A DNA stretch of 54,472 nucleotides from assembly GCA_003223295.1 (NCBI GenBank), contig QHYM01000136.1, positions 1 through 54,472 of the forward strand, read 5' to 3'. The stretch is from Acidobacteriota bacterium. GTDB lineage: Bacteria; Acidobacteriota; Terriglobia; Acidiferrales; UBA7541. The notes beneath the pieces are model-generated. The model was not told where the DNA came from, did no database searches, and saw only the letters and a list, made by a program, of their open reading frames with translations. Both the position numbers and the translations under genes were made by a program. The stretch's first letter is position 1. The number at the start of each line of letters is the position of its first letter. This document shows, in pieces, positions 1 through 54,472 of this stretch.

Positions 1-133
1 TCTCCAAAAACTTCGGGGTCATTTTCGTTCCGCCTTTCGAATGTGAATTACGTGCGCCTGGTGTCTTACGAAACAAACGCAGGGTGACAATAGGATATGT
101 AACGCCAATTGAGGGCGGGTCGCAGAACTCCTG

Positions 134-687
134 TCACTGTTTTGAGTAATGAAGCGCAACGCATCCTGATTTAAAAAACTTCGAATCAACAAGTTTTAAT
201 TGCAATTTCTCGGGCAGGCTAACGCCCTCCAGCAACCGTCTCCCTTCTCCTGCAAGGATTGGCTGAACGACAAAACGATATTCATCAACCAGGCCAAGCT
301 CTATAAGTTGTGAGGGAATATCTACACCACCGACCAAAATATTTTGCCTTGTTCTTGCTTCAACTTTAGTATTTCGTCGCGAAGGTTCGTACGAACAATC
401 CTGGTATTTCTATCTTCAGCGGTGGCTAGTGACCGCGAAAAAACAATTTTGTTGGTGGAATCAAATGCCCGAGCAAATTCGATATCTGCTTTTGTCTCAG
501 ACTGGTTTTTGAGGACTTCGGGCCAGTAGGGAACCATCAATTGATAGGTTTTACGCCCAAAGACCTGCAGGTCAACCTCTCGCGTGAGGTGAGTAAAATA
601 TTCAAGCGTTTCTTCATCGACAAATTGTTTGGTGTGGTCGACGCAGCCATCCAGGGTCGTGTTGATCGCGAAGATTAGCTTTCTCAT
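134..687 (-). pseudogene. RibD C-terminal/dihydrofolate reductase-like protein, one-base frameshift
   Basis: Two overlapping minus-strand reading frames together encode one protein of about 184 residues of the RibD_C/DHFR-like family, usually a soluble NADPH-dependent reductase of unknown substrate. The N-terminal part (start at 687) begins MRKLIFAINTTLDGCVDH and carries the FGRKTYQLM segment. The C-terminal part has the family motif ILVGGVDIPSQLIELGLVDE and QPILAGEGRRLLEG. The frame breaks at the T-run at 342-345; adding one base there gives GKNILVGGVD, the expected sequence. It lies in an island-like end of the window next to an equally broken AraC gene. This is either a decayed gene or a one-base sequencing deletion; I favour the latter because three other loci show the same pattern. 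Confidence 0.8.
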
Positions 688-780
688 TGATTGTCCCGAT
701 TTCCCCGTGTTGTCTTTCGTTGTTCTGCCGCGTACTCTAGCTTGGATTCGGTTGTTCCGCTAACGGGAAAGTGGCGATAG

Positions 781-1577
781 ATGTCGGAAAAGGGTCAATC
801 TCGTAAATCCATGTTCTCAGCCCTAAACAATATGGAAGAACTGCGCCGTCTCTACGACAGCGATACGCCAGTACTGGCATATGCCTTCAAGAGGCGGATG
901 GTCGAGGGCTGGGCGCCAGAGCACAGTCACCACCGCGGGCAACTCGTCGCACTGAGCCAGGGGTTGCTCATCGTGGAAACAGGAAACGAACGATGGATGT
1001 TTCCCTCCCAGCGTTGCGCATGGACTCCACCAAATTGTAAGCACGCGGCGCCCTCTGTCGGAGGCGCCGCTGGCTCGATGGTCGACTTGTCTCCGGAGAT
1101 GTGCCGCGGACTACCCAAGACGCCTTGCATGTTCAACTCATCGGAGCTATTGTCCGCCATAGTTCATCGTATGGTCGGTTGGGACCTCCACCAACCGCTC
1201 AACACGGCGAAGAAGCACTTAATCACAACGCTTCGTGATGAGATTCGACAGCCTGACCAGCAGCCCTTGCGTTTGACCATACCAAGAGAAGAAAGACGAG
1301 CCAGAGTTGCAGATGCTCTGCTGGATGATGTTGGGGATGACCGCACGCTGGACGCTTGGGCGCATGTTGCCGGAATGGCCCGCCGTACTTTCATGCGTGC
1401 GTTTCGGCTCAGGCAGGCATGTCATTTGGCCGTTGGCGACAGCAGGCGCGGTTGTTTGCTGCCCTTGAGATGTTGGCACAAAGGGAATCTGTCACGGAGG
1501 TTGCCATCGCAGTCGGTTACGACAGCGTAAGTGCCTTCATCGAAATGTTTCGGACGATGCTGGGAACCACACCGTAG
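781..1577 (+). pseudogene. AraC-family transcriptional regulator, one-base frameshift
   Basis: The first frame (781 to about 1410) encodes an N-terminal cupin-like AraC ligand domain, with HSHHRGQLVALSQG near residues 41-54, and the start of the helix-turn-helix region (RTLDAWAHVAGMARRTFMR). The rest of the HTH continues in another frame to the stop at 1577: QAGMSFGRWRQQARLFAALE, then VTEVAIAVGYDSVSAFIEMF, the typical second AraC helix-turn-helix. The switch falls at 1408-1410, where one additional base restores a continuous protein of about 265 residues. The target is unknown. The divergent RibD-like gene at 134-687 is a plausible partner. Confidence 0.8.
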
Positions 1578-2200
1578 ACATATTTTCGAGGCAGGCACAA
1601 TGGCGCGTCACCCTTGACGCTGTCCCGGAGCGGGGTCAAAAACTCATCGCGCAGTAGCGTTCCAAGTTTCCCGAACGTCTAAGAACGCTCGTCAGCGCTC
1701 GATGGCCATGGCACCTTATATCATCGGAATGGAAATGCGCCGAGGGGGCACGAATACCGATACAAGCAATCCATGCAGGCAATGACACCACGCGTAACGG
1801 CATCTACAGTCAGTCTGCGCGCTTTCGGCTTTCAACCAAATGCCTGGCCACTCATCGAAGAACTAAGCGGTTTTCCAAACCGCCGCCCACTCGAATGGCC
1901 CTCACGGATTACATTTCAGTGCGATTAACTCTTATCTGCGTGACATTGCTGAGACAGCGCTACAGCAAACAATCTACGATTTTGGCAAGCAACTCCACCC
2001 GCTTTCGGCTTTCGACCGAAGTATGGGTTTTCATCAATAGGCGGGAACCGATCGGAACACTTTCGCTGTTATTTCGCTATGGGGAAAATTCGGGGGACTC
2101 TGCGCATGCGCAGCCACATTTCTGTACATCGTGCCACTACCAAGTATTTTTCTAACTCGTTTGTTTTCAAAAGCGAGATTGAAAAGGAAGGACTTCCAAG
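1578..2200. other. Non-coding accessory stretch
   Basis: No convincing coding frame. It holds a perfect 7-bp inverted repeat at 1867-1883, an imperfect 20-bp direct repeat (GCTTTCGGCTTTC at 1821 and again at 2001), and a 14-bp perfect palindrome at 2100-2113 (CTGCGCATGCGCAG). The composition is less GC-rich than the core genes that follow. Together with the tRNA fragment downstream it looks like the eroded end of an integrated element, although no integrase is visible. Confidence 0.5.
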
Positions 2201-2260
2201 AGATAGTACGCCTGACTTGGGCGCAGGAGGTTTCCGGTTCAAATCCGGACGCCCCGACCA
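2201..2260 (+). tRNA. 3' fragment of tRNA-Pro(UGG), 5' half missing (probable attachment-site scar)
   Basis: The sequence contains the 3' part of a tRNA: an anticodon arm with loop CTTGGGC (anticodon TGG followed by G37), a perfect T arm (stem TCCGG/CCGGA at 2233-2249, loop TTCAAAT), the 3' acceptor strand CGCCCCG at 2250-2256, discriminator A and encoded CCA at 2258-2260. The matching 5' acceptor strand CGGGGCG is absent from the 100 bases upstream and no proper D arm exists, so the gene cannot be functional. A tRNA 3' end without its 5' half is the usual duplicated att site left at the far end of an element integrated into a tRNA gene. Confidence 0.8.
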
Positions 2261-2495
2261 CTAAGTGCCATGATCTGCGACTTCGCCGGAAATGAGAAAA
2301 ACGCCCAGGCCTAATACCTGCGGCACTCTGCATTCCTGAAGCGTTGAAAAGTTCTATCGTTTGCAATCTAGGAGTTCCCTTTTCGAGTCTTTCCAGCAGT
2401 CGCACAGGATTCTCCTCGATGGCCGATGACAACACCCCGGTCCGCGAACCGAACGAATAGAGATGGGCGCAGGTGTTCCTTAACTTTGTGCAATT
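2261..2495. other. Gap between tRNA fragment and GH31 gene
   Basis: No gene is supported here. The open frame on the minus strand spanning 2034-2435 runs through the tRNA fragment and yields the GFEPETSC-type peptide often mis-called over tRNA genes, so it is rejected. Confidence 0.5.
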
Positions 2496-4886
2496 CTACG
2501 GAGTGACAGTGGTTGCCTTGCCGGAGTAGCGCACCACCCTGTCTGGCTTGTTCTCGGCCTGTATGCCAACGCCGTGATTCCCGGAAACAAAAATGATCTG
2601 AAAGCCTCGCTCAGCCAGCATCCCCGGAAATTCACCCTTGCGTTCGCCGATCGTTAAGGTTTGCTTCGCATCGTCCCAGTGAAACCCAATGGTGGCGCAC
2701 ACTCCCTTTTCATAGTTGTAGCCGTCGTTTTCGTCTTCATAGAGTGTGAAATCTCCATCCGCGCCACGATAGACGCGCAGTTCGATCGGATCCTCCGGCT
2801 TCTCGTTGGACCATTCCTTTTCCGGCCCCATGGGAACGATGGAACCCGCACGCACAAACAAAGGCAGCCTCTCCAGAGGTGCACTTGCATCGATCGTGCG
2901 CGGGCCTTCCACTGAAGCTCCGCTCCAAAAGTCATACCACTTCGCTTTGGGCAGATAAACGCGCCTTGAATTCACGCCCGGATCGGTAACGGGGTTTACG
3001 AGAAACACAGGCCCAAACATAAATTGGTCGCCAATCGTGGCCGTTCGCGTGTCCGTCCGGAAATCCATCACCAGCCCGCGCATCGGAGTATAACCCTGGC
3101 TCGTTGTCATCCACGCGAGCGAGTAGATGTACGGGAGCAAGCGGTAGCGGAGAGTGTCGTAGTTGACCAGGATTTTTTGCGCTTCCGGGCCATACGACCA
3201 CAATTCATTCTGATTGGTGGAACGCGTCCCGTGAACCCTCAGAATTGGGTTAAATGTGCCAAACTCAAACCAGCGAATAAACAATTCGCGATATTCCGGA
3301 TCATCCGGATTGCCGGAAACAAATCCGCCGATGTCCGTCGTCCAATACGGAAGCCCGGACATTGAATAGTTCAGTCCAGCCGGGATCTGCTTCTTAAAGA
3401 AAATCCAATCGGAGTTCACATCCCCGGACCAAACCGCGGCTGCGTTGCGCTGTGAGCCCGCAAAAGCCGAGCGCGAGAGAATAAAAACGCGCTTCTTGTC
3501 CGATTCCCTGCGCTGGCCCTGGTACACCCCGCCCGTGGTCATCAGGGGAAACGCGTTCGCGTACCGTGCTCCGTTTCCGAGATAAGTCTTGTTTGTGACC
3601 AGGAGGTTGGTCTCCCGATCCTCTGTCTCCGGCTCTGTGGTGTCCAACCACCATGCATCAACGCCGATTTTGAAGAGCGCCTGGTCCATCAGATTCCAAT
3701 AATACTTTCGTGCTTCGGGATTAAACGCATCGTACAACGCCATTCCTGCGGGGTGGAAAGCCGCTACCTTTGTCTTGTCGATAAGCAAGCCGCGCTTGTC
3801 CATGTCTTCGTAGGTTTTTGTTCCAGGACGAATGTAGGGCCAGAAAGAAATCATCAAATGAAAATTGTTTTTATGGAGATCGTTGACCATCCCCGGAGGA
3901 TCGGGGTAGCGCGCCTTGTCGAATACCGGTTCGCCCATGGTGTACCACCAGAACCAGTCCTGCACGATGCTGTCCGCAGGAATGTGGAGCTGACGGTATT
4001 TGTGAGCCACGCCGAGCAACTCTTCTTGCGTGTTGTACTTGTTCTTGCATTGCCAAAATCCGTAGGCCCACTTGCCGAAAAGCGGCGGCGCACCGGTCAG
4101 TTCTCGGTATCCGCCGATGATTTTGTCAAACTCAGGCCCGTAGAGAAAGTAGTAGTCCACTTCGTCGGCTACTTCCGAACTGAGGTAGAGCGCGCTGAGG
4201 AAACGATTGTTGAAGCGGCTCCGCGAGGTGTTGTTCCAGAAGATGCCGTAGCCGTTGCTCGACAAGACGAACGGGATGCTGATGTTCGTGTTGTCCTGCG
4301 AAATATCCACTGCTTCGCCGCGATAATTCCAAACGCCGGCCTGATGCTGCCCAAGCCCGTAAAACGATTCATATGAGCCCCACAGCTTAGAGAAAAGCTC
4401 CGCGTGGTAGGTCTGCTCTCCATTCACAACGGCCCGAGTCATGTTCACTTCGGTTTGCTGGAACAGGGTCTTGCCGCTGGCATCCCGGAAGGTAACGCTA
4501 CTATCCTTGCGCGAGACGATCTCTTTGATTTGCGCAGTGCTTAGCACGATCGCGTCATCGGAAGATTGCAGCTCCCACTTCGTGGCAGGCCAACGGTCTT
4601 TGATCACCACAAGCTCGGGGCGGGTCGGAACCGCAGGAGTCGGTGAATAGCGCACGCGGATGATTGAGTCGGAGCAAACCTGCAGGCGCATCACGCCGCT
4701 CTGCAGTGTCAGCCGAACTCCATCGGACTCGCGCTGCATTGAGACGACAGGATTCAAAGGGTTCCATTGCGAACACGCGATTCCGGGAAAACAGATACAT
4801 GCACATACGTAAGAAAGCAGAATACTCAAGCCGCAGAAGCGCCGCCTTGAGTGGAACTCGACAGCGTGGTAGTTGTGAAAAATCAT
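2496..4886 (-). CDS. Secreted glycoside hydrolase family 31 (alpha-glucosidase/alpha-xylosidase-type)
   Basis: A 796-residue retaining alpha-glycosidase. An N-terminal hydrophobic stretch (about residues 17-38, ending CSQ) suggests export to the periplasm or surface. A galactose-mutarotase-like N domain (about 45-255) is followed by the TIM barrel: WQCKNKYNTQEEL at 278-290, the nucleophile segment DAWWLDTTEPE with Asp415, and the acid/base segment WSGDVNSDW with Asp489. Beta-sandwich domains follow, including GSIVPMGP at 681-688 and YEDENDGYNYEKG. Length and motif spacing match GH31 enzymes such as YicI. The substrate cannot be read from sequence; alpha-xyloside or alpha-glucoside is likely. 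It is monocistronic in appearance and starts the core side of the tRNA scar. Confidence 0.9.
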   Translation of the reverse strand: MIFHNYHAVEFHSRRRFCGLSILLSYVCACICFPGIACSQWNPLNPVVSMQRESDGVRLTLQSGVMRLQVCSDSIIRVRYSPTPAVPTRPELVVIKDRWPATKWELQSSDDAIVLSTAQIKEIVSRKDSSVTFRDASGKTLFQQTEVNMTRAVVNGEQTYHAELFSKLWGSYESFYGLGQHQAGVWNYRGEAVDISQDNTNISIPFVLSSNGYGIFWNNTSRSRFNNRFLSALYLSSEVADEVDYYFLYGPEFDKIIGGYRELTGAPPLFGKWAYGFWQCKNKYNTQEELLGVAHKYRQLHIPADSIVQDWFWWYTMGEPVFDKARYPDPPGMVNDLHKNNFHLMISFWPYIRPGTKTYEDMDKRGLLIDKTKVAAFHPAGMALYDAFNPEARKYYWNLMDQALFKIGVDAWWLDTTEPETEDRETNLLVTNKTYLGNGARYANAFPLMTTGGVYQGQRRESDKKRVFILSRSAFAGSQRNAAAVWSGDVNSDWIFFKKQIPAGLNYSMSGLPYWTTDIGGFVSGNPDDPEYRELFIRWFEFGTFNPILRVHGTRSTNQNELWSYGPEAQKILVNYDTLRYRLLPYIYSLAWMTTSQGYTPMRGLVMDFRTDTRTATIGDQFMFGPVFLVNPVTDPGVNSRRVYLPKAKWYDFWSGASVEGPRTIDASAPLERLPLFVRAGSIVPMGPEKEWSNEKPEDPIELRVYRGADGDFTLYEDENDGYNYEKGVCATIGFHWDDAKQTLTIGERKGEFPGMLAERGFQIIFVSGNHGVGIQAENKPDRVVRYSGKATTVTP

Positions 4887-5179
4887 TGGCCGAGCTCGCT
4901 TTCGTGTGAAAGACGATGGAAAGCTTGATCACGAGAAAATCGAGAACATGCTGCCGCTCACAACTCGGAAATCGCGTGACGACCGTAAGCACTTACTGAA
5001 CTTTTGCGCAGTGATTGTGCGCCCGCAGGCGCACAGATTCAACAACTGCTGGTTCCTGCCCGTACAGCGGCGGCAAACCGAGCCGTTATTTTGAAGCCGC
5101 AATCCGGCTCTTCACGGATAACTGACACATGAAGCACGCCGCTTCGGCAAGTGCGTAGTCCTCACGTTATACTGGAGAG
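4887..5179. other. Divergent intergenic region, GH31/ruvX
   Basis: No gene is supported. It holds the start regions of two diverging genes; the only promoter-like element recognised is the TATACT at 5168-5173 in front of ruvX. Confidence 0.4.
5168..5173 (+). promoter_or_regulatory. Candidate -10 box for ruvX operon
   Basis: TATACT differs from the consensus -10 at one base. No good -35 hexamer lies 16-18 bases upstream. It ends only 6 bases before the GTG at 5180, so either that GTG is read leaderless or the true start is the GTG at 5234, which has a GGAG six bases upstream. Confidence 0.35.
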
Positions 5180-5710
5180 GTGAATCGAGAAGGAATTGGG
5201 CTGCAGAAGGAGGCTCCTCTGACGGAGCCGCGTGTGGGGGGCTCGATTCTCTCCATCGATTATGGGCGGGAGAGAATGGGGCTGGCGATTGCGGATGCAA
5301 ACGCGAAAGTGGCCCAGCCGCTGAGCACCATGGAACGAATCAACCGAAATGAGGACATGCGGCGCTTGCGCGAACTGGTGCGCGAGCATAGCGTAAGGCA
5401 GATTGTCGTTGGATTACCACTTAAGCTGGATGGAACACGCGGTGAGATGGCGGAAGAAGCGGAGCGTTTTGCCCGCCGCGTCCGGAAGCAAATTGGCGTG
5501 CCGGTGGATATGGTCGACGAACGGTTGACGAGTTGGGAAGCGGAACGTTTACTCGAAGAAACTCAGGGAAGATTCCTTCACGTCGAAAAATCGGGCGGAG
5601 CCAGGAAGCAGAAGAGAGCTGCGGAAAGACTGACCGTGGATGCCGTCGCCGCCGCCGTGATTCTGAAAGAGTACCTCGAGCGGCAAGGGCAACCGGCGGG
5701 ACAGCGTTGA
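5180..5710 (+). CDS. ruvX: Holliday junction resolvase-like RuvX (YqgF)
   Basis: A 176-residue YqgF-type RNase H-fold nuclease, implicated in Holliday-junction resolution or 16S pre-rRNA end processing. It shows the first catalytic Asp in SIDYGRERMGLA, the conserved VVGLPLKLDGT, the DERLTSWEAE motif and the final Asp in TVDAVAAAVIL. The called start is a GTG; an alternative GTG at 5234 directly before the conserved GSILSIDYG would give a family-typical N terminus and has a better-placed GGAG. It is 30 bases upstream of mltG; ruvX-mltG adjacency is common in bacteria. Confidence 0.93.
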   Translation: MNREGIGLQKEAPLTEPRVGGSILSIDYGRERMGLAIADANAKVAQPLSTMERINRNEDMRRLRELVREHSVRQIVVGLPLKLDGTRGEMAEEAERFARRVRKQIGVPVDMVDERLTSWEAERLLEETQGRFLHVEKSGGARKQKRAAERLTVDAVAAAVILKEYLERQGQPAGQR

Positions 5711-5740
5711 GATTCGAAAAAACGTGAACGCGAGGCGGGA

Positions 5741-6940
5741 TTGAAATATTTCCTGTACCTGATTCTTGCAATCGTGCTGGCTGCGGGAGGCTATGCGGCG
5801 TGGATGTGGTACAGCATCACGCAACCCTACCAGGACTTCCCGAAAGAGGGCGTGTTTGTTGACGTGCCCCACGGCGCGTCGCAGCGGTACGTCGGCTATC
5901 TACTGAAACGCAACGGAGTGGTGCGCAGCAAGCTGGCCTTTGAGATTTACGCTCGGCGTCATCCCAAACGCACGCTGCAAGCCGGCGAGTATTTCTTCGA
6001 TCATCCAATGACCGGGCGCGAGGTTTTCTGGAAAGTTGCCGCCGGCCAAATCTATGAGCAGCCTTTCATCGTGCGCGAAGGCGAAACCATATTTGATATC
6101 GCGCGCGACCTCGAAGCCGGTAAGTTCATGCCTGCGGGCGACTTCCTCTTTGCGGCCAGTGATCCGTCTTTGATTCGCGATTTCGCGCCCGAGGCCAGAA
6201 CGCTCGAAGGATTCCTCTTCCCCGCGACCTACGAGCTTCCTCGGCATCCCGTGGCCAGCGAGTTGACCGCACAAATGGTCCACAAGTTCAAAGACGAGTG
6301 GAAAACCATCGCCTCTTCCGATCCGCCCCCCCAAACGGTCTCGAGTGGACGAGAGATTCCGAAGGCATCACACGATTCGAAAGGGCAAGCCAATTCGAAT
6401 GGAGCTGCTGGCTCAGCCAGCCACGGCCCACGTCTGCAAATGGTAACGCTCGCTTCGCTGGTCGAGCGCGAAACACCCAAGCCGGAAGAGCGCCCCATGG
6501 TGGCAAGCGTTTTCGGTAATCGCTTGCGCAAAGGAATGCGGCTGCAGTGCGACCCCACGGTGATTTACGGCATGGAGCGCCTGGGACAATACAAAGGCAC
6601 ACTCTCTGGAAAAGATTTAAGCTTCGATTCGCCGTACAATACCTACGAACACGGCGGGCTCCCTCCCGGCCCGATTGGGAATCCCGGAGAAGCATCGTTG
6701 CGTGCGGCTTTGCATCCGGCGGAGACTAGTTTCTTGTACTTTGTGGCGAACACCCAGGGCGGCCATTTTTTCAGCTCCACACTGGCGGAGCACAACAGAA
6801 ATGTGGTGAAGTACCGGAGGCTGCTGGCAGGGCTTCCGGCGGATCCGCCGCCTCCTCCTCCACCGCCACCCAGCGCGAAAAAACGGCAAGCCAAGCCGTC
6901 GGCGCACGCGCAGAAGCAGCACAAAGGCAAAGCTCAATGA
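5741..6940 (+). CDS. mltG: Endolytic murein transglycosylase MltG
   Basis: A 399-residue inner-membrane lytic transglycosylase that cleaves nascent glycan strands and so terminates peptidoglycan polymerisation. The TTG start follows AGGCGGGA. One TM helix (residues 3-24) is followed by a LysM-like region and the YceG domain. The catalytic Glu242 lies in LASLVERET, and LQCDPTVIYG, SPYNTYEHGGLPPGPIGNPG and GGHFFSSTLAEHN are all present. Two oddities stand out: a 38-residue Ser/Gly/Asn-rich insertion just before the catalytic helix (about 193-230), and a tail of nine consecutive prolines plus a Lys/Gln-rich end. The stop overlaps the next start (ATGA). Confidence 0.95.
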   Translation: MKYFLYLILAIVLAAGGYAAWMWYSITQPYQDFPKEGVFVDVPHGASQRYVGYLLKRNGVVRSKLAFEIYARRHPKRTLQAGEYFFDHPMTGREVFWKVAAGQIYEQPFIVREGETIFDIARDLEAGKFMPAGDFLFAASDPSLIRDFAPEARTLEGFLFPATYELPRHPVASELTAQMVHKFKDEWKTIASSDPPPQTVSSGREIPKASHDSKGQANSNGAAGSASHGPRLQMVTLASLVERETPKPEERPMVASVFGNRLRKGMRLQCDPTVIYGMERLGQYKGTLSGKDLSFDSPYNTYEHGGLPPGPIGNPGEASLRAALHPAETSFLYFVANTQGGHFFSSTLAEHNRNVVKYRRLLAGLPADPPPPPPPPPSAKKRQAKPSAHAQKQHKGKAQ

Positions 6941-7494
6941 CCCAGGACCTCAAGAACAAGAAAGCGCTAATCCTGGAAACCGCTCGCGAGATCAACGCGC
7001 AAAAATGGACCCCCGCCGAGATCGAGCAATTGCGCCTGAGGCTCCTTGCAGAACACGGTGAGGCCGGCAAGACCGGCGGGGAGTACATCGCCGACGTGTT
7101 AAAGGACGCGGGGCATCGAGTGCTGCTTTCGCTGCAGGAGGAAGCCGAAGACCAATACGAAGAGGAATTTGAAGATTTGCTGCACTTCAAAACACTGGGG
7201 GACGCGGAAGTCAGCATCATGCGGCTGGATGAGTTGATGCGAAAGTTTCGCGCGCATGGCGAGAAAGCCGCGGTGGGGCGCGTGCTGGAGGTGGCCCGGC
7301 TCGGCAAACGCCGCGCGGAGATGATCGCGCGCAATCACAAGGTGGAGCCGCAGAAACGTGAAGAGAAGCTTGAGATTGCCAGTTGGTTTCGCATCTGGCT
7401 GGAAACGCCGGACGCCTTTTTTGACTGGCTGGATGTGCGCAAGCAATCGCCTGAATTTCAAGGAAAGTTTCCCCTCTCCGAGGATGAAGAATGA
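6937..7494 (+). CDS. Unknown conserved-looking soluble protein downstream of mltG
   Basis: 185 residues with no recognised family. It is highly charged and mostly helical by inspection, with an acidic cluster (EEEAEDQYEEEFEDLL) near residues 67-82 and a basic segment RLGKRRAEMIARNHK. It has no signal peptide or TM helix. Its ATG overlaps the mltG stop by four bases and its own stop overlaps the next start by four, so translation is probably coupled and the product made with MltG. No function is assigned. Confidence 0.75.
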   Translation: MTQDLKNKKALILETAREINAQKWTPAEIEQLRLRLLAEHGEAGKTGGEYIADVLKDAGHRVLLSLQEEAEDQYEEEFEDLLHFKTLGDAEVSIMRLDELMRKFRAHGEKAAVGRVLEVARLGKRRAEMIARNHKVEPQKREEKLEIASWFRIWLETPDAFFDWLDVRKQSPEFQGKFPLSEDEE

Positions 7495-7787
7495 GCACTC
7501 CCGGCGTTCCGGCCATGGGCAGCGGCGCGCTCGAACTTCCTCCTTACTCCCTGGACGTACAAGCGCTGGACCTCGGCAACGAAGTGAAGGCCGTGGGACT
7601 CGAATTGGTGGAAACCGAAAGCCGCGAGCCGGTGCGCGGAAAAGAGGCCGCGGAGATTTGGTCCGAGATGTTTCCCGCGCTGGCAGGAAAAGAAGCCTTT
7701 GCCGTGGATTTCTTCAGCCACCTCGATCGCGTTCGGGAATTCTGCAAGATGCGGCAAATCGCATGGCGGGAAGCGGCGGAACGGTGA
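7491..7787 (+). CDS. Unknown small protein, translationally coupled
   Basis: 98 residues, acidic, without signal peptide or TM segment; no family recognised. It contains LDLGNEVKAVGLELVETESR and an aromatic FAVDFFSHLDRVREFCKMR stretch. It overlaps the preceding gene by ATGA, and its TGA directly abuts the next GTG. The lack of gaps argues that it is a real member of the mltG transcript. Confidence 0.65.
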   Translation: MSTPGVPAMGSGALELPPYSLDVQALDLGNEVKAVGLELVETESREPVRGKEAAEIWSEMFPALAGKEAFAVDFFSHLDRVREFCKMRQIAWREAAER

Positions 7788-8093
7788 GTGGTGATTTCAT
7801 CGCCAAGCACCGAAGAGTTGCGGAAACTCCTCGAGCGCTTCGAAAGCGAAACTTTCGGCATTCGCGTAGGAAACGCTGCGCAAACCGCTGATGTCGCGCT
7901 GGAAGGCGATCTGTCAAAGCGAGGCTTGGATGCCTATCAGCAGGCTTACACCCGCTATACGTTTTGTGCCGTTTGCGAGCCCCAGGATGGCTGGGTAACG
8001 ATTCTGAGCGAAGCCCTTTGGGCCAGTGAAATCATCCGGCGTTTGCGCCCGGCTGTGCAAAGATTCGATGTCCACATTGCACGGCCGAATTGA
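7788..8093 (+). CDS. Unknown small protein, last gene of the mltG transcript
   Basis: 101 residues starting GTG immediately after the previous stop (a second GTG follows at 7791). It is predicted soluble, with the pattern LRKLLERFESETFGIRVGN then FCAVCEPQDGWVTILSEALWASEI. No family is recognised. The CxxC-like CAVC is a single pair and does not suggest a metal site by itself. Confidence 0.6.
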   Translation: MVISSPSTEELRKLLERFESETFGIRVGNAAQTADVALEGDLSKRGLDAYQQAYTRYTFCAVCEPQDGWVTILSEALWASEIIRRLRPAVQRFDVHIARPN

Positions 8094-8262
8094 TTGCCAT
8101 TTTCAACCCCGTTCTGGGTAGTGGGTCAGTTTGAATTTTCCTGATCGTGATAATAGGAGTCAAAATTCAAACTGCAGCGCTACCCCGTTCTGCTTCGAAT
8201 TGACGGGCATCCGACTGGTTGTTAGATTGCTTCATTTGACTAGGGGAGTGCGGAACTTATTG

Positions 8263-9204
8263 ATGCGATGTGTGCAGACATGCCTGTTTCTGGCGACACT
8301 GGCGGCGGTTTCTTGCGGCTGCCACGGCCGAACCATCACGGGACGCACCGTTGTTCCGCAGGCGGAGAGGCCTGTGGCCAAGGACGCCACGCGCGAGGAG
8401 TTGCTTGCCGCATACAATGCGATTGCCCGGAACACCAAAACGCTCAACGCCACCGTGGAACTGAAGCCCACTGCCGGGTCGCGCTACAGCGGGGTCATCG
8501 ATGAGTATCACGAAGTGAAGGCCTTTTTGCTGGCGGCGCGCCCAGCGGAAATCCGCATGATTGGGCAGGCGCCGGTGATCGGGAAAACGGTATTCGATAT
8601 GGCCAGCGATGGAGATACCTTCCGCGTGTCGATTCCCTCGAAAAACAAATTCCTGGTGGGCTCCGTGGCCAGCGAAAAAAGCAGCGCCAAACCCATCGAG
8701 AATCTGCGGCCGCAGCATTTACTGGACGCCCTGCTTTGGCCCGAAATTCGCAAGGAAGAAGCCGTGACCCTGCGCGAATTCAATAACGAACTGGGGCGTT
8801 ACTACGTGCTCACCGTTTTGCGCGGCGGTTACCAATTGGAGGTCCTGCGCGAAATCTGGTTCGACCGTTCGAATCTTCAGGTGTCGCGCATACAAACCTT
8901 CGGACCGAAAGGTACATTGCTTTCGGATGTTTCCTTCGCCGATTGGCAGCCCTTGGATAACCCAGTGCCACAAAACGGCGCTGTGTCGTCAACGCTTTCA
9001 CCCACCTCCACGGTAACTTTTTCTTCGCGGACCATCAGCATCGATCGGCCACACGATGATTACAAGCTGGAATTGCAGGTAACAAAGATTGCCGTGAATG
9101 AAGAAATTCCTGCGGACCGTTTCAAACTCGAGCAGCCCGCCGGCGCAGAATTGGTGCGCGTCGGCGAGACCCCGGAGAACAAGCCCACGGAGACCAAACC
9201 ATGA
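8263..9204 (+). CDS. Lipoprotein with LolA/LolB-like or DUF4292-like appearance
   Basis: About 313 residues from the ATG at 8263; the open frame extends to 8131, and GTG 8248 is another option. The N terminus is a lipoprotein-type signal, MRCVQTCLFLATLAAVSC, with the lipidation Cys probably at position 18. The body (about 45-250) looks like the beta-rich LolA/LolB superfamily: a leading helix EELLAAYNAIARNTKTLNAT and strands with RYSGVIDEYHEVKAFLLAARPAEIRM. A lipid- or lipoprotein-handling role is inferred from this and from the neighbouring Lol-type ABC genes and LolA-like gene. It overlaps the permease gene by four bases. Confidence 0.7.
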   Translation: MRCVQTCLFLATLAAVSCGCHGRTITGRTVVPQAERPVAKDATREELLAAYNAIARNTKTLNATVELKPTAGSRYSGVIDEYHEVKAFLLAARPAEIRMIGQAPVIGKTVFDMASDGDTFRVSIPSKNKFLVGSVASEKSSAKPIENLRPQHLLDALLWPEIRKEEAVTLREFNNELGRYYVLTVLRGGYQLEVLREIWFDRSNLQVSRIQTFGPKGTLLSDVSFADWQPLDNPVPQNGAVSSTLSPTSTVTFSSRTISIDRPHDDYKLELQVTKIAVNEEIPADRFKLEQPAGAELVRVGETPENKPTETKP

Positions 9205-10301
9205 TGGGCGAACTCATTCTCCGCAACCTGCTGCACCGCCCGATGCGCACGCTCATCGGGGCGATGGGCGTTGCCGTCGAAGTTGCTCTTGTAATCCTTA
9301 TCGTCGGCCTGACCAGCGGCCTGCTGACCGAAACGGCGAAGAGAATCGAAGGCATCGGCGCGGACATTATGCTGCAGCCGCCGGCAGCATCCATCATCAT
9401 CAATTTTAGCGGCTCGCCAATGCCCACGAAGATTGGCGAAAAAGTTGCCGAACTGAAATACGTGCGCGATGTCGCGCCCGCATTGCTTCAGTTCAACTCC
9501 AGCGGCGCGGTGGAAACGATTTGGGGCATCGACAAGGACAGTTTCCGCGCCGTCTCCGGCGGATCTGTCTTCATTGCGGGTCACGACATGCAAGGCCCGG
9601 ACGACTTGTTGGTGGACGACTGGGCCGCCAAAGCCAAAAACTTAAAAGTCGGAGACGCCTACAATGTACTGAACCACGACTGGCATGTTGCTGGCATTGT
9701 CGAGCACGGCAAAGGAGCGCGGCTTTTCGTGCCACTAGACACTTTACAGGGACTAGTCGCCGCGCGTGACAAGGCATCCATCTTTTTGGTGAAATGCACG
9801 CGCCCTGAACACACCGACGACGTCATGGACGAAATGCGGAAACTCCTGCCCGGCTACACCGTGCGGCCCTTGAAAGATTTTCTTTCGCTTATGACCTCGA
9901 CAAATATTCCCGGGCTGCAGTCATTCATCAACGCGATGATTGCTCTCGCCGTCTCCATTGGTTTGCTGGTGATTTTTCTAACCATGTACACCACGGTGAT
10001 CGAACGAACGCGGGACATCGGCGTGCTGAAATCTCTTGGAGCCAATCACTGGTTCGTTATCCGATCGCTGCTCACGGAATCCGCGGCGCTTTGCGTGCTG
10101 GGCGTGGCTGCTGGCGTCGGGTTGAGCTACCTCGTGCGCGCGGGGTTCCTCTGGAAGTTCCCCACGCTGTCGATCCTAATCACGACGGATTGGATTTTTC
10201 GCGCGGGCGCGATTGCGTTGGCGGGAGCAATGCTCGGCGCGAGCTATCCTGCATGGATGGCTAGCCGAAAAGATGCGGTGGAGGCTTTGTCTTACGATTA
10301 G
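9201..10301 (+). CDS. ABC transporter permease, MacB/LolC-E (FtsX) type
   Basis: 366 residues. TM1 lies at about 20-42, a large periplasmic MacB_PCD-like domain follows (about 45-255), then an FtsX domain with three more TM helices (about 260-285, 310-332 and 338-358). The FtsX signature appears as TVIERTRDIGVLKSLGANHWFVIRSLL split over the cytoplasmic loop, followed by ALSYD at the end. This four-TM topology is that of LolC/LolE, MacB and related mechanotransmission transporters. It is coupled to the upstream lipoprotein gene and followed by its likely ATPase 84 bases downstream. Confidence 0.88.
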   Translation: MMGELILRNLLHRPMRTLIGAMGVAVEVALVILIVGLTSGLLTETAKRIEGIGADIMLQPPAASIIINFSGSPMPTKIGEKVAELKYVRDVAPALLQFNSSGAVETIWGIDKDSFRAVSGGSVFIAGHDMQGPDDLLVDDWAAKAKNLKVGDAYNVLNHDWHVAGIVEHGKGARLFVPLDTLQGLVAARDKASIFLVKCTRPEHTDDVMDEMRKLLPGYTVRPLKDFLSLMTSTNIPGLQSFINAMIALAVSIGLLVIFLTMYTTVIERTRDIGVLKSLGANHWFVIRSLLTESAALCVLGVAAGVGLSYLVRAGFLWKFPTLSILITTDWIFRAGAIALAGAMLGASYPAWMASRKDAVEALSYD

Positions 10302-10385
10302 AAACCAGAAAGTGTAACGCAGAGGCGCGGAGTTCACGGAGAAGAAAAGAAAGGACCGCGGAGTGCGCGGCATGGCTAGGCACGG

Positions 10386-11132
10386 ATGGCAATCGCAGCT
10401 ACAATAACGGAACCTGCGGAAAGCTTGATCCTCCAGGGAAAAAAGAGCGTGGAGCCGATACTCAGGACCGAAAATTTATGGAAGCTGTACCGCGCGGGCA
10501 AAGTGGAAGTACCAGCCTTGCGCGGCGTGAATTTCGAAGTCCTGCCTGGAGAATCGGTCGCGGTCATGGGGCCGTCGGGATGCGGCAAATCTTCGCTCCT
10601 TTATGTGATCGGCGGGCTGGCCCAAGCGTCGCGCGGCAAAGTTTTGGTCGACGGCAATGACCTCACGGCGCTGACCGATGCGGCCCGCACCAAACTGCGC
10701 CGCCACAAAATCGGTTTCGTTTTCCAGCGCTTCAATTTGCTTCCCACACTCACGGCCAAGGGCAATATCGCCATCGCGCAGTTCATTCATGGCGACGGAT
10801 TCGACCCCCACCGCTTCGACGTGGTGACGCAAATGCTCGGCTTGGGCGGGCGTCTCCATCACAAGCCATCGGAACTTTCCGGTGGCGAGCAGCAGCGCGT
10901 CGCTATCGCGAGGGCGATCATCAACGAACCAAAGATTTTGCTGGCCGACGAACCCACCGGGAACCTGGATTCCAAAAACTCGGAAATCGTGTTACAGATG
11001 CTCCGGCAATTGAACAAAGAACTTGGCCAGACCATCGTGATGATTACACACAATCCGGAAGCCACCACTTACTTCGATCGCGTGGTGCACATGCGCGACG
11101 GCGTCATCGTCGACGGAGTCCCTGCAGACTGA
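10386..11132 (+). CDS. ABC transporter ATP-binding protein, LolD/MacB type
   Basis: 248 residues. Walker [11 protein letters not shown]-loop region [19 protein letters not shown], signature [15 protein letters not shown], Walker [13 protein letters not shown] and switch histidine in MITHNPE are all intact. The FQRFNLLP and GNLDSKNSE segments are characteristic of the LolD/MacB/FtsE branch. It probably energises the permease encoded just upstream. The gap between the two genes contains a short CGCAGAGGCGCGGAG-type repeat and no gene. Confidence 0.9.
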
Positions 11133-11133
11133 C

Positions 11134-11517
11134 ATGGCAAGCCTGGGACGGATTCTCTCGAAAACGTTTTTCTGGTCGTACGAGCGCGGCACGTGGCAAT
11201 ACGACGTGGCAGTAATCCTCATTTTGGTGTTCGTGCTGCTTACACCGCGAAACTGGTTCCGCGACCTCCCCGAGGGCGGAGGCCCCGGCGCTGCCGGCCA
11301 GGTGCAGCTCCTGTCGAAAGAGGGAAACCGGCAGATCTATCGCGTGGATGCCCGCATTCTGGCGCCGCCCAAGTTTGCTTTGCAGAGCGACCTCCACTCG
11401 GCTTTGCAGCAGGCGCTGCCGGAATTGCACAACGGCAACTTCTCGATTTCCAAAATCGCGCCCCTGCGCGACGACCAGGGCATGGTGATTGCCTATCAGG
11501 TGGAGATCCGGCATTAG
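11134..11517 (+). CDS. Unknown small membrane-anchored protein in Lol-like cluster
   Basis: 127 residues with one predicted TM helix (about 23-39, YDVAVILILVFVLLTPR) and a C-terminal soluble domain (about 50-127) that would face the periplasm. No family recognised. It starts one base after the ATPase stop, so it is probably co-translated with the transporter and may be an accessory subunit. Confidence 0.7.
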   Translation: MASLGRILSKTFFWSYERGTWQYDVAVILILVFVLLTPRNWFRDLPEGGGPGAAGQVQLLSKEGNRQIYRVDARILAPPKFALQSDLHSALQQALPELHNGNFSISKIAPLRDDQGMVIAYQVEIRH

Positions 11518-11612
11518 TAGCGTTTCTAAACTAAAGTTATTCCATTGGAATCACGAAACGTCGCACCGGATTCGTGCATCTCTTTATATATGTTAGGATT
11601 GCGGGACCCTCT

Positions 11613-12350
11613 ATGAGGCACAAACTGTTCGTTCCGTCGAGAATGGGCCTGAGGTGTGCCCTGTTCTGCTTTGCGCTGGCAGCGCTTGGCTGCCTTGCGG
11701 GCGAATTCCCGGCGCTGCATGCTCAAGCGACCGCGCGCTGGACGATTGAAGGCGTGCTCGGAATGATGGACAAGTCCGCGCAGGACTTCCACACGCTGAC
11801 CGCTGACCTCGAACACACCAAGTACACCGCGGTGGTGAAAGATACGTCCACGGAAACCGGACACATCTTCGTACGGCGCGACGAAAAGATGCGCATCGAA
11901 ATCACCAAACCCGATCCGCGCACGATTCTGCGCGAGGGCGATAACCTATTCGTGTTCAACCCCAAAATCAACCGCGTGGAGGAATACAACCTGGGCAAGA
12001 ACCGCGCGATGGTCGATCAGTACGTGCTGCTGGGCTTCGGCACCAAGGGCGAAAACATCAAAAAGGGCTACCTGGTTTCCGTCATCGGCGAGGAAGATTT
12101 CGACAGCAAGAAGACGGTGGTTCTGGAACTGACCCCGAAGTCGGACGAGATTCGCAACCAGATCAGCAAGATTCAAATGTGGGTCGACGAAGCTTCCTGG
12201 CTGCCAGTGCAACAGAAGTTCTTCGAGGCCGGCTCGGGCGATTACTTCCTCTTTCACTACACCAACGCAATGAAGAACCTGAAGGTCGGCGACGGCCAAT
12301 TCAAGCAGGACTGGCCGAAGAGCGCGACGCGCGTCAAACCCCGCGGGTAA
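11613..12350 (+). CDS. lolA: LolA-like outer-membrane lipoprotein carrier
   Basis: 245 residues from the ATG at 11613. A signal peptide (about 1-38, ending LHAQA) and a LolA fold are visible: a leading helix GVLGMMDKSAQDFHTLTADL, the strand pair GHIFVRRDEKMRIEITKPDP, REGDNLFVFNPKINRVEEYN, and the C-terminal KIQMWVDEASWLPVQQKFFE. LolA ferries lipoproteins across the periplasm. Its position behind a LolD-type ATPase and FtsX-type permease supports the assignment, although the 95-base gap may carry its own promoter. Confidence 0.82.
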   Translation: MRHKLFVPSRMGLRCALFCFALAALGCLAGEFPALHAQATARWTIEGVLGMMDKSAQDFHTLTADLEHTKYTAVVKDTSTETGHIFVRRDEKMRIEITKPDPRTILREGDNLFVFNPKINRVEEYNLGKNRAMVDQYVLLGFGTKGENIKKGYLVSVIGEEDFDSKKTVVLELTPKSDEIRNQISKIQMWVDEASWLPVQQKFFEAGSGDYFLFHYTNAMKNLKVGDGQFKQDWPKSATRVKPRG

Positions 12351-12438
12351 GTTCCCTCCAAGTTCCAGCCCCTAGGCCTCTCACTTTGCCGCGCTTTTCC
12401 GGATAGAATTGTCTTTGCGCCTGTTCTATCTTGTCCTT

Positions 12439-13584
12439 ATGAACATGATCATGAGCAAGACAATAAGCAATACAATGAGCAGCACAATGAACGGGACCAT
12501 GCATATGACACACGCATCAACGAATCGCACCCCAGCCATCACGCAGCACGCCGCCGCGCGCTACTGGCGCGCCACGCGTGCCCGCGATCCTCGCGCCGAC
12601 GGCACTTTCGTTCTCGCCGTGCGCTCGACGCACATCTATTGCCGCCCGTCGTGCCCGGCGCGCCGGCCCCTGCGCCGCAACGTCACTTTCTTCCGCACGC
12701 GCGAAGAAGCTGAAAAACACGGCTACCGCCCCTGCCTGCGCTGCCGCCCCAATGAGATTTCCGGCCCCGTCGCGCTCGTCCAGCGCGCCGCTGATCTTCT
12801 CGCGCAGTCTTCTGAAGAAAATCTCAGTCTTCACGAACTCGCAGCAACGCTTGGCGCCACGCAATCCACACTGCGCCGCGCCTTTCTCCATGTCACAGGC
12901 CTCAAGCCCCGCGAACTCGCCGAAGCCCTTCGCCTCAAGCGCTTCAAAGCGCTCATGCGCGCGGGCAAGAGCATCACCGATGCGCTCTACGAAACGGGCT
13001 ACGGCTCGTCCAGCCGCGTCTACGAACGCAGCAATGCGCAGCTTGGCATGACGCCCGCCACGTATCGCAAGGGAGGACTCGGCATGAAACTCGGCTACAC
13101 CATTGCAAAGTCGCCGCTCGGAAAAGTTCTCGTTGCTGCCACCGGGCGCGGAGTTTCGGCGGTCTACCTTGGCGACGACCAAAGCAAGCTCGTCGCGGAG
13201 CTTCGCGAAGAATATCCGCGCGCCGAAATTGCCGCCGCCACGAACTCGTTCGAGCGCTGGGTCAAGGAAGTCATGCAGCGCATCGAGGGCCGCCCGCCCC
13301 ACTTCGAGCTTCCCCTCGATCTTCAAGCCACCGCGTTCCAGCGCCGCGTTTGGAAAGAGTTGCAGCGCATCCCGCGTGGCCGCACGCGCACCTATTCACA
13401 GGTCGCCCGCTCGCTCGGCCAGCCAAAGGCTGTCCGCGCCGTGGCTCGCGCCTGCGCTACGAATCCCGTCTCCATCGTCGTGCCCTGCCATCGCGTGGTT
13501 CGCCAGGATGGCGCGCTCGCCGGCTATCGCTGGGGCCTCTCGCGCAAGGAACAACTCCTCGCTTCTGAACGCTCCGCCACTTAG
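12439..13584 (+). CDS. ada: Ada: bifunctional DNA alkylation repair protein/transcriptional activator
   Basis: 381 residues from the ATG at 12439. The N-terminal phosphotriester repair domain has Cys68, Cys72, Cys99 and Cys102 with exactly the spacing of the E. coli zinc ligands. An AraC-type HTH spans about 115-212, and the O6-alkylguanine transferase domain carries the catalytic Cys350 in VVPCHRVV. The first 35 residues precede the domain and are unusual: at least six Met codons in 23, built from repeats like ACAATGAGC, so the real start is uncertain (several ATGs to 12505). The last eleven codons recur at 15184 in diverged form. Confidence 0.93.
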   Translation: MNMIMSKTISNTMSSTMNGTMHMTHASTNRTPAITQHAAARYWRATRARDPRADGTFVLAVRSTHIYCRPSCPARRPLRRNVTFFRTREEAEKHGYRPCLRCRPNEISGPVALVQRAADLLAQSSEENLSLHELAATLGATQSTLRRAFLHVTGLKPRELAEALRLKRFKALMRAGKSITDALYETGYGSSSRVYERSNAQLGMTPATYRKGGLGMKLGYTIAKSPLGKVLVAATGRGVSAVYLGDDQSKLVAELREEYPRAEIAAATNSFERWVKEVMQRIEGRPPHFELPLDLQATAFQRRVWKELQRIPRGRTRTYSQVARSLGQPKAVRAVARACATNPVSIVVPCHRVVRQDGALAGYRWGLSRKEQLLASERSAT

Positions 13585-13816
13585 CATCGCAAAGCCGTCA
13601 TTTCGAGCGAAGCGAGAAATCTCTCTTCGCTTTTGGTGAATTCGTACCGCCAGCTTCTAGCCGGCGTCTTGCTCCTGCAGAGCGCGGGCTTCAGCCCGGC
13701 TGTTCACTCTTCCTAGCGCCCCGCCGCGCGTCATCCCGCTTGCCCTGAGCACCGAAGGGAACCCGGTCGCGTCGTTGGCGAACGGGGGGTCAGGGGTCTG
13801 CTTTTTCCCACCTCTA
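13585..13816. repeat. Intergenic palindromic repeats after ada
   Basis: The gap contains a TCATTTCGAGCGAAGCGAG-type element around 13598-13624 and a GCGGGCTTCAGCCCGGC hairpin at 13684-13700. A similar GGGCTTCAGCCC hairpin lies at 15244-15261, so both flanks of the DinB pair carry it. No coding capacity is supported. Confidence 0.6.
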
Positions 13817-14416
13817 CTACCGCCGAGATTCCGGCGGCACCAAGTTGTTCGCCCGGTAGTACACGACTAATTGCCCGAAGTGCTCGCTGCTGTGCTCAAT
13901 GCCGCTGACCCAGATGTAGGAAACGTGAACCACATGTTTCCCGGTTTCCCACCCAAATGGCATGGTTTGGTCCAATCCCGCGTCGCCCTGCTGCTTGATC
14001 ACGGCCGCGCCGTCCGCCACAGCCTGTTCGAGCAGCTTCACCACGTCAGCCTTGGTTTTGTAAACGTCCCGCGACGGATTTTCAAAATCCTTCCCGAAGT
14101 AGGGTCCGGCTTTGGTTCCGGAGATCTTGCCAATCAAATAGTAATCAATGGCCGCAACGTGCAGGAGATTTTGCGCAAACGTGCGCTGGTCTTTCTGCGC
14201 TTTGAAGTCGTACTTGTCTTCCGGAAAATCCTTGGCCATCGCAATCAGCTTGTTGCCGATTTGGTTCCACCACTCAAGTGTCTCGTCCGCCCGGGAACGC
14301 ACAGCAGCCGGAGCCTGATTCTGCGCCTGGCCCTGACCGTAAACACTTGTTCCCGCGCCGGCAAGCAAAGTGACCGCAACCAGCACAAGCACAAACCACG
14401 TCAAAGACCGCTTCAT
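13817..14416 (-). CDS. Secreted DinB-family protein (copy 1)
   Basis: 199 residues from the ATG at 14416, which has a strong GGGGGG-type ribosome site seven bases upstream. A cleavable signal peptide (about 1-28, ending VYGQG) precedes a DinB/YfiT-like four-helix bundle. Candidate metal ligands are the His of LLHVAAIDYY and the two His of IEHSSEHFGQLVVYY. DinB-fold proteins are usually cytoplasmic metal-dependent thiol transferases or stress proteins, so export is noteworthy. It is a diverged tandem paralogue of the next gene, 33 bases upstream; substrate unknown. Confidence 0.85.
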   Translation of the reverse strand: MKRSLTWFVLVLVAVTLLAGAGTSVYGQGQAQNQAPAAVRSRADETLEWWNQIGNKLIAMAKDFPEDKYDFKAQKDQRTFAQNLLHVAAIDYYLIGKISGTKAGPYFGKDFENPSRDVYKTKADVVKLLEQAVADGAAVIKQQGDAGLDQTMPFGWETGKHVVHVSYIWVSGIEHSSEHFGQLVVYYRANNLVPPESRR

Positions 14417-14449
14417 CACGAATCCCCCCTTTTGCATTGGCAATCAATT

Positions 14450-15061
14450 TTACTTTCCCCGGCTCGCCGGCGGCACAATCCCGTTCATGCGCAGGTATTC
14501 CACCATCTGCCCGTAGTGATCGTAGGCATGAGCCACACCGAATGTAGCCAAGCGCAAGCGCGTCGACTTGCTGTTCCCCGGGTTCTGCAACATATTCTCC
14601 GCCGTCAATGTAGCCGCGGCCTTGTGGCCTAGGGCAAACGAATCCTTCAGGAACTTGATGATGTCCGCTTTGCTTTTCAACTCCGCAGGACCGTTCCCGT
14701 CCTTTATGTTTTCCGGCACCGTATCTCCCGTAAGCGGCGACCAGATGAAATAGTTGGAAGAGGCGACATGCTTCACCTGCACTGCAAACGTGCGCACGCC
14801 CTTGTAGTCGTCGCCTGGAATGTTCAAGCTTTCAGGAGTGAAGTTGAACTTCTCTTCCGGCATAGCTTCCGCGGCGTCCACCACTTGCTTTTCAATCGTG
14901 CTAATCTCCCGGTCCACCGCGGAAGCCACGGTTGGCGAGGGCTGCTGCGATGCTTGCGTCTGAGACGTAGTCGCGGTTGCCGCACCCTGTATGCTTTGTC
15001 CCCAGGCGGCCACGGCGAAAATGATCACTGCCAACAGCAAGAAGCTTCGCATTCGTTTCAT
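14450..15061 (-). CDS. Secreted DinB-family protein (copy 2)
   Basis: 203 residues. A signal peptide (about 1-22, ending AWGQS) is followed by a Ser/Thr/Gln-rich linker and a DinB bundle, with putative metal ligands in QVKHVASSNYF and HAYDHYGQMVEYLR. It shares the overall plan and the C-terminal pattern VPPxSRxK/R with copy 1 (NGIVPPASRGK and NNLVPPESRR), so the two arose by duplication. It would be transcribed before copy 1. Confidence 0.85.
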   Translation of the reverse strand: MKRMRSFLLLAVIIFAVAAWGQSIQGAATATTSQTQASQQPSPTVASAVDREISTIEKQVVDAAEAMPEEKFNFTPESLNIPGDDYKGVRTFAVQVKHVASSNYFIWSPLTGDTVPENIKDGNGPAELKSKADIIKFLKDSFALGHKAAATLTAENMLQNPGNSKSTRLRLATFGVAHAYDHYGQMVEYLRMNGIVPPASRGK

Positions 15062-15623
15062 TTCGATTGAGCCTCCTTAATTGTTTAAACCCAAAGCAAT
15101 GGATTTTCAGGTGTTGTGATCGGCTACAGATTAAGCGCACCCCGCCCCCGCTTAGACGCTGGAAACGGTAACTCGTTTTATGGAAGCAGTTGCTCGCCTC
15201 CGAACGCTCCGCCACCTAGCGTCACGCTTCTTCTGTTGTAGAGGCCGGGCTTCAGCCCAGCTTTGTCCCCATTCCCGCAGGGGCACGATTTATCGTGCCT
15301 GTTCCCGCGCCAGTGCCCCGGAGCGTTGCCCAGGTTCACGGTTTCTCTCCGATCCTATGGCCACAAATGTCTGTTGTAGAGCAGCGGCCTTTTAACCAGA
15401 AAAGCCCATCCTCCCCACGGTCCACTTCCCACCGCACCCGCGAGCCGTAACACTTTGAAAACAGCCGCATGTCGTTGAGCGCGCTGCCATTTGTATAAAT
15501 GTTTGCACTGTTCGCGCGCGGAATCGTCAGTCCTGACTCGTGCGGGCCGATGCTGGGCGATATTGGTCTGTCTGCTATTCCTCTGCTACGGTTTCGTTTT
15601 CTTAGTGCGTTTCTCTTTATAGT
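15062..15623. other. Repeat-rich intergenic region
   Basis: No intact gene. It holds the ada 3'-end duplicate (15184-15219), the GGGCTTCAGCCC hairpin (15244-15261) and two CTGTTGTAGAG segments (15232 and 15371) that look like a dispersed intergenic repeat. The remainder shows no structure I can name. Confidence 0.5.
15184..15219 (+). pseudogene. Remnant of a second ada 3' end
   Basis: Twelve codons read K-QLLASERSAT-stop, the same eleven final residues (from Gln) and stop as ada at 13552-13584, but seven of 37 aligned bases differ and every difference within codons is synonymous. Upstream of the Lys codon the similarity to ada stops. The fragment therefore derives from a diverged ada paralogue, not from recent copying. 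It flanks the DinB pair on the opposite side from ada. Confidence 0.7.
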
Positions 15624-16601
15624 TCAGCTACGCGCGGGAGCGCGATGCGGGGCGGTGATAACCAGGATGACTGCTGTGAGGATGACGACCGCGGCAACGA
15701 CCGTGCGCAGCGAGATGGTTTCGCCGGCAATGAGCCAGCCAAGAAAAAGCGCCACGACGGGATTCACGAACGCGTAGGTGGCCACGCGTGTGGCTGTGCT
15801 CTTCTGCAAAATGTAAATGTACGCACTGAGGCCGATGCCTGACCCAAATACGATCAGGTAGGCCAGCGCGACCCAGGAGCGCGAAGAGACGGCGGTAAAA
15901 TGAAAATTGCGAAATTCTCCGGTGAGAAGACCGGCAAGGAGAAGGACCACGCCGCCGGCGACGCTTTGCATGGCGACTCCAAGCATGACCGAGCTGGGCA
16001 TGCCGCCATGTTTCGAGTAGAGAGAGCCGCAGGCCCAGGAGAGCGAAGCAATCACCAGGACGGCGGCGCCGCGCGGATCCACGCGGCCCGAGCCGCCCAG
16101 ATGCGCGGGCCCGACCAGGAGGACCATGCCCGCAAAGCCAAGGACAAGACCGAGCGCCACTTTGGGTACGGGCCGGTGGCCGCCGGGACGAAGCCAGTCC
16201 ACAATCACCAGCCAAAGGGATACGGTCGCGACCAGAAGAGCGGTAATGCCGGACGGCACGGTCTGCTCGGCCCAACTCACGCCGCCATTGCCCACAAAGA
16301 GCATCAGAAAGCCAATGACGGCGGCGGTTTTCCAATGCGCAGCGGTAGGCCGAGCCCCGGTTTTCCAGCGCAGGACAGGATAGAGCAGAATTCCGGCGGT
16401 AATGTGCCGAAGTCCGGCCAGCATCAGGGGAGGGACAGACTCGACGCCGATGCGGATAGCCAAATACGTCGAGCCCCAGAGGAGGTAGACGGCGGCAAAT
16501 GCCGCCAGAACGAGCGGGGTCGCCCCAGAGGAAGCGTGGGGCGAAGGGACGCGAGTCCCCGTAGCCTTGGAAGTGGCAATTGGGGTAGTGGTCGTGGACA
16601 T
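15624..16601 (-). CDS. EamA/DMT-family metabolite exporter (YedA-like)
   Basis: 325 residues from the ATG at 16601; the open frame extends further without family similarity. Ten predicted TM helices form two EamA repeats, each with the typical start: AFAAVYLLWGSTYLAIRIG near 33-51 and SLSWACGSLYSKHGG in the second half. The final helices include GWLIAGETISLRTVVAAVVI. Family members export amino acids, drugs or metabolites; the substrate is not evident. It is divergent from the PilZ gene. Confidence 0.9.
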   Translation of the reverse strand: MSTTTTPIATSKATGTRVPSPHASSGATPLVLAAFAAVYLLWGSTYLAIRIGVESVPPLMLAGLRHITAGILLYPVLRWKTGARPTAAHWKTAAVIGFLMLFVGNGGVSWAEQTVPSGITALLVATVSLWLVIVDWLRPGGHRPVPKVALGLVLGFAGMVLLVGPAHLGGSGRVDPRGAAVLVIASLSWACGSLYSKHGGMPSSVMLGVAMQSVAGGVVLLLAGLLTGEFRNFHFTAVSSRSWVALAYLIVFGSGIGLSAYIYILQKSTATRVATYAFVNPVVALFLGWLIAGETISLRTVVAAVVILTAVILVITAPHRAPARS

Positions 16602-16991
16602 AGTTTGGCGCCAGGCTCTACAGATAACTGGGACTGGAGGACAAATCCATCCGAAAAGGATCAACAAACCATCCACAATTCGATGGAGAATCCAATCTAT
16701 TTACGAATAGCTGGGGAGCGCCAAAACGTCGAGCACCATATTGGTTGGGCTTTCGGAAGAGGAATCCACAGAATGTTGTGGGCGAGTTTACGTACTATTA
16801 CCAAGTGTTGGAGGATAAGACACTTCCGCCTTTTTCCACAGGTTGACTTCGACTTTTGGAAATGCGATTTTAGCGTGCCACGCCGCACTGGCGTGGACGG
16901 GGCAAATCCAGAAAGTCAGATCGTTGCAGCAGTTGCAGTAGCTTGTTGGGCCCAAGCCAGCGCGAGTAAAATTTCGTCTCTGAGGGGCGAA
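16602..16991. other. Divergent intergenic region, exporter/PilZ
   Basis: About 390 bases without a supported gene. A longer plus-strand open frame crosses it but is the antisense of the exporter gene. No strong hairpin or promoter was recognised. It ends with the GAGGGGC ribosome site of the PilZ gene. Confidence 0.4.
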
Positions 16992-17534
16992 ATGAGCGCG
17001 ACGAAATGCGCAATTCCAGCCGAAGGCTGGCCAGACATGCCGCTCGCGAAGCCGCAGCAAGCGGCGGCGAGGCCGCATGTTATGGCGGAACTGCAGCGCA
17101 CGCTTGCCTTGCGCGTGGTTCCCCTGCTGCGGTCTTCTCTGCCACGGCAGTTCGTGCGCGTGCCAACGCATGCCGTGGGCGTGCATCCCGAACAGCGCCA
17201 GCACCCGCGAGCCAAGCTGAGGCTGCCGATGCGCCTTCGCGCGGTGGGAGGTGTGCCGGAGGAATATCCCGTTACGCTTGTAATGCGCAACATCAGCTCG
17301 ACGGGCATCTATTTTCTAAGCCCCAAGGCAGTTGCTGTGGGGACGTCGATTGAGCTGGAGGTGATTCTGGTTAGCAAGCCCATGGGCCGTGGAAGCGTAG
17401 TCATGAGCAGCCGCGCGCACGTATGCCGCACCGAGGCTGCTGCCATGCCGGGTTGGTATGGATTAGCAGCGTCCTTCGACGACGTCCAGTTTGATCACGA
17501 TGACGATATGCCTTCGCGATTTTTGAAGCCGTAG
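16992..17534 (+). CDS. PilZ-domain protein
   Basis: 180 residues from the ATG at 16992, preceded by GAGGGGC at good spacing. The C-terminal PilZ domain (about 72-180) has the c-di-GMP-binding signature in two parts, RAKLRLPMRLR (RxxxR-like) and MRNISSTGIYF (the D/NxSxxG motif with Asn in place of Asp). The first 70 residues have no recognised domain. PilZ proteins are c-di-GMP effectors for motility, exopolysaccharide or secretion; the target is unknown and no partner gene is adjacent. Confidence 0.8.
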   Translation: MSATKCAIPAEGWPDMPLAKPQQAAARPHVMAELQRTLALRVVPLLRSSLPRQFVRVPTHAVGVHPEQRQHPRAKLRLPMRLRAVGGVPEEYPVTLVMRNISSTGIYFLSPKAVAVGTSIELEVILVSKPMGRGSVVMSSRAHVCRTEAAAMPGWYGLAASFDDVQFDHDDDMPSRFLKP

Positions 17535-17675
17535 TTCCTCTGCCATTCCTTCGAATCGTTCCTTTCAGGTAAGCTGGGTTGTGCTCGCCGATGCGGGCAC
17601 TTCTGCTTGGACACGCCCCTCTCCGCAACATTCTTGACCATGGCCGACAGAAAATCTCTGCTACTCTGAGGCGCG

Positions 17676-18341
17676 ATGGCGGCGAGGCAGAAAACGTGTT
17701 TGCAGGGCGTGCTGTTCGATTGGGATGGCACGCTGATCGATTCGTACCGCGCGGACGCTTCCGCGTATCTGGCGATGTTCAAAGAAATGGGAATCGCGTG
17801 GGGCATTAAAGAATTGGAGAGGCACTATTCCCCGAACTGGTATCAGGTATATCGCGCGGCGAAGTTGCCGCGGAGACTTTGGGATGACGCGGACCGGGCG
17901 TGGCGCGCGCACTATGCGAAACACAGGCCGCGATTGATTTCCGGCGCGCGGCGCGTGCTGGAGACGATTCGAACGAAACACCTCCTGGGCCTGGTTACGA
18001 GCGGTGATGGCGACCGGGTCGCGCGTCAGTTGCGCGAGTTTCGCTTGACGAGGCTTTTTTCGGCGCGCGTTTGCAGCGGCGATACGCTGAAGAAAAAACC
18101 GCATCCTGCGCCGCTGCGTCTCGCGCTGCGGCAAATGGATCTGGAGGAGGCTTGCTGCGTCTATGTTGGCGATGCGCCGCAGGACGTGGAAATGGCGCGG
18201 CGCGCAGGCGTGCTGGCGATCGGAGTGCTCGGGCCCTTTCCGACGGAGAAACGTTTGCGCGCGGCGCGGCCGGAGTTTCTGCTCGGCTCGCTCGAAGAAT
18301 TGCCGGACATGCTGAACCGGCTGCGGAACGGATCGAAGTAG
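17676..18341 (+). CDS. HAD-superfamily hydrolase (phosphoglycolate phosphatase-like)
   Basis: 221 residues. HAD motif I is FDWDGTLIDSY (nucleophile Asp15, acid/base Asp17), motif II is LVTSGDGDRV, the motif III lysine lies in LKKKPHP, and motif IV is VYVGDAPQDVEMARRAG. A helical cap of subclass I lies between motifs I and II. It resembles Gph/PpaX-type phosphatases, but specificity cannot be read from sequence. The ATG follows TACTCT and GAGGCG, so the leader would be very short. Confidence 0.88.
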   Translation: MAARQKTCLQGVLFDWDGTLIDSYRADASAYLAMFKEMGIAWGIKELERHYSPNWYQVYRAAKLPRRLWDDADRAWRAHYAKHRPRLISGARRVLETIRTKHLLGLVTSGDGDRVARQLREFRLTRLFSARVCSGDTLKKKPHPAPLRLALRQMDLEEACCVYVGDAPQDVEMARRAGVLAIGVLGPFPTEKRLRAARPEFLLGSLEELPDMLNRLRNGSK

Positions 18342-18463
18342 TTTTCAGTTTTTAGTTGTCAGTTCTCAGTCTTCAGTTCTCAGTTCTTGGCTCTTGTTTT
18401 GGAGCGAAAAGCAGATCCCTCGCTCCGCTCGGGATGACACTCACGGAAGTTTTCAGCTGACTG
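18342..18463. repeat. CAGTTCTCAG repeats and a CCCTCG..CGGGATGACA palindrome
   Basis: 18343-18390 is a run of degenerate CAGTTCTCAGT units. 18407-18439 is an AAAAGCAGATCCCTCG..CGGGATGACA element. Both families recur in this window (20421, 21289, 21366, 27945 and 41004), always between genes. Confidence 0.65.
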
Positions 18464-19357
18464 TTAGGGATTTGCAGGAGCGGAAGGGTTCCTCGGGGCG
18501 GTGGCTTGCGGTGTAGCGGGAAGCGGCTTGAAATCGGTCCACTTGACGACGATTCGCAGGGGAATTTGCTGGCCCTTCAAATCCGCGGTGGCGTCCGCGC
18601 GAGAATAGTTCGGGAACCAGTATTTTCCTTCGACGTTTTCGCGATAGGTTTCGAACAGGTTAAAAGGCAAGTCCTTGATACTCTGCACGGGGCCGAGATC
18701 GGTCATCCACTGGCCGTAGGTCTTCACGACCTCAAGGTATTTCGCGTCCACCCACACGACGCCCTCGAAATACGCCTTCTGGCGATCGACGGTCTTGGGC
18801 TTCACCTGAAAAATGTAGCAGTCGACTTCGTCCACTTGCTCTTTGCCCAGATACTTCAAGTTGTATTTCGCAAGCTGGGTGGTGGTCAGGGGGAACGCGG
18901 GAATGCGCTGCAGGCCTTCGAGATCTTCCGAGCGGAGATAGAAGTGCTGCAGGGTGGATTGCGGGCGCTGCACGACTTTTTCGTAGAGTTTGCCGTCGGG
19001 GTCGCGCGCGGGCTCCATCACCAGCACGTATTCGCCGGAAGGCTTGCCGTCCGGACCAAATTCCTCGATGCGAATGGTCTTTTTGTAAGTGAAATGCGTG
19101 CGCGTGAGAAGATACTCGTCTTCCTTCTGGGAAAAGCGCTTGATGATTTCAGACTCGGGAAGCGAAGGCGGCGCAGGAGGCTCCGGCTCGTTCCCGATGC
19201 GGGTGACGTGATGGTCGGGGGGCGGCGCAATGGGGCCTTGTGGTGCATCCTGGGCGAGGAGCGCAGCCGCACCAAAAGACAGCGCAGAAAGAAAAGACAG
19301 TGCGAGGAGCAGGGACGAGGCATTGCGGTGGCGGGGATTAGATTTGGCTTGCGTCAT
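18464..19357 (-). CDS. Secreted protein of unknown function
   Basis: 297 residues with a signal peptide (about 1-38, ending LLAQD) and a Pro-rich linker. The body has the pattern FTYKKTIRIEEFGPDGKPSG, DVDCYIF-like VDEVDCYIFQVKPK and VVWVDAKYLEVVKTYGQW. The repeated beta-strand layout resembles LolA-like outer-membrane lipoprotein-sorting folds but the match is weak. Proteins like this are frequent in acidobacterial secretomes. No operon partner. Confidence 0.7.
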   Translation of the reverse strand: MTQAKSNPRHRNASSLLLALSFLSALSFGAAALLAQDAPQGPIAPPPDHHVTRIGNEPEPPAPPSLPESEIIKRFSQKEDEYLLTRTHFTYKKTIRIEEFGPDGKPSGEYVLVMEPARDPDGKLYEKVVQRPQSTLQHFYLRSEDLEGLQRIPAFPLTTTQLAKYNLKYLGKEQVDEVDCYIFQVKPKTVDRQKAYFEGVVWVDAKYLEVVKTYGQWMTDLGPVQSIKDLPFNLFETYRENVEGKYWFPNYSRADATADLKGQQIPLRIVVKWTDFKPLPATPQATAPRNPSAPANP

Positions 19358-19487
19358 AAAGGTTTAGATGCGCGCAAAGTTCCTTGTGGCAGCCTGGCGC
19401 CGCGAGGCGGCCCGCGAATCTTGTCCACAGTGTAGCGCAAGCGGGGCCAAGTCCACCAAGCCATGAGGAAAAACGCTGCGCCTCTGC

Positions 19488-19493
19488 TACAAT
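19488..19493 (+). promoter_or_regulatory. Candidate -10 box before acylphosphatase gene
   Basis: TACAAT matches the -10 consensus at five of six positions and ends ten bases before the GTG start. No clear -35 is visible. A start this close suggests a leaderless or nearly leaderless message. Confidence 0.3.
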
Positions 19494-19503
19494 TTTTCGG
19501 CTT

Positions 19504-19797
19504 GTGAGCGAAACCAGGTCAGCCAAACGCTATTTCGTATCCGGCATGGTCCAGGGTGTGGGCTTCCGCTTCTTCACACAGCGCGCCGCGGAAAAGCTGA
19601 AGGTCAGCGGCTTCGTAAGAAATCTTTGGGACGGGCGCGTGGAAGTGTTCGCCATAGGGACACCGGAGCAACACAGAGAATTGCGAAATCTGCTAGAGCG
19701 GGGCCCGCTCGGTTCCGAGGTCACAGAAGTGCTGGAACAGCCCGCGCTGGCGGAATCGCAGTACGAAGGCGTCTTTGTGATCAATCCCAGTGCTTGA
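19504..19797 (+). CDS. acyP: Acylphosphatase
   Basis: 97 residues from a GTG start. It has the classical motif GMVQGVGFRFFTQRAAEKL, with the phosphate-binding loop VQGVGFR, and the catalytic Asn in VSGFVRNLWDGRVEV. It hydrolyses acyl phosphates such as acetyl phosphate in the cytoplasm. It is followed 48 bases later by apt. Confidence 0.93.
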   Translation: MSETRSAKRYFVSGMVQGVGFRFFTQRAAEKLKVSGFVRNLWDGRVEVFAIGTPEQHRELRNLLERGPLGSEVTEVLEQPALAESQYEGVFVINPSA

Positions 19798-19845
19798 ACA
19801 GCATAAACAGAGCAGGCGCGAACCCGACTACGAGGAGGCGTGTGA

Positions 19846-20367
19846 ATGAATGATCTGAAGAAATTGATCCGCGAAGTGCCGGACTATCCGAAGCCGGGGA
19901 TTCTTTTCTATGACCTAACCACGCTGCTGAAGGATAAGCAAGGGTTTCACACGCTGATCGACCGACTCTGCGACCACTACAACGGCCATACGATTGACGT
20001 GGTGGCGGGAATTGAAGCGCGCGGATTCATTTTCGCGCCGGCACTGGCGTACCGGCTGGGAGCGGGCTTTGTGCCAGTTCGCAAGCCGAAGAAGCTGCCC
20101 GCCAAAACGGCTAGCATTTCGTACGCGCTTGAATATGGCACGGATACTTTGGAGATTCACGAAGACGCGGTGAAGCCGGGCCAGCGCGTGATTATCTGCG
20201 ACGACCTACTGGCGACGGGCGGAACCGCTGCGGCGACGGCGAAACTGGTACAGAAGCTCGGAGGCACGGTGGAGGGCGCGGCGTTTGCAGTGGAGCTTAC
20301 TTTTCTCGAAGGCCGCAAGAAGCTGAATGGTGTGGATGTGTTCTCGCTGATTCAGTACGATAAGTGA
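19846..20367 (+). CDS. apt: Adenine phosphoribosyltransferase
   Basis: 173 residues. [20 protein letters not shown] and the PRPP-binding loop [16 protein letters not shown] identify Apt, which salvages adenine to AMP. The ATG follows GAGGAGG at good spacing. Length is normal for the family. It could be co-transcribed with the acylphosphatase gene. Confidence 0.96.
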
Positions 20368-20420
20368 AGGATAAAGATATTGATGTTCCCGTCGGGCCAG
20401 GTTGAGTTGCGATCAAGCCG

Positions 20421-20446
20421 GGATTCCTCGCTCCGCTCGGATGACA
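20421..20446. repeat. CCTCGCTCCGCTCGGATGACA intergenic palindrome
   Basis: A shortened copy of the element at 18407-18439, lying between apt and the convergent rlmB. Confidence 0.55.
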
Positions 20447-20523
20447 ATTTTTGTGGCTTTTCCCGGAATGACAATTTGACTGTGGTTCTTTCAACGATCC
20501 AGAAAGCGGTAGCGGAGGGGAGG

Positions 20524-21273
20524 TCACTTGCTTTTTGAAGCGGCGTGGCGTTGGCGGAGGGCTTCGAAGAGGACGACGCCGGCGGCGACGGAAACGTTGA
20601 GGGATTTCACGGGGCCGGTGGTGGGGAGCGAGACGACGAAGTCGCAGCGCTTGCGGGTCAATTCGTGCAGGCCCTGGCCTTCGCTTCCTAGAACGATGCC
20701 CACGGGTGCAGTGTAATCCACTTCGGTGTAGGTTTTATCCGCGGTTTCGTCCAGCCCCACGAGCCAATATCCAGCCTCCTTTAGTTCCTCCATCGCGCGG
20801 GCGAGATTCGTCACTTTAGCCACGGGCAGATGCGCCAGCGCTCCGGCGGAAGAGCGCGCGACTGTGTCGGTGAGGCCGGCGGCGCGGCGCTCGGGAATCA
20901 CCACACCATGCGCGCCTGCGGCCAACGCCGTTCGAACGATCGCTCCCAAGTTGTGAGGATCCTCGACCCCGTCGAGCAGGACGATGAGTCCCATCTGGCC
21001 GCGCCCGGAATTCGCGCTTGCGAGAATATCTTCCAGAGTGGCAGCGGCACGTGCTGCCGCCAGAGCAACAACGCCCTGATGATCTTTCGAATTGGCCAGG
21101 CGGTCGAGCTGCCCGCGGTCCTCGAAGCGCACGGGAATGCTCTGCTTGCGGGCGAGTTGCACGATTTCTTCGATGCGCGTGTCCTGCCGGCCCTTGGCGA
21201 TGGCAATGCGGTCAATGGGGCGCTGGGCTTCGAGCGCTTCTTTCACCGCGTGGATGCCGGTCAGCTTGTCCAT
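20524..21273 (-). CDS. rlmB: 23S rRNA 2'-O-methyltransferase RlmB (SpoU family)
   Basis: 249 residues. An N-terminal substrate-binding domain begins GIHAVKEALEA. The SPOUT motifs follow in order: NLGAIVRTALAAGAHGVVIP, GSEGQGLHEL and the knot SLNVSVAAGVVLFEALRQR. RlmB methylates G2251 in the ribosomal P loop; TrmH-like specificity cannot be fully excluded, but the N-terminal domain favours RlmB. Confidence 0.9.
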   Translation of the reverse strand: MDKLTGIHAVKEALEAQRPIDRIAIAKGRQDTRIEEIVQLARKQSIPVRFEDRGQLDRLANSKDHQGVVALAAARAAATLEDILASANSGRGQMGLIVLLDGVEDPHNLGAIVRTALAAGAHGVVIPERRAAGLTDTVARSSAGALAHLPVAKVTNLARAMEELKEAGYWLVGLDETADKTYTEVDYTAPVGIVLGSEGQGLHELTRKRCDFVVSLPTTGPVKSLNVSVAAGVVLFEALRQRHAASKSK

Positions 21274-21365
21274 GGGATGAATAGTTTACAGGCGACAGTT
21301 CACAGTTGTCAGTGGGCGGTCTGAAATGAGGTACTGCGACAGAATTAACTCGAAAGACTGAATTC

Positions 21366-21424
21366 AAAAGCAGATCCCTCGGCCTCAGGCTGCGGAAGAC
21401 CGCAGCCTGCCGGTCGGGATGACA
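21366..21424. repeat. Palindrome with a second hairpin nested in its loop
   Basis: Outer arms match the AAAAGCAGATCCCTCG..CGGGATGACA element. In place of the usual short loop there is a perfect 10-bp stem with a four-base loop at 21386-21409 (CAGGCTGCGG / CCGCAGCCTG). This looks like one repeat inserted into another. Confidence 0.65.
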
Positions 21425-21495
21425 GGTCTCGGTGGTTTCGGTTGAGGAGAAAATCCAACTTCGGAGAAGTCGGATTCCCGCAAACGCATGGGAAG

Positions 21496-22044
21496 TTAAT
21501 CCAGGGCGGTGCAGAATTCGAGGATGCGGGCCCGAGCGTACTTGACGGGCACGGCAAAAGGCAGCGGAGCCGCTTCATCGAGAAGCAGGATGACGCGGTC
21601 GAGCGATCCATCGCCGGGGCGACCGGCGAGGGCCAAGCGAAGAGGATATAGCAGCTCGCGGCCGGGCAAATGCAATTGCTCTTTCAGCTTGGTGATGATT
21701 TCTTTGAACCGCTCAGAGTTCAGCGGGGCGCCATCCAAGAGCAGCAGCGCCGCTTCGCGAAGCACGTCGCGTGCGGCGTAGCGTGAGAGGACTTCGTGCG
21801 TTTCTGTTCTGGCCATGATTTCGGGTGCGTCGTAATGAAAAACCAGCGCGAGTAATTCGCCGAGGGCAGCGCAGTCGGCAGCGTGAGCGCCAAGAATGGC
21901 CGCTGCGCGTCCGCACCAAGCGTCGATTTCAGGGGTGGGGTCCGTGGTCAGCCAGCCGCGTTCGCGGAGAATGGCAAGAATATCGCGGGAGGTGAAGGGA
22001 TTTGCGGCCTCGACGGATGGTGCGGGTGGGTTGGAGGGAACCAT
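21496..22044 (-). CDS. Free-standing GluRS-like anticodon-binding domain protein
   Basis: 182 residues from the ATG at 22044. The sequence resembles the helical C-terminal anticodon-binding region of glutamyl-tRNA synthetase: a helix pair ending LGELLALVFHY, then FKEIITKLKEQLHLPGRELL, YPLRLALAGRPGDGSLDRV (compare the GR(E)LFHPLRxALTG motif) and a final VPVKYARARILEFCTAL like the terminal helix of GluRS. The catalytic HIGH and KMSKS parts are absent and the frame is intact. It sits directly after ispF, where Bacillus has a full gltX, so it may be the surviving part of gltX. A tRNA- or GluRS-binding role is inference. Confidence 0.65.
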   Translation of the reverse strand: MVPSNPPAPSVEAANPFTSRDILAILRERGWLTTDPTPEIDAWCGRAAAILGAHAADCAALGELLALVFHYDAPEIMARTETHEVLSRYAARDVLREAALLLLDGAPLNSERFKEIITKLKEQLHLPGRELLYPLRLALAGRPGDGSLDRVILLLDEAAPLPFAVPVKYARARILEFCTALD

Positions 22045-22125
22045 GGAAAGAATTGTAGCGCACTGAACGAACCGAAAAGCCGGGGGGACGCGCAAAAGCG
22101 CGCCCCTACACGGAGAAGCCATGCG

Positions 22126-23055
22126 TCAGCGCGAGGAGAGGGTGGCGACGACGTGGGCGGCGATGGCTTCACCGCGGCCGATCGCGTCGACGCCTTCGTT
22201 GGTCTTGGCTTTCAGATGGATTTTGTCGGACGAAACGCCGAGCGCCTTGGCCAGGGCTTCGCGCATCTTCGGAAAATGCGGTCCCAGCTTTGGTTTTTCG
22301 GTGATGACCACGGCGTCGACGTGCTCGATGGTGAAGTTCTTGTCTGTGAGCAACTTCTTGGCATGCTCGAGGAAGAGCAGGCTGTTTGCGCCCTTCCATT
22401 GCGGATCGGTGTCCGGGAAATGCGTGCCGATGTCGCCCAGTCCCGCTGCACCCAGCAACGCATCGCAAAGCGCATGGGCGAGCACGTCACCGTCGGAATG
22501 CCCCACCGGCCCCCTGTCAAACGGCAACTCAATCCCGCCAACGATGAGAGGCCTGCCCTCCTCAAGGCGATGCAAATCGTAGCCGATGCCGGTTTGCGTC
22601 TTTGAGGAGCCAGCTTGCGCAGTTCGCCACGAACCCCCTTTCATTCGCTGCAGAAGGAAGAGACAAAACCCTACGAGGAGAAGGAGGGGCATGCCATTCA
22701 CCAGAAGCAACATCCAATCAGCACTGCGCACTTCTTTGACAGTGACCTGGACGCCCTTTTCGCGAAGATGCTCTGTAACGGAAGGAGCAGCCTCCTTGAA
22801 AAGTGTTACGTGGAAACCGCGGTTCGGTGAATGAGCGTCCTGCCCCCACAGATCGTAGCTGCTCTGAGAGAGATACATCGTAACGTTTTTGATTTCGCCT
22901 GCGTCCACCTTGGCCATGAATTCGTTGTAACTGATTTCGTCCTTACCCGAGCGGGAACTGTCTGGGGAATAGAGCTTGTAGAGCATCAACCCAAGAAAAA
23001 TGATCGAAAACCAGAATAAAACGGTCTTTGCGGTAGAACTGGAATTCATGCTCAA
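22126..23055 (-). CDS. ispF: Fusion: FtsH N-terminal (FtsH_ext) membrane module + IspF
   Basis: 309 residues in one frame. Residues 1-140 match the FtsH N terminus: TM1 (11-29), a periplasmic FtsH_ext domain with ISYNEFMAKVDAGEIKNVTM, and TM2 (114-136) ending LLQRMKGG. No AAA or protease domain follows. From residue 156 it is a complete 2-C-methyl-D-erythritol 2,4-cyclodiphosphate synthase: GYDLHRL (metal ligands Asp160, His162), GHSDGDVLAHALCDALLG (His194), GDIGTHFPDTDP, KAKTNEGVDAIGRGEAI. IspF makes MEcPP in the MEP isoprenoid pathway. FtsH topology would place IspF in the cytoplasm on the membrane. There is no start codon with a ribosome site at the IspF boundary. Its ATG overlaps the ispD stop. 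Confidence 0.93.
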   Translation of the reverse strand: MSMNSSSTAKTVLFWFSIIFLGLMLYKLYSPDSSRSGKDEISYNEFMAKVDAGEIKNVTMYLSQSSYDLWGQDAHSPNRGFHVTLFKEAAPSVTEHLREKGVQVTVKEVRSADWMLLLVNGMPLLLLVGFCLFLLQRMKGGSWRTAQAGSSKTQTGIGYDLHRLEEGRPLIVGGIELPFDRGPVGHSDGDVLAHALCDALLGAAGLGDIGTHFPDTDPQWKGANSLLFLEHAKKLLTDKNFTIEHVDAVVITEKPKLGPHFPKMREALAKALGVSSDKIHLKAKTNEGVDAIGRGEAIAAHVVATLSSR

Positions 23056-23768
23056 ACCTTTTGGGTCTCGCGGTCGAGGTAGAAACGGGCGAGTTCCATG
23101 TCGGCGGGCTTGGTGATTTTCATGTTGCGCTCGGAGCCGAGGACGACGTGAACGTCGTGGCCCAGCCGCTCGACGAGCCCGGCTTCGTCCGAGGCGTTCA
23201 CGCCGTCCGATTGTGCGCGAGCAAACGCTTCCCTGAGGAGCTTGGTCGCAAAGACCTGTGGGGTTTGCGCCAGCACCAGGCGCTCGCGCGGGATGGTGCC
23301 GGTGATCAGCGCCACGTCTTCCGGTAAGCTCGCGCGCTTGACTTCCTTCACGGTATCCATCGCGGGGATGCCGAGGATGGCGGCCTGGCAGCGGCGCGCT
23401 TCCTTGATGACGCGGGTAATCTGCTCGACAGTCACGAAGGGCCGCACGGCATCGTGCACCAGCACGATTTCCGCGTCGTTAGGCACTCCGCGCAAGGCGG
23501 CGGCGACGGAGTCCTGCCGGGAATCGCCCCCTTTGACCACGCGCACGGGCTGCTTGAATTCTTCCTTGGCGATGCGCTCTTCGAGACGTTGCACTTCGTC
23601 GGCGCGCGTGGCGACGATGAGATCGGTCACCAAGGAGCAGGAAGCGATGCGCCGCAAGCTGAGGATCACGATGGGCGTGCCGTTCAGCTCGAGAAACTGC
23701 TTGGGCGTTTCCGCGCCCATGCGCGTTCCCATGCCGGCGGCCGGCAAAATGGCAGCGATTCGACTCAT
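23052..23768 (-). CDS. ispD: 2-C-methyl-D-erythritol 4-phosphate cytidylyltransferase
   Basis: 238 residues from the ATG at 23768; the open frame runs further without similarity. The nucleotide-binding loop LPAAGMGTRMG..PKQFL, VHDAVRPFV and TGTIPRERLVLAQTPQVF are typical. It forms CDP-ME in the MEP pathway, one step before IspE (at 31.6 kb) and two before IspF, whose gene follows with a four-base overlap. Confidence 0.94.
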   Translation of the reverse strand: MSRIAAILPAAGMGTRMGAETPKQFLELNGTPIVILSLRRIASCSLVTDLIVATRADEVQRLEERIAKEEFKQPVRVVKGGDSRQDSVAAALRGVPNDAEIVLVHDAVRPFVTVEQITRVIKEARRCQAAILGIPAMDTVKEVKRASLPEDVALITGTIPRERLVLAQTPQVFATKLLREAFARAQSDGVNASDEAGLVERLGHDVHVVLGSERNMKITKPADMELARFYLDRETQKV

Positions 23769-23914
23769 ATCGGAAGCGGCACCGCCCGCGAGGCCCCAGA
23801 GGCGGATTCGCAAGAGTTTGAGTTTACCTCAAGCGGGGGTAGGGGGCGAATTTTGGAGGGGCTGGTAGTAGTGAGTTCGTTCTTCCATGAGGGAAGCTAA
23901 AAGCAACCCGCCCG

Positions 23915-24121
23915 TCACGCGTGAATTGTTACGGAGTATGCGGGACAAGTTCCGTAACACGCGATTCGCGCTAGCTGAATTGTTACCGTCTTGAGGTCGG
24001 CGTCCGACAAAGAAGTTAGGTCAGAGGTTTTACCGGTGCCCTGAGTTGCCAGCGATTTGATGACTAGCAACAAAAAACCAAGGATAAAGAAAGTACCCAG
24101 GAAGGCCCGCCGAAAAGTCAT
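23915..24121 (-). pseudogene. Truncated secreted DUF6438-like fragment
   Basis: 68 residues from the ATG at 24121: a signal or anchor helix (about 5-22), then LARIACYGTCPAYSVTIHA and stop. The CYGTCPAYSV motif marks the start of DUF6438-like domains, which normally continue for about 100 residues. Here the frame ends directly after it and no continuation was recognised, so it looks like a broken gene. Confidence 0.6.
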
Positions 24122-24250
24122 GTCGACCCCATTAGTTGCCGTCAAGCAAGGCCGCTTTCCTCACACGCTAACTATACGACACCGTTGAGGGACATTTGTT
24201 CCCAAGGACCGAATCTGAGGGTCGGATGCCTGCCGGAGGACGCTAGTTGC

Positions 24251-25480
24251 TCAGCGGGCGTAGACGCGCTCGACGCGCTGGCTGACGGCGCAGAGGAGGT
24301 CCGAGGTGACGGTGCCGATGCTGCGGGCCACGCGGTTGGCGAGAAGCACGTGGTCGCCGTCCGAGCCATAGATGGTGGCAACGTCGCCGACGGCCACGTC
24401 CTCGATGTCGGTCACGTCAATCATGGTGACGTCCATGGAGATGATGCCCACGATGGGCGCGAGCTTGCCGCGCACCAGCACGCTGCCGCGATTCCCGAGC
24501 GAGCGATGGATGCCGTCGCCGTAGCCCGCAGCCAGCACACCGATCAGCGAAGGGCGCTCCGGCACAAACGTGGCGTCGTAGCCGACTCCTTCGCCCGCGG
24601 GAACGCGGCGTAAATTGATGATTTTTGTGCGCAGGCTCATCACCGGCTTGAGCGGCAACAGCCTCTCCGCTTCGTCGCGCTTTTCTGCGGGATCGTATCC
24701 GGGATGGTAGCCGTAGAGAATCGCTCCGGGGCGCACCATGTCCGCCCAGGTTTCCGGGCGCGAGACGATAGCAGCGCTGTTGGCGAGATGGATCAGGCCA
24801 GGATCGATTCCGAGGGCGCGCAGACGATCGAGCGCGGCGTAGAAACGCTCTTCCTGTTCGCGCGTTTGCTTGCCGACGGCCGTATCCGCAAAAACTCCGG
24901 AAGACGCGAAGTGGGAAAAAATACCGGTGAGTTGCAGGTGCTTGCACTTCCCAAGCTGCCGGGCAAAACAATCGACATCGGAGGGAGCAATGCCCAGGCG
25001 GTTCATGCCGGTGTCGATCTTGAGGTGAAAGGAGGCGGGCTTGCGGCCTCCGCGGCGGGCGGCGCGCTCGAGGAGCGGCAACTGATCGCAGCGATGAACG
25101 ACTGCGGTGAGATTGTGCTTGAGCAGGCGAGTTTCTTCGCCGGGCACGAAGCCCGTGAGGATGAGAATGGGCTTGCGAACGCCGGCTTCGCGCACGGCGA
25201 TGCCTTCGTCGGTGCAGGTGACGCCAAACCAGTCCGAGCCTGCTTTTTCCAGCGCTTTGGCAACTTGCGGGCCACCGTGGCCGTAGCCGTTGCCTTTGAC
25301 GATGGACAGGATCTTGCGCGGGGTCCTGCGCTTTTCGTGCGGGGGATTCACGTACTTCCGAATGGCCTCGAGGTTGTGCGCGAGGGTGCCGAGGGAAACC
25401 TCCGCCCAGACCGGCCGGCGCGCTTCGCTATGAGCCTGCTTACGGGTTTCGCTGCTGGGACTTTTCTGTTTACTTGGCAT
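24251..25480 (-). CDS. alr: Alanine racemase
   Basis: 409 residues. The PLP lysine Lys62 lies in IVKGNGYGHGG and the second catalytic base Tyr301 in GEGVGYDATF. The fold-III barrel and C-terminal beta domain are both present (AAGYGDGIHRSLGNRGSVLV). It converts L- to D-alanine for peptidoglycan. About 20 extra N-terminal residues (Ser/Lys-rich) precede the first domain. It lies downstream of dnaB on the same strand, separated by 287 bases without any recognised gene. Confidence 0.95.
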   Translation of the reverse strand: MPSKQKSPSSETRKQAHSEARRPVWAEVSLGTLAHNLEAIRKYVNPPHEKRRTPRKILSIVKGNGYGHGGPQVAKALEKAGSDWFGVTCTDEGIAVREAGVRKPILILTGFVPGEETRLLKHNLTAVVHRCDQLPLLERAARRGGRKPASFHLKIDTGMNRLGIAPSDVDCFARQLGKCKHLQLTGIFSHFASSGVFADTAVGKQTREQEERFYAALDRLRALGIDPGLIHLANSAAIVSRPETWADMVRPGAILYGYHPGYDPAEKRDEAERLLPLKPVMSLRTKIINLRRVPAGEGVGYDATFVPERPSLIGVLAAGYGDGIHRSLGNRGSVLVRGKLAPIVGIISMDVTMIDVTDIEDVAVGDVATIYGSDGDHVLLANRVARSIGTVTSDLLCAVSQRVERVYAR

Positions 25481-25767
25481 GTGCCTTCCGAGAATCTCAG
25501 TTTACGACAACCACGACGCGCGAGCAGACGGCCAGATTGGCCCCCCGCGTGAAAGAGACAACACCCGGCGAAGGAGCACTTACAGTACCGAAGTTTCGGG
25601 CACGGTTAACCGCTGTGCGCATTCAGAGAAGCGCACCTAAAACCTGATTCTTGATGGGATTACGGGCTAACCGCGTTCGCGTGAGAACCGGGAGTCGAAA
25701 GGGCCAATTTTGTACTCCGTGGCCCTGCGCCCACGCTGTAGACTGCTTGCCGCAGGCTGGGCAGGAA

Positions 25768-27135
25768 TTAAATTTCGTCTGGGGCAAAGGAAGAGAAGGC
25801 ATCCGGCGCGGCTTCCTCGAAGCGCGTAAACCGGCTGCGGAAGACGAATTTCACCATGTCGGTCGGGCCGTTGCGCTGCTTGGCGATGCGCAGCTCGGTC
25901 TCTTCGCGCTCCTCGGGGGTGGCTCCGGCCTTGAAAAATTGCGGCCGATAGATGAACATCACGACGTCCGCGTCCTGCTCGATGGCGCCGGATTCGCGCA
26001 GGTCGGAAAGCTGCGGGCCGCGCTCATCACGCTCGGGCGCGCGCGTGAGCTGGCTCAACACGAGCACGGGAATCCCCAGTTCCTTGGCCAGGCCTTTCAG
26101 CCCGCGCGAGATGCTCGCCACTTCTTCCTGGCGGTTGCCAAAGCTGCCGCGCGCGGTGATGAGCTGGAGGTAATCGACGATCAGGAGAGACATACCCTTG
26201 TCGCGCTTCAGCCTTCTGGCTTTGGCGCCAATCTCGAGGACGCTGATCGAGCCCGAATCGTCGACCCACAATGGTGACGAAGAAATCGTTCCGAGCGCCT
26301 CGGTCATGCGGCGCCAGTCCTCGCGTGTCAAATGACCGGTGCGGAACTTGTGCGCGTCAATCTGCGCCACCGAAGCGACCAGGCGCTGCAGCAGCGATTC
26401 CTTGGACATTTCCAAGCTGAACATCGCCACCGGATGGCCGCCGCGAATGGCGATGTTTTCCATCAGGTTCAGCGCCAGCGCGGTTTTTCCCTGGGAAGGC
26501 CGCGCGGCGAGAATCAGCACCTCCGAGGGCTGCAAGCCGGAGGTGAGCTTGTCCAATTCCGCGTAGCCTGTGGGAATGCCGGTGACGCTCTTGCCTTCTT
26601 TGAAGATTTTTTCCAGGCGCTCGAAATTGTCGCGGACGATGTCCTTGACGGGGATGAGTCCGGCGCGCACGCGATCTTCGGCCAGCGCAAAGATTTGAGA
26701 TTCCGCGCCATCGAGAATGGCGTCCGCGTCGTCTTCGCCTTCGAACGCGCGCTGCTGGATGTCGTGCGTAGTGTGAATCAAGTTACGGAGGACGGCTTTT
26801 TCTTTGACGATGCGCGCGTAATGCTCGATGTTCGAAACGCGCGGCATGCCATCGGCCAGCGAAGCCAGGTATGGCGCGCCCCCGGACGCTTCCAGTTCGC
26901 CCTTGCGGTGCAATTCGTCGGTCAGTGTCACCAGGTCGATGGCTTGCTGGTTTTCGCCGAGGACCATCATGTGCGTGAAGACGCGGCGGTGCTGGTCGAG
27001 GAAAAAATCCTCGGGTCGCAAGGTTTCGATGGCGGCATTCAGCGCGTGATTGTCCAGGATGATAGCGCCGAGCACGGAGCGTTCCGCTTCGAGATTGTTC
27101 GGCAACGGCTTTTCAAGGGTGGCTTGGCTGGGCAT
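25768..27135 (-). CDS. dnaB: Replicative DNA helicase DnaB
   Basis: 455 residues, full length. The N-terminal collar domain (about 8-110) begins LPNNLEAERSVLGAIILD. The RecA-like motor has Walker A ARPSQGKT at 211-218, the SLEMSKE motif, Walker B LLIVDYLQL and the H4/arginine-finger region LSQLTRAPERDERGPQLSDL. It unwinds DNA at the replication fork. It lies downstream of rpsF-rpsR-rplI but is separated by a terminator-like hairpin and has its own candidate promoter. Confidence 0.97.
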   Translation of the reverse strand: MPSQATLEKPLPNNLEAERSVLGAIILDNHALNAAIETLRPEDFFLDQHRRVFTHMMVLGENQQAIDLVTLTDELHRKGELEASGGAPYLASLADGMPRVSNIEHYARIVKEKAVLRNLIHTTHDIQQRAFEGEDDADAILDGAESQIFALAEDRVRAGLIPVKDIVRDNFERLEKIFKEGKSVTGIPTGYAELDKLTSGLQPSEVLILAARPSQGKTALALNLMENIAIRGGHPVAMFSLEMSKESLLQRLVASVAQIDAHKFRTGHLTREDWRRMTEALGTISSSPLWVDDSGSISVLEIGAKARRLKRDKGMSLLIVDYLQLITARGSFGNRQEEVASISRGLKGLAKELGIPVLVLSQLTRAPERDERGPQLSDLRESGAIEQDADVVMFIYRPQFFKAGATPEEREETELRIAKQRNGPTDMVKFVFRSRFTRFEEAAPDAFSSFAPDEI

Positions 27136-27141
27136 TTTTCT

Positions 27142-27174
27142 TTCGCTTACTATTCGCCTTACATTCGCCTATTT
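27142..27174. repeat. Three 11-bp direct repeats in the dnaB leader
   Basis: On the plus strand the units are TTCGCTTACTA, TTCGCCTTACA and TTCGCCTATTT, exactly in 11-base register. They overlap the candidate -10 box and the leader of dnaB, so a protein-binding array on one helix face is possible. Confidence 0.55.
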
Positions 27175-27200
27175 TAGGCACAGGTTTCTCCTGTATGCAA
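27171..27200 (-). promoter_or_regulatory. Candidate dnaB promoter
   Basis: On the minus strand TTGCAT (27200-27195) and TAAAAT (27176-27171) are separated by 18 bases. The spacer contains the perfect inverted repeat ACAGG-AGAAA-CCTGT, which could be an operator. Confidence 0.5.
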
Positions 27201-27365
27201 GACCTGAATAACTTTATGTCGGGGGAAGCTTGGCCTGTTCCCGCTATTCCCGGTCAATCAAACGAGTGTTCGGATTGTGGAGGGAGATGCCGCGCAGGTC
27301 AACGGGCCATTTTGTGTATAACTGTGCAAGGCTTCGGAAATCTCTGAAAACTTTTTTGCACAAAA

Positions 27366-27391
27366 ACAGGGCACGAATGATCGTGCCCTGT
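27366..27391 (-). terminator. Rho-independent terminator candidate after rplI
   Basis: A perfect 11-bp stem with a four-base loop (arms ACAGGGCACGA and TCGTGCCCTGT). On the minus strand it is followed by a T tract, and it lies 76 bases past the rplI stop, so it would end the rpsF-rpsR-rplI transcript. Confidence 0.7.
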
Positions 27392-27467
27392 TGGAACTTT
27401 GTCGCCGAGCGAGAAAAGCGTGGGGCTAAAGACCCGCCGCTACAAATGCAGTCAAGCAGACGGCGGA

Positions 27468-27914
27468 TTATCCTTCTTTTTCGACGCTGACTTTGATCTG
27501 CGCGGTAACGTCGCGGAACACCTTGATGGTCACTTGCGACTCGCCGATGACCTTGATGGGTTCCGCGAGCTGCACCTGGCGCTTGTCGGTCTTGAATCCT
27601 TGCGCGGCGAGCCCTTCCGCGATGTCCGCGGTTGTCACCGAGCCAAACATTTGATCGTTCTCGCCGGTTTTGCGCGTGAACTTCAGCGCTGCACCGTTCA
27701 GCAGTTCAGCCTGCTTTTGCGCGGCCTCGAGTTCCGTCGCGGTCTTCTTGGCCAGCGAGGTGCGAATGCGCTCGATAGCTTTCAAGTTGCCTACGCTTGC
27801 CTCCACCGCGAGTTTGCGCGGCAGCAGATAATTGCGCGCGTAGCCGGGTTTGACGGTCACCACGTCGCCGCGGTGCCCCAACTTATCGATGTCTTCCTGA
27901 AGAATGATTTGCAT
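27468..27914 (-). CDS. rplI: 50S ribosomal protein bL9
   Basis: 148 residues. The N-terminal domain MQIILQEDIDKLGHRGDVV with GYARNYLLPRKLA is diagnostic, followed by the long helix and the C-terminal rRNA-binding domain (DKRQVQLAEPIKVIGES). The gene follows rpsR in the usual rpsF-rpsR-rplI order. Confidence 0.97.
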   Translation of the reverse strand: MQIILQEDIDKLGHRGDVVTVKPGYARNYLLPRKLAVEASVGNLKAIERIRTSLAKKTATELEAAQKQAELLNGAALKFTRKTGENDQMFGSVTTADIAEGLAAQGFKTDKRQVQLAEPIKVIGESQVTIKVFRDVTAQIKVSVEKEG

Positions 27915-28037
27915 CTTGGCTCTCTAAGCTCCTGCGTTCATCAGTTTCAAGTTTCAAGTTCCGAGTTCCAAGTAAAAGCGGATTCGAGAGTCATTGAAAA
28001 AGAATCTTGCTTCTCGCCGCTACTGAAAACGAGTTCA

Positions 28038-28426
28038 TCAGCCCTTCGGCGCTTCGGCTGCCGGCGCGGGCGCCGGTGCGGGATGCGCCGCGACAGCAGG
28101 CGCGTGGGCGCCATGCGCACCGGGAGCGACCACGCGCGGGGCCTGCGTGCCTGCGGCGCTGCCTGAGAAGGGCAGCAACGCGATATTGCGCGCGCGCTTG
28201 ATGGCCACACCGAGCCCGCGTTGATGACGCGCGCAGACGCCGGTCATGCGGCGGGGCAGAATCTTGCCGCGCTCCTGCACGAACTGCGACAGAATGTCCG
28301 CGCGTTTGTAGTCGATGAAGTCCATCTTCTCGACGCAGAACTTGCAGACTTTCTTTTTGCGGAAATACTGGCGCTTGCCTGCGGAGGTCCGCTTGGCGCT
28401 GGTGCTTGTTTCTGTTCCTCTGCCAT
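28038..28426 (-). CDS. rpsR: 30S ribosomal protein bS18, with apparent one-base frameshift and Ala/Pro-rich tail
   Basis: The S18 core reads [47 protein letters not shown] ribosome-site-preceded ATG at 28426 opens a different frame ([16 protein letters not shown]) that must join the core at 28378-28379; one extra G there gives PPQGKRQYFR, a normal S18 N terminus. In the core frame itself the only starts are TTG codons upstream (28502). Because S18 is essential, a sequencing deletion is more likely than a mutation. The C-terminal 45 residues after NIALLPF form an Ala/Pro/His-rich extension not found in typical 75-90-residue S18. Confidence 0.88.
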
Positions 28427-28534
28427 ACCTGCCACCCTTTCCCCTCTGTCCCGGCCAGGCCGGGGCCAATCTATGTTTGAGTCGATTGCAGCCGACTCGC
28501 AAAATCTCACATCACAAAGATTTCAAGCGCACCA

Positions 28535-28948
28535 CTAACTTGTTGCTGCCGCCTGCTCCGGAGCCGCCGCTGGCGGAGGCGCCGCAGTGCGGCGGGGACG
28601 CCGCGCGGCGCGCTTCTCGCGCTTCAGCGAAAGCTTCTTCTGGCGTTTCAAGTCTTCGTCCAGCCGCACGGTCTGGTACTTGATCACCGCGTCCTGCACG
28701 CGGAGGCGGCGCTCCAGTTCGGCAATCAACTCGCCGTGCGTGGTGCGAATCTCCTGGTGCACGTAAATGCCTTCGCGGTGCTTGGCCACGCGATAGGCCA
28801 GCTTGCGCGTGCCCCACTGTTCGGTCTTCTCCACCTTGCCGCCCTTTTCCGCGCACGTGTGCTCGACCACGCCAAGAATCTTCTTGATCTCCTCTTCCGG
28901 CGTTGCCGGCCGGGCGATGAAAATCAAATCGTAATAACGCTCTTCCAT
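28535..28948 (-). CDS. rpsF: 30S ribosomal protein bS6
   Basis: 137 residues from the ATG at 28948, preceded by AACGAGGTCACC (GGAAACGAGGT region). The S6 fold is clear: YYDLIFIARPATPEEEI, GKVEKTEQWGTRKLAYRV, EGIYVHQEI and ERRLRVQDAVIKYQTVRLDE. The C terminus continues into a basic segment and then an Ala/Pro-rich tail (TAAPPPAAAPEQAAATS). S6 binds S18 as a dimer on the 30S platform, and both partners here carry similar tails. Confidence 0.95.
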   Translation of the reverse strand: MEERYYDLIFIARPATPEEEIKKILGVVEHTCAEKGGKVEKTEQWGTRKLAYRVAKHREGIYVHQEIRTTHGELIAELERRLRVQDAVIKYQTVRLDEDLKRQKKLSLKREKRAARRPRRTAAPPPAAAPEQAAATS

Positions 28949-29024
28949 GGTGACCTCGTTTCCTTTCAACCTTTTTTGCATCCGCAGCCTGTTTTTCTTC
29001 CAGGGCGGCACAGCAAATTCTTTT

Positions 29025-29621
29025 CTACTTTTGCTCCGACGCTTCGGGCTCTGTAGGCTTCCGGCGGTTGTACTTCGTCATCGCCGCGTCCAAGCCTTGC
29101 GCCAGAATCATCTCCACGGCGTCGCCGGCTTCTCCCAGCATCTCCGCCGCGGCTCCCAATTCCGCCTTCTTCATCGGCCGCAGCACGTGTTCCCTGCGGC
29201 TGCTCAGCGGATGCTCCGACCCGCAACCCAATCGCAACCTCGCAAACTGCTGCGTGCCCACGGCGCTGATCACCGACTTCGCGCCGTTATGGCTCCCCGC
29301 GCGGCCATCCGGATGAATGCGAATCGTGCCCAGCGGCAGTTGCACTTCATCCCACATCACCAACAGCGCGTCCAAATCCAACTCGTACTTCGCGAGCAGC
29401 TCTCGCACCGAGATGCCGCTCAGATTCATGTACGTCTGCGGCTTTGCCAGGAGCACTTCTTCCCCGGCGATCTTTCCCCGGCCAACCAGCGCCTTGCCTT
29501 CAGGCCGCTCGACGCGAATCCCGTTGCGATTCGCCAGCTCGTCCACGACCATGAATCCCAGGTTGTGCGGCGTCCACTGGTACTCCGGATCGGGGTTCCC
29601 AAGTCCGACAATGAGCCGCAT
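29025..29621 (-). CDS. pth: Peptidyl-tRNA hydrolase
   Basis: 198 residues. GLGNPDPEYQWTPHNLGF carries the catalytic His, YMNLSG and the Asp of MWDEVQLPLG complete the site, and GSHNGAKSV follows. It releases peptides from peptidyl-tRNA. The region after RLRLG is atypical (CGSEHPLSSRREHVLRPM where GIGRP is common). Its place between rplY and rpsF is common in bacteria. Confidence 0.95.
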   Translation of the reverse strand: MRLIVGLGNPDPEYQWTPHNLGFMVVDELANRNGIRVERPEGKALVGRGKIAGEEVLLAKPQTYMNLSGISVRELLAKYELDLDALLVMWDEVQLPLGTIRIHPDGRAGSHNGAKSVISAVGTQQFARLRLGCGSEHPLSSRREHVLRPMKKAELGAAAEMLGEAGDAVEMILAQGLDAAMTKYNRRKPTEPEASEQK

Positions 29622-29675
29622 AGCCTCTTATCCGCAGGCCTCGCCAGCGCGGGCCTTCCGCCGCCGTCCAAACGA

Positions 29676-30413
29676 TTACTTCTTTTCTTTCTTCTCCGCC
29701 TTTTCGGGTTTCTCGGCCTTGGCTTCCACTTCCTCCGCGCCTTCTTCGCCCTCCACTTCCTTCTTGCCCTTCTTGATGACTTCGGGCTCGGCGGGGGTTG
29801 CCGCTTCCGCTGCCGCCGCTTCCGCGGGCTTTTCTTCTTCGACCTTGAGCGCAACGACGTGCGCAATCACGCGTTCCGGTTCGGTGAGCAGTTTCATTTT
29901 TGCGGTGTCAATCGTTAGGTCGCTCGCGCGCAATTGTTTGCCGAGCATCAACTCGCTCACGTCCAAGCGGAACTCGGTCGGGATGTCGGTCGGCAAACAT
30001 TCGATTTCCACTTCGCGGGTCACCACCTCGAACACGCCGCCCTGAACTTTCACGCCTGCGGGCTCGCCGAACGTGTGCACGGGCACTTTCACCTTCATGC
30101 GCACGTCCATCGCCACGCGCATCAGGTCCACGTGCAAGAGCTTTCCGGTGGTCGGATCGACCAGCCAATCCTTCAGGATGGCTGGCTCCGGCTTGCCGGC
30201 CAGGCTCACTTGAAAGAGCGTGTTATGGCCGCTCTCTGAACGCAGGATGGCGCCCACCTGTTTGGCGTTCACCGAAAGCGTGATCGGGGCGCCCTTGCCG
30301 CCGTACAATACCGCCGGAACTTTGCCGGTCTGGCGAAGCCGCCGCGCTTCGTTCTTACCCCGCTCCGCGCGCGGTGCACCTTCCACTACAATTCTCTCTG
30401 CCTTCTGTGCCAT
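29676..30413 (-). CDS. rplY: 50S ribosomal protein bL25/general stress protein Ctc
   Basis: 245 residues: an N-terminal 5S rRNA-binding L25 domain (ERGKNEARRLRQTGKVPAVL, DPTTGKLLHVDLMRV) and the C-terminal TL5/Ctc domain (GVKVQGGVFEVVTREVEIEC, LPTDIPTEFRLDVSEL). The last 55 residues are a low-complexity Ala/Glu/Lys tail. It stabilises the 5S particle. The prs-rplY-pth order is widespread. Confidence 0.95.
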   Translation of the reverse strand: MAQKAERIVVEGAPRAERGKNEARRLRQTGKVPAVLYGGKGAPITLSVNAKQVGAILRSESGHNTLFQVSLAGKPEPAILKDWLVDPTTGKLLHVDLMRVAMDVRMKVKVPVHTFGEPAGVKVQGGVFEVVTREVEIECLPTDIPTEFRLDVSELMLGKQLRASDLTIDTAKMKLLTEPERVIAHVVALKVEEEKPAEAAAAEAATPAEPEVIKKGKKEVEGEEGAEEVEAKAEKPEKAEKKEKK

Positions 30414-30433
30414 GGCCTTCTTCCCTTCCCTGT

Positions 30434-30496
30434 AAGACAGGCATTCCTGCCTGTCTTGTTGCTCGTTCTCGGAGGACAGACAAGAATGTCTGTCCT
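30434..30496. repeat. Two GACAGGCA hairpins between prs and rplY
   Basis: Hairpin one has stem AAGACAGGCA/TGCCTGTCTT with loop TTCC (30434-30457). Hairpin two has stem AGGACAGACA/TGTCTGTCCT with loop AGAA (30473-30496). Further members lie at 35991-36008 and 44380-44401. Confidence 0.75.
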
Positions 30497-30501
30497 ACAA
30501 A

Positions 30502-31470
30502 TCAAATAAACAGCTCACTGATGGAAGTCTCTTCGTGAATCGAGCGAATTCCGCGCGCCAGCAGGTCTGCAACGCTCAGAACCTTGATCTTCCCCATCTT
30601 TTTTGCCGCTTCGTTGAGCGGCACGGAATCCGTGGCTACGACTTCGGTGATCCTGGACTTCTGGAGCCGCTCGATGGCTGGGCCAGAAAGCACCGCGTGC
30701 GTGCAGGCGGCATACACCTGCGTGGCGCCTTCGCGCAGCAAAGCGTCGGCCGTTTTCACCAGCGTTCCCGCGGTGTCGATGATGTCGTCCACCACCAGCG
30801 CGCTGCGGCCGCGCACGTCGCCGATCAGGTTCATCACTTCGCTCACGTCCACGTCCACGCGGCGTTTGTCGACGATGGCTAGGGGCGCGTCCAGCTTCTT
30901 TGCAAAAAACCGCGCGCGCTCCACGCCGCCCGCATCCGGCGAAACGACGGTCAGATTCGGCAGCTTCAAGTGCCTGAAGTACTCGACTAGCACCGGGGAC
31001 CCATACAAGTGATCCACGGGCACGTCGAAGTACCCTTGAATCTGCGGCGCGTGCAAATCCAACGTTAGCGCGCGGCTCGCGCCAGCCGTTTCCAGCAAGT
31101 CCGCCACGAGCTTCGCGGAGATCGGAACACGCGGCTTGTCTTTGCGGTCCTGCCGCGCGTAGCAGTAATACGGCAGCACCGCGGTGATGCGCCACGCCGA
31201 GGCGCGCTTGAACGCGTCAATCATCAGCAGCAGCTCCAGCAGGTGACAATCCACGGGAGCATGGCACGGCTGCACGACGAAGACATCCGCTCCGCGGACG
31301 TTTTCCAGAATCTGGAAATAAATCTCGCCATCACTGAATCGTCCGAGAAGCGCCTTGCCGAGCGGCACGTCTAGGTGACGGCAGATGCTTTCCGCGAGCA
31401 CGGGGTTTGCCGTCCCCGAGAAAATCTTGAATCGGTCGTCATTCACGACGCCAGTTCTCCGCGCAGCCAC
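30502..31470 (-). CDS. prs: Ribose-phosphate pyrophosphokinase
   Basis: 322 residues. FSGTANPVLAESICRHLDVP, the ATP site YYCYARQDRKDKPRVPISAK, DLHAPQIQGYFDVPVDHLYG and the PRPP loop ALVVDDIIDTAGTL are all present. It makes PRPP, used by Apt among others. It is the usual partner of ispE and rplY in gene order. Confidence 0.96.
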   Translation of the reverse strand: MAARRTGVVNDDRFKIFSGTANPVLAESICRHLDVPLGKALLGRFSDGEIYFQILENVRGADVFVVQPCHAPVDCHLLELLLMIDAFKRASAWRITAVLPYYCYARQDRKDKPRVPISAKLVADLLETAGASRALTLDLHAPQIQGYFDVPVDHLYGSPVLVEYFRHLKLPNLTVVSPDAGGVERARFFAKKLDAPLAIVDKRRVDVDVSEVMNLIGDVRGRSALVVDDIIDTAGTLVKTADALLREGATQVYAACTHAVLSGPAIERLQKSRITEVVATDSVPLNEAAKKMGKIKVLSVADLLARGIRSIHEETSISELFI

Positions 31471-31573
31471 TCAGCGGCCACACACCCTCTGTTATTTGGC
31501 CCGGATGATTCCTCATTCAAGATGGACACGAAGAGACGCTGAAGGTCGATTCCACTAAAGCGCACACGCGGTT

Positions 31574-32476
31574 TTACTCGGCGATGCGCATCCTACGAGC
31601 GTACCTCTCGCGCGAGAGTGTCTCGCAAACGAAGGTCTGATCGTGCGGAAACCCAACAGCGGCTCGGCGCGCCATCGCTGGGCTCGGGAATATTCCAAAC
31701 ACCGCCGAACCGCTACCCGCCAGCGAGGCTTCTGTCGCTCCTTTTTGGAGCAGGGCCCGCTTGATTTGATCAAGCCGGGGATGCCGCCGGAATACCGGCC
31801 CTTCAAAATCATTGGAAAGGCCGCTTCCCTGCGCGCTCCAGGATAGAGCACAGAACTGTATGAGTTTAGGGTCTACTGCGGATTTTGTCAAACCGAGAGG
31901 CTTGGCGTTCACCCAACGAAATGCGTCCGGTGTCGCCACGCGAATCCCTTGCGGGACGACGACCAGAACATGCATTTTGAGGATATCCTGCAGAGGATAA
32001 ATCTCGTCGCCCCGGTTCACTCCCAGCGCCCGCCCCCCGAGAAGGAAAAACGGCACATCCGCGCCAAGCGGAGCGGCGATTTCCAACATTTGCGCCGGCA
32101 CCAGCTTCTTTCTTGTCAACTGCAGGTAGCCCAGCATCGCGGCTACGGCATCGCTCGAGCCTCCGCCCAGACCTCCTCCCGCTGGAATTCTCTTCTTCAG
32201 CTCGATTTCCACTCCGCCGCCGATTTTCAACTTGCGCTTGACCGCGTCCACCGCGCGATAGACGAGATTCTTTTGTGTGGGTTCCGCGGCGAGCGAGGCG
32301 TTTCCCTGAATGGTCAGCGTAATTCCCGGCTGGCGTGACGTCTTAAGCCAGATTTCGTCGTGCAAGGAGAGGGTTTGAAAAATCGTGCGTAATTCGTGAT
32401 ACGTATCCGCGCGCTTGCCCAAGATGTCCAGGCGCAGATTGATTTTCGCGAAGGCTGGGATGCGAACTTCGCTCAT
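31574..32476 (-). CDS. ispE: 4-diphosphocytidyl-2-C-methyl-D-erythritol kinase
   Basis: 300 residues from the ATG at 32476; the open frame runs upstream into the TPR gene without similarity. The GHMP kinase motifs are AFAKINLRLDILGKR at the N terminus, IPAGGGLGGGSSDAVAAM (ATP loop) and the C-terminal LAGSGSAVFGIF. It phosphorylates CDP-ME in the MEP pathway, between IspD and IspF. It starts seven bases after the TPR gene ends. Confidence 0.95.
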   Translation of the reverse strand: MSEVRIPAFAKINLRLDILGKRADTYHELRTIFQTLSLHDEIWLKTSRQPGITLTIQGNASLAAEPTQKNLVYRAVDAVKRKLKIGGGVEIELKKRIPAGGGLGGGSSDAVAAMLGYLQLTRKKLVPAQMLEIAAPLGADVPFFLLGGRALGVNRGDEIYPLQDILKMHVLVVVPQGIRVATPDAFRWVNAKPLGLTKSAVDPKLIQFCALSWSAQGSGLSNDFEGPVFRRHPRLDQIKRALLQKGATEASLAGSGSAVFGIFPSPAMARRAAVGFPHDQTFVCETLSRERYARRMRIAE

Positions 32477-32483
32477 TCGTAAG

Positions 32484-34604
32484 TTACGGCTTGGCGTCGG
32501 AGGCGCTGGATTTCTGCGCCACCCGATGTTTCGATTGCGAAAGCTTCTTTTCGAGTTCCGCCACTTTGTCGGTTTCCAGGTCCGCCGGAAGCGACTTGCG
32601 CCATTCAAGCAGGGACTTTTCCCACTCTGCGGCAGCCAAATCTGCGCGCCCGCGCTTGGCGTAAACGTCGCCCAGGTGCGAGTGAATCGTGGGATCATGG
32701 CTTTCGCGTCCAACCGCCTTGCGCAGCATGGCTTCCGCGTCTGCCGTTTTATTTTCCTTGAAATAAATCCATCCGAGGCTGTCCAGGTATCCGCCGTTAA
32801 AAGGCTCTTCCTTCAGCGCCCGCTCGACCAGCGACTGCGCTTCATCGAGGCGGATTCCCAAGTCCCCCAGCATGTAGCCGTAATAATTCAGCACCGGCGC
32901 GTTCTTGGGATTCACGGCCAGTACTTTCTTGAACTGCTCCTCGGCCTTGTCGTAAAACTTCTGCCGCTCATAAATAGCACCGAGCAGGAACCATACCATT
33001 TCATTGTCGCGCGGCTGCCCCGGCAGAACTTCCGCTGCGTGCGCGGATTCCTCGGCTTCCTTGTAACGGCGCCCACGTTCGTAAACTTGCGCAATGTTCA
33101 GGAGCGTCTCGCGGTCGTTGGTGTCCCCATGCAAGTGCGCCCGCAGGATTTTGACGGCATCGTCGGTCTGGCCGTTCTCCCCGATCAGCAAGGCGTAGCT
33201 CGTGCGAATTCCCGGGTCTGCCGGGTACTTGGCCATCGCCTCTTTGCCGGTTTGTAGCGCTTTCTGCAAGTCTTTGGCCGCGCGGTAGGTGTCCATAATC
33301 ATCATGCGCGCGCGCCGGTCTTCCTCGTCGCCCAGGTGCCCCAGCTCTTCAAACGTGTAAATCGCCGCCTGATAATTCTGCACTTCGCGGTAAAGCTGCC
33401 CTAGCTGCTGATATAGAATCGACAGTGATCTCCGCCGCGAAGGCATCGTCGCCGACTGTCCCTTGATCCCCATTACCGCATCCGACAGCACGCGAATCGC
33501 ATCTTCGTAACGTCCCTGCGACTCGTACAGCATGCCTTCGTTGTACATGACCTCGAGGCTGCCCGGCGCATATTGGCGCGCCTTCACCAGGTTTTCTTCC
33601 GCCTTGTCGAGTTGATGCAGCTCCCGGTAAATCTGCGCGATTCGCAGGTACACATCCGAATCGTCTGGCATCAGGTCCGAAAGCTTTTGATAGACGGCCA
33701 ACGCTTCGCGATATTTCTCTTCGGCCAGCAGGGTTTGCCCGAGGCCGCGTTGATGGCTCAGCTCGGAAGGGTCAGCCTCCGCTGCCTTTCGATAAGCTGC
33801 TTCTGCTTTCGCCAGTTCGTGCGCTTGGCTATAGGCATCTCCGAGCAGGTCCAGCAATACCGGCGTCGGCGAATGCGCGGTAATCCCTTCGAGCAGCTCC
33901 ACCGCCTCCGCGGACTTTCCCTCATCCATCAAGAGTTGTGTCAGCTGCTCCACCGCCTGCTCGTTGTCTGGATCGGTTTTCAGGATGGCGCGCAAAACCT
34001 GCCCGCTCTTGTCGTGCTCGTTCTTCAGGCGGTAGAGCCGCGCCAACCACAGCGCGGATTCCGCATCCGTGGGATCGAGCCGGTTGATTTCGCGGAATTG
34101 CTCAATGGCCTTGTTCGCCGTCTCGGATTGACCGCTCCCGGCGTTCACGTCTCCCAGGCTTCGCAGATAAATTCTTCCCAGAAGCCGCCGCGACTGCACA
34201 TCGTTCGGATCGCGCTTCAGGATTTCTTTCGCTTCGCTTTCCGCTTCCTTGGTTCGCTGGGCCTTCCAGTACATTTCCGCAAGCCGCTCGCCAATCACCG
34301 GCGACTTCGGGTCCAGCGCGTAGGCCTTTTTGTACGCCTCGATGGCTTTCGTGGCGTAGTCCGCGTTGCTCGAAGCCTCATACTGCTGCTCGTAAATGTG
34401 GCCCATCGTGTAGTTGTAATAGGCTTCCGCGCGCGCGGAATCTTTTTCGGAGCTGCCTTGCTTAGGTGCGGCGAAGGGGTCCTTTGCCGCGGCAGGAGCC
34501 TGGCTCTTTTTTTCGGCGGGAGGATTCTCCGGCGTCTGCGCCATGCCGGACATGCCGGCAAAGCCCATGGTGATGGCGAGAAGGGTTATCCGTTGAAATT
34601 TCAT
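32484..34604 (-). CDS. Exported multi-TPR protein
   Basis: 706 residues from the ATG at 34604. A signal peptide (about 1-24, ending SGMAQT) and an Ala/Pro/Lys-rich linker precede at least twelve tetratricopeptide repeats, for example YRKAAEADPSELSHQRGLGQ, AVYQKLSDLMPDDSDVYLRI and EEQFKKVLAVNPKNAPVLNY. Such solenoids scaffold protein complexes. Tight spacing to ispE suggests one transcript, but the partner is unknown. Confidence 0.9.
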   Translation of the reverse strand: MKFQRITLLAITMGFAGMSGMAQTPENPPAEKKSQAPAAAKDPFAAPKQGSSEKDSARAEAYYNYTMGHIYEQQYEASSNADYATKAIEAYKKAYALDPKSPVIGERLAEMYWKAQRTKEAESEAKEILKRDPNDVQSRRLLGRIYLRSLGDVNAGSGQSETANKAIEQFREINRLDPTDAESALWLARLYRLKNEHDKSGQVLRAILKTDPDNEQAVEQLTQLLMDEGKSAEAVELLEGITAHSPTPVLLDLLGDAYSQAHELAKAEAAYRKAAEADPSELSHQRGLGQTLLAEEKYREALAVYQKLSDLMPDDSDVYLRIAQIYRELHQLDKAEENLVKARQYAPGSLEVMYNEGMLYESQGRYEDAIRVLSDAVMGIKGQSATMPSRRRSLSILYQQLGQLYREVQNYQAAIYTFEELGHLGDEEDRRARMMIMDTYRAAKDLQKALQTGKEAMAKYPADPGIRTSYALLIGENGQTDDAVKILRAHLHGDTNDRETLLNIAQVYERGRRYKEAEESAHAAEVLPGQPRDNEMVWFLLGAIYERQKFYDKAEEQFKKVLAVNPKNAPVLNYYGYMLGDLGIRLDEAQSLVERALKEEPFNGGYLDSLGWIYFKENKTADAEAMLRKAVGRESHDPTIHSHLGDVYAKRGRADLAAAEWEKSLLEWRKSLPADLETDKVAELEKKLSQSKHRVAQKSSASDAKP

Positions 34605-34739
34605 GATTGTCCCAGAACTTAAAAGTATCCCATGCGGCTGAAACGTGGTCAAAAGCGATTCCATGGCGTTTCCAGAGCTTGGGCACCCCCACAGTTTAGG
34701 ATGCAGTGGGGGCAAGAAACGTTGGGAGCGGTGAGCGGC

Positions 34740-34768
34740 TTGACATGCTTCCATATTTCTGCAATCAT
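34740..34768 (+). promoter_or_regulatory. Candidate arsR promoter/operator
   Basis: TTGACA at 34740-34745 and AATCAT at 34763-34768 are separated by 17 bases. The expected transcription start then falls at or beside the arsR ATG (34775), so the message may be leaderless. A dyad (ATGCTTC at 34745-34751 and GAAGTAT at 34770-34776) brackets the -10 region and is a plausible ArsR operator. Confidence 0.5.
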
Positions 34769-34774
34769 CGAAGT

Positions 34775-35119
34775 ATGCGCAAGCCCGATCCGCTCGTCGT
34801 CACCCGTTCCGCCGACCGCTTCTCCGCCCTTGGTGCGGAGCCCCGTCTGCAAATTCTCCGCCTTCTTCTCGCCGCCCATCCAAATGGCATGGTCGCTGGT
34901 GAAGTCCAGGAGGAACTCGGCATCCCTGCCTCTACCCTGTCCCACCACCTGGAAAAACTGAAGCAAGTGGGTCTCATCAACGTCCGCCGCGAGAGCACCT
35001 ATCTTTGGTATTCCGCGGACACCGACGCATTGCGCGAAGTCCTGAACTTTCTCTATGAAGAATGCTGCACGCGCTCTCGCGCCGTGCCGGCCGAGTCCGT
35101 CATCCAAATTTCAAAGTGA
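34775..35119 (+). CDS. arsR: ArsR/SmtB-family repressor
   Basis: 114 residues from the ATG at 34775. A winged HTH with FSALGAEPRLQILRLLLAAH, IPASTLSHHLEKLKQVGLIN and the wing RRESTYLWYSA. A Cys pair lies in the C-terminal helix (EECCTRSR), where some ArsR branches bind As(III). It is followed after seven bases by arsM, supporting arsenite-responsive repression. Confidence 0.9.
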   Translation: MRKPDPLVVTRSADRFSALGAEPRLQILRLLLAAHPNGMVAGEVQEELGIPASTLSHHLEKLKQVGLINVRRESTYLWYSADTDALREVLNFLYEECCTRSRAVPAESVIQISK

Positions 35120-35126
35120 GGAGCCC

Positions 35127-35978
35127 ATGAGCGAACCCAATATCCAGGAAGCGGCGAAGCAGAAATACGGCGAGGCCGCCAAACGCGCCGCGAGCGGGGG
35201 CACCGCTTGCTGCGGCGGAGGCGCGTCGCTCAGCGGCTGCGACCCCATCACCAAAGACCTTTACAGCGACGCGGAAAAGGGCGCCCTGCCCGAAAAAGCT
35301 GTGGCCGCTTCGCTCGGCTGTGGCAATCCCACGGCCCTCGCTAAGCTCCAGCCCGGCGAAGTGGTGCTCGACCTTGGCTCCGGCGGCGGCGTTGACGTCA
35401 TCCTTTCGGCCAAACGCGTCGGGCCCACGGGCAAAGCTTATGGCCTGGACATGACCGACGAAATGCTGGCCTTGGCCCGGGAGAATCAGAAAAAGGCCGG
35501 CGTCACGAACGTCGAGTTTCTGAAAGGCGCCATTGAAAACGTTCCTCTGCCTGATAACACCGTCGACGTCATTATCTCCAATTGCGTCATCAATCTTTCT
35601 GGCGACAAGGACCGCGTCCTTGCCGAAGCGTTTCGCGTTCTCAAGCCCGGCGGACGCTTCGCGGTATCCGATGTTGTCGTTCGCGGCGACGTTCCCGCGG
35701 ATATTCGCAAGAGTATGGAACTCTGGGTCGGCTGCATCGCGGGCGCACTGGAAGAAAATGAATATCGCGAAAAACTTGCCCTGGCCGGGTTTGAATCCAT
35801 CGAGGTGGAAGCCACTCGCGTTTACCGGGTCGACGAGGCCCGCGAATTCCTCGAAGCCGCCGGCCTCGATCCCGAAACGGTTGGCCCACAGATCGACGGC
35901 AAATTCATCAGCGCCTTCGTGCGCGCAGTGAAGCCAGCAGCAAAGTCCATCTGCTGCGGACCAACTTGCTGCCCGTGA
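35127..35978 (+). CDS. arsM: Arsenite S-adenosylmethionine methyltransferase
   Basis: 283 residues from the ATG at 35127 with GAGGAGC upstream. SAM motif I is [20 protein letters not shown]. The three arsenic-binding cysteines of the family correspond to Cys65 (SLGCGNP), Cys153 (SNCVINLS) and Cys203 (WVGCIAGAL). Additional Cys clusters occur at the N terminus (ACCGGG) and the very C terminus (ICCGPTCCP). It converts As(III) to methylated, partly volatile species in the cytoplasm. Confidence 0.95.
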
Positions 35979-35990
35979 ATCTTCGGGGGA

Positions 35991-36008
35991 ACAGACATTC
36001 TTGTCTGT
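35991..36008. repeat. GACAGACA hairpin between arsM and arsC
   Basis: Stem ACAGACA/TGTCTGT with loop TTCT. Same family as the pair at 30434-30496. Confidence 0.65.
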
Positions 36009-36045
36009 CTCGTGCTTGGCCGACTGCGCATAATAGGGATTGGGC

Positions 36046-36480
36046 ATGACTCATCGCGTTCTCATCCTATGCACTGGCAATTGCGTGCGCAGCCAAATGG
36101 CCGAGGGCCTGCTCCGCAAGCTTGGCGGCAGCGGCTACGAAGTGCACAGCGCCGGCAGCAAGCCCAACGGCTGGGTCAGTCCACTCGCCATCGAGGCCAT
36201 GGCTAAGATCGGCATTGACATCTCCGCGCATCGTTCCAAGTCCGTTTCTGAATTCGAGGGGCAGCGCTACGACACGGTTATCACCGTTTGCGATTCCGCC
36301 GCGGAACTCTGCCCCGTTTTTCCCGGCGCTCCCCAGCGCATCCACTGGAGCATCTGGGATCCCGGCGAGGCTACCGGCTCGCACGAAGAAAAACTCGCTG
36401 CGTTCTGCCGCGTCCGCGACGACCTGGCGTCCCGCCTCCGTCAATTTCTCTCGTCTCGCGCCAAATCTCAAAACTTCTGA
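36046..36480 (+). CDS. arsC: Arsenate reductase, LMW phosphatase fold
   Basis: 144 residues from the ATG at 36046. The P-loop is Cys9-TGNCV-Arg15 (CX5R), and the redox pair Cys82 and Cys89 lies in VCDSAAELCP, as in thioredoxin-linked ArsC. The loop is unusual: Cys-Val replace the Ser-Cys of the Bacillus enzyme, so the second P-loop Cys is shifted by one. It reduces As(V) to As(III), the substrate of ArsM. No arsenite pump gene is present in the cluster. Confidence 0.92.
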   Translation: MTHRVLILCTGNCVRSQMAEGLLRKLGGSGYEVHSAGSKPNGWVSPLAIEAMAKIGIDISAHRSKSVSEFEGQRYDTVITVCDSAAELCPVFPGAPQRIHWSIWDPGEATGSHEEKLAAFCRVRDDLASRLRQFLSSRAKSQNF

Positions 36481-36622
36481 GTCACTCGTTCCTATCGAGA
36501 TTGCAAGCGGAGATGGAAAAGATTTCTGGGAAGGTAGGGAGTGCTAGCTTCGGGCTGAGTGGTCTTGCGTTGCTTTGGTTTCCGCAACATCAACTGCGCT
36601 AGAGAGGCTGGGCCCGGGGTCC

Positions 36623-36880
36623 TTAGTGAATCTTGTCGCTCTTAGTATGAATCGCGTCGACTCGCAATAAACCGTGAAATCTCAGGTACTCGGCGAACTT
36701 TCCAAACTTTGCGGCATCGTCAAATTCCAGATGGAAGATCAAACCGTCCTGGCCTTCGAACATGGCCGTCGCGCTTGCCTCAAAAAGATCGGCGATTTTC
36801 TTGCAATCTTCCTTAATCCTCTCCTGCTTGTCCGCCGCCGGCACAGGCATCGTCAAATCGAAATCAATCGTGTTGTCCAT
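36623..36880 (-). CDS. Unknown small protein convergent to arsC
   Basis: 85 residues, soluble, with no family recognised. Two helices with Lys/Glu (KQERIKEDCKKIADLFEASA) precede a strand-rich GLIFHLEFDDAAKFGKFAEYL. The ATG has an AAGGGGGG ribosome site five bases upstream, which supports it being a real gene. Confidence 0.65.
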   Translation of the reverse strand: MDNTIDFDLTMPVPAADKQERIKEDCKKIADLFEASATAMFEGQDGLIFHLEFDDAAKFGKFAEYLRFHGLLRVDAIHTKSDKIH

Positions 36881-37167
36881 TGGCCCCCCTTGGAGACCTC
36901 AATCTCGCACACCAAGGCCGCCGCGGCTAGTTGTCCTGAGGTACAGCCAATTTCCTCCTACAGGCGCGTGCGATTCTTCCTACAGTCGTCCTACAAGCGA
37001 ATTTGCGTCACATCTGAAGGTCCGAAGGACGCATTTCGCCGAGTTCAAATTGCGACGAATCTCCAATGATTATAAACCCCAAACGGAGCTATTTCTCTTG
37101 GTGAGTTCCTTCGAGCTTAACCTAAAGGTTTTTCCGTTTCTGTTGTATAGAAGTGCAGGAGGTTTTC

Positions 37168-37755
37168 ATGCGCTTCAGCCGCTGGTGTCTCCTGTCCGCT
37201 TTTGGGTTCTTGGCTTTTCATTCGAGTGCAGCTTTGGCGCGTCACGGGACAGCCAACGCGTCGCACGCGCAAAGAGAAAATGCCATCCTCGTCGTCACGC
37301 CGGACCAAAAAGCCGTGACGCTTGCTGATTTCGCCTGGCTCTCCGGACGTTGGGAAGGCCAACTCGGCGCTCCCGGCTCCGAAAAGCAATTGAGCGCCGA
37401 ACAGCAGTGGATGCCGCCCAAGAACGGCACCATGCAGGGCTTCTTCCGCCTCACGGACAACGAAAAAACGATCGTCATCGAGCTTTTCACCATCCGCGAA
37501 ACCGCCGCCGGCATCATTTTCTATTTTCGCCATTTCTCGCCGGAGCTGAAGCCCTGGGAAGGAACCGAGGCCTACCATCTGAATCTCACGAAATGGGACG
37601 CCAACGCCTTCCGTTTCGACAATCCGGTGATGAATCAGTTGAAAGACGCCATTCTCACGCGCAATGCCGACGACACTTACACTTCTCACGGCGATATCAC
37701 CGGCGCCGACGGCAAGCCCACGGTCATCGAAGTCACCTACCACCGCGTAAAGTAG
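37168..37755 (+). CDS. Secreted DUF6265-like protein
   Basis: 195 residues from the ATG at 37168, preceded by a strong GCAGGAGG. A signal peptide (about 1-24) is followed by a lipocalin-like beta domain with LADFAWLSGRWEGQ, EQQWMPPKNGTMQGFFRL and DNPVMNQLKDAILTRNADDT, the pattern of DUF6265. Function unknown; ligand binding is possible. The 287 bases upstream contain three TCCTACA units (36956-36993) and no gene. Confidence 0.8.
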   Translation: MRFSRWCLLSAFGFLAFHSSAALARHGTANASHAQRENAILVVTPDQKAVTLADFAWLSGRWEGQLGAPGSEKQLSAEQQWMPPKNGTMQGFFRLTDNEKTIVIELFTIRETAAGIIFYFRHFSPELKPWEGTEAYHLNLTKWDANAFRFDNPVMNQLKDAILTRNADDTYTSHGDITGADGKPTVIEVTYHRVK

Positions 37756-37782
37756 GCCGGAATGGTCTGCCGTGCCGCGATC

Positions 37783-38019
37783 TTAATCGTCGCGACGGTG
37801 CACTTTAACGTGTTGGTGATCCGCCACCGGATCTAGCAGCCGCAGAATGTGCTCGCCCGCTTGCGCGTCAAACCGGTACAGCAGCACGGCGTCTGCGGCG
37901 CGTTCCTCGCGCGCCAGTTCCAGCTCCGGGTTGTCCACAATCAAGTCTCCATTACTTCGGATGCGCAATTCCTCGCCGACCTGCAAAACGATCTTTGTGC
38001 CTGCGCTTGGTGCTGCCAT
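37783..38019 (-). CDS. Unknown small protein
   Basis: 78 residues with no family recognised. The sequence looks all-beta (KIVLQVGEELRIRSNGDLIV) and ends in a charged LDPVADHQHVKVHRRDD. The ATG has GAGGAGGAATC directly upstream, an ideal ribosome site, so it is likely real. Confidence 0.65.
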   Translation of the reverse strand: MAAPSAGTKIVLQVGEELRIRSNGDLIVDNPELELAREERAADAVLLYRFDAQAGEHILRLLDPVADHQHVKVHRRDD

Positions 38020-38167
38020 GATTCCTCCTCGCCTGAGCAGTTTCTCTTCTCGTTTGGTCCCTTCCTCAACAACTGTCAGTCATTGATGCACCATCCCGCT
38101 GAAAAGGCGCAAACCCTCTCCGGCCACCTACGGTTCAGATCCGACCGGACGTGGTTTCTCCCTGTGC

Positions 38168-38173
38168 TATGAT
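38168..38173 (+). promoter_or_regulatory. Candidate -10 box for folD-coaE
   Basis: TATGAT, five of six consensus bases, 30 bases before the folD ATG. No convincing -35. Confidence 0.3.
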
Positions 38174-38203
38174 TTTCTTTCGGTTCACGAAAGCGAGCGC
38201 CTG

Positions 38204-39160
38204 ATGACCGCACGCATTCTCGACGGCCTCAAAATCCGGGATCAAATCTTCGCTGAACTGAAAGATGAAGTTCGCGTGCTTACCTCCGCCGGCATCCGTC
38301 CTGGCCTCGCCGCCGTGCTTGTCGGCGAAAACCCCGCTTCCCAGCTCTACGTAAAGAGCAAGATTGCAGCCTGCGAGCAACTTGGCCTCGCGAGTGGCCT
38401 CCTCACGCCTCCCGCGACTGTTACGACGCGAGAACTTCTCGCCGTTGTGGAGGACCTGAATCACGACAACAACGTCGACGGCATCCTGGTCCAGCTTCCT
38501 CTTCCCCAGCAAGTCGACACCAAGCGCATCCTCGAAGCCGTCCATCCAGCCAAGGACGTGGATGGTTTTCATCCCGTCAATTTAGGCCGTCTCGTCAGCG
38601 GCCGTCCCGGCCTAGTGGCCTGCACTCCCGCGGGTTGCATGGAGATTCTCCGCCGCAGCGATATCCCTATCGAAGGCGCAAACGCGGTCGTGCTCGGGCG
38701 CAGCGACATTGTCGGCAAGCCCATGGCGCTTCTGCTCATGCACGCCAACGCCACGATTACCATCTGCCATTCCAAAACGCACGATCTTCCTGAGATCGTC
38801 CGCCGCGCGGACATCGTCGTCGCCGCCATGGGAAAAGCGGGCTTTGTACAAGCGGACTGGATCAAGCCCGGCGCCGCCGTGATCGACGTGGGCACCAACA
38901 CCATCAAGGATCCCGCCGAAGCCGAACGGCTTCTGCGAAATTTTCCGGCGCGGCTTGAAAAATTCCGCGCCAAAGGTTCGGTCCTGGTCGGCGACGTTCA
39001 TCCCGACGCGGTCAACAGAGCCGGCGCGCTGACTCCCGTCCCCGGTGGCGTTGGGCCCATGACCATCACCATGCTCATGAGCAACACCGTCAAGGCTGCG
39101 CGCCTGCGGCGCGCTTCTCCGGAATCATCCGCGACCCAATCAACGGCTACGGCCCGGTGA
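38204..39160 (+). CDS. folD: Methylenetetrahydrofolate dehydrogenase/cyclohydrolase
   Basis: 318 residues. The catalytic Lys lies in SQLYVKSKIAACEQLG; the signatures DGILVQLPLPQ, HPAKDVDGFHPVN, VVLGRSDIVGKPMALLL (NADP loop) and TPVPGGVGPMTITML are complete. It interconverts methylene- and formyl-tetrahydrofolate for one-carbon metabolism. The last 20 residues are a Ser/Thr/Ala tail. The TGA overlaps the GTG start of coaE. Confidence 0.96.
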   Translation: MTARILDGLKIRDQIFAELKDEVRVLTSAGIRPGLAAVLVGENPASQLYVKSKIAACEQLGLASGLLTPPATVTTRELLAVVEDLNHDNNVDGILVQLPLPQQVDTKRILEAVHPAKDVDGFHPVNLGRLVSGRPGLVACTPAGCMEILRRSDIPIEGANAVVLGRSDIVGKPMALLLMHANATITICHSKTHDLPEIVRRADIVVAAMGKAGFVQADWIKPGAAVIDVGTNTIKDPAEAERLLRNFPARLEKFRAKGSVLVGDVHPDAVNRAGALTPVPGGVGPMTITMLMSNTVKAARLRRASPESSATQSTATAR

Positions 39161-39777
39161 CCGGCAGAATGCTGCGACTCGGATTGACCGGCGGAATCGC
39201 CAGCGGCAAGAGCGCTGTAGCGGCAATGCTCCGCGAGCTGGGTTTTTCGGTTCTTGACGCTGATTCGCTCGCTCACAAGCTGATCGAGCCCGGCCAGCCT
39301 GCCTACGAAGAAGTCCTCCGCGAATTTGGTCGTACAATCACCGACGACCAGGGCCGCGTGGACCGCGCCAAGCTGGCCGCGCTGGTTTTCCAAAATCGCG
39401 CGAAGCTTGATCGGCTCAACGCCATCGTGCATCCGCGCGTCGCGGAATTGGTCCTCCGCCAGTTCGATGAATGGCAGCGCAACGGCACGCGCGACGCCGC
39501 GTTTGTCGAAGCCGCGCTGCTCATCGAATCGGGTATCCACAAACATCTCGACGGCGTCGTGGTTGTATGGTGCACGCCTGAGCAACAACTCGAGCGACTC
39601 GGCGCGCGCGGACTCAGTGAAGACGAAGCACGCCGCCGTATCGCCGCGCAAATGCCGGTGGAAGAAAAGCTGCGCCTGGCGACGGAGAAAATCGACTGCT
39701 CCGGCACTCTCGGGCAGACGCGCCAGCAGGTGGAAGCGCTGGCCGCCAAACTCCATCGCAGCAAAGCCGCGCGGTGA
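39157..39777 (+). CDS. coaE: Dephospho-CoA kinase
   Basis: 206 residues starting at GTG 39157 in the GTGA overlap; ATG 39169 is an alternative. P-loop GLTGGIASGKSAV, substrate segment LDADSLAHKLIEPGQ and lid VEAALLIESG are typical. It phosphorylates dephospho-CoA in the last CoA step. Translationally coupled to folD. Confidence 0.95.
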   Translation: MTGRMLRLGLTGGIASGKSAVAAMLRELGFSVLDADSLAHKLIEPGQPAYEEVLREFGRTITDDQGRVDRAKLAALVFQNRAKLDRLNAIVHPRVAELVLRQFDEWQRNGTRDAAFVEAALLIESGIHKHLDGVVVVWCTPEQQLERLGARGLSEDEARRRIAAQMPVEEKLRLATEKIDCSGTLGQTRQQVEALAAKLHRSKAAR

Positions 39778-39837
39778 CCCGCTTCCGCAATTTGCCTATA
39801 CTAGAAGCATCGAATGGGAACAGAAGGGAAATTACCG

Positions 39838-41001
39838 ATGAACGCAGGAAACAGATCGAATCGCGCACGGATCATCATCGCCGCGCTGGTGCTGATTCTT
39901 GGCGCCTTCTGGGCCGGAGCGCGCTTTGGCCCCCGTGACCCGGCTAAAGTCGAAGCCGTGCGGCGCGGTGGCTCTTTCTCCCCCGTTGCGGACCGGGACG
40001 CCGCGCTGACCGAGGACGAATCCATCAACGTACGCATCTACCGCCAAGTCTCTCCAGCCGTGGCCAATATCCTGACTAAGGCGACTGAGTACGATTTCTT
40101 TATGGACCCCATCCCGGTAGAAGGCGCCGGTTCGGGTTTTGTCATCGATCCGCGCGGCTACATTCTCACCAACTACCATGTTGTCGAAGGCGCGCAGTCC
40201 ATTGAAGTTGTCCTGGGCGATCAGTCCCGTCACCCGGCGAAATACATCGGGGCCGATCAGCGCAATGACGTTGCGCTCATCAAAATCGAACCCAAAGGAA
40301 GGCAACTCACCACTTTGAAACTCGCAGATTCCGGTGCGATCCAGGTTGGGCAGAAGGTTCTCGCGATCGGAAATCCGTTCGGCTTCCAGTCTACGCTCAC
40401 GACGGGGGTGGTTAGCGCCGTCGGCCGCACCGTTCAGACCAGCCAGACCACGTTCATCGAAGAAGCGATTCAAACCGACGCGGCCATCAATCGAGGCAAT
40501 TCCGGCGGTCCGCTCATCAATTCGCATGGCGAAGTGATTGGAATTAATTCTGCAATTTACACGCCTACGGGCACCACCGCGGGGATTGGTTTCGCGATTC
40601 CAATCAACACAGCAAAGAGAATCGCCGACGATCTCATCACTTCTGGCCGTGTGCATCAGGCTTTTCTGGGCGTGCAAACGCTGGCTCTCGCAGGTGGACT
40701 TGCGGAAGCGCTGGATTTGCCGGTTCAGGAGGGCCTACTGGTCGAGGTTGCGACTAAAGGCGGTCCGGCAGCTGCGGCTGGTGTCCGTGGCGGGGATCGC
40801 GTCGTTCAGGCCGGCATGCGCCGTTTTTATGTCGGTGGCGATGTCATCGTGGCCATTGACGGCCAGAAAGTCGCAAATCAGTTCGACGTTAACCTGGTCC
40901 TTAATCATCACCGTCCGGGCGATACGGTCGATGTGACCGTGTATCGCGGCGGAAAGAAAATGGACATTGCCGTCAAGCTGGGTGAACGAACTGGCAATTG
41001 A
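39838..41001 (+). CDS. HtrA/DegP-type serine protease with PDZ domain
   Basis: 387 residues from the ATG at 39838, which has AGAAGGGA upstream; ATG 39814 is an alternative close to a TATACT box (39797-39802). One N-terminal anchor helix (about 11-29) is followed by a trypsin-like domain with His114 (TNYHVVEG), Asp144 (RNDVALIK) and Ser222 (NRGNSGGPL), then a single PDZ domain (about 280-385). It would degrade or refold misfolded proteins in the periplasm, tethered to the inner membrane, as DegS-like proteins do. Confidence 0.93.
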   Translation: MNAGNRSNRARIIIAALVLILGAFWAGARFGPRDPAKVEAVRRGGSFSPVADRDAALTEDESINVRIYRQVSPAVANILTKATEYDFFMDPIPVEGAGSGFVIDPRGYILTNYHVVEGAQSIEVVLGDQSRHPAKYIGADQRNDVALIKIEPKGRQLTTLKLADSGAIQVGQKVLAIGNPFGFQSTLTTGVVSAVGRTVQTSQTTFIEEAIQTDAAINRGNSGGPLINSHGEVIGINSAIYTPTGTTAGIGFAIPINTAKRIADDLITSGRVHQAFLGVQTLALAGGLAEALDLPVQEGLLVEVATKGGPAAAAGVRGGDRVVQAGMRRFYVGGDVIVAIDGQKVANQFDVNLVLNHHRPGDTVDVTVYRGGKKMDIAVKLGERTGN

Positions 41002-41003
41002 AA

Positions 41004-41058
41004 ACAGTCTTCAGTTCTCAGGTCTTAGTTACCGTTTTTCAGTTTGCAGTTTTTGTCC
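41004..41058. repeat. CAGTCTTCAGTTCTCAG-type degenerate repeat
   Basis: A short run of CAGTTCTCAG-like units between the convergent protease and YVTN genes, similar to 18343-18390. Confidence 0.5.
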
Positions 41059-42138
41059 CTAGCCACAGCCGCCGGAACTGACGTGATCATTGATGACCAC
41101 AGCTTCCGGAAACACGGAAACCCCCTGCACTGTGGCCACTACGGAGTTCGTGGCGGTGTCGATAATCGAGAGAGTGTCGGAAAATCTGTTCCCAACGTAC
41201 ACGTAGCGGCCCATCGGAGTAACCGCCACGCCGCGAGGGTCGTTTCCAACGGGGATGGTGGCCGTCAAAGTGTTCGTAGCGGTGTTGATTACAGAGACAT
41301 CATTCGAACCGTCGTTCGCCACGTACGCGGTGGCTCCCTCCGGCGTGAATGCGATTGCGTGGGGCCGTACCCCGTCCGCGATCGTGGCTACCACGGCGTT
41401 GCTCGCGGTGCTGATCACCGAGATCGTGTCGGAGGAGAAATTTGCAACGTACGCGAAAGCGCCGTTTGGAGTGATGGAGACGCCAGTAGGGTTGACTCCA
41501 GCAGGGACGGTTGTAACCACACTGTTGCTCGCGGTGTTGATGACCGAGACGGAATTCGAAGCCTGATTCGTCACATAGGCAAGCGCGCCATCCGGGGTGA
41601 TGGCCACGCCCCAAGGATTTGTTCCAACTCCGATCGTCGCCGCAACGCTCCTGGTGGCGGTGTCGATTACGGAAACGTTGTTCGAACCGTCGTTCACAAC
41701 ATACGCAAAAGCCCCGTTTGGTGTGAAGGCCACGCCGATGGGGAAATTTCCCACAGGAATCGTGGCGACTACGTTGTAAGTGGTAGTGTCAATCACGGAT
41801 ACAGAGTTGGATCCAAACATCCATCCGGAATTCGTTACATAGACAAAAGCCTTGTCCGGCGAGATGGCCGCGCTTAGCGGCTGAATCCCCACAGGAATTA
41901 CGCCAGTGACCGTGCCGCCGGGCGTTGGTCCGCCAAACGTTCGGACCACGGCAACGCTATTCGACTTGTGTGTGGGCACGTAAACGTCGCAGCCTTGGGC
42001 TGCGACCTGCGCTGACCCAAGCGCGCCGAGCAAGATTAACGCCGCGCATCCAAGCAGCCATGATGAATTCCTTCTGCTTGATTGATTTTGGATTTTGCTT
42101 TGCCAGAAATCAGCTTGCTTCTTGAGCACCATGTTCAT
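41059..42138 (-). CDS. Secreted YVTN-family beta-propeller protein
   Basis: 359 residues from the ATG at 42138, preceded by GGAGAGAACGAG. A signal peptide (about 20-47, ending QVAAQG) and seven or eight repeats of about 42 residues with the pattern VSVIDTATN..VVATIPVG..P.GVAITPDGA.AYVTN. Each repeat is one propeller blade. The end is a short Gly-rich VSSGGCG. Such proteins are surface or periplasmic; the ligand is unknown. The DNA repeats make this locus prone to recombination. Confidence 0.9.
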   Translation of the reverse strand: MNMVLKKQADFWQSKIQNQSSRRNSSWLLGCAALILLGALGSAQVAAQGCDVYVPTHKSNSVAVVRTFGGPTPGGTVTGVIPVGIQPLSAAISPDKAFVYVTNSGWMFGSNSVSVIDTTTYNVVATIPVGNFPIGVAFTPNGAFAYVVNDGSNNVSVIDTATRSVAATIGVGTNPWGVAITPDGALAYVTNQASNSVSVINTASNSVVTTVPAGVNPTGVSITPNGAFAYVANFSSDTISVISTASNAVVATIADGVRPHAIAFTPEGATAYVANDGSNDVSVINTATNTLTATIPVGNDPRGVAVTPMGRYVYVGNRFSDTLSIIDTATNSVVATVQGVSVFPEAVVINDHVSSGGCG

Positions 42139-42361
42139 TCTCGTTCTCTCCAGTAGAACCCTAGTAGCGTCACGGGAATCTCGACGCAGCGATTTCCGTG
42201 TGTATTCATACCAAGCCGAGAAACCGCTCACAATCCGGAGAACATCGCATACTGAGGGGTGGTAACCCGCAACAAAACATAGGGGAATGCCTTGATTGTG
42301 ACTATGACTAAACAGCAACCGGGGGAATGGTTCGGGGAAACGTCGATGAAGAGGAATGGCG

Positions 42362-43150
42362 TTAGCGGCCGAATTCGGCGCGATATTTCTCGCGAGCGTC
42401 CGCGCTCAGCAAGAACCAGCCTTCGGCGATGTCGCGCACGCGTTCGAGCTCGCGCTGCATCTCCGCGTGTTTCGCCTCCATGACTTCCGTAGTGGCATCA
42501 GTGGGAACATAAATCGGCTGAGCGAACAAAATCACGGCGCGTGCGAAAGGCATGGGCAGCAGAAAATGGTCCCAAGTCTTCGTGAATGTTTTCCCGCGAT
42601 CGACACCGATATGAAAGACCATCACGGGACATCCAGTCTTGCGCGCCAGCATTACAGGACCCGGCTTTGCCACATACCGCGGGCCGCGCGGCCCATCAAT
42701 GGTGAATCCACAATCGGCTCCTGCTTCGAGCCGCTTGGCCATCACGGCCAGGCCACGCAAGCCACCGCGTGACGAGCTTCCCTGCGCGGTGCCAAATCCA
42801 AGCCACTCGATTACCTTGCGCGTCCACTGTCCGTCAAATGCAGTGGTGTTCATCACCACGACGCCGTGATGGCGGTGCCACCACACAATGGGAAGGATGA
42901 TGCGGTGCCAGAACGCCCAGATAATTCGCTTGCCGGAAGCGTGCACTTTTTCTGCGTGCTGCCACCCGAGCACTTCATAGCGCAGCGTCGGTCCCAGCGT
43001 TCGAATGACGCTGTACACGGCAGCCGCGATGAAGGGAATCTGGATGCGCCGCATCCATGGCAGTTGGGGCAACCGCGTGTCATAATGCAAATTGACCGGC
43101 TCGTGCTCCGGCTGCTTCACGGTCTCCAGGATTGTGTCGGGCTGTGGCAT
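42362..43150 (-). CDS. DUF374/LPLAT-family acyltransferase
   Basis: 262 residues. The lysophospholipid-acyltransferase fold is shown by IIWAFWHRIILPIVWWHRHH, QGSSSRGGLRGLAVMAKRL and the conserved TIDGPRGPRYVAKPG followed by LARKTGCPVMVF. This branch is associated with lipid A or surface lipid acylation, but the acceptor is not established. A short amphipathic N terminus may dock it to the inner membrane. Confidence 0.85.
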   Translation of the reverse strand: MPQPDTILETVKQPEHEPVNLHYDTRLPQLPWMRRIQIPFIAAAVYSVIRTLGPTLRYEVLGWQHAEKVHASGKRIIWAFWHRIILPIVWWHRHHGVVVMNTTAFDGQWTRKVIEWLGFGTAQGSSSRGGLRGLAVMAKRLEAGADCGFTIDGPRGPRYVAKPGPVMLARKTGCPVMVFHIGVDRGKTFTKTWDHFLLPMPFARAVILFAQPIYVPTDATTEVMEAKHAEMQRELERVRDIAEGWFLLSADAREKYRAEFGR

Positions 43151-43257
43151 GTACGTTTGCCTGGCGGCCCAGCCATCATATGCAAGGTGCGTCGGCAGTC
43201 CGCGCCGACGTATAGTATAGGCGAGAGTCTCCGCCTTTGTGCCGGGAGTACGAGCGA

Positions 43258-44313
43258 GTGTCGTTTCCCTTCATCCGACCGCGCCTGACGCGACGCGCTA
43301 TTTGGCTGCTGGCAAGCCTCACTGTGCTGGGAACAGCCTTTCTGACCACTTTGGCGGCTCGCCCCGATGAGGGAGCCTCCGATTCGGTTGGAATCATCGA
43401 CGGCGCGGCCATCGCTGTCACCGGCCCCATGCGCGTCGAAACCGTACGCGGATTTGGAAGAACAGTCCTGCGGAGCGGCAGCGACGTAAGCGTCAAATCC
43501 GGGACTGCGCGATTGGATCTTACCGAAGGCGGCACCATCAGCATCTGCGGGCCAGCGCATTTCTCGGTTCTCAAGGTCGGCAATTTGCTCACCGTGGCTC
43601 TGGATTCCGGCACAATTCACTTTTCCGTCGAACGCGCGCCTGCCATAACGATTTACACGCCACTTCTTCAGATACAACCCATCGCGATTGGCGACGGTCC
43701 GCAGGATGCCCTCGTTGGTTTTGACGCTACGGGAGCGATGTGCGTCCGCGCATACCGTGGCGCGGTGCGGTTGGAACAGCAGCTTACCGGACAGAACATC
43801 GTCGTACCGCAGTCGAGCGACGTGCTGCTCCTCAATGGGCAACTGGACGGCCTTCGCGGGGGCGGTGACCGGTGCTCCTGCGATCCGCAACTCACAAAAT
43901 ACACGCCTCCTCCGCGATTGGAAATCGTTCCTCCAGCAGCAAATAGTGAGGATGCAAGTGCGAAGCCAATTGGATCTGGAGAGATCATTTCGCCTCTGCC
44001 AGTGGATAAACCGGCAGTCAAGGATGGGCCTATCTTCGAAATTTTCGTCCCGCCTCTGATTTACAATGCAAATGCGGAGGTTCAGCCGGAAGTGGATACC
44101 AGCATGATCGTGGTGCTGCGGCGTGTGCGCGTGCGGCCCACACTCATTTTCCAGGGCCGCGTGGAGGGAGACTTGCCTGCTTCCTCTGCCCCTGCGCCGA
44201 CGCCCACACGTCCTGCGGCTGCAAGTCCATCCAAACCTGCAGCGCAAGCCAATGATTCCATGGTGGATCGCGTCGTTCATTTCGTCCGCAAACTTTGGTC
44301 GCGCGGGTCCTAA
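43258..44313 (+). CDS. FecR-like membrane-anchored protein
   Basis: 351 residues from GTG 43258 (the open frame begins at TTG 43237). A TM helix (about 15-34) precedes a periplasmic FecR-like beta domain: TVLRSGSDVSVKSGTARLDL, GGTISICGPAHFSVLKVG, LDSGTIHFSVERAP. A Pro-rich linker follows, then VVLRRVRVRPTLIFQGRVEG and an Ala/Pro-rich stretch with a C-terminal helix. No sigma factor or TonB receptor is adjacent, so signalling in the classical FecR sense is unlikely. Confidence 0.7.
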   Translation: MSFPFIRPRLTRRAIWLLASLTVLGTAFLTTLAARPDEGASDSVGIIDGAAIAVTGPMRVETVRGFGRTVLRSGSDVSVKSGTARLDLTEGGTISICGPAHFSVLKVGNLLTVALDSGTIHFSVERAPAITIYTPLLQIQPIAIGDGPQDALVGFDATGAMCVRAYRGAVRLEQQLTGQNIVVPQSSDVLLLNGQLDGLRGGGDRCSCDPQLTKYTPPPRLEIVPPAANSEDASAKPIGSGEIISPLPVDKPAVKDGPIFEIFVPPLIYNANAEVQPEVDTSMIVVLRRVRVRPTLIFQGRVEGDLPASSAPAPTPTRPAAASPSKPAAQANDSMVDRVVHFVRKLWSRGS

Positions 44314-44379
44314 TCATCTTCGAATGAGAATGCCTGAGGCCGAGGTCTGCTTGTGCCTAGCTTCAAGTGGATTTGACAT

Positions 44380-44401
44380 GGACAGGCAGGATTGCCTGTC
44401 C
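44380..44401. repeat. GACAGGCA hairpin after the FecR-like gene
   Basis: Stem GGACAGGCA/TGCCTGTCC with loop GGAT, between two convergent genes. Fourth member of the family in this window. Confidence 0.7.
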
Positions 44402-44409
44402 TACTGAGC

Positions 44410-46068
44410 CTACATGCCTTCGTAATTGGGACCCCCACCGCCTTCGGGCACAACCCAGTCAATAATCTGGTAGGGATCGGCGATGTCGCAGGTCTTGCAG
44501 TGCACGCAATTCGAAGCGTTGATTTTCAGCTTCATCGGGCCGCCGGATTCTTTCACCATCTCGTAGACCGCGGCGGGACAGAAATACTGGCAAGGATTGC
44601 CGTATTCGACGACGCATTTCGTGGAACAAATACTGGTGTCGGCGACGCGCAGATGGCAGGGCTGATCCTCTTCGTGGCGCGTCCCAGAGTGGTAGACGTC
44701 GGTAAGGCGATCGAAAGTGAGCTTACCATCGCCTTTGAAGCCTTCGGACCCGGGGCGGCCGTTGATTTTTCTGTAGGCTTCGTGGCCCGCATGGGCGCGC
44801 ATGGGATCGATCAGGCCGCGGCCGCCGGTGATTTGTTGAAACGCGGTGTGAAAGAATCCGCGCAGCATGCCGTGCTGAAACGACTGGTGAAAATTGCGAA
44901 CCTGCCAGAGCTCTTTCTTGATGTAGCTCTGCTCGATTTTCTTGGGGAAGGCGCTCAACACTTTGCATGAAGTGTCGCCGGATTTCATCGCTTCGTAAAT
45001 TGTTTCCGCGGCGAGCATGCCGCTTTTCATCGCCAGGTGAATGCCTTTGAGCCGCTGCGAATCGAGGAAGCTGCCGGAATCGCCGATGATGAGGCCACCG
45101 TCGAGGTAGGTGCGGGGCATGGCGTACCAGCCGCCGTAGGGCAGAGACTTCGCGCCGTAGCGTACGAGCTTGCCGCCGTCGAGAAGTTTCTTGAGAAAGG
45201 GATGCGTCTTCCAGATTTGAAACGCAGCGTGCGGATCGAATTGCGGATCGGCGTATTCGAGAGCGAGGACAAGACCGATGGAGACGCGATTGTTCGAAAG
45301 GCCGTAAATCCAGCCGCCGCCGTACATGTCCGTGGAGACGGGCCAGCCCAGAGTGTGCGCGACGTAGCCGGGCTGAATGCGGCCGGGTTGAACATCCCAG
45401 AGTTCCTTGACGCCGATGCCGTAACTCTGCGGATTGATATTGTCGAGCTTCTTGGCGGCGACGAGTTTTTTGGTGAGCGAGCCGCGCGTGCCCTCGGCGA
45501 GGACAGTAACTTTGGCGCGGAGTTCGTAGCCGGGCGTGAAGTTGTCCTTGGGCTTGCCGTTCTTGTCGAGGCCCTTGTCTTCGGTAATGACGCCGGCGAT
45601 TCCGTCGCCTTCGTAGATCAACTCGGCGCCGCCAAATTCCTTGAAAACGTTGACGCCAGCGGCTTCGACGAGGCCACCGAGCCATTTGGTGATTTTACTG
45701 AGTGAGACGACGTAGTTGCCCTTGTTTTGAAACGGCGGGGGAGTGATCGGGAAACGGAAAGAAGAGTTTTTAGTGAAAAGCAGCGCCGCGGAATCGTTGA
45801 CGGGCGTGTCAACAGGCGCGGATTTTATGAAATCAGGAATGAGTTCGGCCAGGGCTCTGGGGTTCATGATTGCGCCGGAAAGCTGGTGCGCACCGATTTC
45901 GCGGCCTTTTTCGAGCACGTAAATGTTTTCCGTGGAAAGCTCGGGCTTGGCGCCTGCGGCGTTGTGCTTCTTGATCAGATTGGCGAGATGCAACGCGCAG
46001 GAAAGGCCCGCGGGACCCGCACCGACGATGAGGACATCCCCTTCCAGTTGTTCGCGTTGAACGGTCAC
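44410..46068 (-). CDS. Electron transfer flavoprotein-ubiquinone oxidoreductase
   Basis: 552 residues. FAD site VGAGPAGLSCALHLANLI, GGWIYGLSNNRVSIGLVLAL, DGGLIIGDSGSFLDSQRLKG. The 4Fe-4S cluster region is at the C terminus: CSTKCVVEYGNPCQYFCPAA and NCVHCKTCDI. It passes electrons from ETF to the quinone pool at the inner membrane. The etfB and etfA genes lie upstream on the same strand with a cupin gene between. Confidence 0.94.
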   Translation of the reverse strand: MTVQREQLEGDVLIVGAGPAGLSCALHLANLIKKHNAAGAKPELSTENIYVLEKGREIGAHQLSGAIMNPRALAELIPDFIKSAPVDTPVNDSAALLFTKNSSFRFPITPPPFQNKGNYVVSLSKITKWLGGLVEAAGVNVFKEFGGAELIYEGDGIAGVITEDKGLDKNGKPKDNFTPGYELRAKVTVLAEGTRGSLTKKLVAAKKLDNINPQSYGIGVKELWDVQPGRIQPGYVAHTLGWPVSTDMYGGGWIYGLSNNRVSIGLVLALEYADPQFDPHAAFQIWKTHPFLKKLLDGGKLVRYGAKSLPYGGWYAMPRTYLDGGLIIGDSGSFLDSQRLKGIHLAMKSGMLAAETIYEAMKSGDTSCKVLSAFPKKIEQSYIKKELWQVRNFHQSFQHGMLRGFFHTAFQQITGGRGLIDPMRAHAGHEAYRKINGRPGSEGFKGDGKLTFDRLTDVYHSGTRHEEDQPCHLRVADTSICSTKCVVEYGNPCQYFCPAAVYEMVKESGGPMKLKINASNCVHCKTCDIADPYQIIDWVVPEGGGGPNYEGM

Positions 46069-46134
46069 GCCGTCATTCTATCAGAGCAAAACGATGGGAC
46101 TTAAGAGATGCCTCACACTATTGTTCTTTTCTGA

Positions 46135-46512
46135 TTAGTTCCCGGTGGGAATGATTCCGGCGTTCTCCACCATGAGCATCACCGTTCTTTGCGGAGCGCG
46201 CGTGCGATGCAAGACGCCCTTGGGAACGACTGTGCCCTGCCTCGGACCGAGTTCCATGGTGCGGCCTTGTAGGTCGATCAGCAGCTTGCCTTCGACCACG
46301 TAGAAGAATTCGTCTTCGTCATCATGCTTGTGCCAGTGATATTCGCCCTGCACAACGCCGAGACGGATCGCCGAGCCATTCACCCGGCAGAGAGTCTGGT
46401 TGTACCACTTGTAGGTACAGGCATCGGCGAGCGCTTTTTCGTCGACAACTTCCAGGGGCTGACAAAGTATGTTGAGTCTGGTTTCATAAGGGAAGCTTTC
46501 CACATTGGCCAT
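46135..46512 (-). CDS. Cupin-domain protein
   Basis: 125 residues from the ATG at 46512, with GGAGG upstream. The cupin metal motifs are HWHKHDDEDEFFYVVEGKLL (the histidines and Glu of motif 1) and the His of PKGVLHRTRAP. It could be an enzyme or sensor; the substrate is unknown. It sits inside the etf cluster between etfA and the ETF-quinone oxidoreductase gene. Confidence 0.85.
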   Translation of the reverse strand: MANVESFPYETRLNILCQPLEVVDEKALADACTYKWYNQTLCRVNGSAIRLGVVQGEYHWHKHDDEDEFFYVVEGKLLIDLQGRTMELGPRQGTVVPKGVLHRTRAPQRTVMLMVENAGIIPTGN

Positions 46513-46632
46513 CGGATCCTCCGTGTGATTGTTCTTTATTAATATGTTGCGATGCGCGGAACCAAGGGCCAATTTGTCATATCACGCGCTACGGCATTGG
46601 AAAAAAGCTGTTCGGCGTTGGCTGTGGCACCT

Positions 46633-47616
46633 TTACTTGGCTTTTTCCAGAGCTTCGGTCAGGGCGGGCATGATTTCGAAGATGTCGCCGACGACGCCGT
46701 AATCGGCGATTTCGAAGATGGGCGCGTTGGAATCCTTGTTGATGGCGACGATGGTGCGCGCGCCCTTCATGCCGACCACATGTTGAATGGCGCCGCTGAT
46801 ACCAAGCGCGAGGTAGAGCTTGGGCGCGACGGTCTGCCCAGAGCTGCCAATCTGGCGCTCCATGGGGAGCCAGCCTTCGTCGCAGATGGGACGCGAGGCA
46901 GCGATTTCCGCGCCGAGCGCTTTCGCCAGCGCTTCCGCTTGAGGAATATTTTCGGGAGCCTTGATGCCGCGGCCGATGGAGACAATCAGCGGCGCTTGCG
47001 TGAGGTCCACTGCGCATTTCGCTTCCTTGAAAAGTTCGAGCGGTTTGGTGCGAATTTGCTCGGCGCTCAGTGTGACGCTGAGGGCATTCACTGGAGCTTT
47101 GCCGGAAGGATGGGCACCCAGCAGGTCGGCACGGAAGGCGCCGGATTGAAACGAGGCGAACCACGGCGCCACACCGGTGAACGTGACGTCAGCGGCGGTC
47201 TTCCCCTGAAACATCTGGCGCACGAAGACAAGTTTGCCGCCTTCGTTACGGTAGCCGATGCAGTCGCCGATCATGCCTTTGCCGAGCATGGCTGCGAGCT
47301 TCGGAGCGAAGTCGCGGACTTGATACGTGTGCGGGAACAAAACGAGTTCGGGCTTAGCGGATTCGATCACTTGCTTGAGGGCGATGCAGTAGCCGTCGGG
47401 CGTGTAGGCATCGAGCAGATCATGGTCGACGCTCAAAACTTCGGCGACGTTTTTCGCACCGAGTTCGGAGGCCAACGCGGAAACTCCTTTGCCGATGAGG
47501 AGGGCGCTGACCATGCTCGATGTATCTTTGGCAATTTGCTGCGCCGCAGCCAGCGTTTCGAAACTTGCGTTGTTCCACTTGCCCTGGCGCTGTTCGGTGA
47601 TGACTAGAATCTTCAT
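46633..47616 (-). CDS. etfA: Electron transfer flavoprotein alpha subunit
   Basis: 327 residues. The C-terminal FAD-binding domain has SIGRGIKAPENIPQAEALAKALGAEIAASRP, GQTVAPKLYLALGISGAIQH and INKDSNAPIFEIADYGVVGD. It pairs with EtfB to accept electrons from acyl-CoA and other dehydrogenases. Its ATG lies two bases after the etfB stop. Confidence 0.96.
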   Translation of the reverse strand: MKILVITEQRQGKWNNASFETLAAAQQIAKDTSSMVSALLIGKGVSALASELGAKNVAEVLSVDHDLLDAYTPDGYCIALKQVIESAKPELVLFPHTYQVRDFAPKLAAMLGKGMIGDCIGYRNEGGKLVFVRQMFQGKTAADVTFTGVAPWFASFQSGAFRADLLGAHPSGKAPVNALSVTLSAEQIRTKPLELFKEAKCAVDLTQAPLIVSIGRGIKAPENIPQAEALAKALGAEIAASRPICDEGWLPMERQIGSSGQTVAPKLYLALGISGAIQHVVGMKGARTIVAINKDSNAPIFEIADYGVVGDIFEIMPALTEALEKAK

Positions 47617-47618
47617 GG

Positions 47619-48383
47619 TCAGATCACCCGCACTTCAAACTTAAGCTTTTCAACCAGTTTAGTTGCCACTTCCTTCGGCGTGCCGGTGAGGAACTCCGTC
47701 TTTTTCGTTTTCGTGGGCACATAGATTCTTTCGATTTTCTGCGTGGATTCGTGAGCAACACCCAGCGATTCGCGCGTGGTCGTGGCGATTTCTTTTTTCT
47801 TCGCGGCCATGATGCCTTTGAGCGTGGCGTAGCGCACTTTGTTGATGCCGGACTGAATCGAAAGCACAGCGGGCAGCGGGCACTCGATCCACTGAAACCA
47901 GCCGGCTTCGAGCTCGCGCTTCAGTTTCATTTTGCCGTCCTGCACCTCGATTTGCATGATGATGGTGGCGTGCGGACGGTCGAGCAAGGCCGCCAGGAGC
48001 ACGCCTGTCTGGCCAAACCCGTGGTCGTCGCTCTGCAATCCCGTGAGCACCAGATCGGCCTTCTCTTTTTGGATGGCGGCCGCGAGAGCTTTCGCCGAAC
48101 CGAGCGGATCAAGCTGCGCGAAATGGTCATCCGCGATGTGGATCGCCCGGTCTGCGCCCTTCGCCAGCGCTTCCTTGATGGTTTGCTTCACGCGCTCCGG
48201 TCCCATCGAAAGGACGACGACTTCGCCACCGTGTTTTTCCTTGAGGCGTAGCGCTTCTTCGAGCGCGTAGCTGTCCGGCTCGTTCATTTCAAAGCCGATG
48301 TCGGATTCCTTGATCCAATTCCCGGCGATGGTTAGTGGCGCGTCCTTCGCGGGAACCTGCTTGATGCACACGATGATGTTCAC
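47619..48383 (-). CDS. etfB: Electron transfer flavoprotein beta subunit
   Basis: 254 residues from a GTG at 48383 with AAAGGAAG upstream. IIVCIKQVPAKDAPLTI at the N terminus, MNEPDSYALEEALRLKEKHG, LVLTGLQSDDHGFGQTGVLLA and LPAVLSIQSGINKVRYATLKG are typical. The beta subunit binds AMP and docks to dehydrogenase partners. It follows fabF by 82 bases. Confidence 0.95.
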   Translation of the reverse strand: MNIIVCIKQVPAKDAPLTIAGNWIKESDIGFEMNEPDSYALEEALRLKEKHGGEVVVLSMGPERVKQTIKEALAKGADRAIHIADDHFAQLDPLGSAKALAAAIQKEKADLVLTGLQSDDHGFGQTGVLLAALLDRPHATIIMQIEVQDGKMKLKRELEAGWFQWIECPLPAVLSIQSGINKVRYATLKGIMAAKKKEIATTTRESLGVAHESTQKIERIYVPTKTKKTEFLTGTPKEVATKLVEKLKFEVRVI

Positions 48384-48465
48384 AAGGATGCTTCCTTTCG
48401 GAATTCCCCAATTCCGTGGGCGCGAGAAAAACCGCGGGAGCGCGCGGCTGCAATGAAATCCTGCG

Positions 48466-49719
48466 TTATTTTCCAGACCAGCGACGGAAAATGAGCGCGG
48501 CGTTGGTGCCGCCAAATCCAAAGGAGTTCGAAAGAGCGTACTCAACCTGTGTTTTGCGCGCGTGATTCGGCACATAATCCAGATCGCATTCCGGATCGGG
48601 ATTCTCGAGATTAATAGTAGGCGGGAGTGTCTGATCGCGCAGCGCCAAGACACTAATGCCGGCTTCGAGGCCACCCGCGCCGCCCAGCAAATGACCGGTC
48701 ATGGATTTTGTAGAGCTGACGGGAACGCTCTTGGCGCGCTCACCGAAAACACGCTTTAGCGCGCGTGTCTCGATGACATCACCGATGGGCGTGGAAGTGC
48801 CGTGGGCATTCACGTAACCGATATCGTTGGGAGAAAGTTTCGCGTCCTTCAACGCGGCCATCATTACGCGATAAGCGCCGTCGCCGTTTTCCTCCGGCTG
48901 CGTGATGTGGTAAGCATCGCCGGACATTCCATAGCCGACGACTTCCGCCAGGATCGGCGCATTCCGCTTCTGCGCGTGCTCAAAGGATTCGAGGACTAGA
49001 ATTCCCGCGCCTTCCCCGACGACAAACCCGTCGCGGCCGGAGTCCCAAGGGCGGCTGGCGTGCGCGGGATCGTCATTGCGCGTGGAGAGCGCCTTCATGG
49101 CGGCAAATCCGCCGACGCCCATAGGCGTGATGGTAGCTTCAGCTCCGCCGCAAATCATCATTTCCGCGGCGCCGCGCTCGATAATTTTGAACGAGTCGCC
49201 AATCGCATGCGCGGAAGCGGAGCAAGCCGTGGCAGTGGCGGAATTCGGCCCGCGCGCGCCATAACGAATGGAAATCTGCCCCGACGCAAGATTGACGATG
49301 GCGGAAGGAATAAAGAAGGGGGAAATTTTCCCCGGGCCACCCTGAACGAGCTTCCAGTGCTCGCGCTCAATGATGTCAAATCCACCGATGCCGGAGGAAA
49401 CGTAAACGCCTACTTCGTCGAGATTCGAATCTTCCGGTTTCCAGTTCGCGGACTTCACCGCAAAGTCCGCGCCCGCCAGTGCGATCTGGATGAACCGCGC
49501 CATTTTTTTGAGTTCTTTTTTCTCGATCCACTGAAAGGGGTCGAAGTTTTTCACTTCGCCGGCGATCTTGCAGTCGAAGCCGGCGGTGTCGAAATGCGTA
49601 ATCGGCGCAATGCCGCTGCATCCGGCGACGAGGTTTCTCCAGCTTTCCTCCGTGCCGATGCCCAGCGCGCAGACTAATCCAACACCCGTGACAACTACGC
49701 GGCGCGTCAAAGTTCCCAA
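48466..49719 (-). CDS. fabF: 3-oxoacyl-ACP synthase II
   Basis: 417 residues. The KAS II triad is Cys in ATACSASAHA, His in YVNAHGTSTPIGD and His in KSMTGHLLGGAGG, with the typical end SNSFGFGGTNAALIFRRW. It condenses malonyl-ACP with acyl-ACP in elongation. Preceded by acpP in the fab operon. Confidence 0.97.
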   Translation of the reverse strand: MGTLTRRVVVTGVGLVCALGIGTEESWRNLVAGCSGIAPITHFDTAGFDCKIAGEVKNFDPFQWIEKKELKKMARFIQIALAGADFAVKSANWKPEDSNLDEVGVYVSSGIGGFDIIEREHWKLVQGGPGKISPFFIPSAIVNLASGQISIRYGARGPNSATATACSASAHAIGDSFKIIERGAAEMMICGGAEATITPMGVGGFAAMKALSTRNDDPAHASRPWDSGRDGFVVGEGAGILVLESFEHAQKRNAPILAEVVGYGMSGDAYHITQPEENGDGAYRVMMAALKDAKLSPNDIGYVNAHGTSTPIGDVIETRALKRVFGERAKSVPVSSTKSMTGHLLGGAGGLEAGISVLALRDQTLPPTINLENPDPECDLDYVPNHARKTQVEYALSNSFGFGGTNAALIFRRWSGK

Positions 49720-49748
49720 GCTCCCTGTTGTGGTGAATATTTCGTGGC

Positions 49749-49991
49749 TTACTTACCTTTGGCGTGTTTATCGATGTATTCGACCGCGTCTTTCACGGTG
49801 GTCATCTTTTCGGCATCCTCATCGGGCACTTCGATGCCGAAGGCTTCCTCAAACGCCATCACCAATTCTACCTGATCGAGCGAATCCGCTCCCAGGTCGT
49901 CCACAAACGACGCGGTGGGCGTCACTTCCGCTTCATCCACGCCGAGCTGCTCGACGATAATCTGCTTCACGCGTTCTTCTACGCTAGCCAT
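49749..49991 (-). CDS. acpP: Acyl carrier protein
   Basis: 80 residues, acidic. The phosphopantetheine attachment Ser37 lies in [13 protein letters not shown]. The 4-helix length and sequence are standard. It lies between fabG and fabF; the 258-base gap to fabG shows no gene or hairpin that I recognise. Confidence 0.97.
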
Positions 49992-50249
49992 TCGGTTTCC
50001 TCCGCGATGCTAAGTCGGTGCAAGTGCTGTCTTGGTCCGCTTGCCTCAGGCTAAAGAGCCTGCCCTGCTTGCGCGGAGTACAGCCGCGCGAAAATCGTGT
50101 GTTCGGGCCCGCATTCTCGGATTCGCGGCACGTTGCCGCGGTTACGAGCCGATTTGCCTTGAGATTACGCCCCCGGATAACCTGCCCATTTTAGTCATGG
50201 CCCCCCACAAGGTCAACTTTCCTGCCGCTATTCTTCTGCGGCCATGGTA

Positions 50250-51008
50250 TCAGGCCAGATACATGCCGCCGTTGACGTCGAGGACGTGGCCGGTGATATA
50301 GCCGGCTTCATCGCTGGCCAGAAAAACGATGGCGGCGGCGACGTCGCGCGGGCAGCCCATGCGACCGAGCGGAATACGCGTCTTCAAATCTTCCTTCACT
50401 TTGTCGGATAGGACATCGGTCATAGGCGTCTCGATGAAGCCAGGCGCGACGGCGTTCACAGTAATGTTGCGCGAAGCAATTTCCATGGCGATGGCTTTGG
50501 TCAAGCCGATCAGGCCGGCTTTGGCGGAAACGTAATTGGCCTGGCCGGCGTTGCCCATTTGCGCGACGATGGAGGCAATGTTGATGATGCGGCCTGCGCG
50601 CGAGCGCATCATGGTTCCCAAAGCCTGCTGGATGCAGAAGTGCGCGCCCGTCAAGTTCGTTCGAATCACCGCGTCCCAGTCGTCAGGCTTCATGCGCAGG
50701 GCCAAACCGTCACGGGTAATCGCGGCGTTGTTCACCAGAATATCGAGTCGGCCAAATTTCTCGACGACTGCTTTGAATCCCGCCTTCACCTGCTCCACGT
50801 CGGCCACGTCCATTTTCACCGCGAAGGCTTCCCCACCCGCTGCGAGAATGTCTTTCACGAGCGCAGCAAGCTTTTCTTCATTGCGCGCGGCGACAGCGAC
50901 TCTAGCACCGGCTTCGGCGAGCGCCAAAGCGGTGTCGCGCCCGATGCCCTGCGACGCGCCGGTGACGAGAGCTACTTTGTCTTTCAGGCTGAATATGGGC
51001 AGTGGCAT
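50250..51008 (-). CDS. fabG: 3-oxoacyl-ACP reductase
   Basis: 252 residues from the ATG at 51008; the longer frame adds a non-conserved 16 residues. SDR fold with VALVTGASQGIGRDTALALA, LVNNAAITRD, the catalytic Ser region NIASIVAQMGNAGQ and YVSAKAG (Tyr and Lys), ending ITGHVLDVNGGMYL. It reduces 3-oxoacyl-ACP with NADPH. Confidence 0.95.
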   Translation of the reverse strand: MPLPIFSLKDKVALVTGASQGIGRDTALALAEAGARVAVAARNEEKLAALVKDILAAGGEAFAVKMDVADVEQVKAGFKAVVEKFGRLDILVNNAAITRDGLALRMKPDDWDAVIRTNLTGAHFCIQQALGTMMRSRAGRIINIASIVAQMGNAGQANYVSAKAGLIGLTKAIAMEIASRNITVNAVAPGFIETPMTDVLSDKVKEDLKTRIPLGRMGCPRDVAAAIVFLASDEAGYITGHVLDVNGGMYLA

Positions 51009-51075
51009 GGGCTTCGGCCTGTCCGGTTTTCCTCTCACAAGAAAAGCTGAGAGCACAGACTAAAGTCTGCGCTAC

Positions 51076-52029
51076 CTAGGCCGCGTCGGAGCGCGCCGCG
51101 GCAATCTTCTCAACCGTGGCGGCCAGACTCTTTTCGTCCTCGACGTTGAGAGCTGCGACGGAGCGCTCAATCTGGCGCAACAATCCGGTCAGCACGCGGC
51201 TCGGCCCCACTTCTACGAAAGTGTTCACGCCTTCGTCAATCAGCAATCGCACGGACTCTTCCCAGCGCACCGACATGGAAACCTGGCGAATGAGAGCCGC
51301 GCGCGCTTCCGCACCGGTGGTGACGGTGTCCGCGTCGACATTTGTGACCAACGGCACGCGTAAGTCAGAAAACTCCGCACCGCGCAAATCCTGTTCGAGC
51401 TTTTCTTGCATGGGCGTCATCAGAGCGGAATGAAACGGCGCGGACACCGGCAAGATCACCGCGCGCTTAGCGCCCGCCTGCGAAGCCAGCTCAACAGCGC
51501 GCTTAATCGCACCTGCGTGGCCAGAGATGACTGTCTGCTCCGGCGAATTCAGATTGGCAGCAGCGCACGCTTCGCCCTGCGCGGCGCGCTTACAGACATC
51601 GGCAACGACCGCATGAGACAAGCCCATGATCGCGGCCATGGCGCCCACGCCTTGGGGAACGGCATCCTGCATGTACGTTCCACGCTTGCGCACGAGCCGC
51701 ACGGCGTCCGCAACCTTCAAGGAACCTGCTGCGACCAGCGCGGAGTATTCTCCGAGGCTGTGGCCAGCGACGAAGTCCGGCTCCAAACCTTTTTCCGCAA
51801 GGACGCGAGACACCGCCACCGAGCAGGTCAGAATGGCCGGCTGCGTATTAGCTGTAAGCTTAAGCTCGTCTTCGGTACCTTCGAAGCACAGCTTGGAAAT
51901 CGAGAAGCCAAGCGCCTGGTCCGCCTCGTCGAAAACGGATTTTGCCGCGGAATATTTCTCCGCGAGCTCCTTGCCCATGCCCGGGTATTGCGAAGCTTGT
52001 CCGGGAAACACAAATGCGACTTTGCCCAT
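51076..52029 (-). CDS. fabD: Malonyl-CoA:ACP transacylase
   Basis: 317 residues from the ATG at 52029. VFPGQASQYPGMGKELAEKY, active-site Ser in VAGHSLGEYSALVAAGS, and the His in VSAPFHSALMTPM are diagnostic. The end FVEVGPSRVLTGLLRQI is typical. It loads malonyl groups onto AcpP. It follows plsX closely. Confidence 0.97.
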   Translation of the reverse strand: MGKVAFVFPGQASQYPGMGKELAEKYSAAKSVFDEADQALGFSISKLCFEGTEDELKLTANTQPAILTCSVAVSRVLAEKGLEPDFVAGHSLGEYSALVAAGSLKVADAVRLVRKRGTYMQDAVPQGVGAMAAIMGLSHAVVADVCKRAAQGEACAAANLNSPEQTVISGHAGAIKRAVELASQAGAKRAVILPVSAPFHSALMTPMQEKLEQDLRGAEFSDLRVPLVTNVDADTVTTGAEARAALIRQVSMSVRWEESVRLLIDEGVNTFVEVGPSRVLTGLLRQIERSVAALNVEDEKSLAATVEKIAAARSDAA

Positions 52030-52051
52030 TGCCGATTCCTCTCTGCCGCCG

Positions 52052-53059
52052 TCACGCGGGAACCGCGCTGGCGGAGAGCTCCTGTTCGATTCTCTCGTTG
52101 ATGCGCGCGCGCGCGAGCCCCGCGGCCACGCGGATGGCATTTTTCACGGCGTTGGCGTTCGAACGTCCATGGCCAATCACGCAAACGCCGCGCACGCCCA
52201 AAAGCGGCGCGCCACCGTACTCTGTATAATCAATCGTCTTCTTCAATCCCTTGAACGCCCCTTGTGAGAGCTTGGCCCCGACTTGAGAAAGAATGGAGCT
52301 CTTCAACGACTTCCTCAGTAAATCAAAAATCGATACCGCCAGGCCCTCGCAAATCTTCAAGGCAATGTTACCAACGAAACCGTCGCACACAATCACGTCA
52401 ACACTGCCGGAAAAAAGGTCGCCGCCTTCGACGTTGCCCACGAAATGGACCCGACTCTTCTTCAGCAGGGTGTAGACTTCGCGGGTGAGCACATTGCCTT
52501 TGATTTCTTCCTCGCCGACCGAAAGCAATCCGACGCGCGGGCGCCTGCTGCCAAAGGTCGCGCGGTAATACACTTCGCCCATCACCGCGAACTGCAGCAA
52601 ATGTTCGGGCCGCGAATCCACGTTGGCCCCCACATCCAGGAGCACGGAAACGCCGCCCTTGGCGTTAGGAAACGGGGCGGCCAAAGCCACGCGATCCACA
52701 GATTCGAGAGTCCCCAGCAGAAACCTCGCCACGGTCATGACCGCGCCAGTATTCCCGGCGCTGAACATGCCATCCGCTTTGGCCTCGCGCACCAAACGAG
52801 CGGCCACATGAACGGAGCTATCCTTTTTCCGGCGGAAAGCCTGGGCCGGATGATCATTCATGGTGATCGCTTCGCTCGCGGGAACAATCTCGATGGGCAG
52901 GTTGGGCGTGGCATGCTTCGCCAACTCCGCACGTACCGCATTCGGCTGGCCCACCAGCAAAATGCGCACGTTGAACTCGCGTGCGGCCAGCACACTGCCT
53001 TCAACCTCAGGACGTGGTGCATGGTCCCCGCCCATGGCGTCAACGGCGATGGTGATCAT
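52052..53059 (-). CDS. plsX: Phosphate acyltransferase PlsX
   Basis: 335 residues. IAVDAMGGDHAPRPEVEGSV, GALFSAGNTGAVMT-like FSAGNTGAVMTVARFLL, DVGANVDSRPEHLLQFAVMG and VDVIVCDGFVGNIALKICEG match PlsX, which forms acyl phosphate from acyl-ACP for phospholipid synthesis. The rpmF-plsX-fab order is conserved in many bacteria. Confidence 0.97.
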   Translation of the reverse strand: MITIAVDAMGGDHAPRPEVEGSVLAAREFNVRILLVGQPNAVRAELAKHATPNLPIEIVPASEAITMNDHPAQAFRRKKDSSVHVAARLVREAKADGMFSAGNTGAVMTVARFLLGTLESVDRVALAAPFPNAKGGVSVLLDVGANVDSRPEHLLQFAVMGEVYYRATFGSRRPRVGLLSVGEEEIKGNVLTREVYTLLKKSRVHFVGNVEGGDLFSGSVDVIVCDGFVGNIALKICEGLAVSIFDLLRKSLKSSILSQVGAKLSQGAFKGLKKTIDYTEYGGAPLLGVRGVCVIGHGRSNANAVKNAIRVAAGLARARINERIEQELSASAVPA

Positions 53060-53095
53060 GGGATTTTGCCCGCAGAATCAGCGCAACGAAAAACC

Positions 53096-53272
53096 TTACG
53101 ACGACGTTTGGACCGCCTTGCCCTTGTAATAGCCGCAATGCGGACACGCCTGGTGCGGCTGCTTCATTTCGTGGCAATTCGGACACTTGCCCAGTGCCGG
53201 CTTGGCTAGAAAATCATGCGCCCGCCGCGTGCTGGTCCGTCTCTTTGAATGTCTCCGTTTTGGGTTAGGCAT
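53096..53272 (-). CDS. rpmF: 50S ribosomal protein bL32
   Basis: 58 residues from the ATG at 53272, short enough to be missed by length filters. It reads MPNPKRRHSKRRTSTRRAHD followed by FLAKPALGKCPNC and ACPHCGYYKGK. Four cysteines (30, 33, 43, 46) make it the zinc-binding form. It lies between yceD and plsX as in many genomes. Confidence 0.95.
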   Translation of the reverse strand: MPNPKRRHSKRRTSTRRAHDFLAKPALGKCPNCHEMKQPHQACPHCGYYKGKAVQTSS

Positions 53273-53333
53273 AACACTACACCTCGTTCCCGCCGCGTTG
53301 GGCGGATTATATAGGGCTTTCGGCCCTGGAAAG

Positions 53334-53876
53334 CTATTGTTTTTTCAGCCAGTCCTGCTTGATGCGCGCGAGAGAGGCCAAGCGGGGATCCGTGGCATGG
53401 GTCTCGCAGCGGCACTCTTCGTGGTTCAGGTTGGCGCCACAATTCGGACACAGCCCCCGGCAATCGCTCTGGCAAATGGCTTTCACCGGAAGCGCCAGAA
53501 GCACCTGCTCTTTCAACACGTCCGCCAAGAAAAGTCCTTCTCCTTCGTAGAAGCCGATCTCCGTATCGTCATCCCTCAGCCGATCTTCCGGGTGCTTGGT
53601 GAGCCGGGCATCCTTGGGAAGCGGAGCGTAAAATAGGTCAAAGGAACGGCTCACTTCCTCGTTGACTGGCTCGAGGCAGCGCGCGCAGACCAGCTCGACC
53701 TTGGACTCGAGGTTACCCTCGACGCGAATCTGTCCTTCCAGCAATTCCGCGGTGGCAGTCACTTCCAGTGGCTCAATCTGCTTGATTTCCGCCGAATGGA
53801 AGTCGATGCTGCCCGGTGCATAGGTCTTGTGGATGCGGAGCTTGCGGACAGCCAATTCCCTAACGTCCAGGAACAT
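53334..53876 (-). CDS. yceD: YceD/DUF177-family protein (23S rRNA accumulation)
   Basis: 180 residues from the ATG at 53876. LVCARCLEPVNEEVSRSFDL is the DUF177 core, followed by DVLKEQVLLALPVKAICQSDCRGLCPNCGANL, whose cysteines could bind zinc. YceD is linked to 23S rRNA accumulation and is typically co-transcribed with rpmF, as here. Confidence 0.9.
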   Translation of the reverse strand: MFLDVRELAVRKLRIHKTYAPGSIDFHSAEIKQIEPLEVTATAELLEGQIRVEGNLESKVELVCARCLEPVNEEVSRSFDLFYAPLPKDARLTKHPEDRLRDDDTEIGFYEGEGLFLADVLKEQVLLALPVKAICQSDCRGLCPNCGANLNHEECRCETHATDPRLASLARIKQDWLKKQ

Positions 53877-54029
53877 CTGTTCAGCGCCTCCGGCGCACGC
53901 GCTCATGCTTTACCATTATTCAGGGGGCTCAGCGCCAAGTCAAGGAACGGCCGCCAAACACTTCTTGATTTTGCGCCCTTCTCGTCACCTTTCAGCTCCA
54001 GTACTCACTCCGTGTTGTTGTCCCCCGCT

Positions 54030-54472
54030 TTAGCCTGAAAGTAGGCGCACTGTGCCGTTCAGCAGCTGGTAAGCCTTCTGCCGCGCTTCAAATGTTCTTG
54101 GCAACCCCGCGTCCAGGATCTCCCTAGCGGCCCGGTAATCGGCAGCGTAATTCTTCCCTGGTTCGGCTGCGAACAGCCATGCGGGTACATGCACAAACGC
54201 TGACAGCACAGCAGCAATCGGCGCAAGTTTGGCACACAACAGGATCTTTTCCGCGCGGGGCTCCCCGATCACGGGGAATTCCTGAAGCATCTTCTTCGCT
54301 GCCTTAAGGCCCTTTTCCGGTTGTGCTTTGCCCATCCGTTGCTGCGGACAGCGGCAAGAGCTCCGCCAAATTCATCTTTCACCTTGCGGGCGATTTCCTT
54401 CAAGCGTTCTGCGCGCACGTCCTGCACGATTCCTCGCAGCCGCATCAACTCTGTCAGCTTCGCCTCGGAAAC
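54030..54472 (-). pseudogene. Endonuclease III-like HhH protein, partial at window edge, one-base frameshift
   Basis: The frame open to the window edge gives KLTELMRLRGIVQDVRAERL and FGGALAAVRSNG; the continuation lies in another frame, GLKAAKKMLQEFPVIGEP and AEKILLCAKLAPIAAVLS, down to the stop at 54030. The helix-hairpin-helix GxGEPxAEKIL of endonuclease III-like proteins is clear. One extra base at 54335-54337 rejoins the frames. The C terminus lacks the CX6CX2CX5C iron-sulfur motif. The 5' end lies outside the window. Confidence 0.65.

Follow-up and report, generated by a model that had tools for sequence, protein, structure and literature searches.

An FtsH N-terminal membrane module joined to IspF in uncultured Acidobacteriota, with a ClpC-type counterpart in the same family

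What is the membrane part of a protease doing at the head of an enzyme of isoprenoid synthesis? The question is raised by a window of 54,472 nucleotides, the whole stretch of DNA that we analysed (contig QHYM01000136.1 of genome G000), in which the frame directly behind ispD had been described, in a sequence-only reading, as the N-terminal module of FtsH fused in frame to a complete IspF. Pfam matches to both parts and an AlphaFold2 fold bear this description out, and the fusion is a real, conserved architecture. With moderate confidence, we take it to be a selected IspF fusion, predicted to be functional and to be held at the inner membrane by its FtsH N-module. The features on which the argument depends are the following.

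22126..23055, minus strand: fused coding sequence, FtsH N-module plus IspF (open frame, Pfam domains, six relatives)
23047..23049, minus strand: likelier start codon, an ATG common to 7/7 fused genes, giving 307 aa
22969..23043, minus strand: first transmembrane helix (TM1) of the FtsH module, residues 5-29 (AlphaFold2 helix; hydropathy peak in 7/7 fusions)
22729..22965, minus strand: FtsH_ext (extracytoplasmic) domain, about residues 31-109 (PF06480 and the model)
22636..22719, minus strand: second transmembrane helix (TM2) of the FtsH module, residues 113-140, ending LLQRMKGG (model helix)
22600..22635, minus strand: linker, residues 141-152, mostly of low confidence and poorly conserved (model and alignment)
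22129..22599, minus strand: complete IspF domain, residues 153-309 (YgbB match and fold match)
22126-22128, minus strand: stop codon of the fused coding sequence
23052..23813, minus strand: ispD, directly upstream of the fused gene (IspD match, E 1.1e-62)
21496..22122, minus strand: gene lying between ispF and rlmB; Pfam matches it weakly to an anticodon-binding domain (PF19269, E 1.4e-5)
20524..21273, minus strand: open frame that we take to be an rlmB-like rRNA methyltransferase gene, used as a flank gene in trees

The frame is open from 23055 to 22126 and encodes 309 aa if started at TTG. The ATG at 23049 is more likely the start, because it recurs in every fused gene and the upstream codon is not conserved as a start, being TTC in G025 and TTA in G018 in the alignment of fused genes. 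An AAGG seven bases upstream of the ATG in 6/7 fused genes is weak evidence for this start, since it is also the end of ispD and is present ahead of a plain ispF (G024). With this ATG as the start, ispD would stop 2 bases short of the fused gene, and the four-base overlap of ispD with the fused gene that had been proposed is probably wrong. It had also been stated that the gene has no usable internal start. By eye, no good ribosome-binding site was seen ahead of the internal start codons, but several in-frame ATG, GTG and TTG codons exist, and the fused gene may yield a second, short product from one of them.

Pfam places FtsH_ext (PF06480) at residues 13-107 (E 5.4e-10, above the cut-off) and YgbB/IspF (PF02542) at residues 154-306, where the match spans positions 2-154 of the 155 in the profile (E 3.1e-62) and the domain is complete. 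Neither an AAA ATPase module nor an M41 peptidase was found in the fusion, for which Pfam at E up to 0.1 gives YgbB and FtsH_ext only. When a profile was built from six fusions, its positions 8-147 matched FtsH chains of known structure (best E 3.1e-9), and from about position 150 on it matched IspF chains of known structure. The AlphaFold2 model, whose input of 28 sequences held only two with the FtsH part, has a helix at residues 5-29, a folded alpha/beta ext domain (pLDDT 81-90 in blocks 41-110 and 55-65 in 21-40), a helix at 113-140, a loose linker (pLDDT under 50 at residues 141-148) and a confident IspF fold. The linker is short, as had been noted, with a length of about 12 residues rather than about 15. 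The IspF part of the model fits its best match among solved structures, the IspF chain 3f0f_A, with Z 28.5 and rmsd 1.0 over 159 residues. IspF-containing entries alone appear among the matches listed for a structure search with the model, which says nothing against the FtsH fold, as that rests on sequence. D160, H162 and H194, presumably the Asp and His residues of the IspF metal site, are invariant across 28 aligned IspF sequences, in agreement with the earlier statement that the active-site residues are kept.

The genome that carries the window is a draft metagenome bin of 6.03 Mb in 481 contigs, 95.2% complete and 4.49% contaminated. A profile search of this genome gave one IspF match and one FtsH_ext match, both in the fused gene, and no M41/FtsH peptidase match. 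The fused product is thus the only IspF found in the genome. The six other carriers of the fusion each have a single IspF place and a full FtsH frame. A check for a normal ftsH and another ispF, which had been suggested for this genome, therefore gave one IspF only and left its ftsH missing, with FtsH present in all six relatives. In G027, the ftsH region reads tilS-ftsH-folP-peptidase-ruvX-mltG (names read from the frames). The window carries the ruvX and mltG end of that region without the rest, and a nucleotide search of G000 with the tilS-ftsH-folP stretch of G027 matched only the fused module. Within window positions 1-5200, a glycosidase-like frame (2496-4928, minus strand, by reading) lies where G027 has tilS-ftsH-folP. 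Five of the 36 genus members (G000, G003, G011, G026 and G030) have no above-cut-off FtsH N-terminus. Because tilS is normally essential, a gap is likelier than true loss, and the absence of ftsH and its usual neighbours from G000 is probably an assembly gap. Real loss of FtsH from the cell was considered and found unsupported, as a missing FtsH N-terminus in five of 36 genomes fits draft gaps.

A fragmented draft bin in which ftsH has no match could itself have produced the join, by misassembly or misbinning. We regard this as hardly credible, given that the same join occurs in seven separately assembled genomes with diverged sequences. The sequence-only reading had called for a search for the same fusion in other genomes, and six separately assembled members of the genus carry it. 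The case that it held against itself, a separate complete ispF with no relative bearing the fusion, came out the opposite way.

The 5' end of ispF is readable in 33 of the 36 genomes of the genus (unreadable in G012, G022 and G030). An FtsH module lies between ispD and IspF in seven of them (G000, G025, G027, G029, G005, G008 and G018), 25 have a plain IspF, close sisters included, and one (G006) has a ClpC-type module ahead of IspF. Most plain IspFs start MS(T/V)RC near the ispD stop. The codons ahead of the module, apparently the first two of ispF, are TTGAGC in G000, GTGAGC in G027, TTGAGA in G029 and ATGAGT in G005; among eight plain genes shown, most start ATG AGC or ATG AGT, and G014 starts GTG AGC. 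The insertion point of the module thus seems, from these alignments, to lie behind ispF codon 2.

FtsH_ext matches above the cut-off in the genus number 36, of which 31 are FtsH proteins, with contig ends truncating two of them (G009 and G031), and five are IspF fusions. The remaining two fusions are that of G029, which falls below the cut-off, and that of G018, which has no ext domain. G018 encodes TM1, about 14 residues, TM2, linker and IspF (238 aa) in an intact frame from which the ext domain has been deleted. The ext domain of G008 is still recognised by Pfam (E 1.5e-9), yet shares no more than 24-29% identity with the six FtsHs of the genus used for comparison. Both helices are retained in G018 and in G008. 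Besides the G029 fusion, nine more weak FtsH_ext matches fall below the cut-off in the genus. We set these aside as chance matches rather than further ext proteins, since the three of the nine that were read are unrelated proteins, which we take to be secretion-type membrane fusion proteins.

The FtsH type was not seen outside the genus: 52 of 59 order members matched the query at E up to 1e-40, none with a match spanning both parts. Of 396 genomes sampled evenly across the phylum, none but the window's own gave a match to the FtsH-type query (E up to 1e-68), and with a ClpC-type query (E up to 1e-62) the same genome was again the only match, by its IspF part alone. A phage search returned 17 records, none covering 80% of the query, and the best 5 of 17 match the IspF part only. 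Neither type of module was seen outside the family of the window's genome.

Within that family, a second kind of module occupies the same place. The ClpC N-domain (Clp_N, PF02861) stands directly ahead of IspF and behind ispD in seven other species. Outside the genus, 46 more genomes of the family are readable (a count that leaves out two second copies and the unreadable G109), of which six are ClpC-type and 40 have no recognised extension. The six are G097 and all five members of one genus (G061-G065). When 399 genomes of the class were searched with the ClpC-type query, 78 matched at E up to 1e-62, a threshold that could miss a distant or poorly aligned fusion; all 78 are in the family, and seven of the matches span both parts. 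The seven proteins align end to end, and their profile matches solved ClpC N-domains from position 1 or 2 to about 113-132 (best E 5.6e-8). Clp_N is above the Pfam cut-off in G097, G061, G062, G063 and G065 and just below it in G064 and G006. A structure model of the ClpC type had low confidence in its N-domain (block pLDDT 33-71), and the model was left unused. In six genomes searched for Clp_N at E up to 0.01, a search in which three of the fusions (G061, G065 and G097) were recovered and the G006 fusion was missed, the non-fusion matches were frames of 708-934 aa, which read as ClpC/ClpB-like, and two frames of 293 and 322 aa. Clp_N is therefore not scattered over many enzymes in these six genomes. 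The two short frames, in G025 and G000 respectively, showed no AAA module that we noticed.

Elsewhere in the family, ispD and the IspF part stand more than 90 bases apart at some loci. At five of 11 such loci, a scan found no Pfam domain at E up to 0.05, and the other six hold in-frame parts of 7-37 aa. A public record titled 'Betaproteobacteria bacterium' (CAJCHZ010000044.1) holds an Acidobacteriota-type ispD-ispF locus, and its label is probably wrong.

The sequence divergence of the modules bears on whether they do anything at all. Among G000, G025, G027 and G029, dS was computable in four of the six pairs, where the dN/dS of the FtsH module is 0.14, 0.16, 0.20 and 0.21, and in all six pairs the differences concentrate at third codon positions. 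The module's ratio is higher, 0.13-0.55 where computable, once G018, G008 or G005 is one of the pair. For the ClpC-type module, the ratio is 0.08-0.25 across the ten pairs within G061-G065; where it could be computed for pairs that include G097 or G006, it is 0.19-0.70. These values are rough, as dS is near saturation in most pairs; the same near-saturation of synonymous sites implies that both types of module are old. We conclude that the FtsH module is mostly under purifying selection, as far as such ratios indicate. The IspF part, at 0.03-0.05 in the computable pairs of G000, G025, G027 and G029, is more constrained, and the module evolves faster. This faster evolution and the patchy distribution, with plain IspF in 25 of 33 genomes, count against a selected anchor. 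One interpretation of these findings is that in-frame pieces landed ahead of ispF, were tolerated and persist without a function of their own, a reading to which plain-IspF sisters, the partly deleted copy in G018 and the strongly diverged ext domain of G008 also lend weight. Neutral persistence is hard to square with dN/dS well under 1 over a near-saturated synonymous distance, with the presence of the ClpC type in five of five members of one genus and with the fact that both partners are N-domains of AAA+ proteases, and we consider it improbable.

The history of the modules is not one of simple descent. One origin for all FtsH fusions was rejected by an AU test on the module (p 9e-5; 1.8e-4 without G008), as was one clade of FtsH-fused IspF parts (p 1.3e-4). 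In trees of the IspF domain, the fusions fall in separate places, and the family tree needs at least seven changes of label. The IspF parts of the G005 and G008 fusions lie away from the others, with G111 (100/93). The IspF of G008 pairs with that of G005 (100/100), whereas the flanking ispD and rlmB trees place G008 beside the G000 group, a conflict that points to an allele exchanged in place; on these trees, at least one FtsH-fusion allele has moved sideways. Grouping the modules of G005 and G008 together was not rejected (AU p 0.088). The G005 module groups with its own ftsH (97/74; 85.7% nucleotide identity) and is mostly 85-95% identical to it in the middle and 73-82% at both ends. This mosaic looks like gene conversion or a younger capture, and gene conversion could make one origin look like two. 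The other five modules (G000, G025, G018, G027 and G029) cluster (90/87; 95/87 without G008). An independent origin for each clade was weakly rejected for G029 (p 0.037) and G027 (p 0.047) and was not rejected for the G000 group (p 0.18).

The ClpC-type modules present a similar picture. One clade of ClpC-type IspF parts was rejected (AU p 3e-6), and the seven modules cluster together against eight ClpC or Clp_N-only sequences (99/99) in an unrooted tree in which G006 is a long branch. Because the modules group together though their IspF parts do not, we do not claim many independent captures from ClpC. Rather than a simple vertical trait, the trees suggest an insertion allele that species have gained, lost and passed to one another, and that ftsH sequence may have overwritten in places.

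How the fusion might work can be approached from FtsH itself. FtsH has a cytoplasmic N terminus, TM1, a periplasmic domain, TM2 and a cytoplasmic AAA+ part, and works as a hexamer with its N-module in the membrane (PMC10850787). If the fusion follows FtsH topology, its N terminus would be inside, the ext domain outside and IspF in the cytoplasm just behind TM2, so that the earlier placement of IspF on the cytoplasmic face of the membrane is likely. We infer that a duplicate of the 5' end of ftsH, inserted after ispF codon 2, gave rise to the module, which may have been retained for bringing IspF to a particular location. The likeliest such location would be beside FtsH, where the amount or activity of IspF could be controlled post-translationally. 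Our main reason for favoring this placement is that, in relatives, the site is taken by the N-domain of another AAA+ protease, ClpC. Since that domain does not anchor proteins in membranes, a tether by itself leaves one of the two types of fusion unexplained. In G018, by comparison, the ext domain was lost and both helices were kept, so that the anchor is what is kept there. Read together, the ClpC relatives would argue for a link to proteases and the G018 form for the membrane.

In the stricter form of the protease link, the N-domain of FtsH or ClpC would let IspF dock on that protease, whether to join it, to block it or to be handed to it, such that isoprenoid synthesis and proteolysis would regulate each other. 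We regard this form as possible and hold it tentatively. It would account for the arrival of two unrelated N-domains, both from AAA+ proteases, at one ispF site in one family, and for the narrow choice of partner, given that every above-cut-off FtsH_ext domain of the genus belongs either to an FtsH or to an IspF fusion (31 and five of 36). It also fits where the module stops, which is ahead of the AAA part of FtsH and of most of its linker of about 20 residues. In Aquifex FtsH, a 20-residue linker behind TM2 is needed for activity and proteolysis (PMC7949044). FtsH sequence ends in the fusion roughly where that linker begins, and the fusion would thus supply the membrane part of the ring without its motor. 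A subunit without AAA is expected to poison FtsH rings unless it stays outside them, which speaks against docking, as do the missing ext domain of G018 and the weak constraint on ClpC-type modules compared between genera (the range up to 0.70 given above).

The sequence of TM2 offers a further sign of docking. TM2 identities were compared with six FtsHs rather than with all 31. For six fusions the host's own FtsH is known, and in every one of these TM2 is no more distant from the clade of that FtsH than from other clades. For example, TM2 of G029 is 0.96 identical to the FtsHs of G029 and G027 and 0.78-0.81 to the rest, TM2 of G008 is 0.93-0.96 within its own clade and 0.78-0.85 outside it, and TM2 of G005 is 0.70 in its own clade versus 0.59-0.63. 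TM1 and the ext domain show this pattern weakly or not at all, except for the G005 ext domain (0.90 to its own FtsH). At the nucleotide level too, TM2 identity is highest inside the clade; the match may therefore stem from old gene conversion, which weakens it as evidence for docking.

Alternatively, the FtsH hairpin may simply park IspF near membrane-bound users of isoprenoids, with FtsH uninvolved and the ClpC fusions a separate story. The 238-aa protein of G018, which keeps both helices without the ext domain, and the diverged but recognisable ext domain of G008 speak for a plain tether. Such a tether would leave unexplained why six of seven carriers keep the ext domain; the whole N-module of an AAA protease is an odd choice for a mere anchor, and ClpC N-domains cannot serve as one. 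We think this alternative rather unlikely.

ClpC is the degrading Hsp100 for DXS, an MEP enzyme, in Arabidopsis. Hsp100 chaperones there decide between refolding of DXS and its degradation by Clp (PMC4729485), and this precedent for protease control of the pathway favors a protease link. We speculate that grafted N-domains, taken at least once each from ClpC and FtsH, made IspF a client or regulator of AAA+ proteases. This proposal is a doubtful one; if it were true, isoprenoid flux and the activity of the membrane or cytosolic protease would be read against each other in a single protein.

Bacterial control of the middle of the MEP pathway is poorly understood. The natural joining of an essential MEP enzyme to the recognition or anchoring domains of two different AAA+ proteases hints that the supply of isoprenoids is coupled to the turnover of proteins or to a position at the membrane, and suggests that the carriers, which are uncultured soil bacteria, tie isoprenoid synthesis to one or the other. 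Nature has supplied a series of variants, from plain IspF through the FtsH module and the FtsH hairpin without ext to the ClpC module. With E. coli and B. subtilis enzymes, one study found that no complex of IspD, IspE and IspF formed in vitro, despite earlier reports of association (PMC5821942), so a shared scaffold is not established elsewhere.

The earlier remark that no protein of this kind had been described agrees with our literature search, which, among the papers listed, found no published description of an IspF fusion with FtsH or ClpC and whose coverage left out preprints and a large share of subscription papers; as far as that search reaches, the architecture is undescribed. The fusion can be set beside four known systems. 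With IspF (YgbB, PF02542) it shares the whole catalytic domain, with its invariant Asp and His residues and a fold match of Z 28.5. Solved IspF chains among the matches listed are named IspF, IspD/IspF or engineered scaffold, and no name among them mentions a protease N-domain. With FtsH (PF06480, AAA and M41) it shares TM1, the ext domain and TM2 in FtsH order; FtsH continues with AAA and M41, whereas the fusion lacks both and has IspF after TM2. ClpC contributes its N-domain ahead of IspF in the seven other species of the family and not in the protein of the window; ClpC has AAA modules after Clp_N, which the ClpC-type IspF fusions lack. The known IspF fusions are IspDF proteins (PMC5821942). 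IspDF of Campylobacter and Helicobacter resembles the present protein in having an N-terminal extension on IspF in ispD-ispF gene order. The partner in IspDF is the pathway enzyme IspD, whereas here IspD has its own frame upstream, and IspF is joined to the N-domain of FtsH or ClpC instead.
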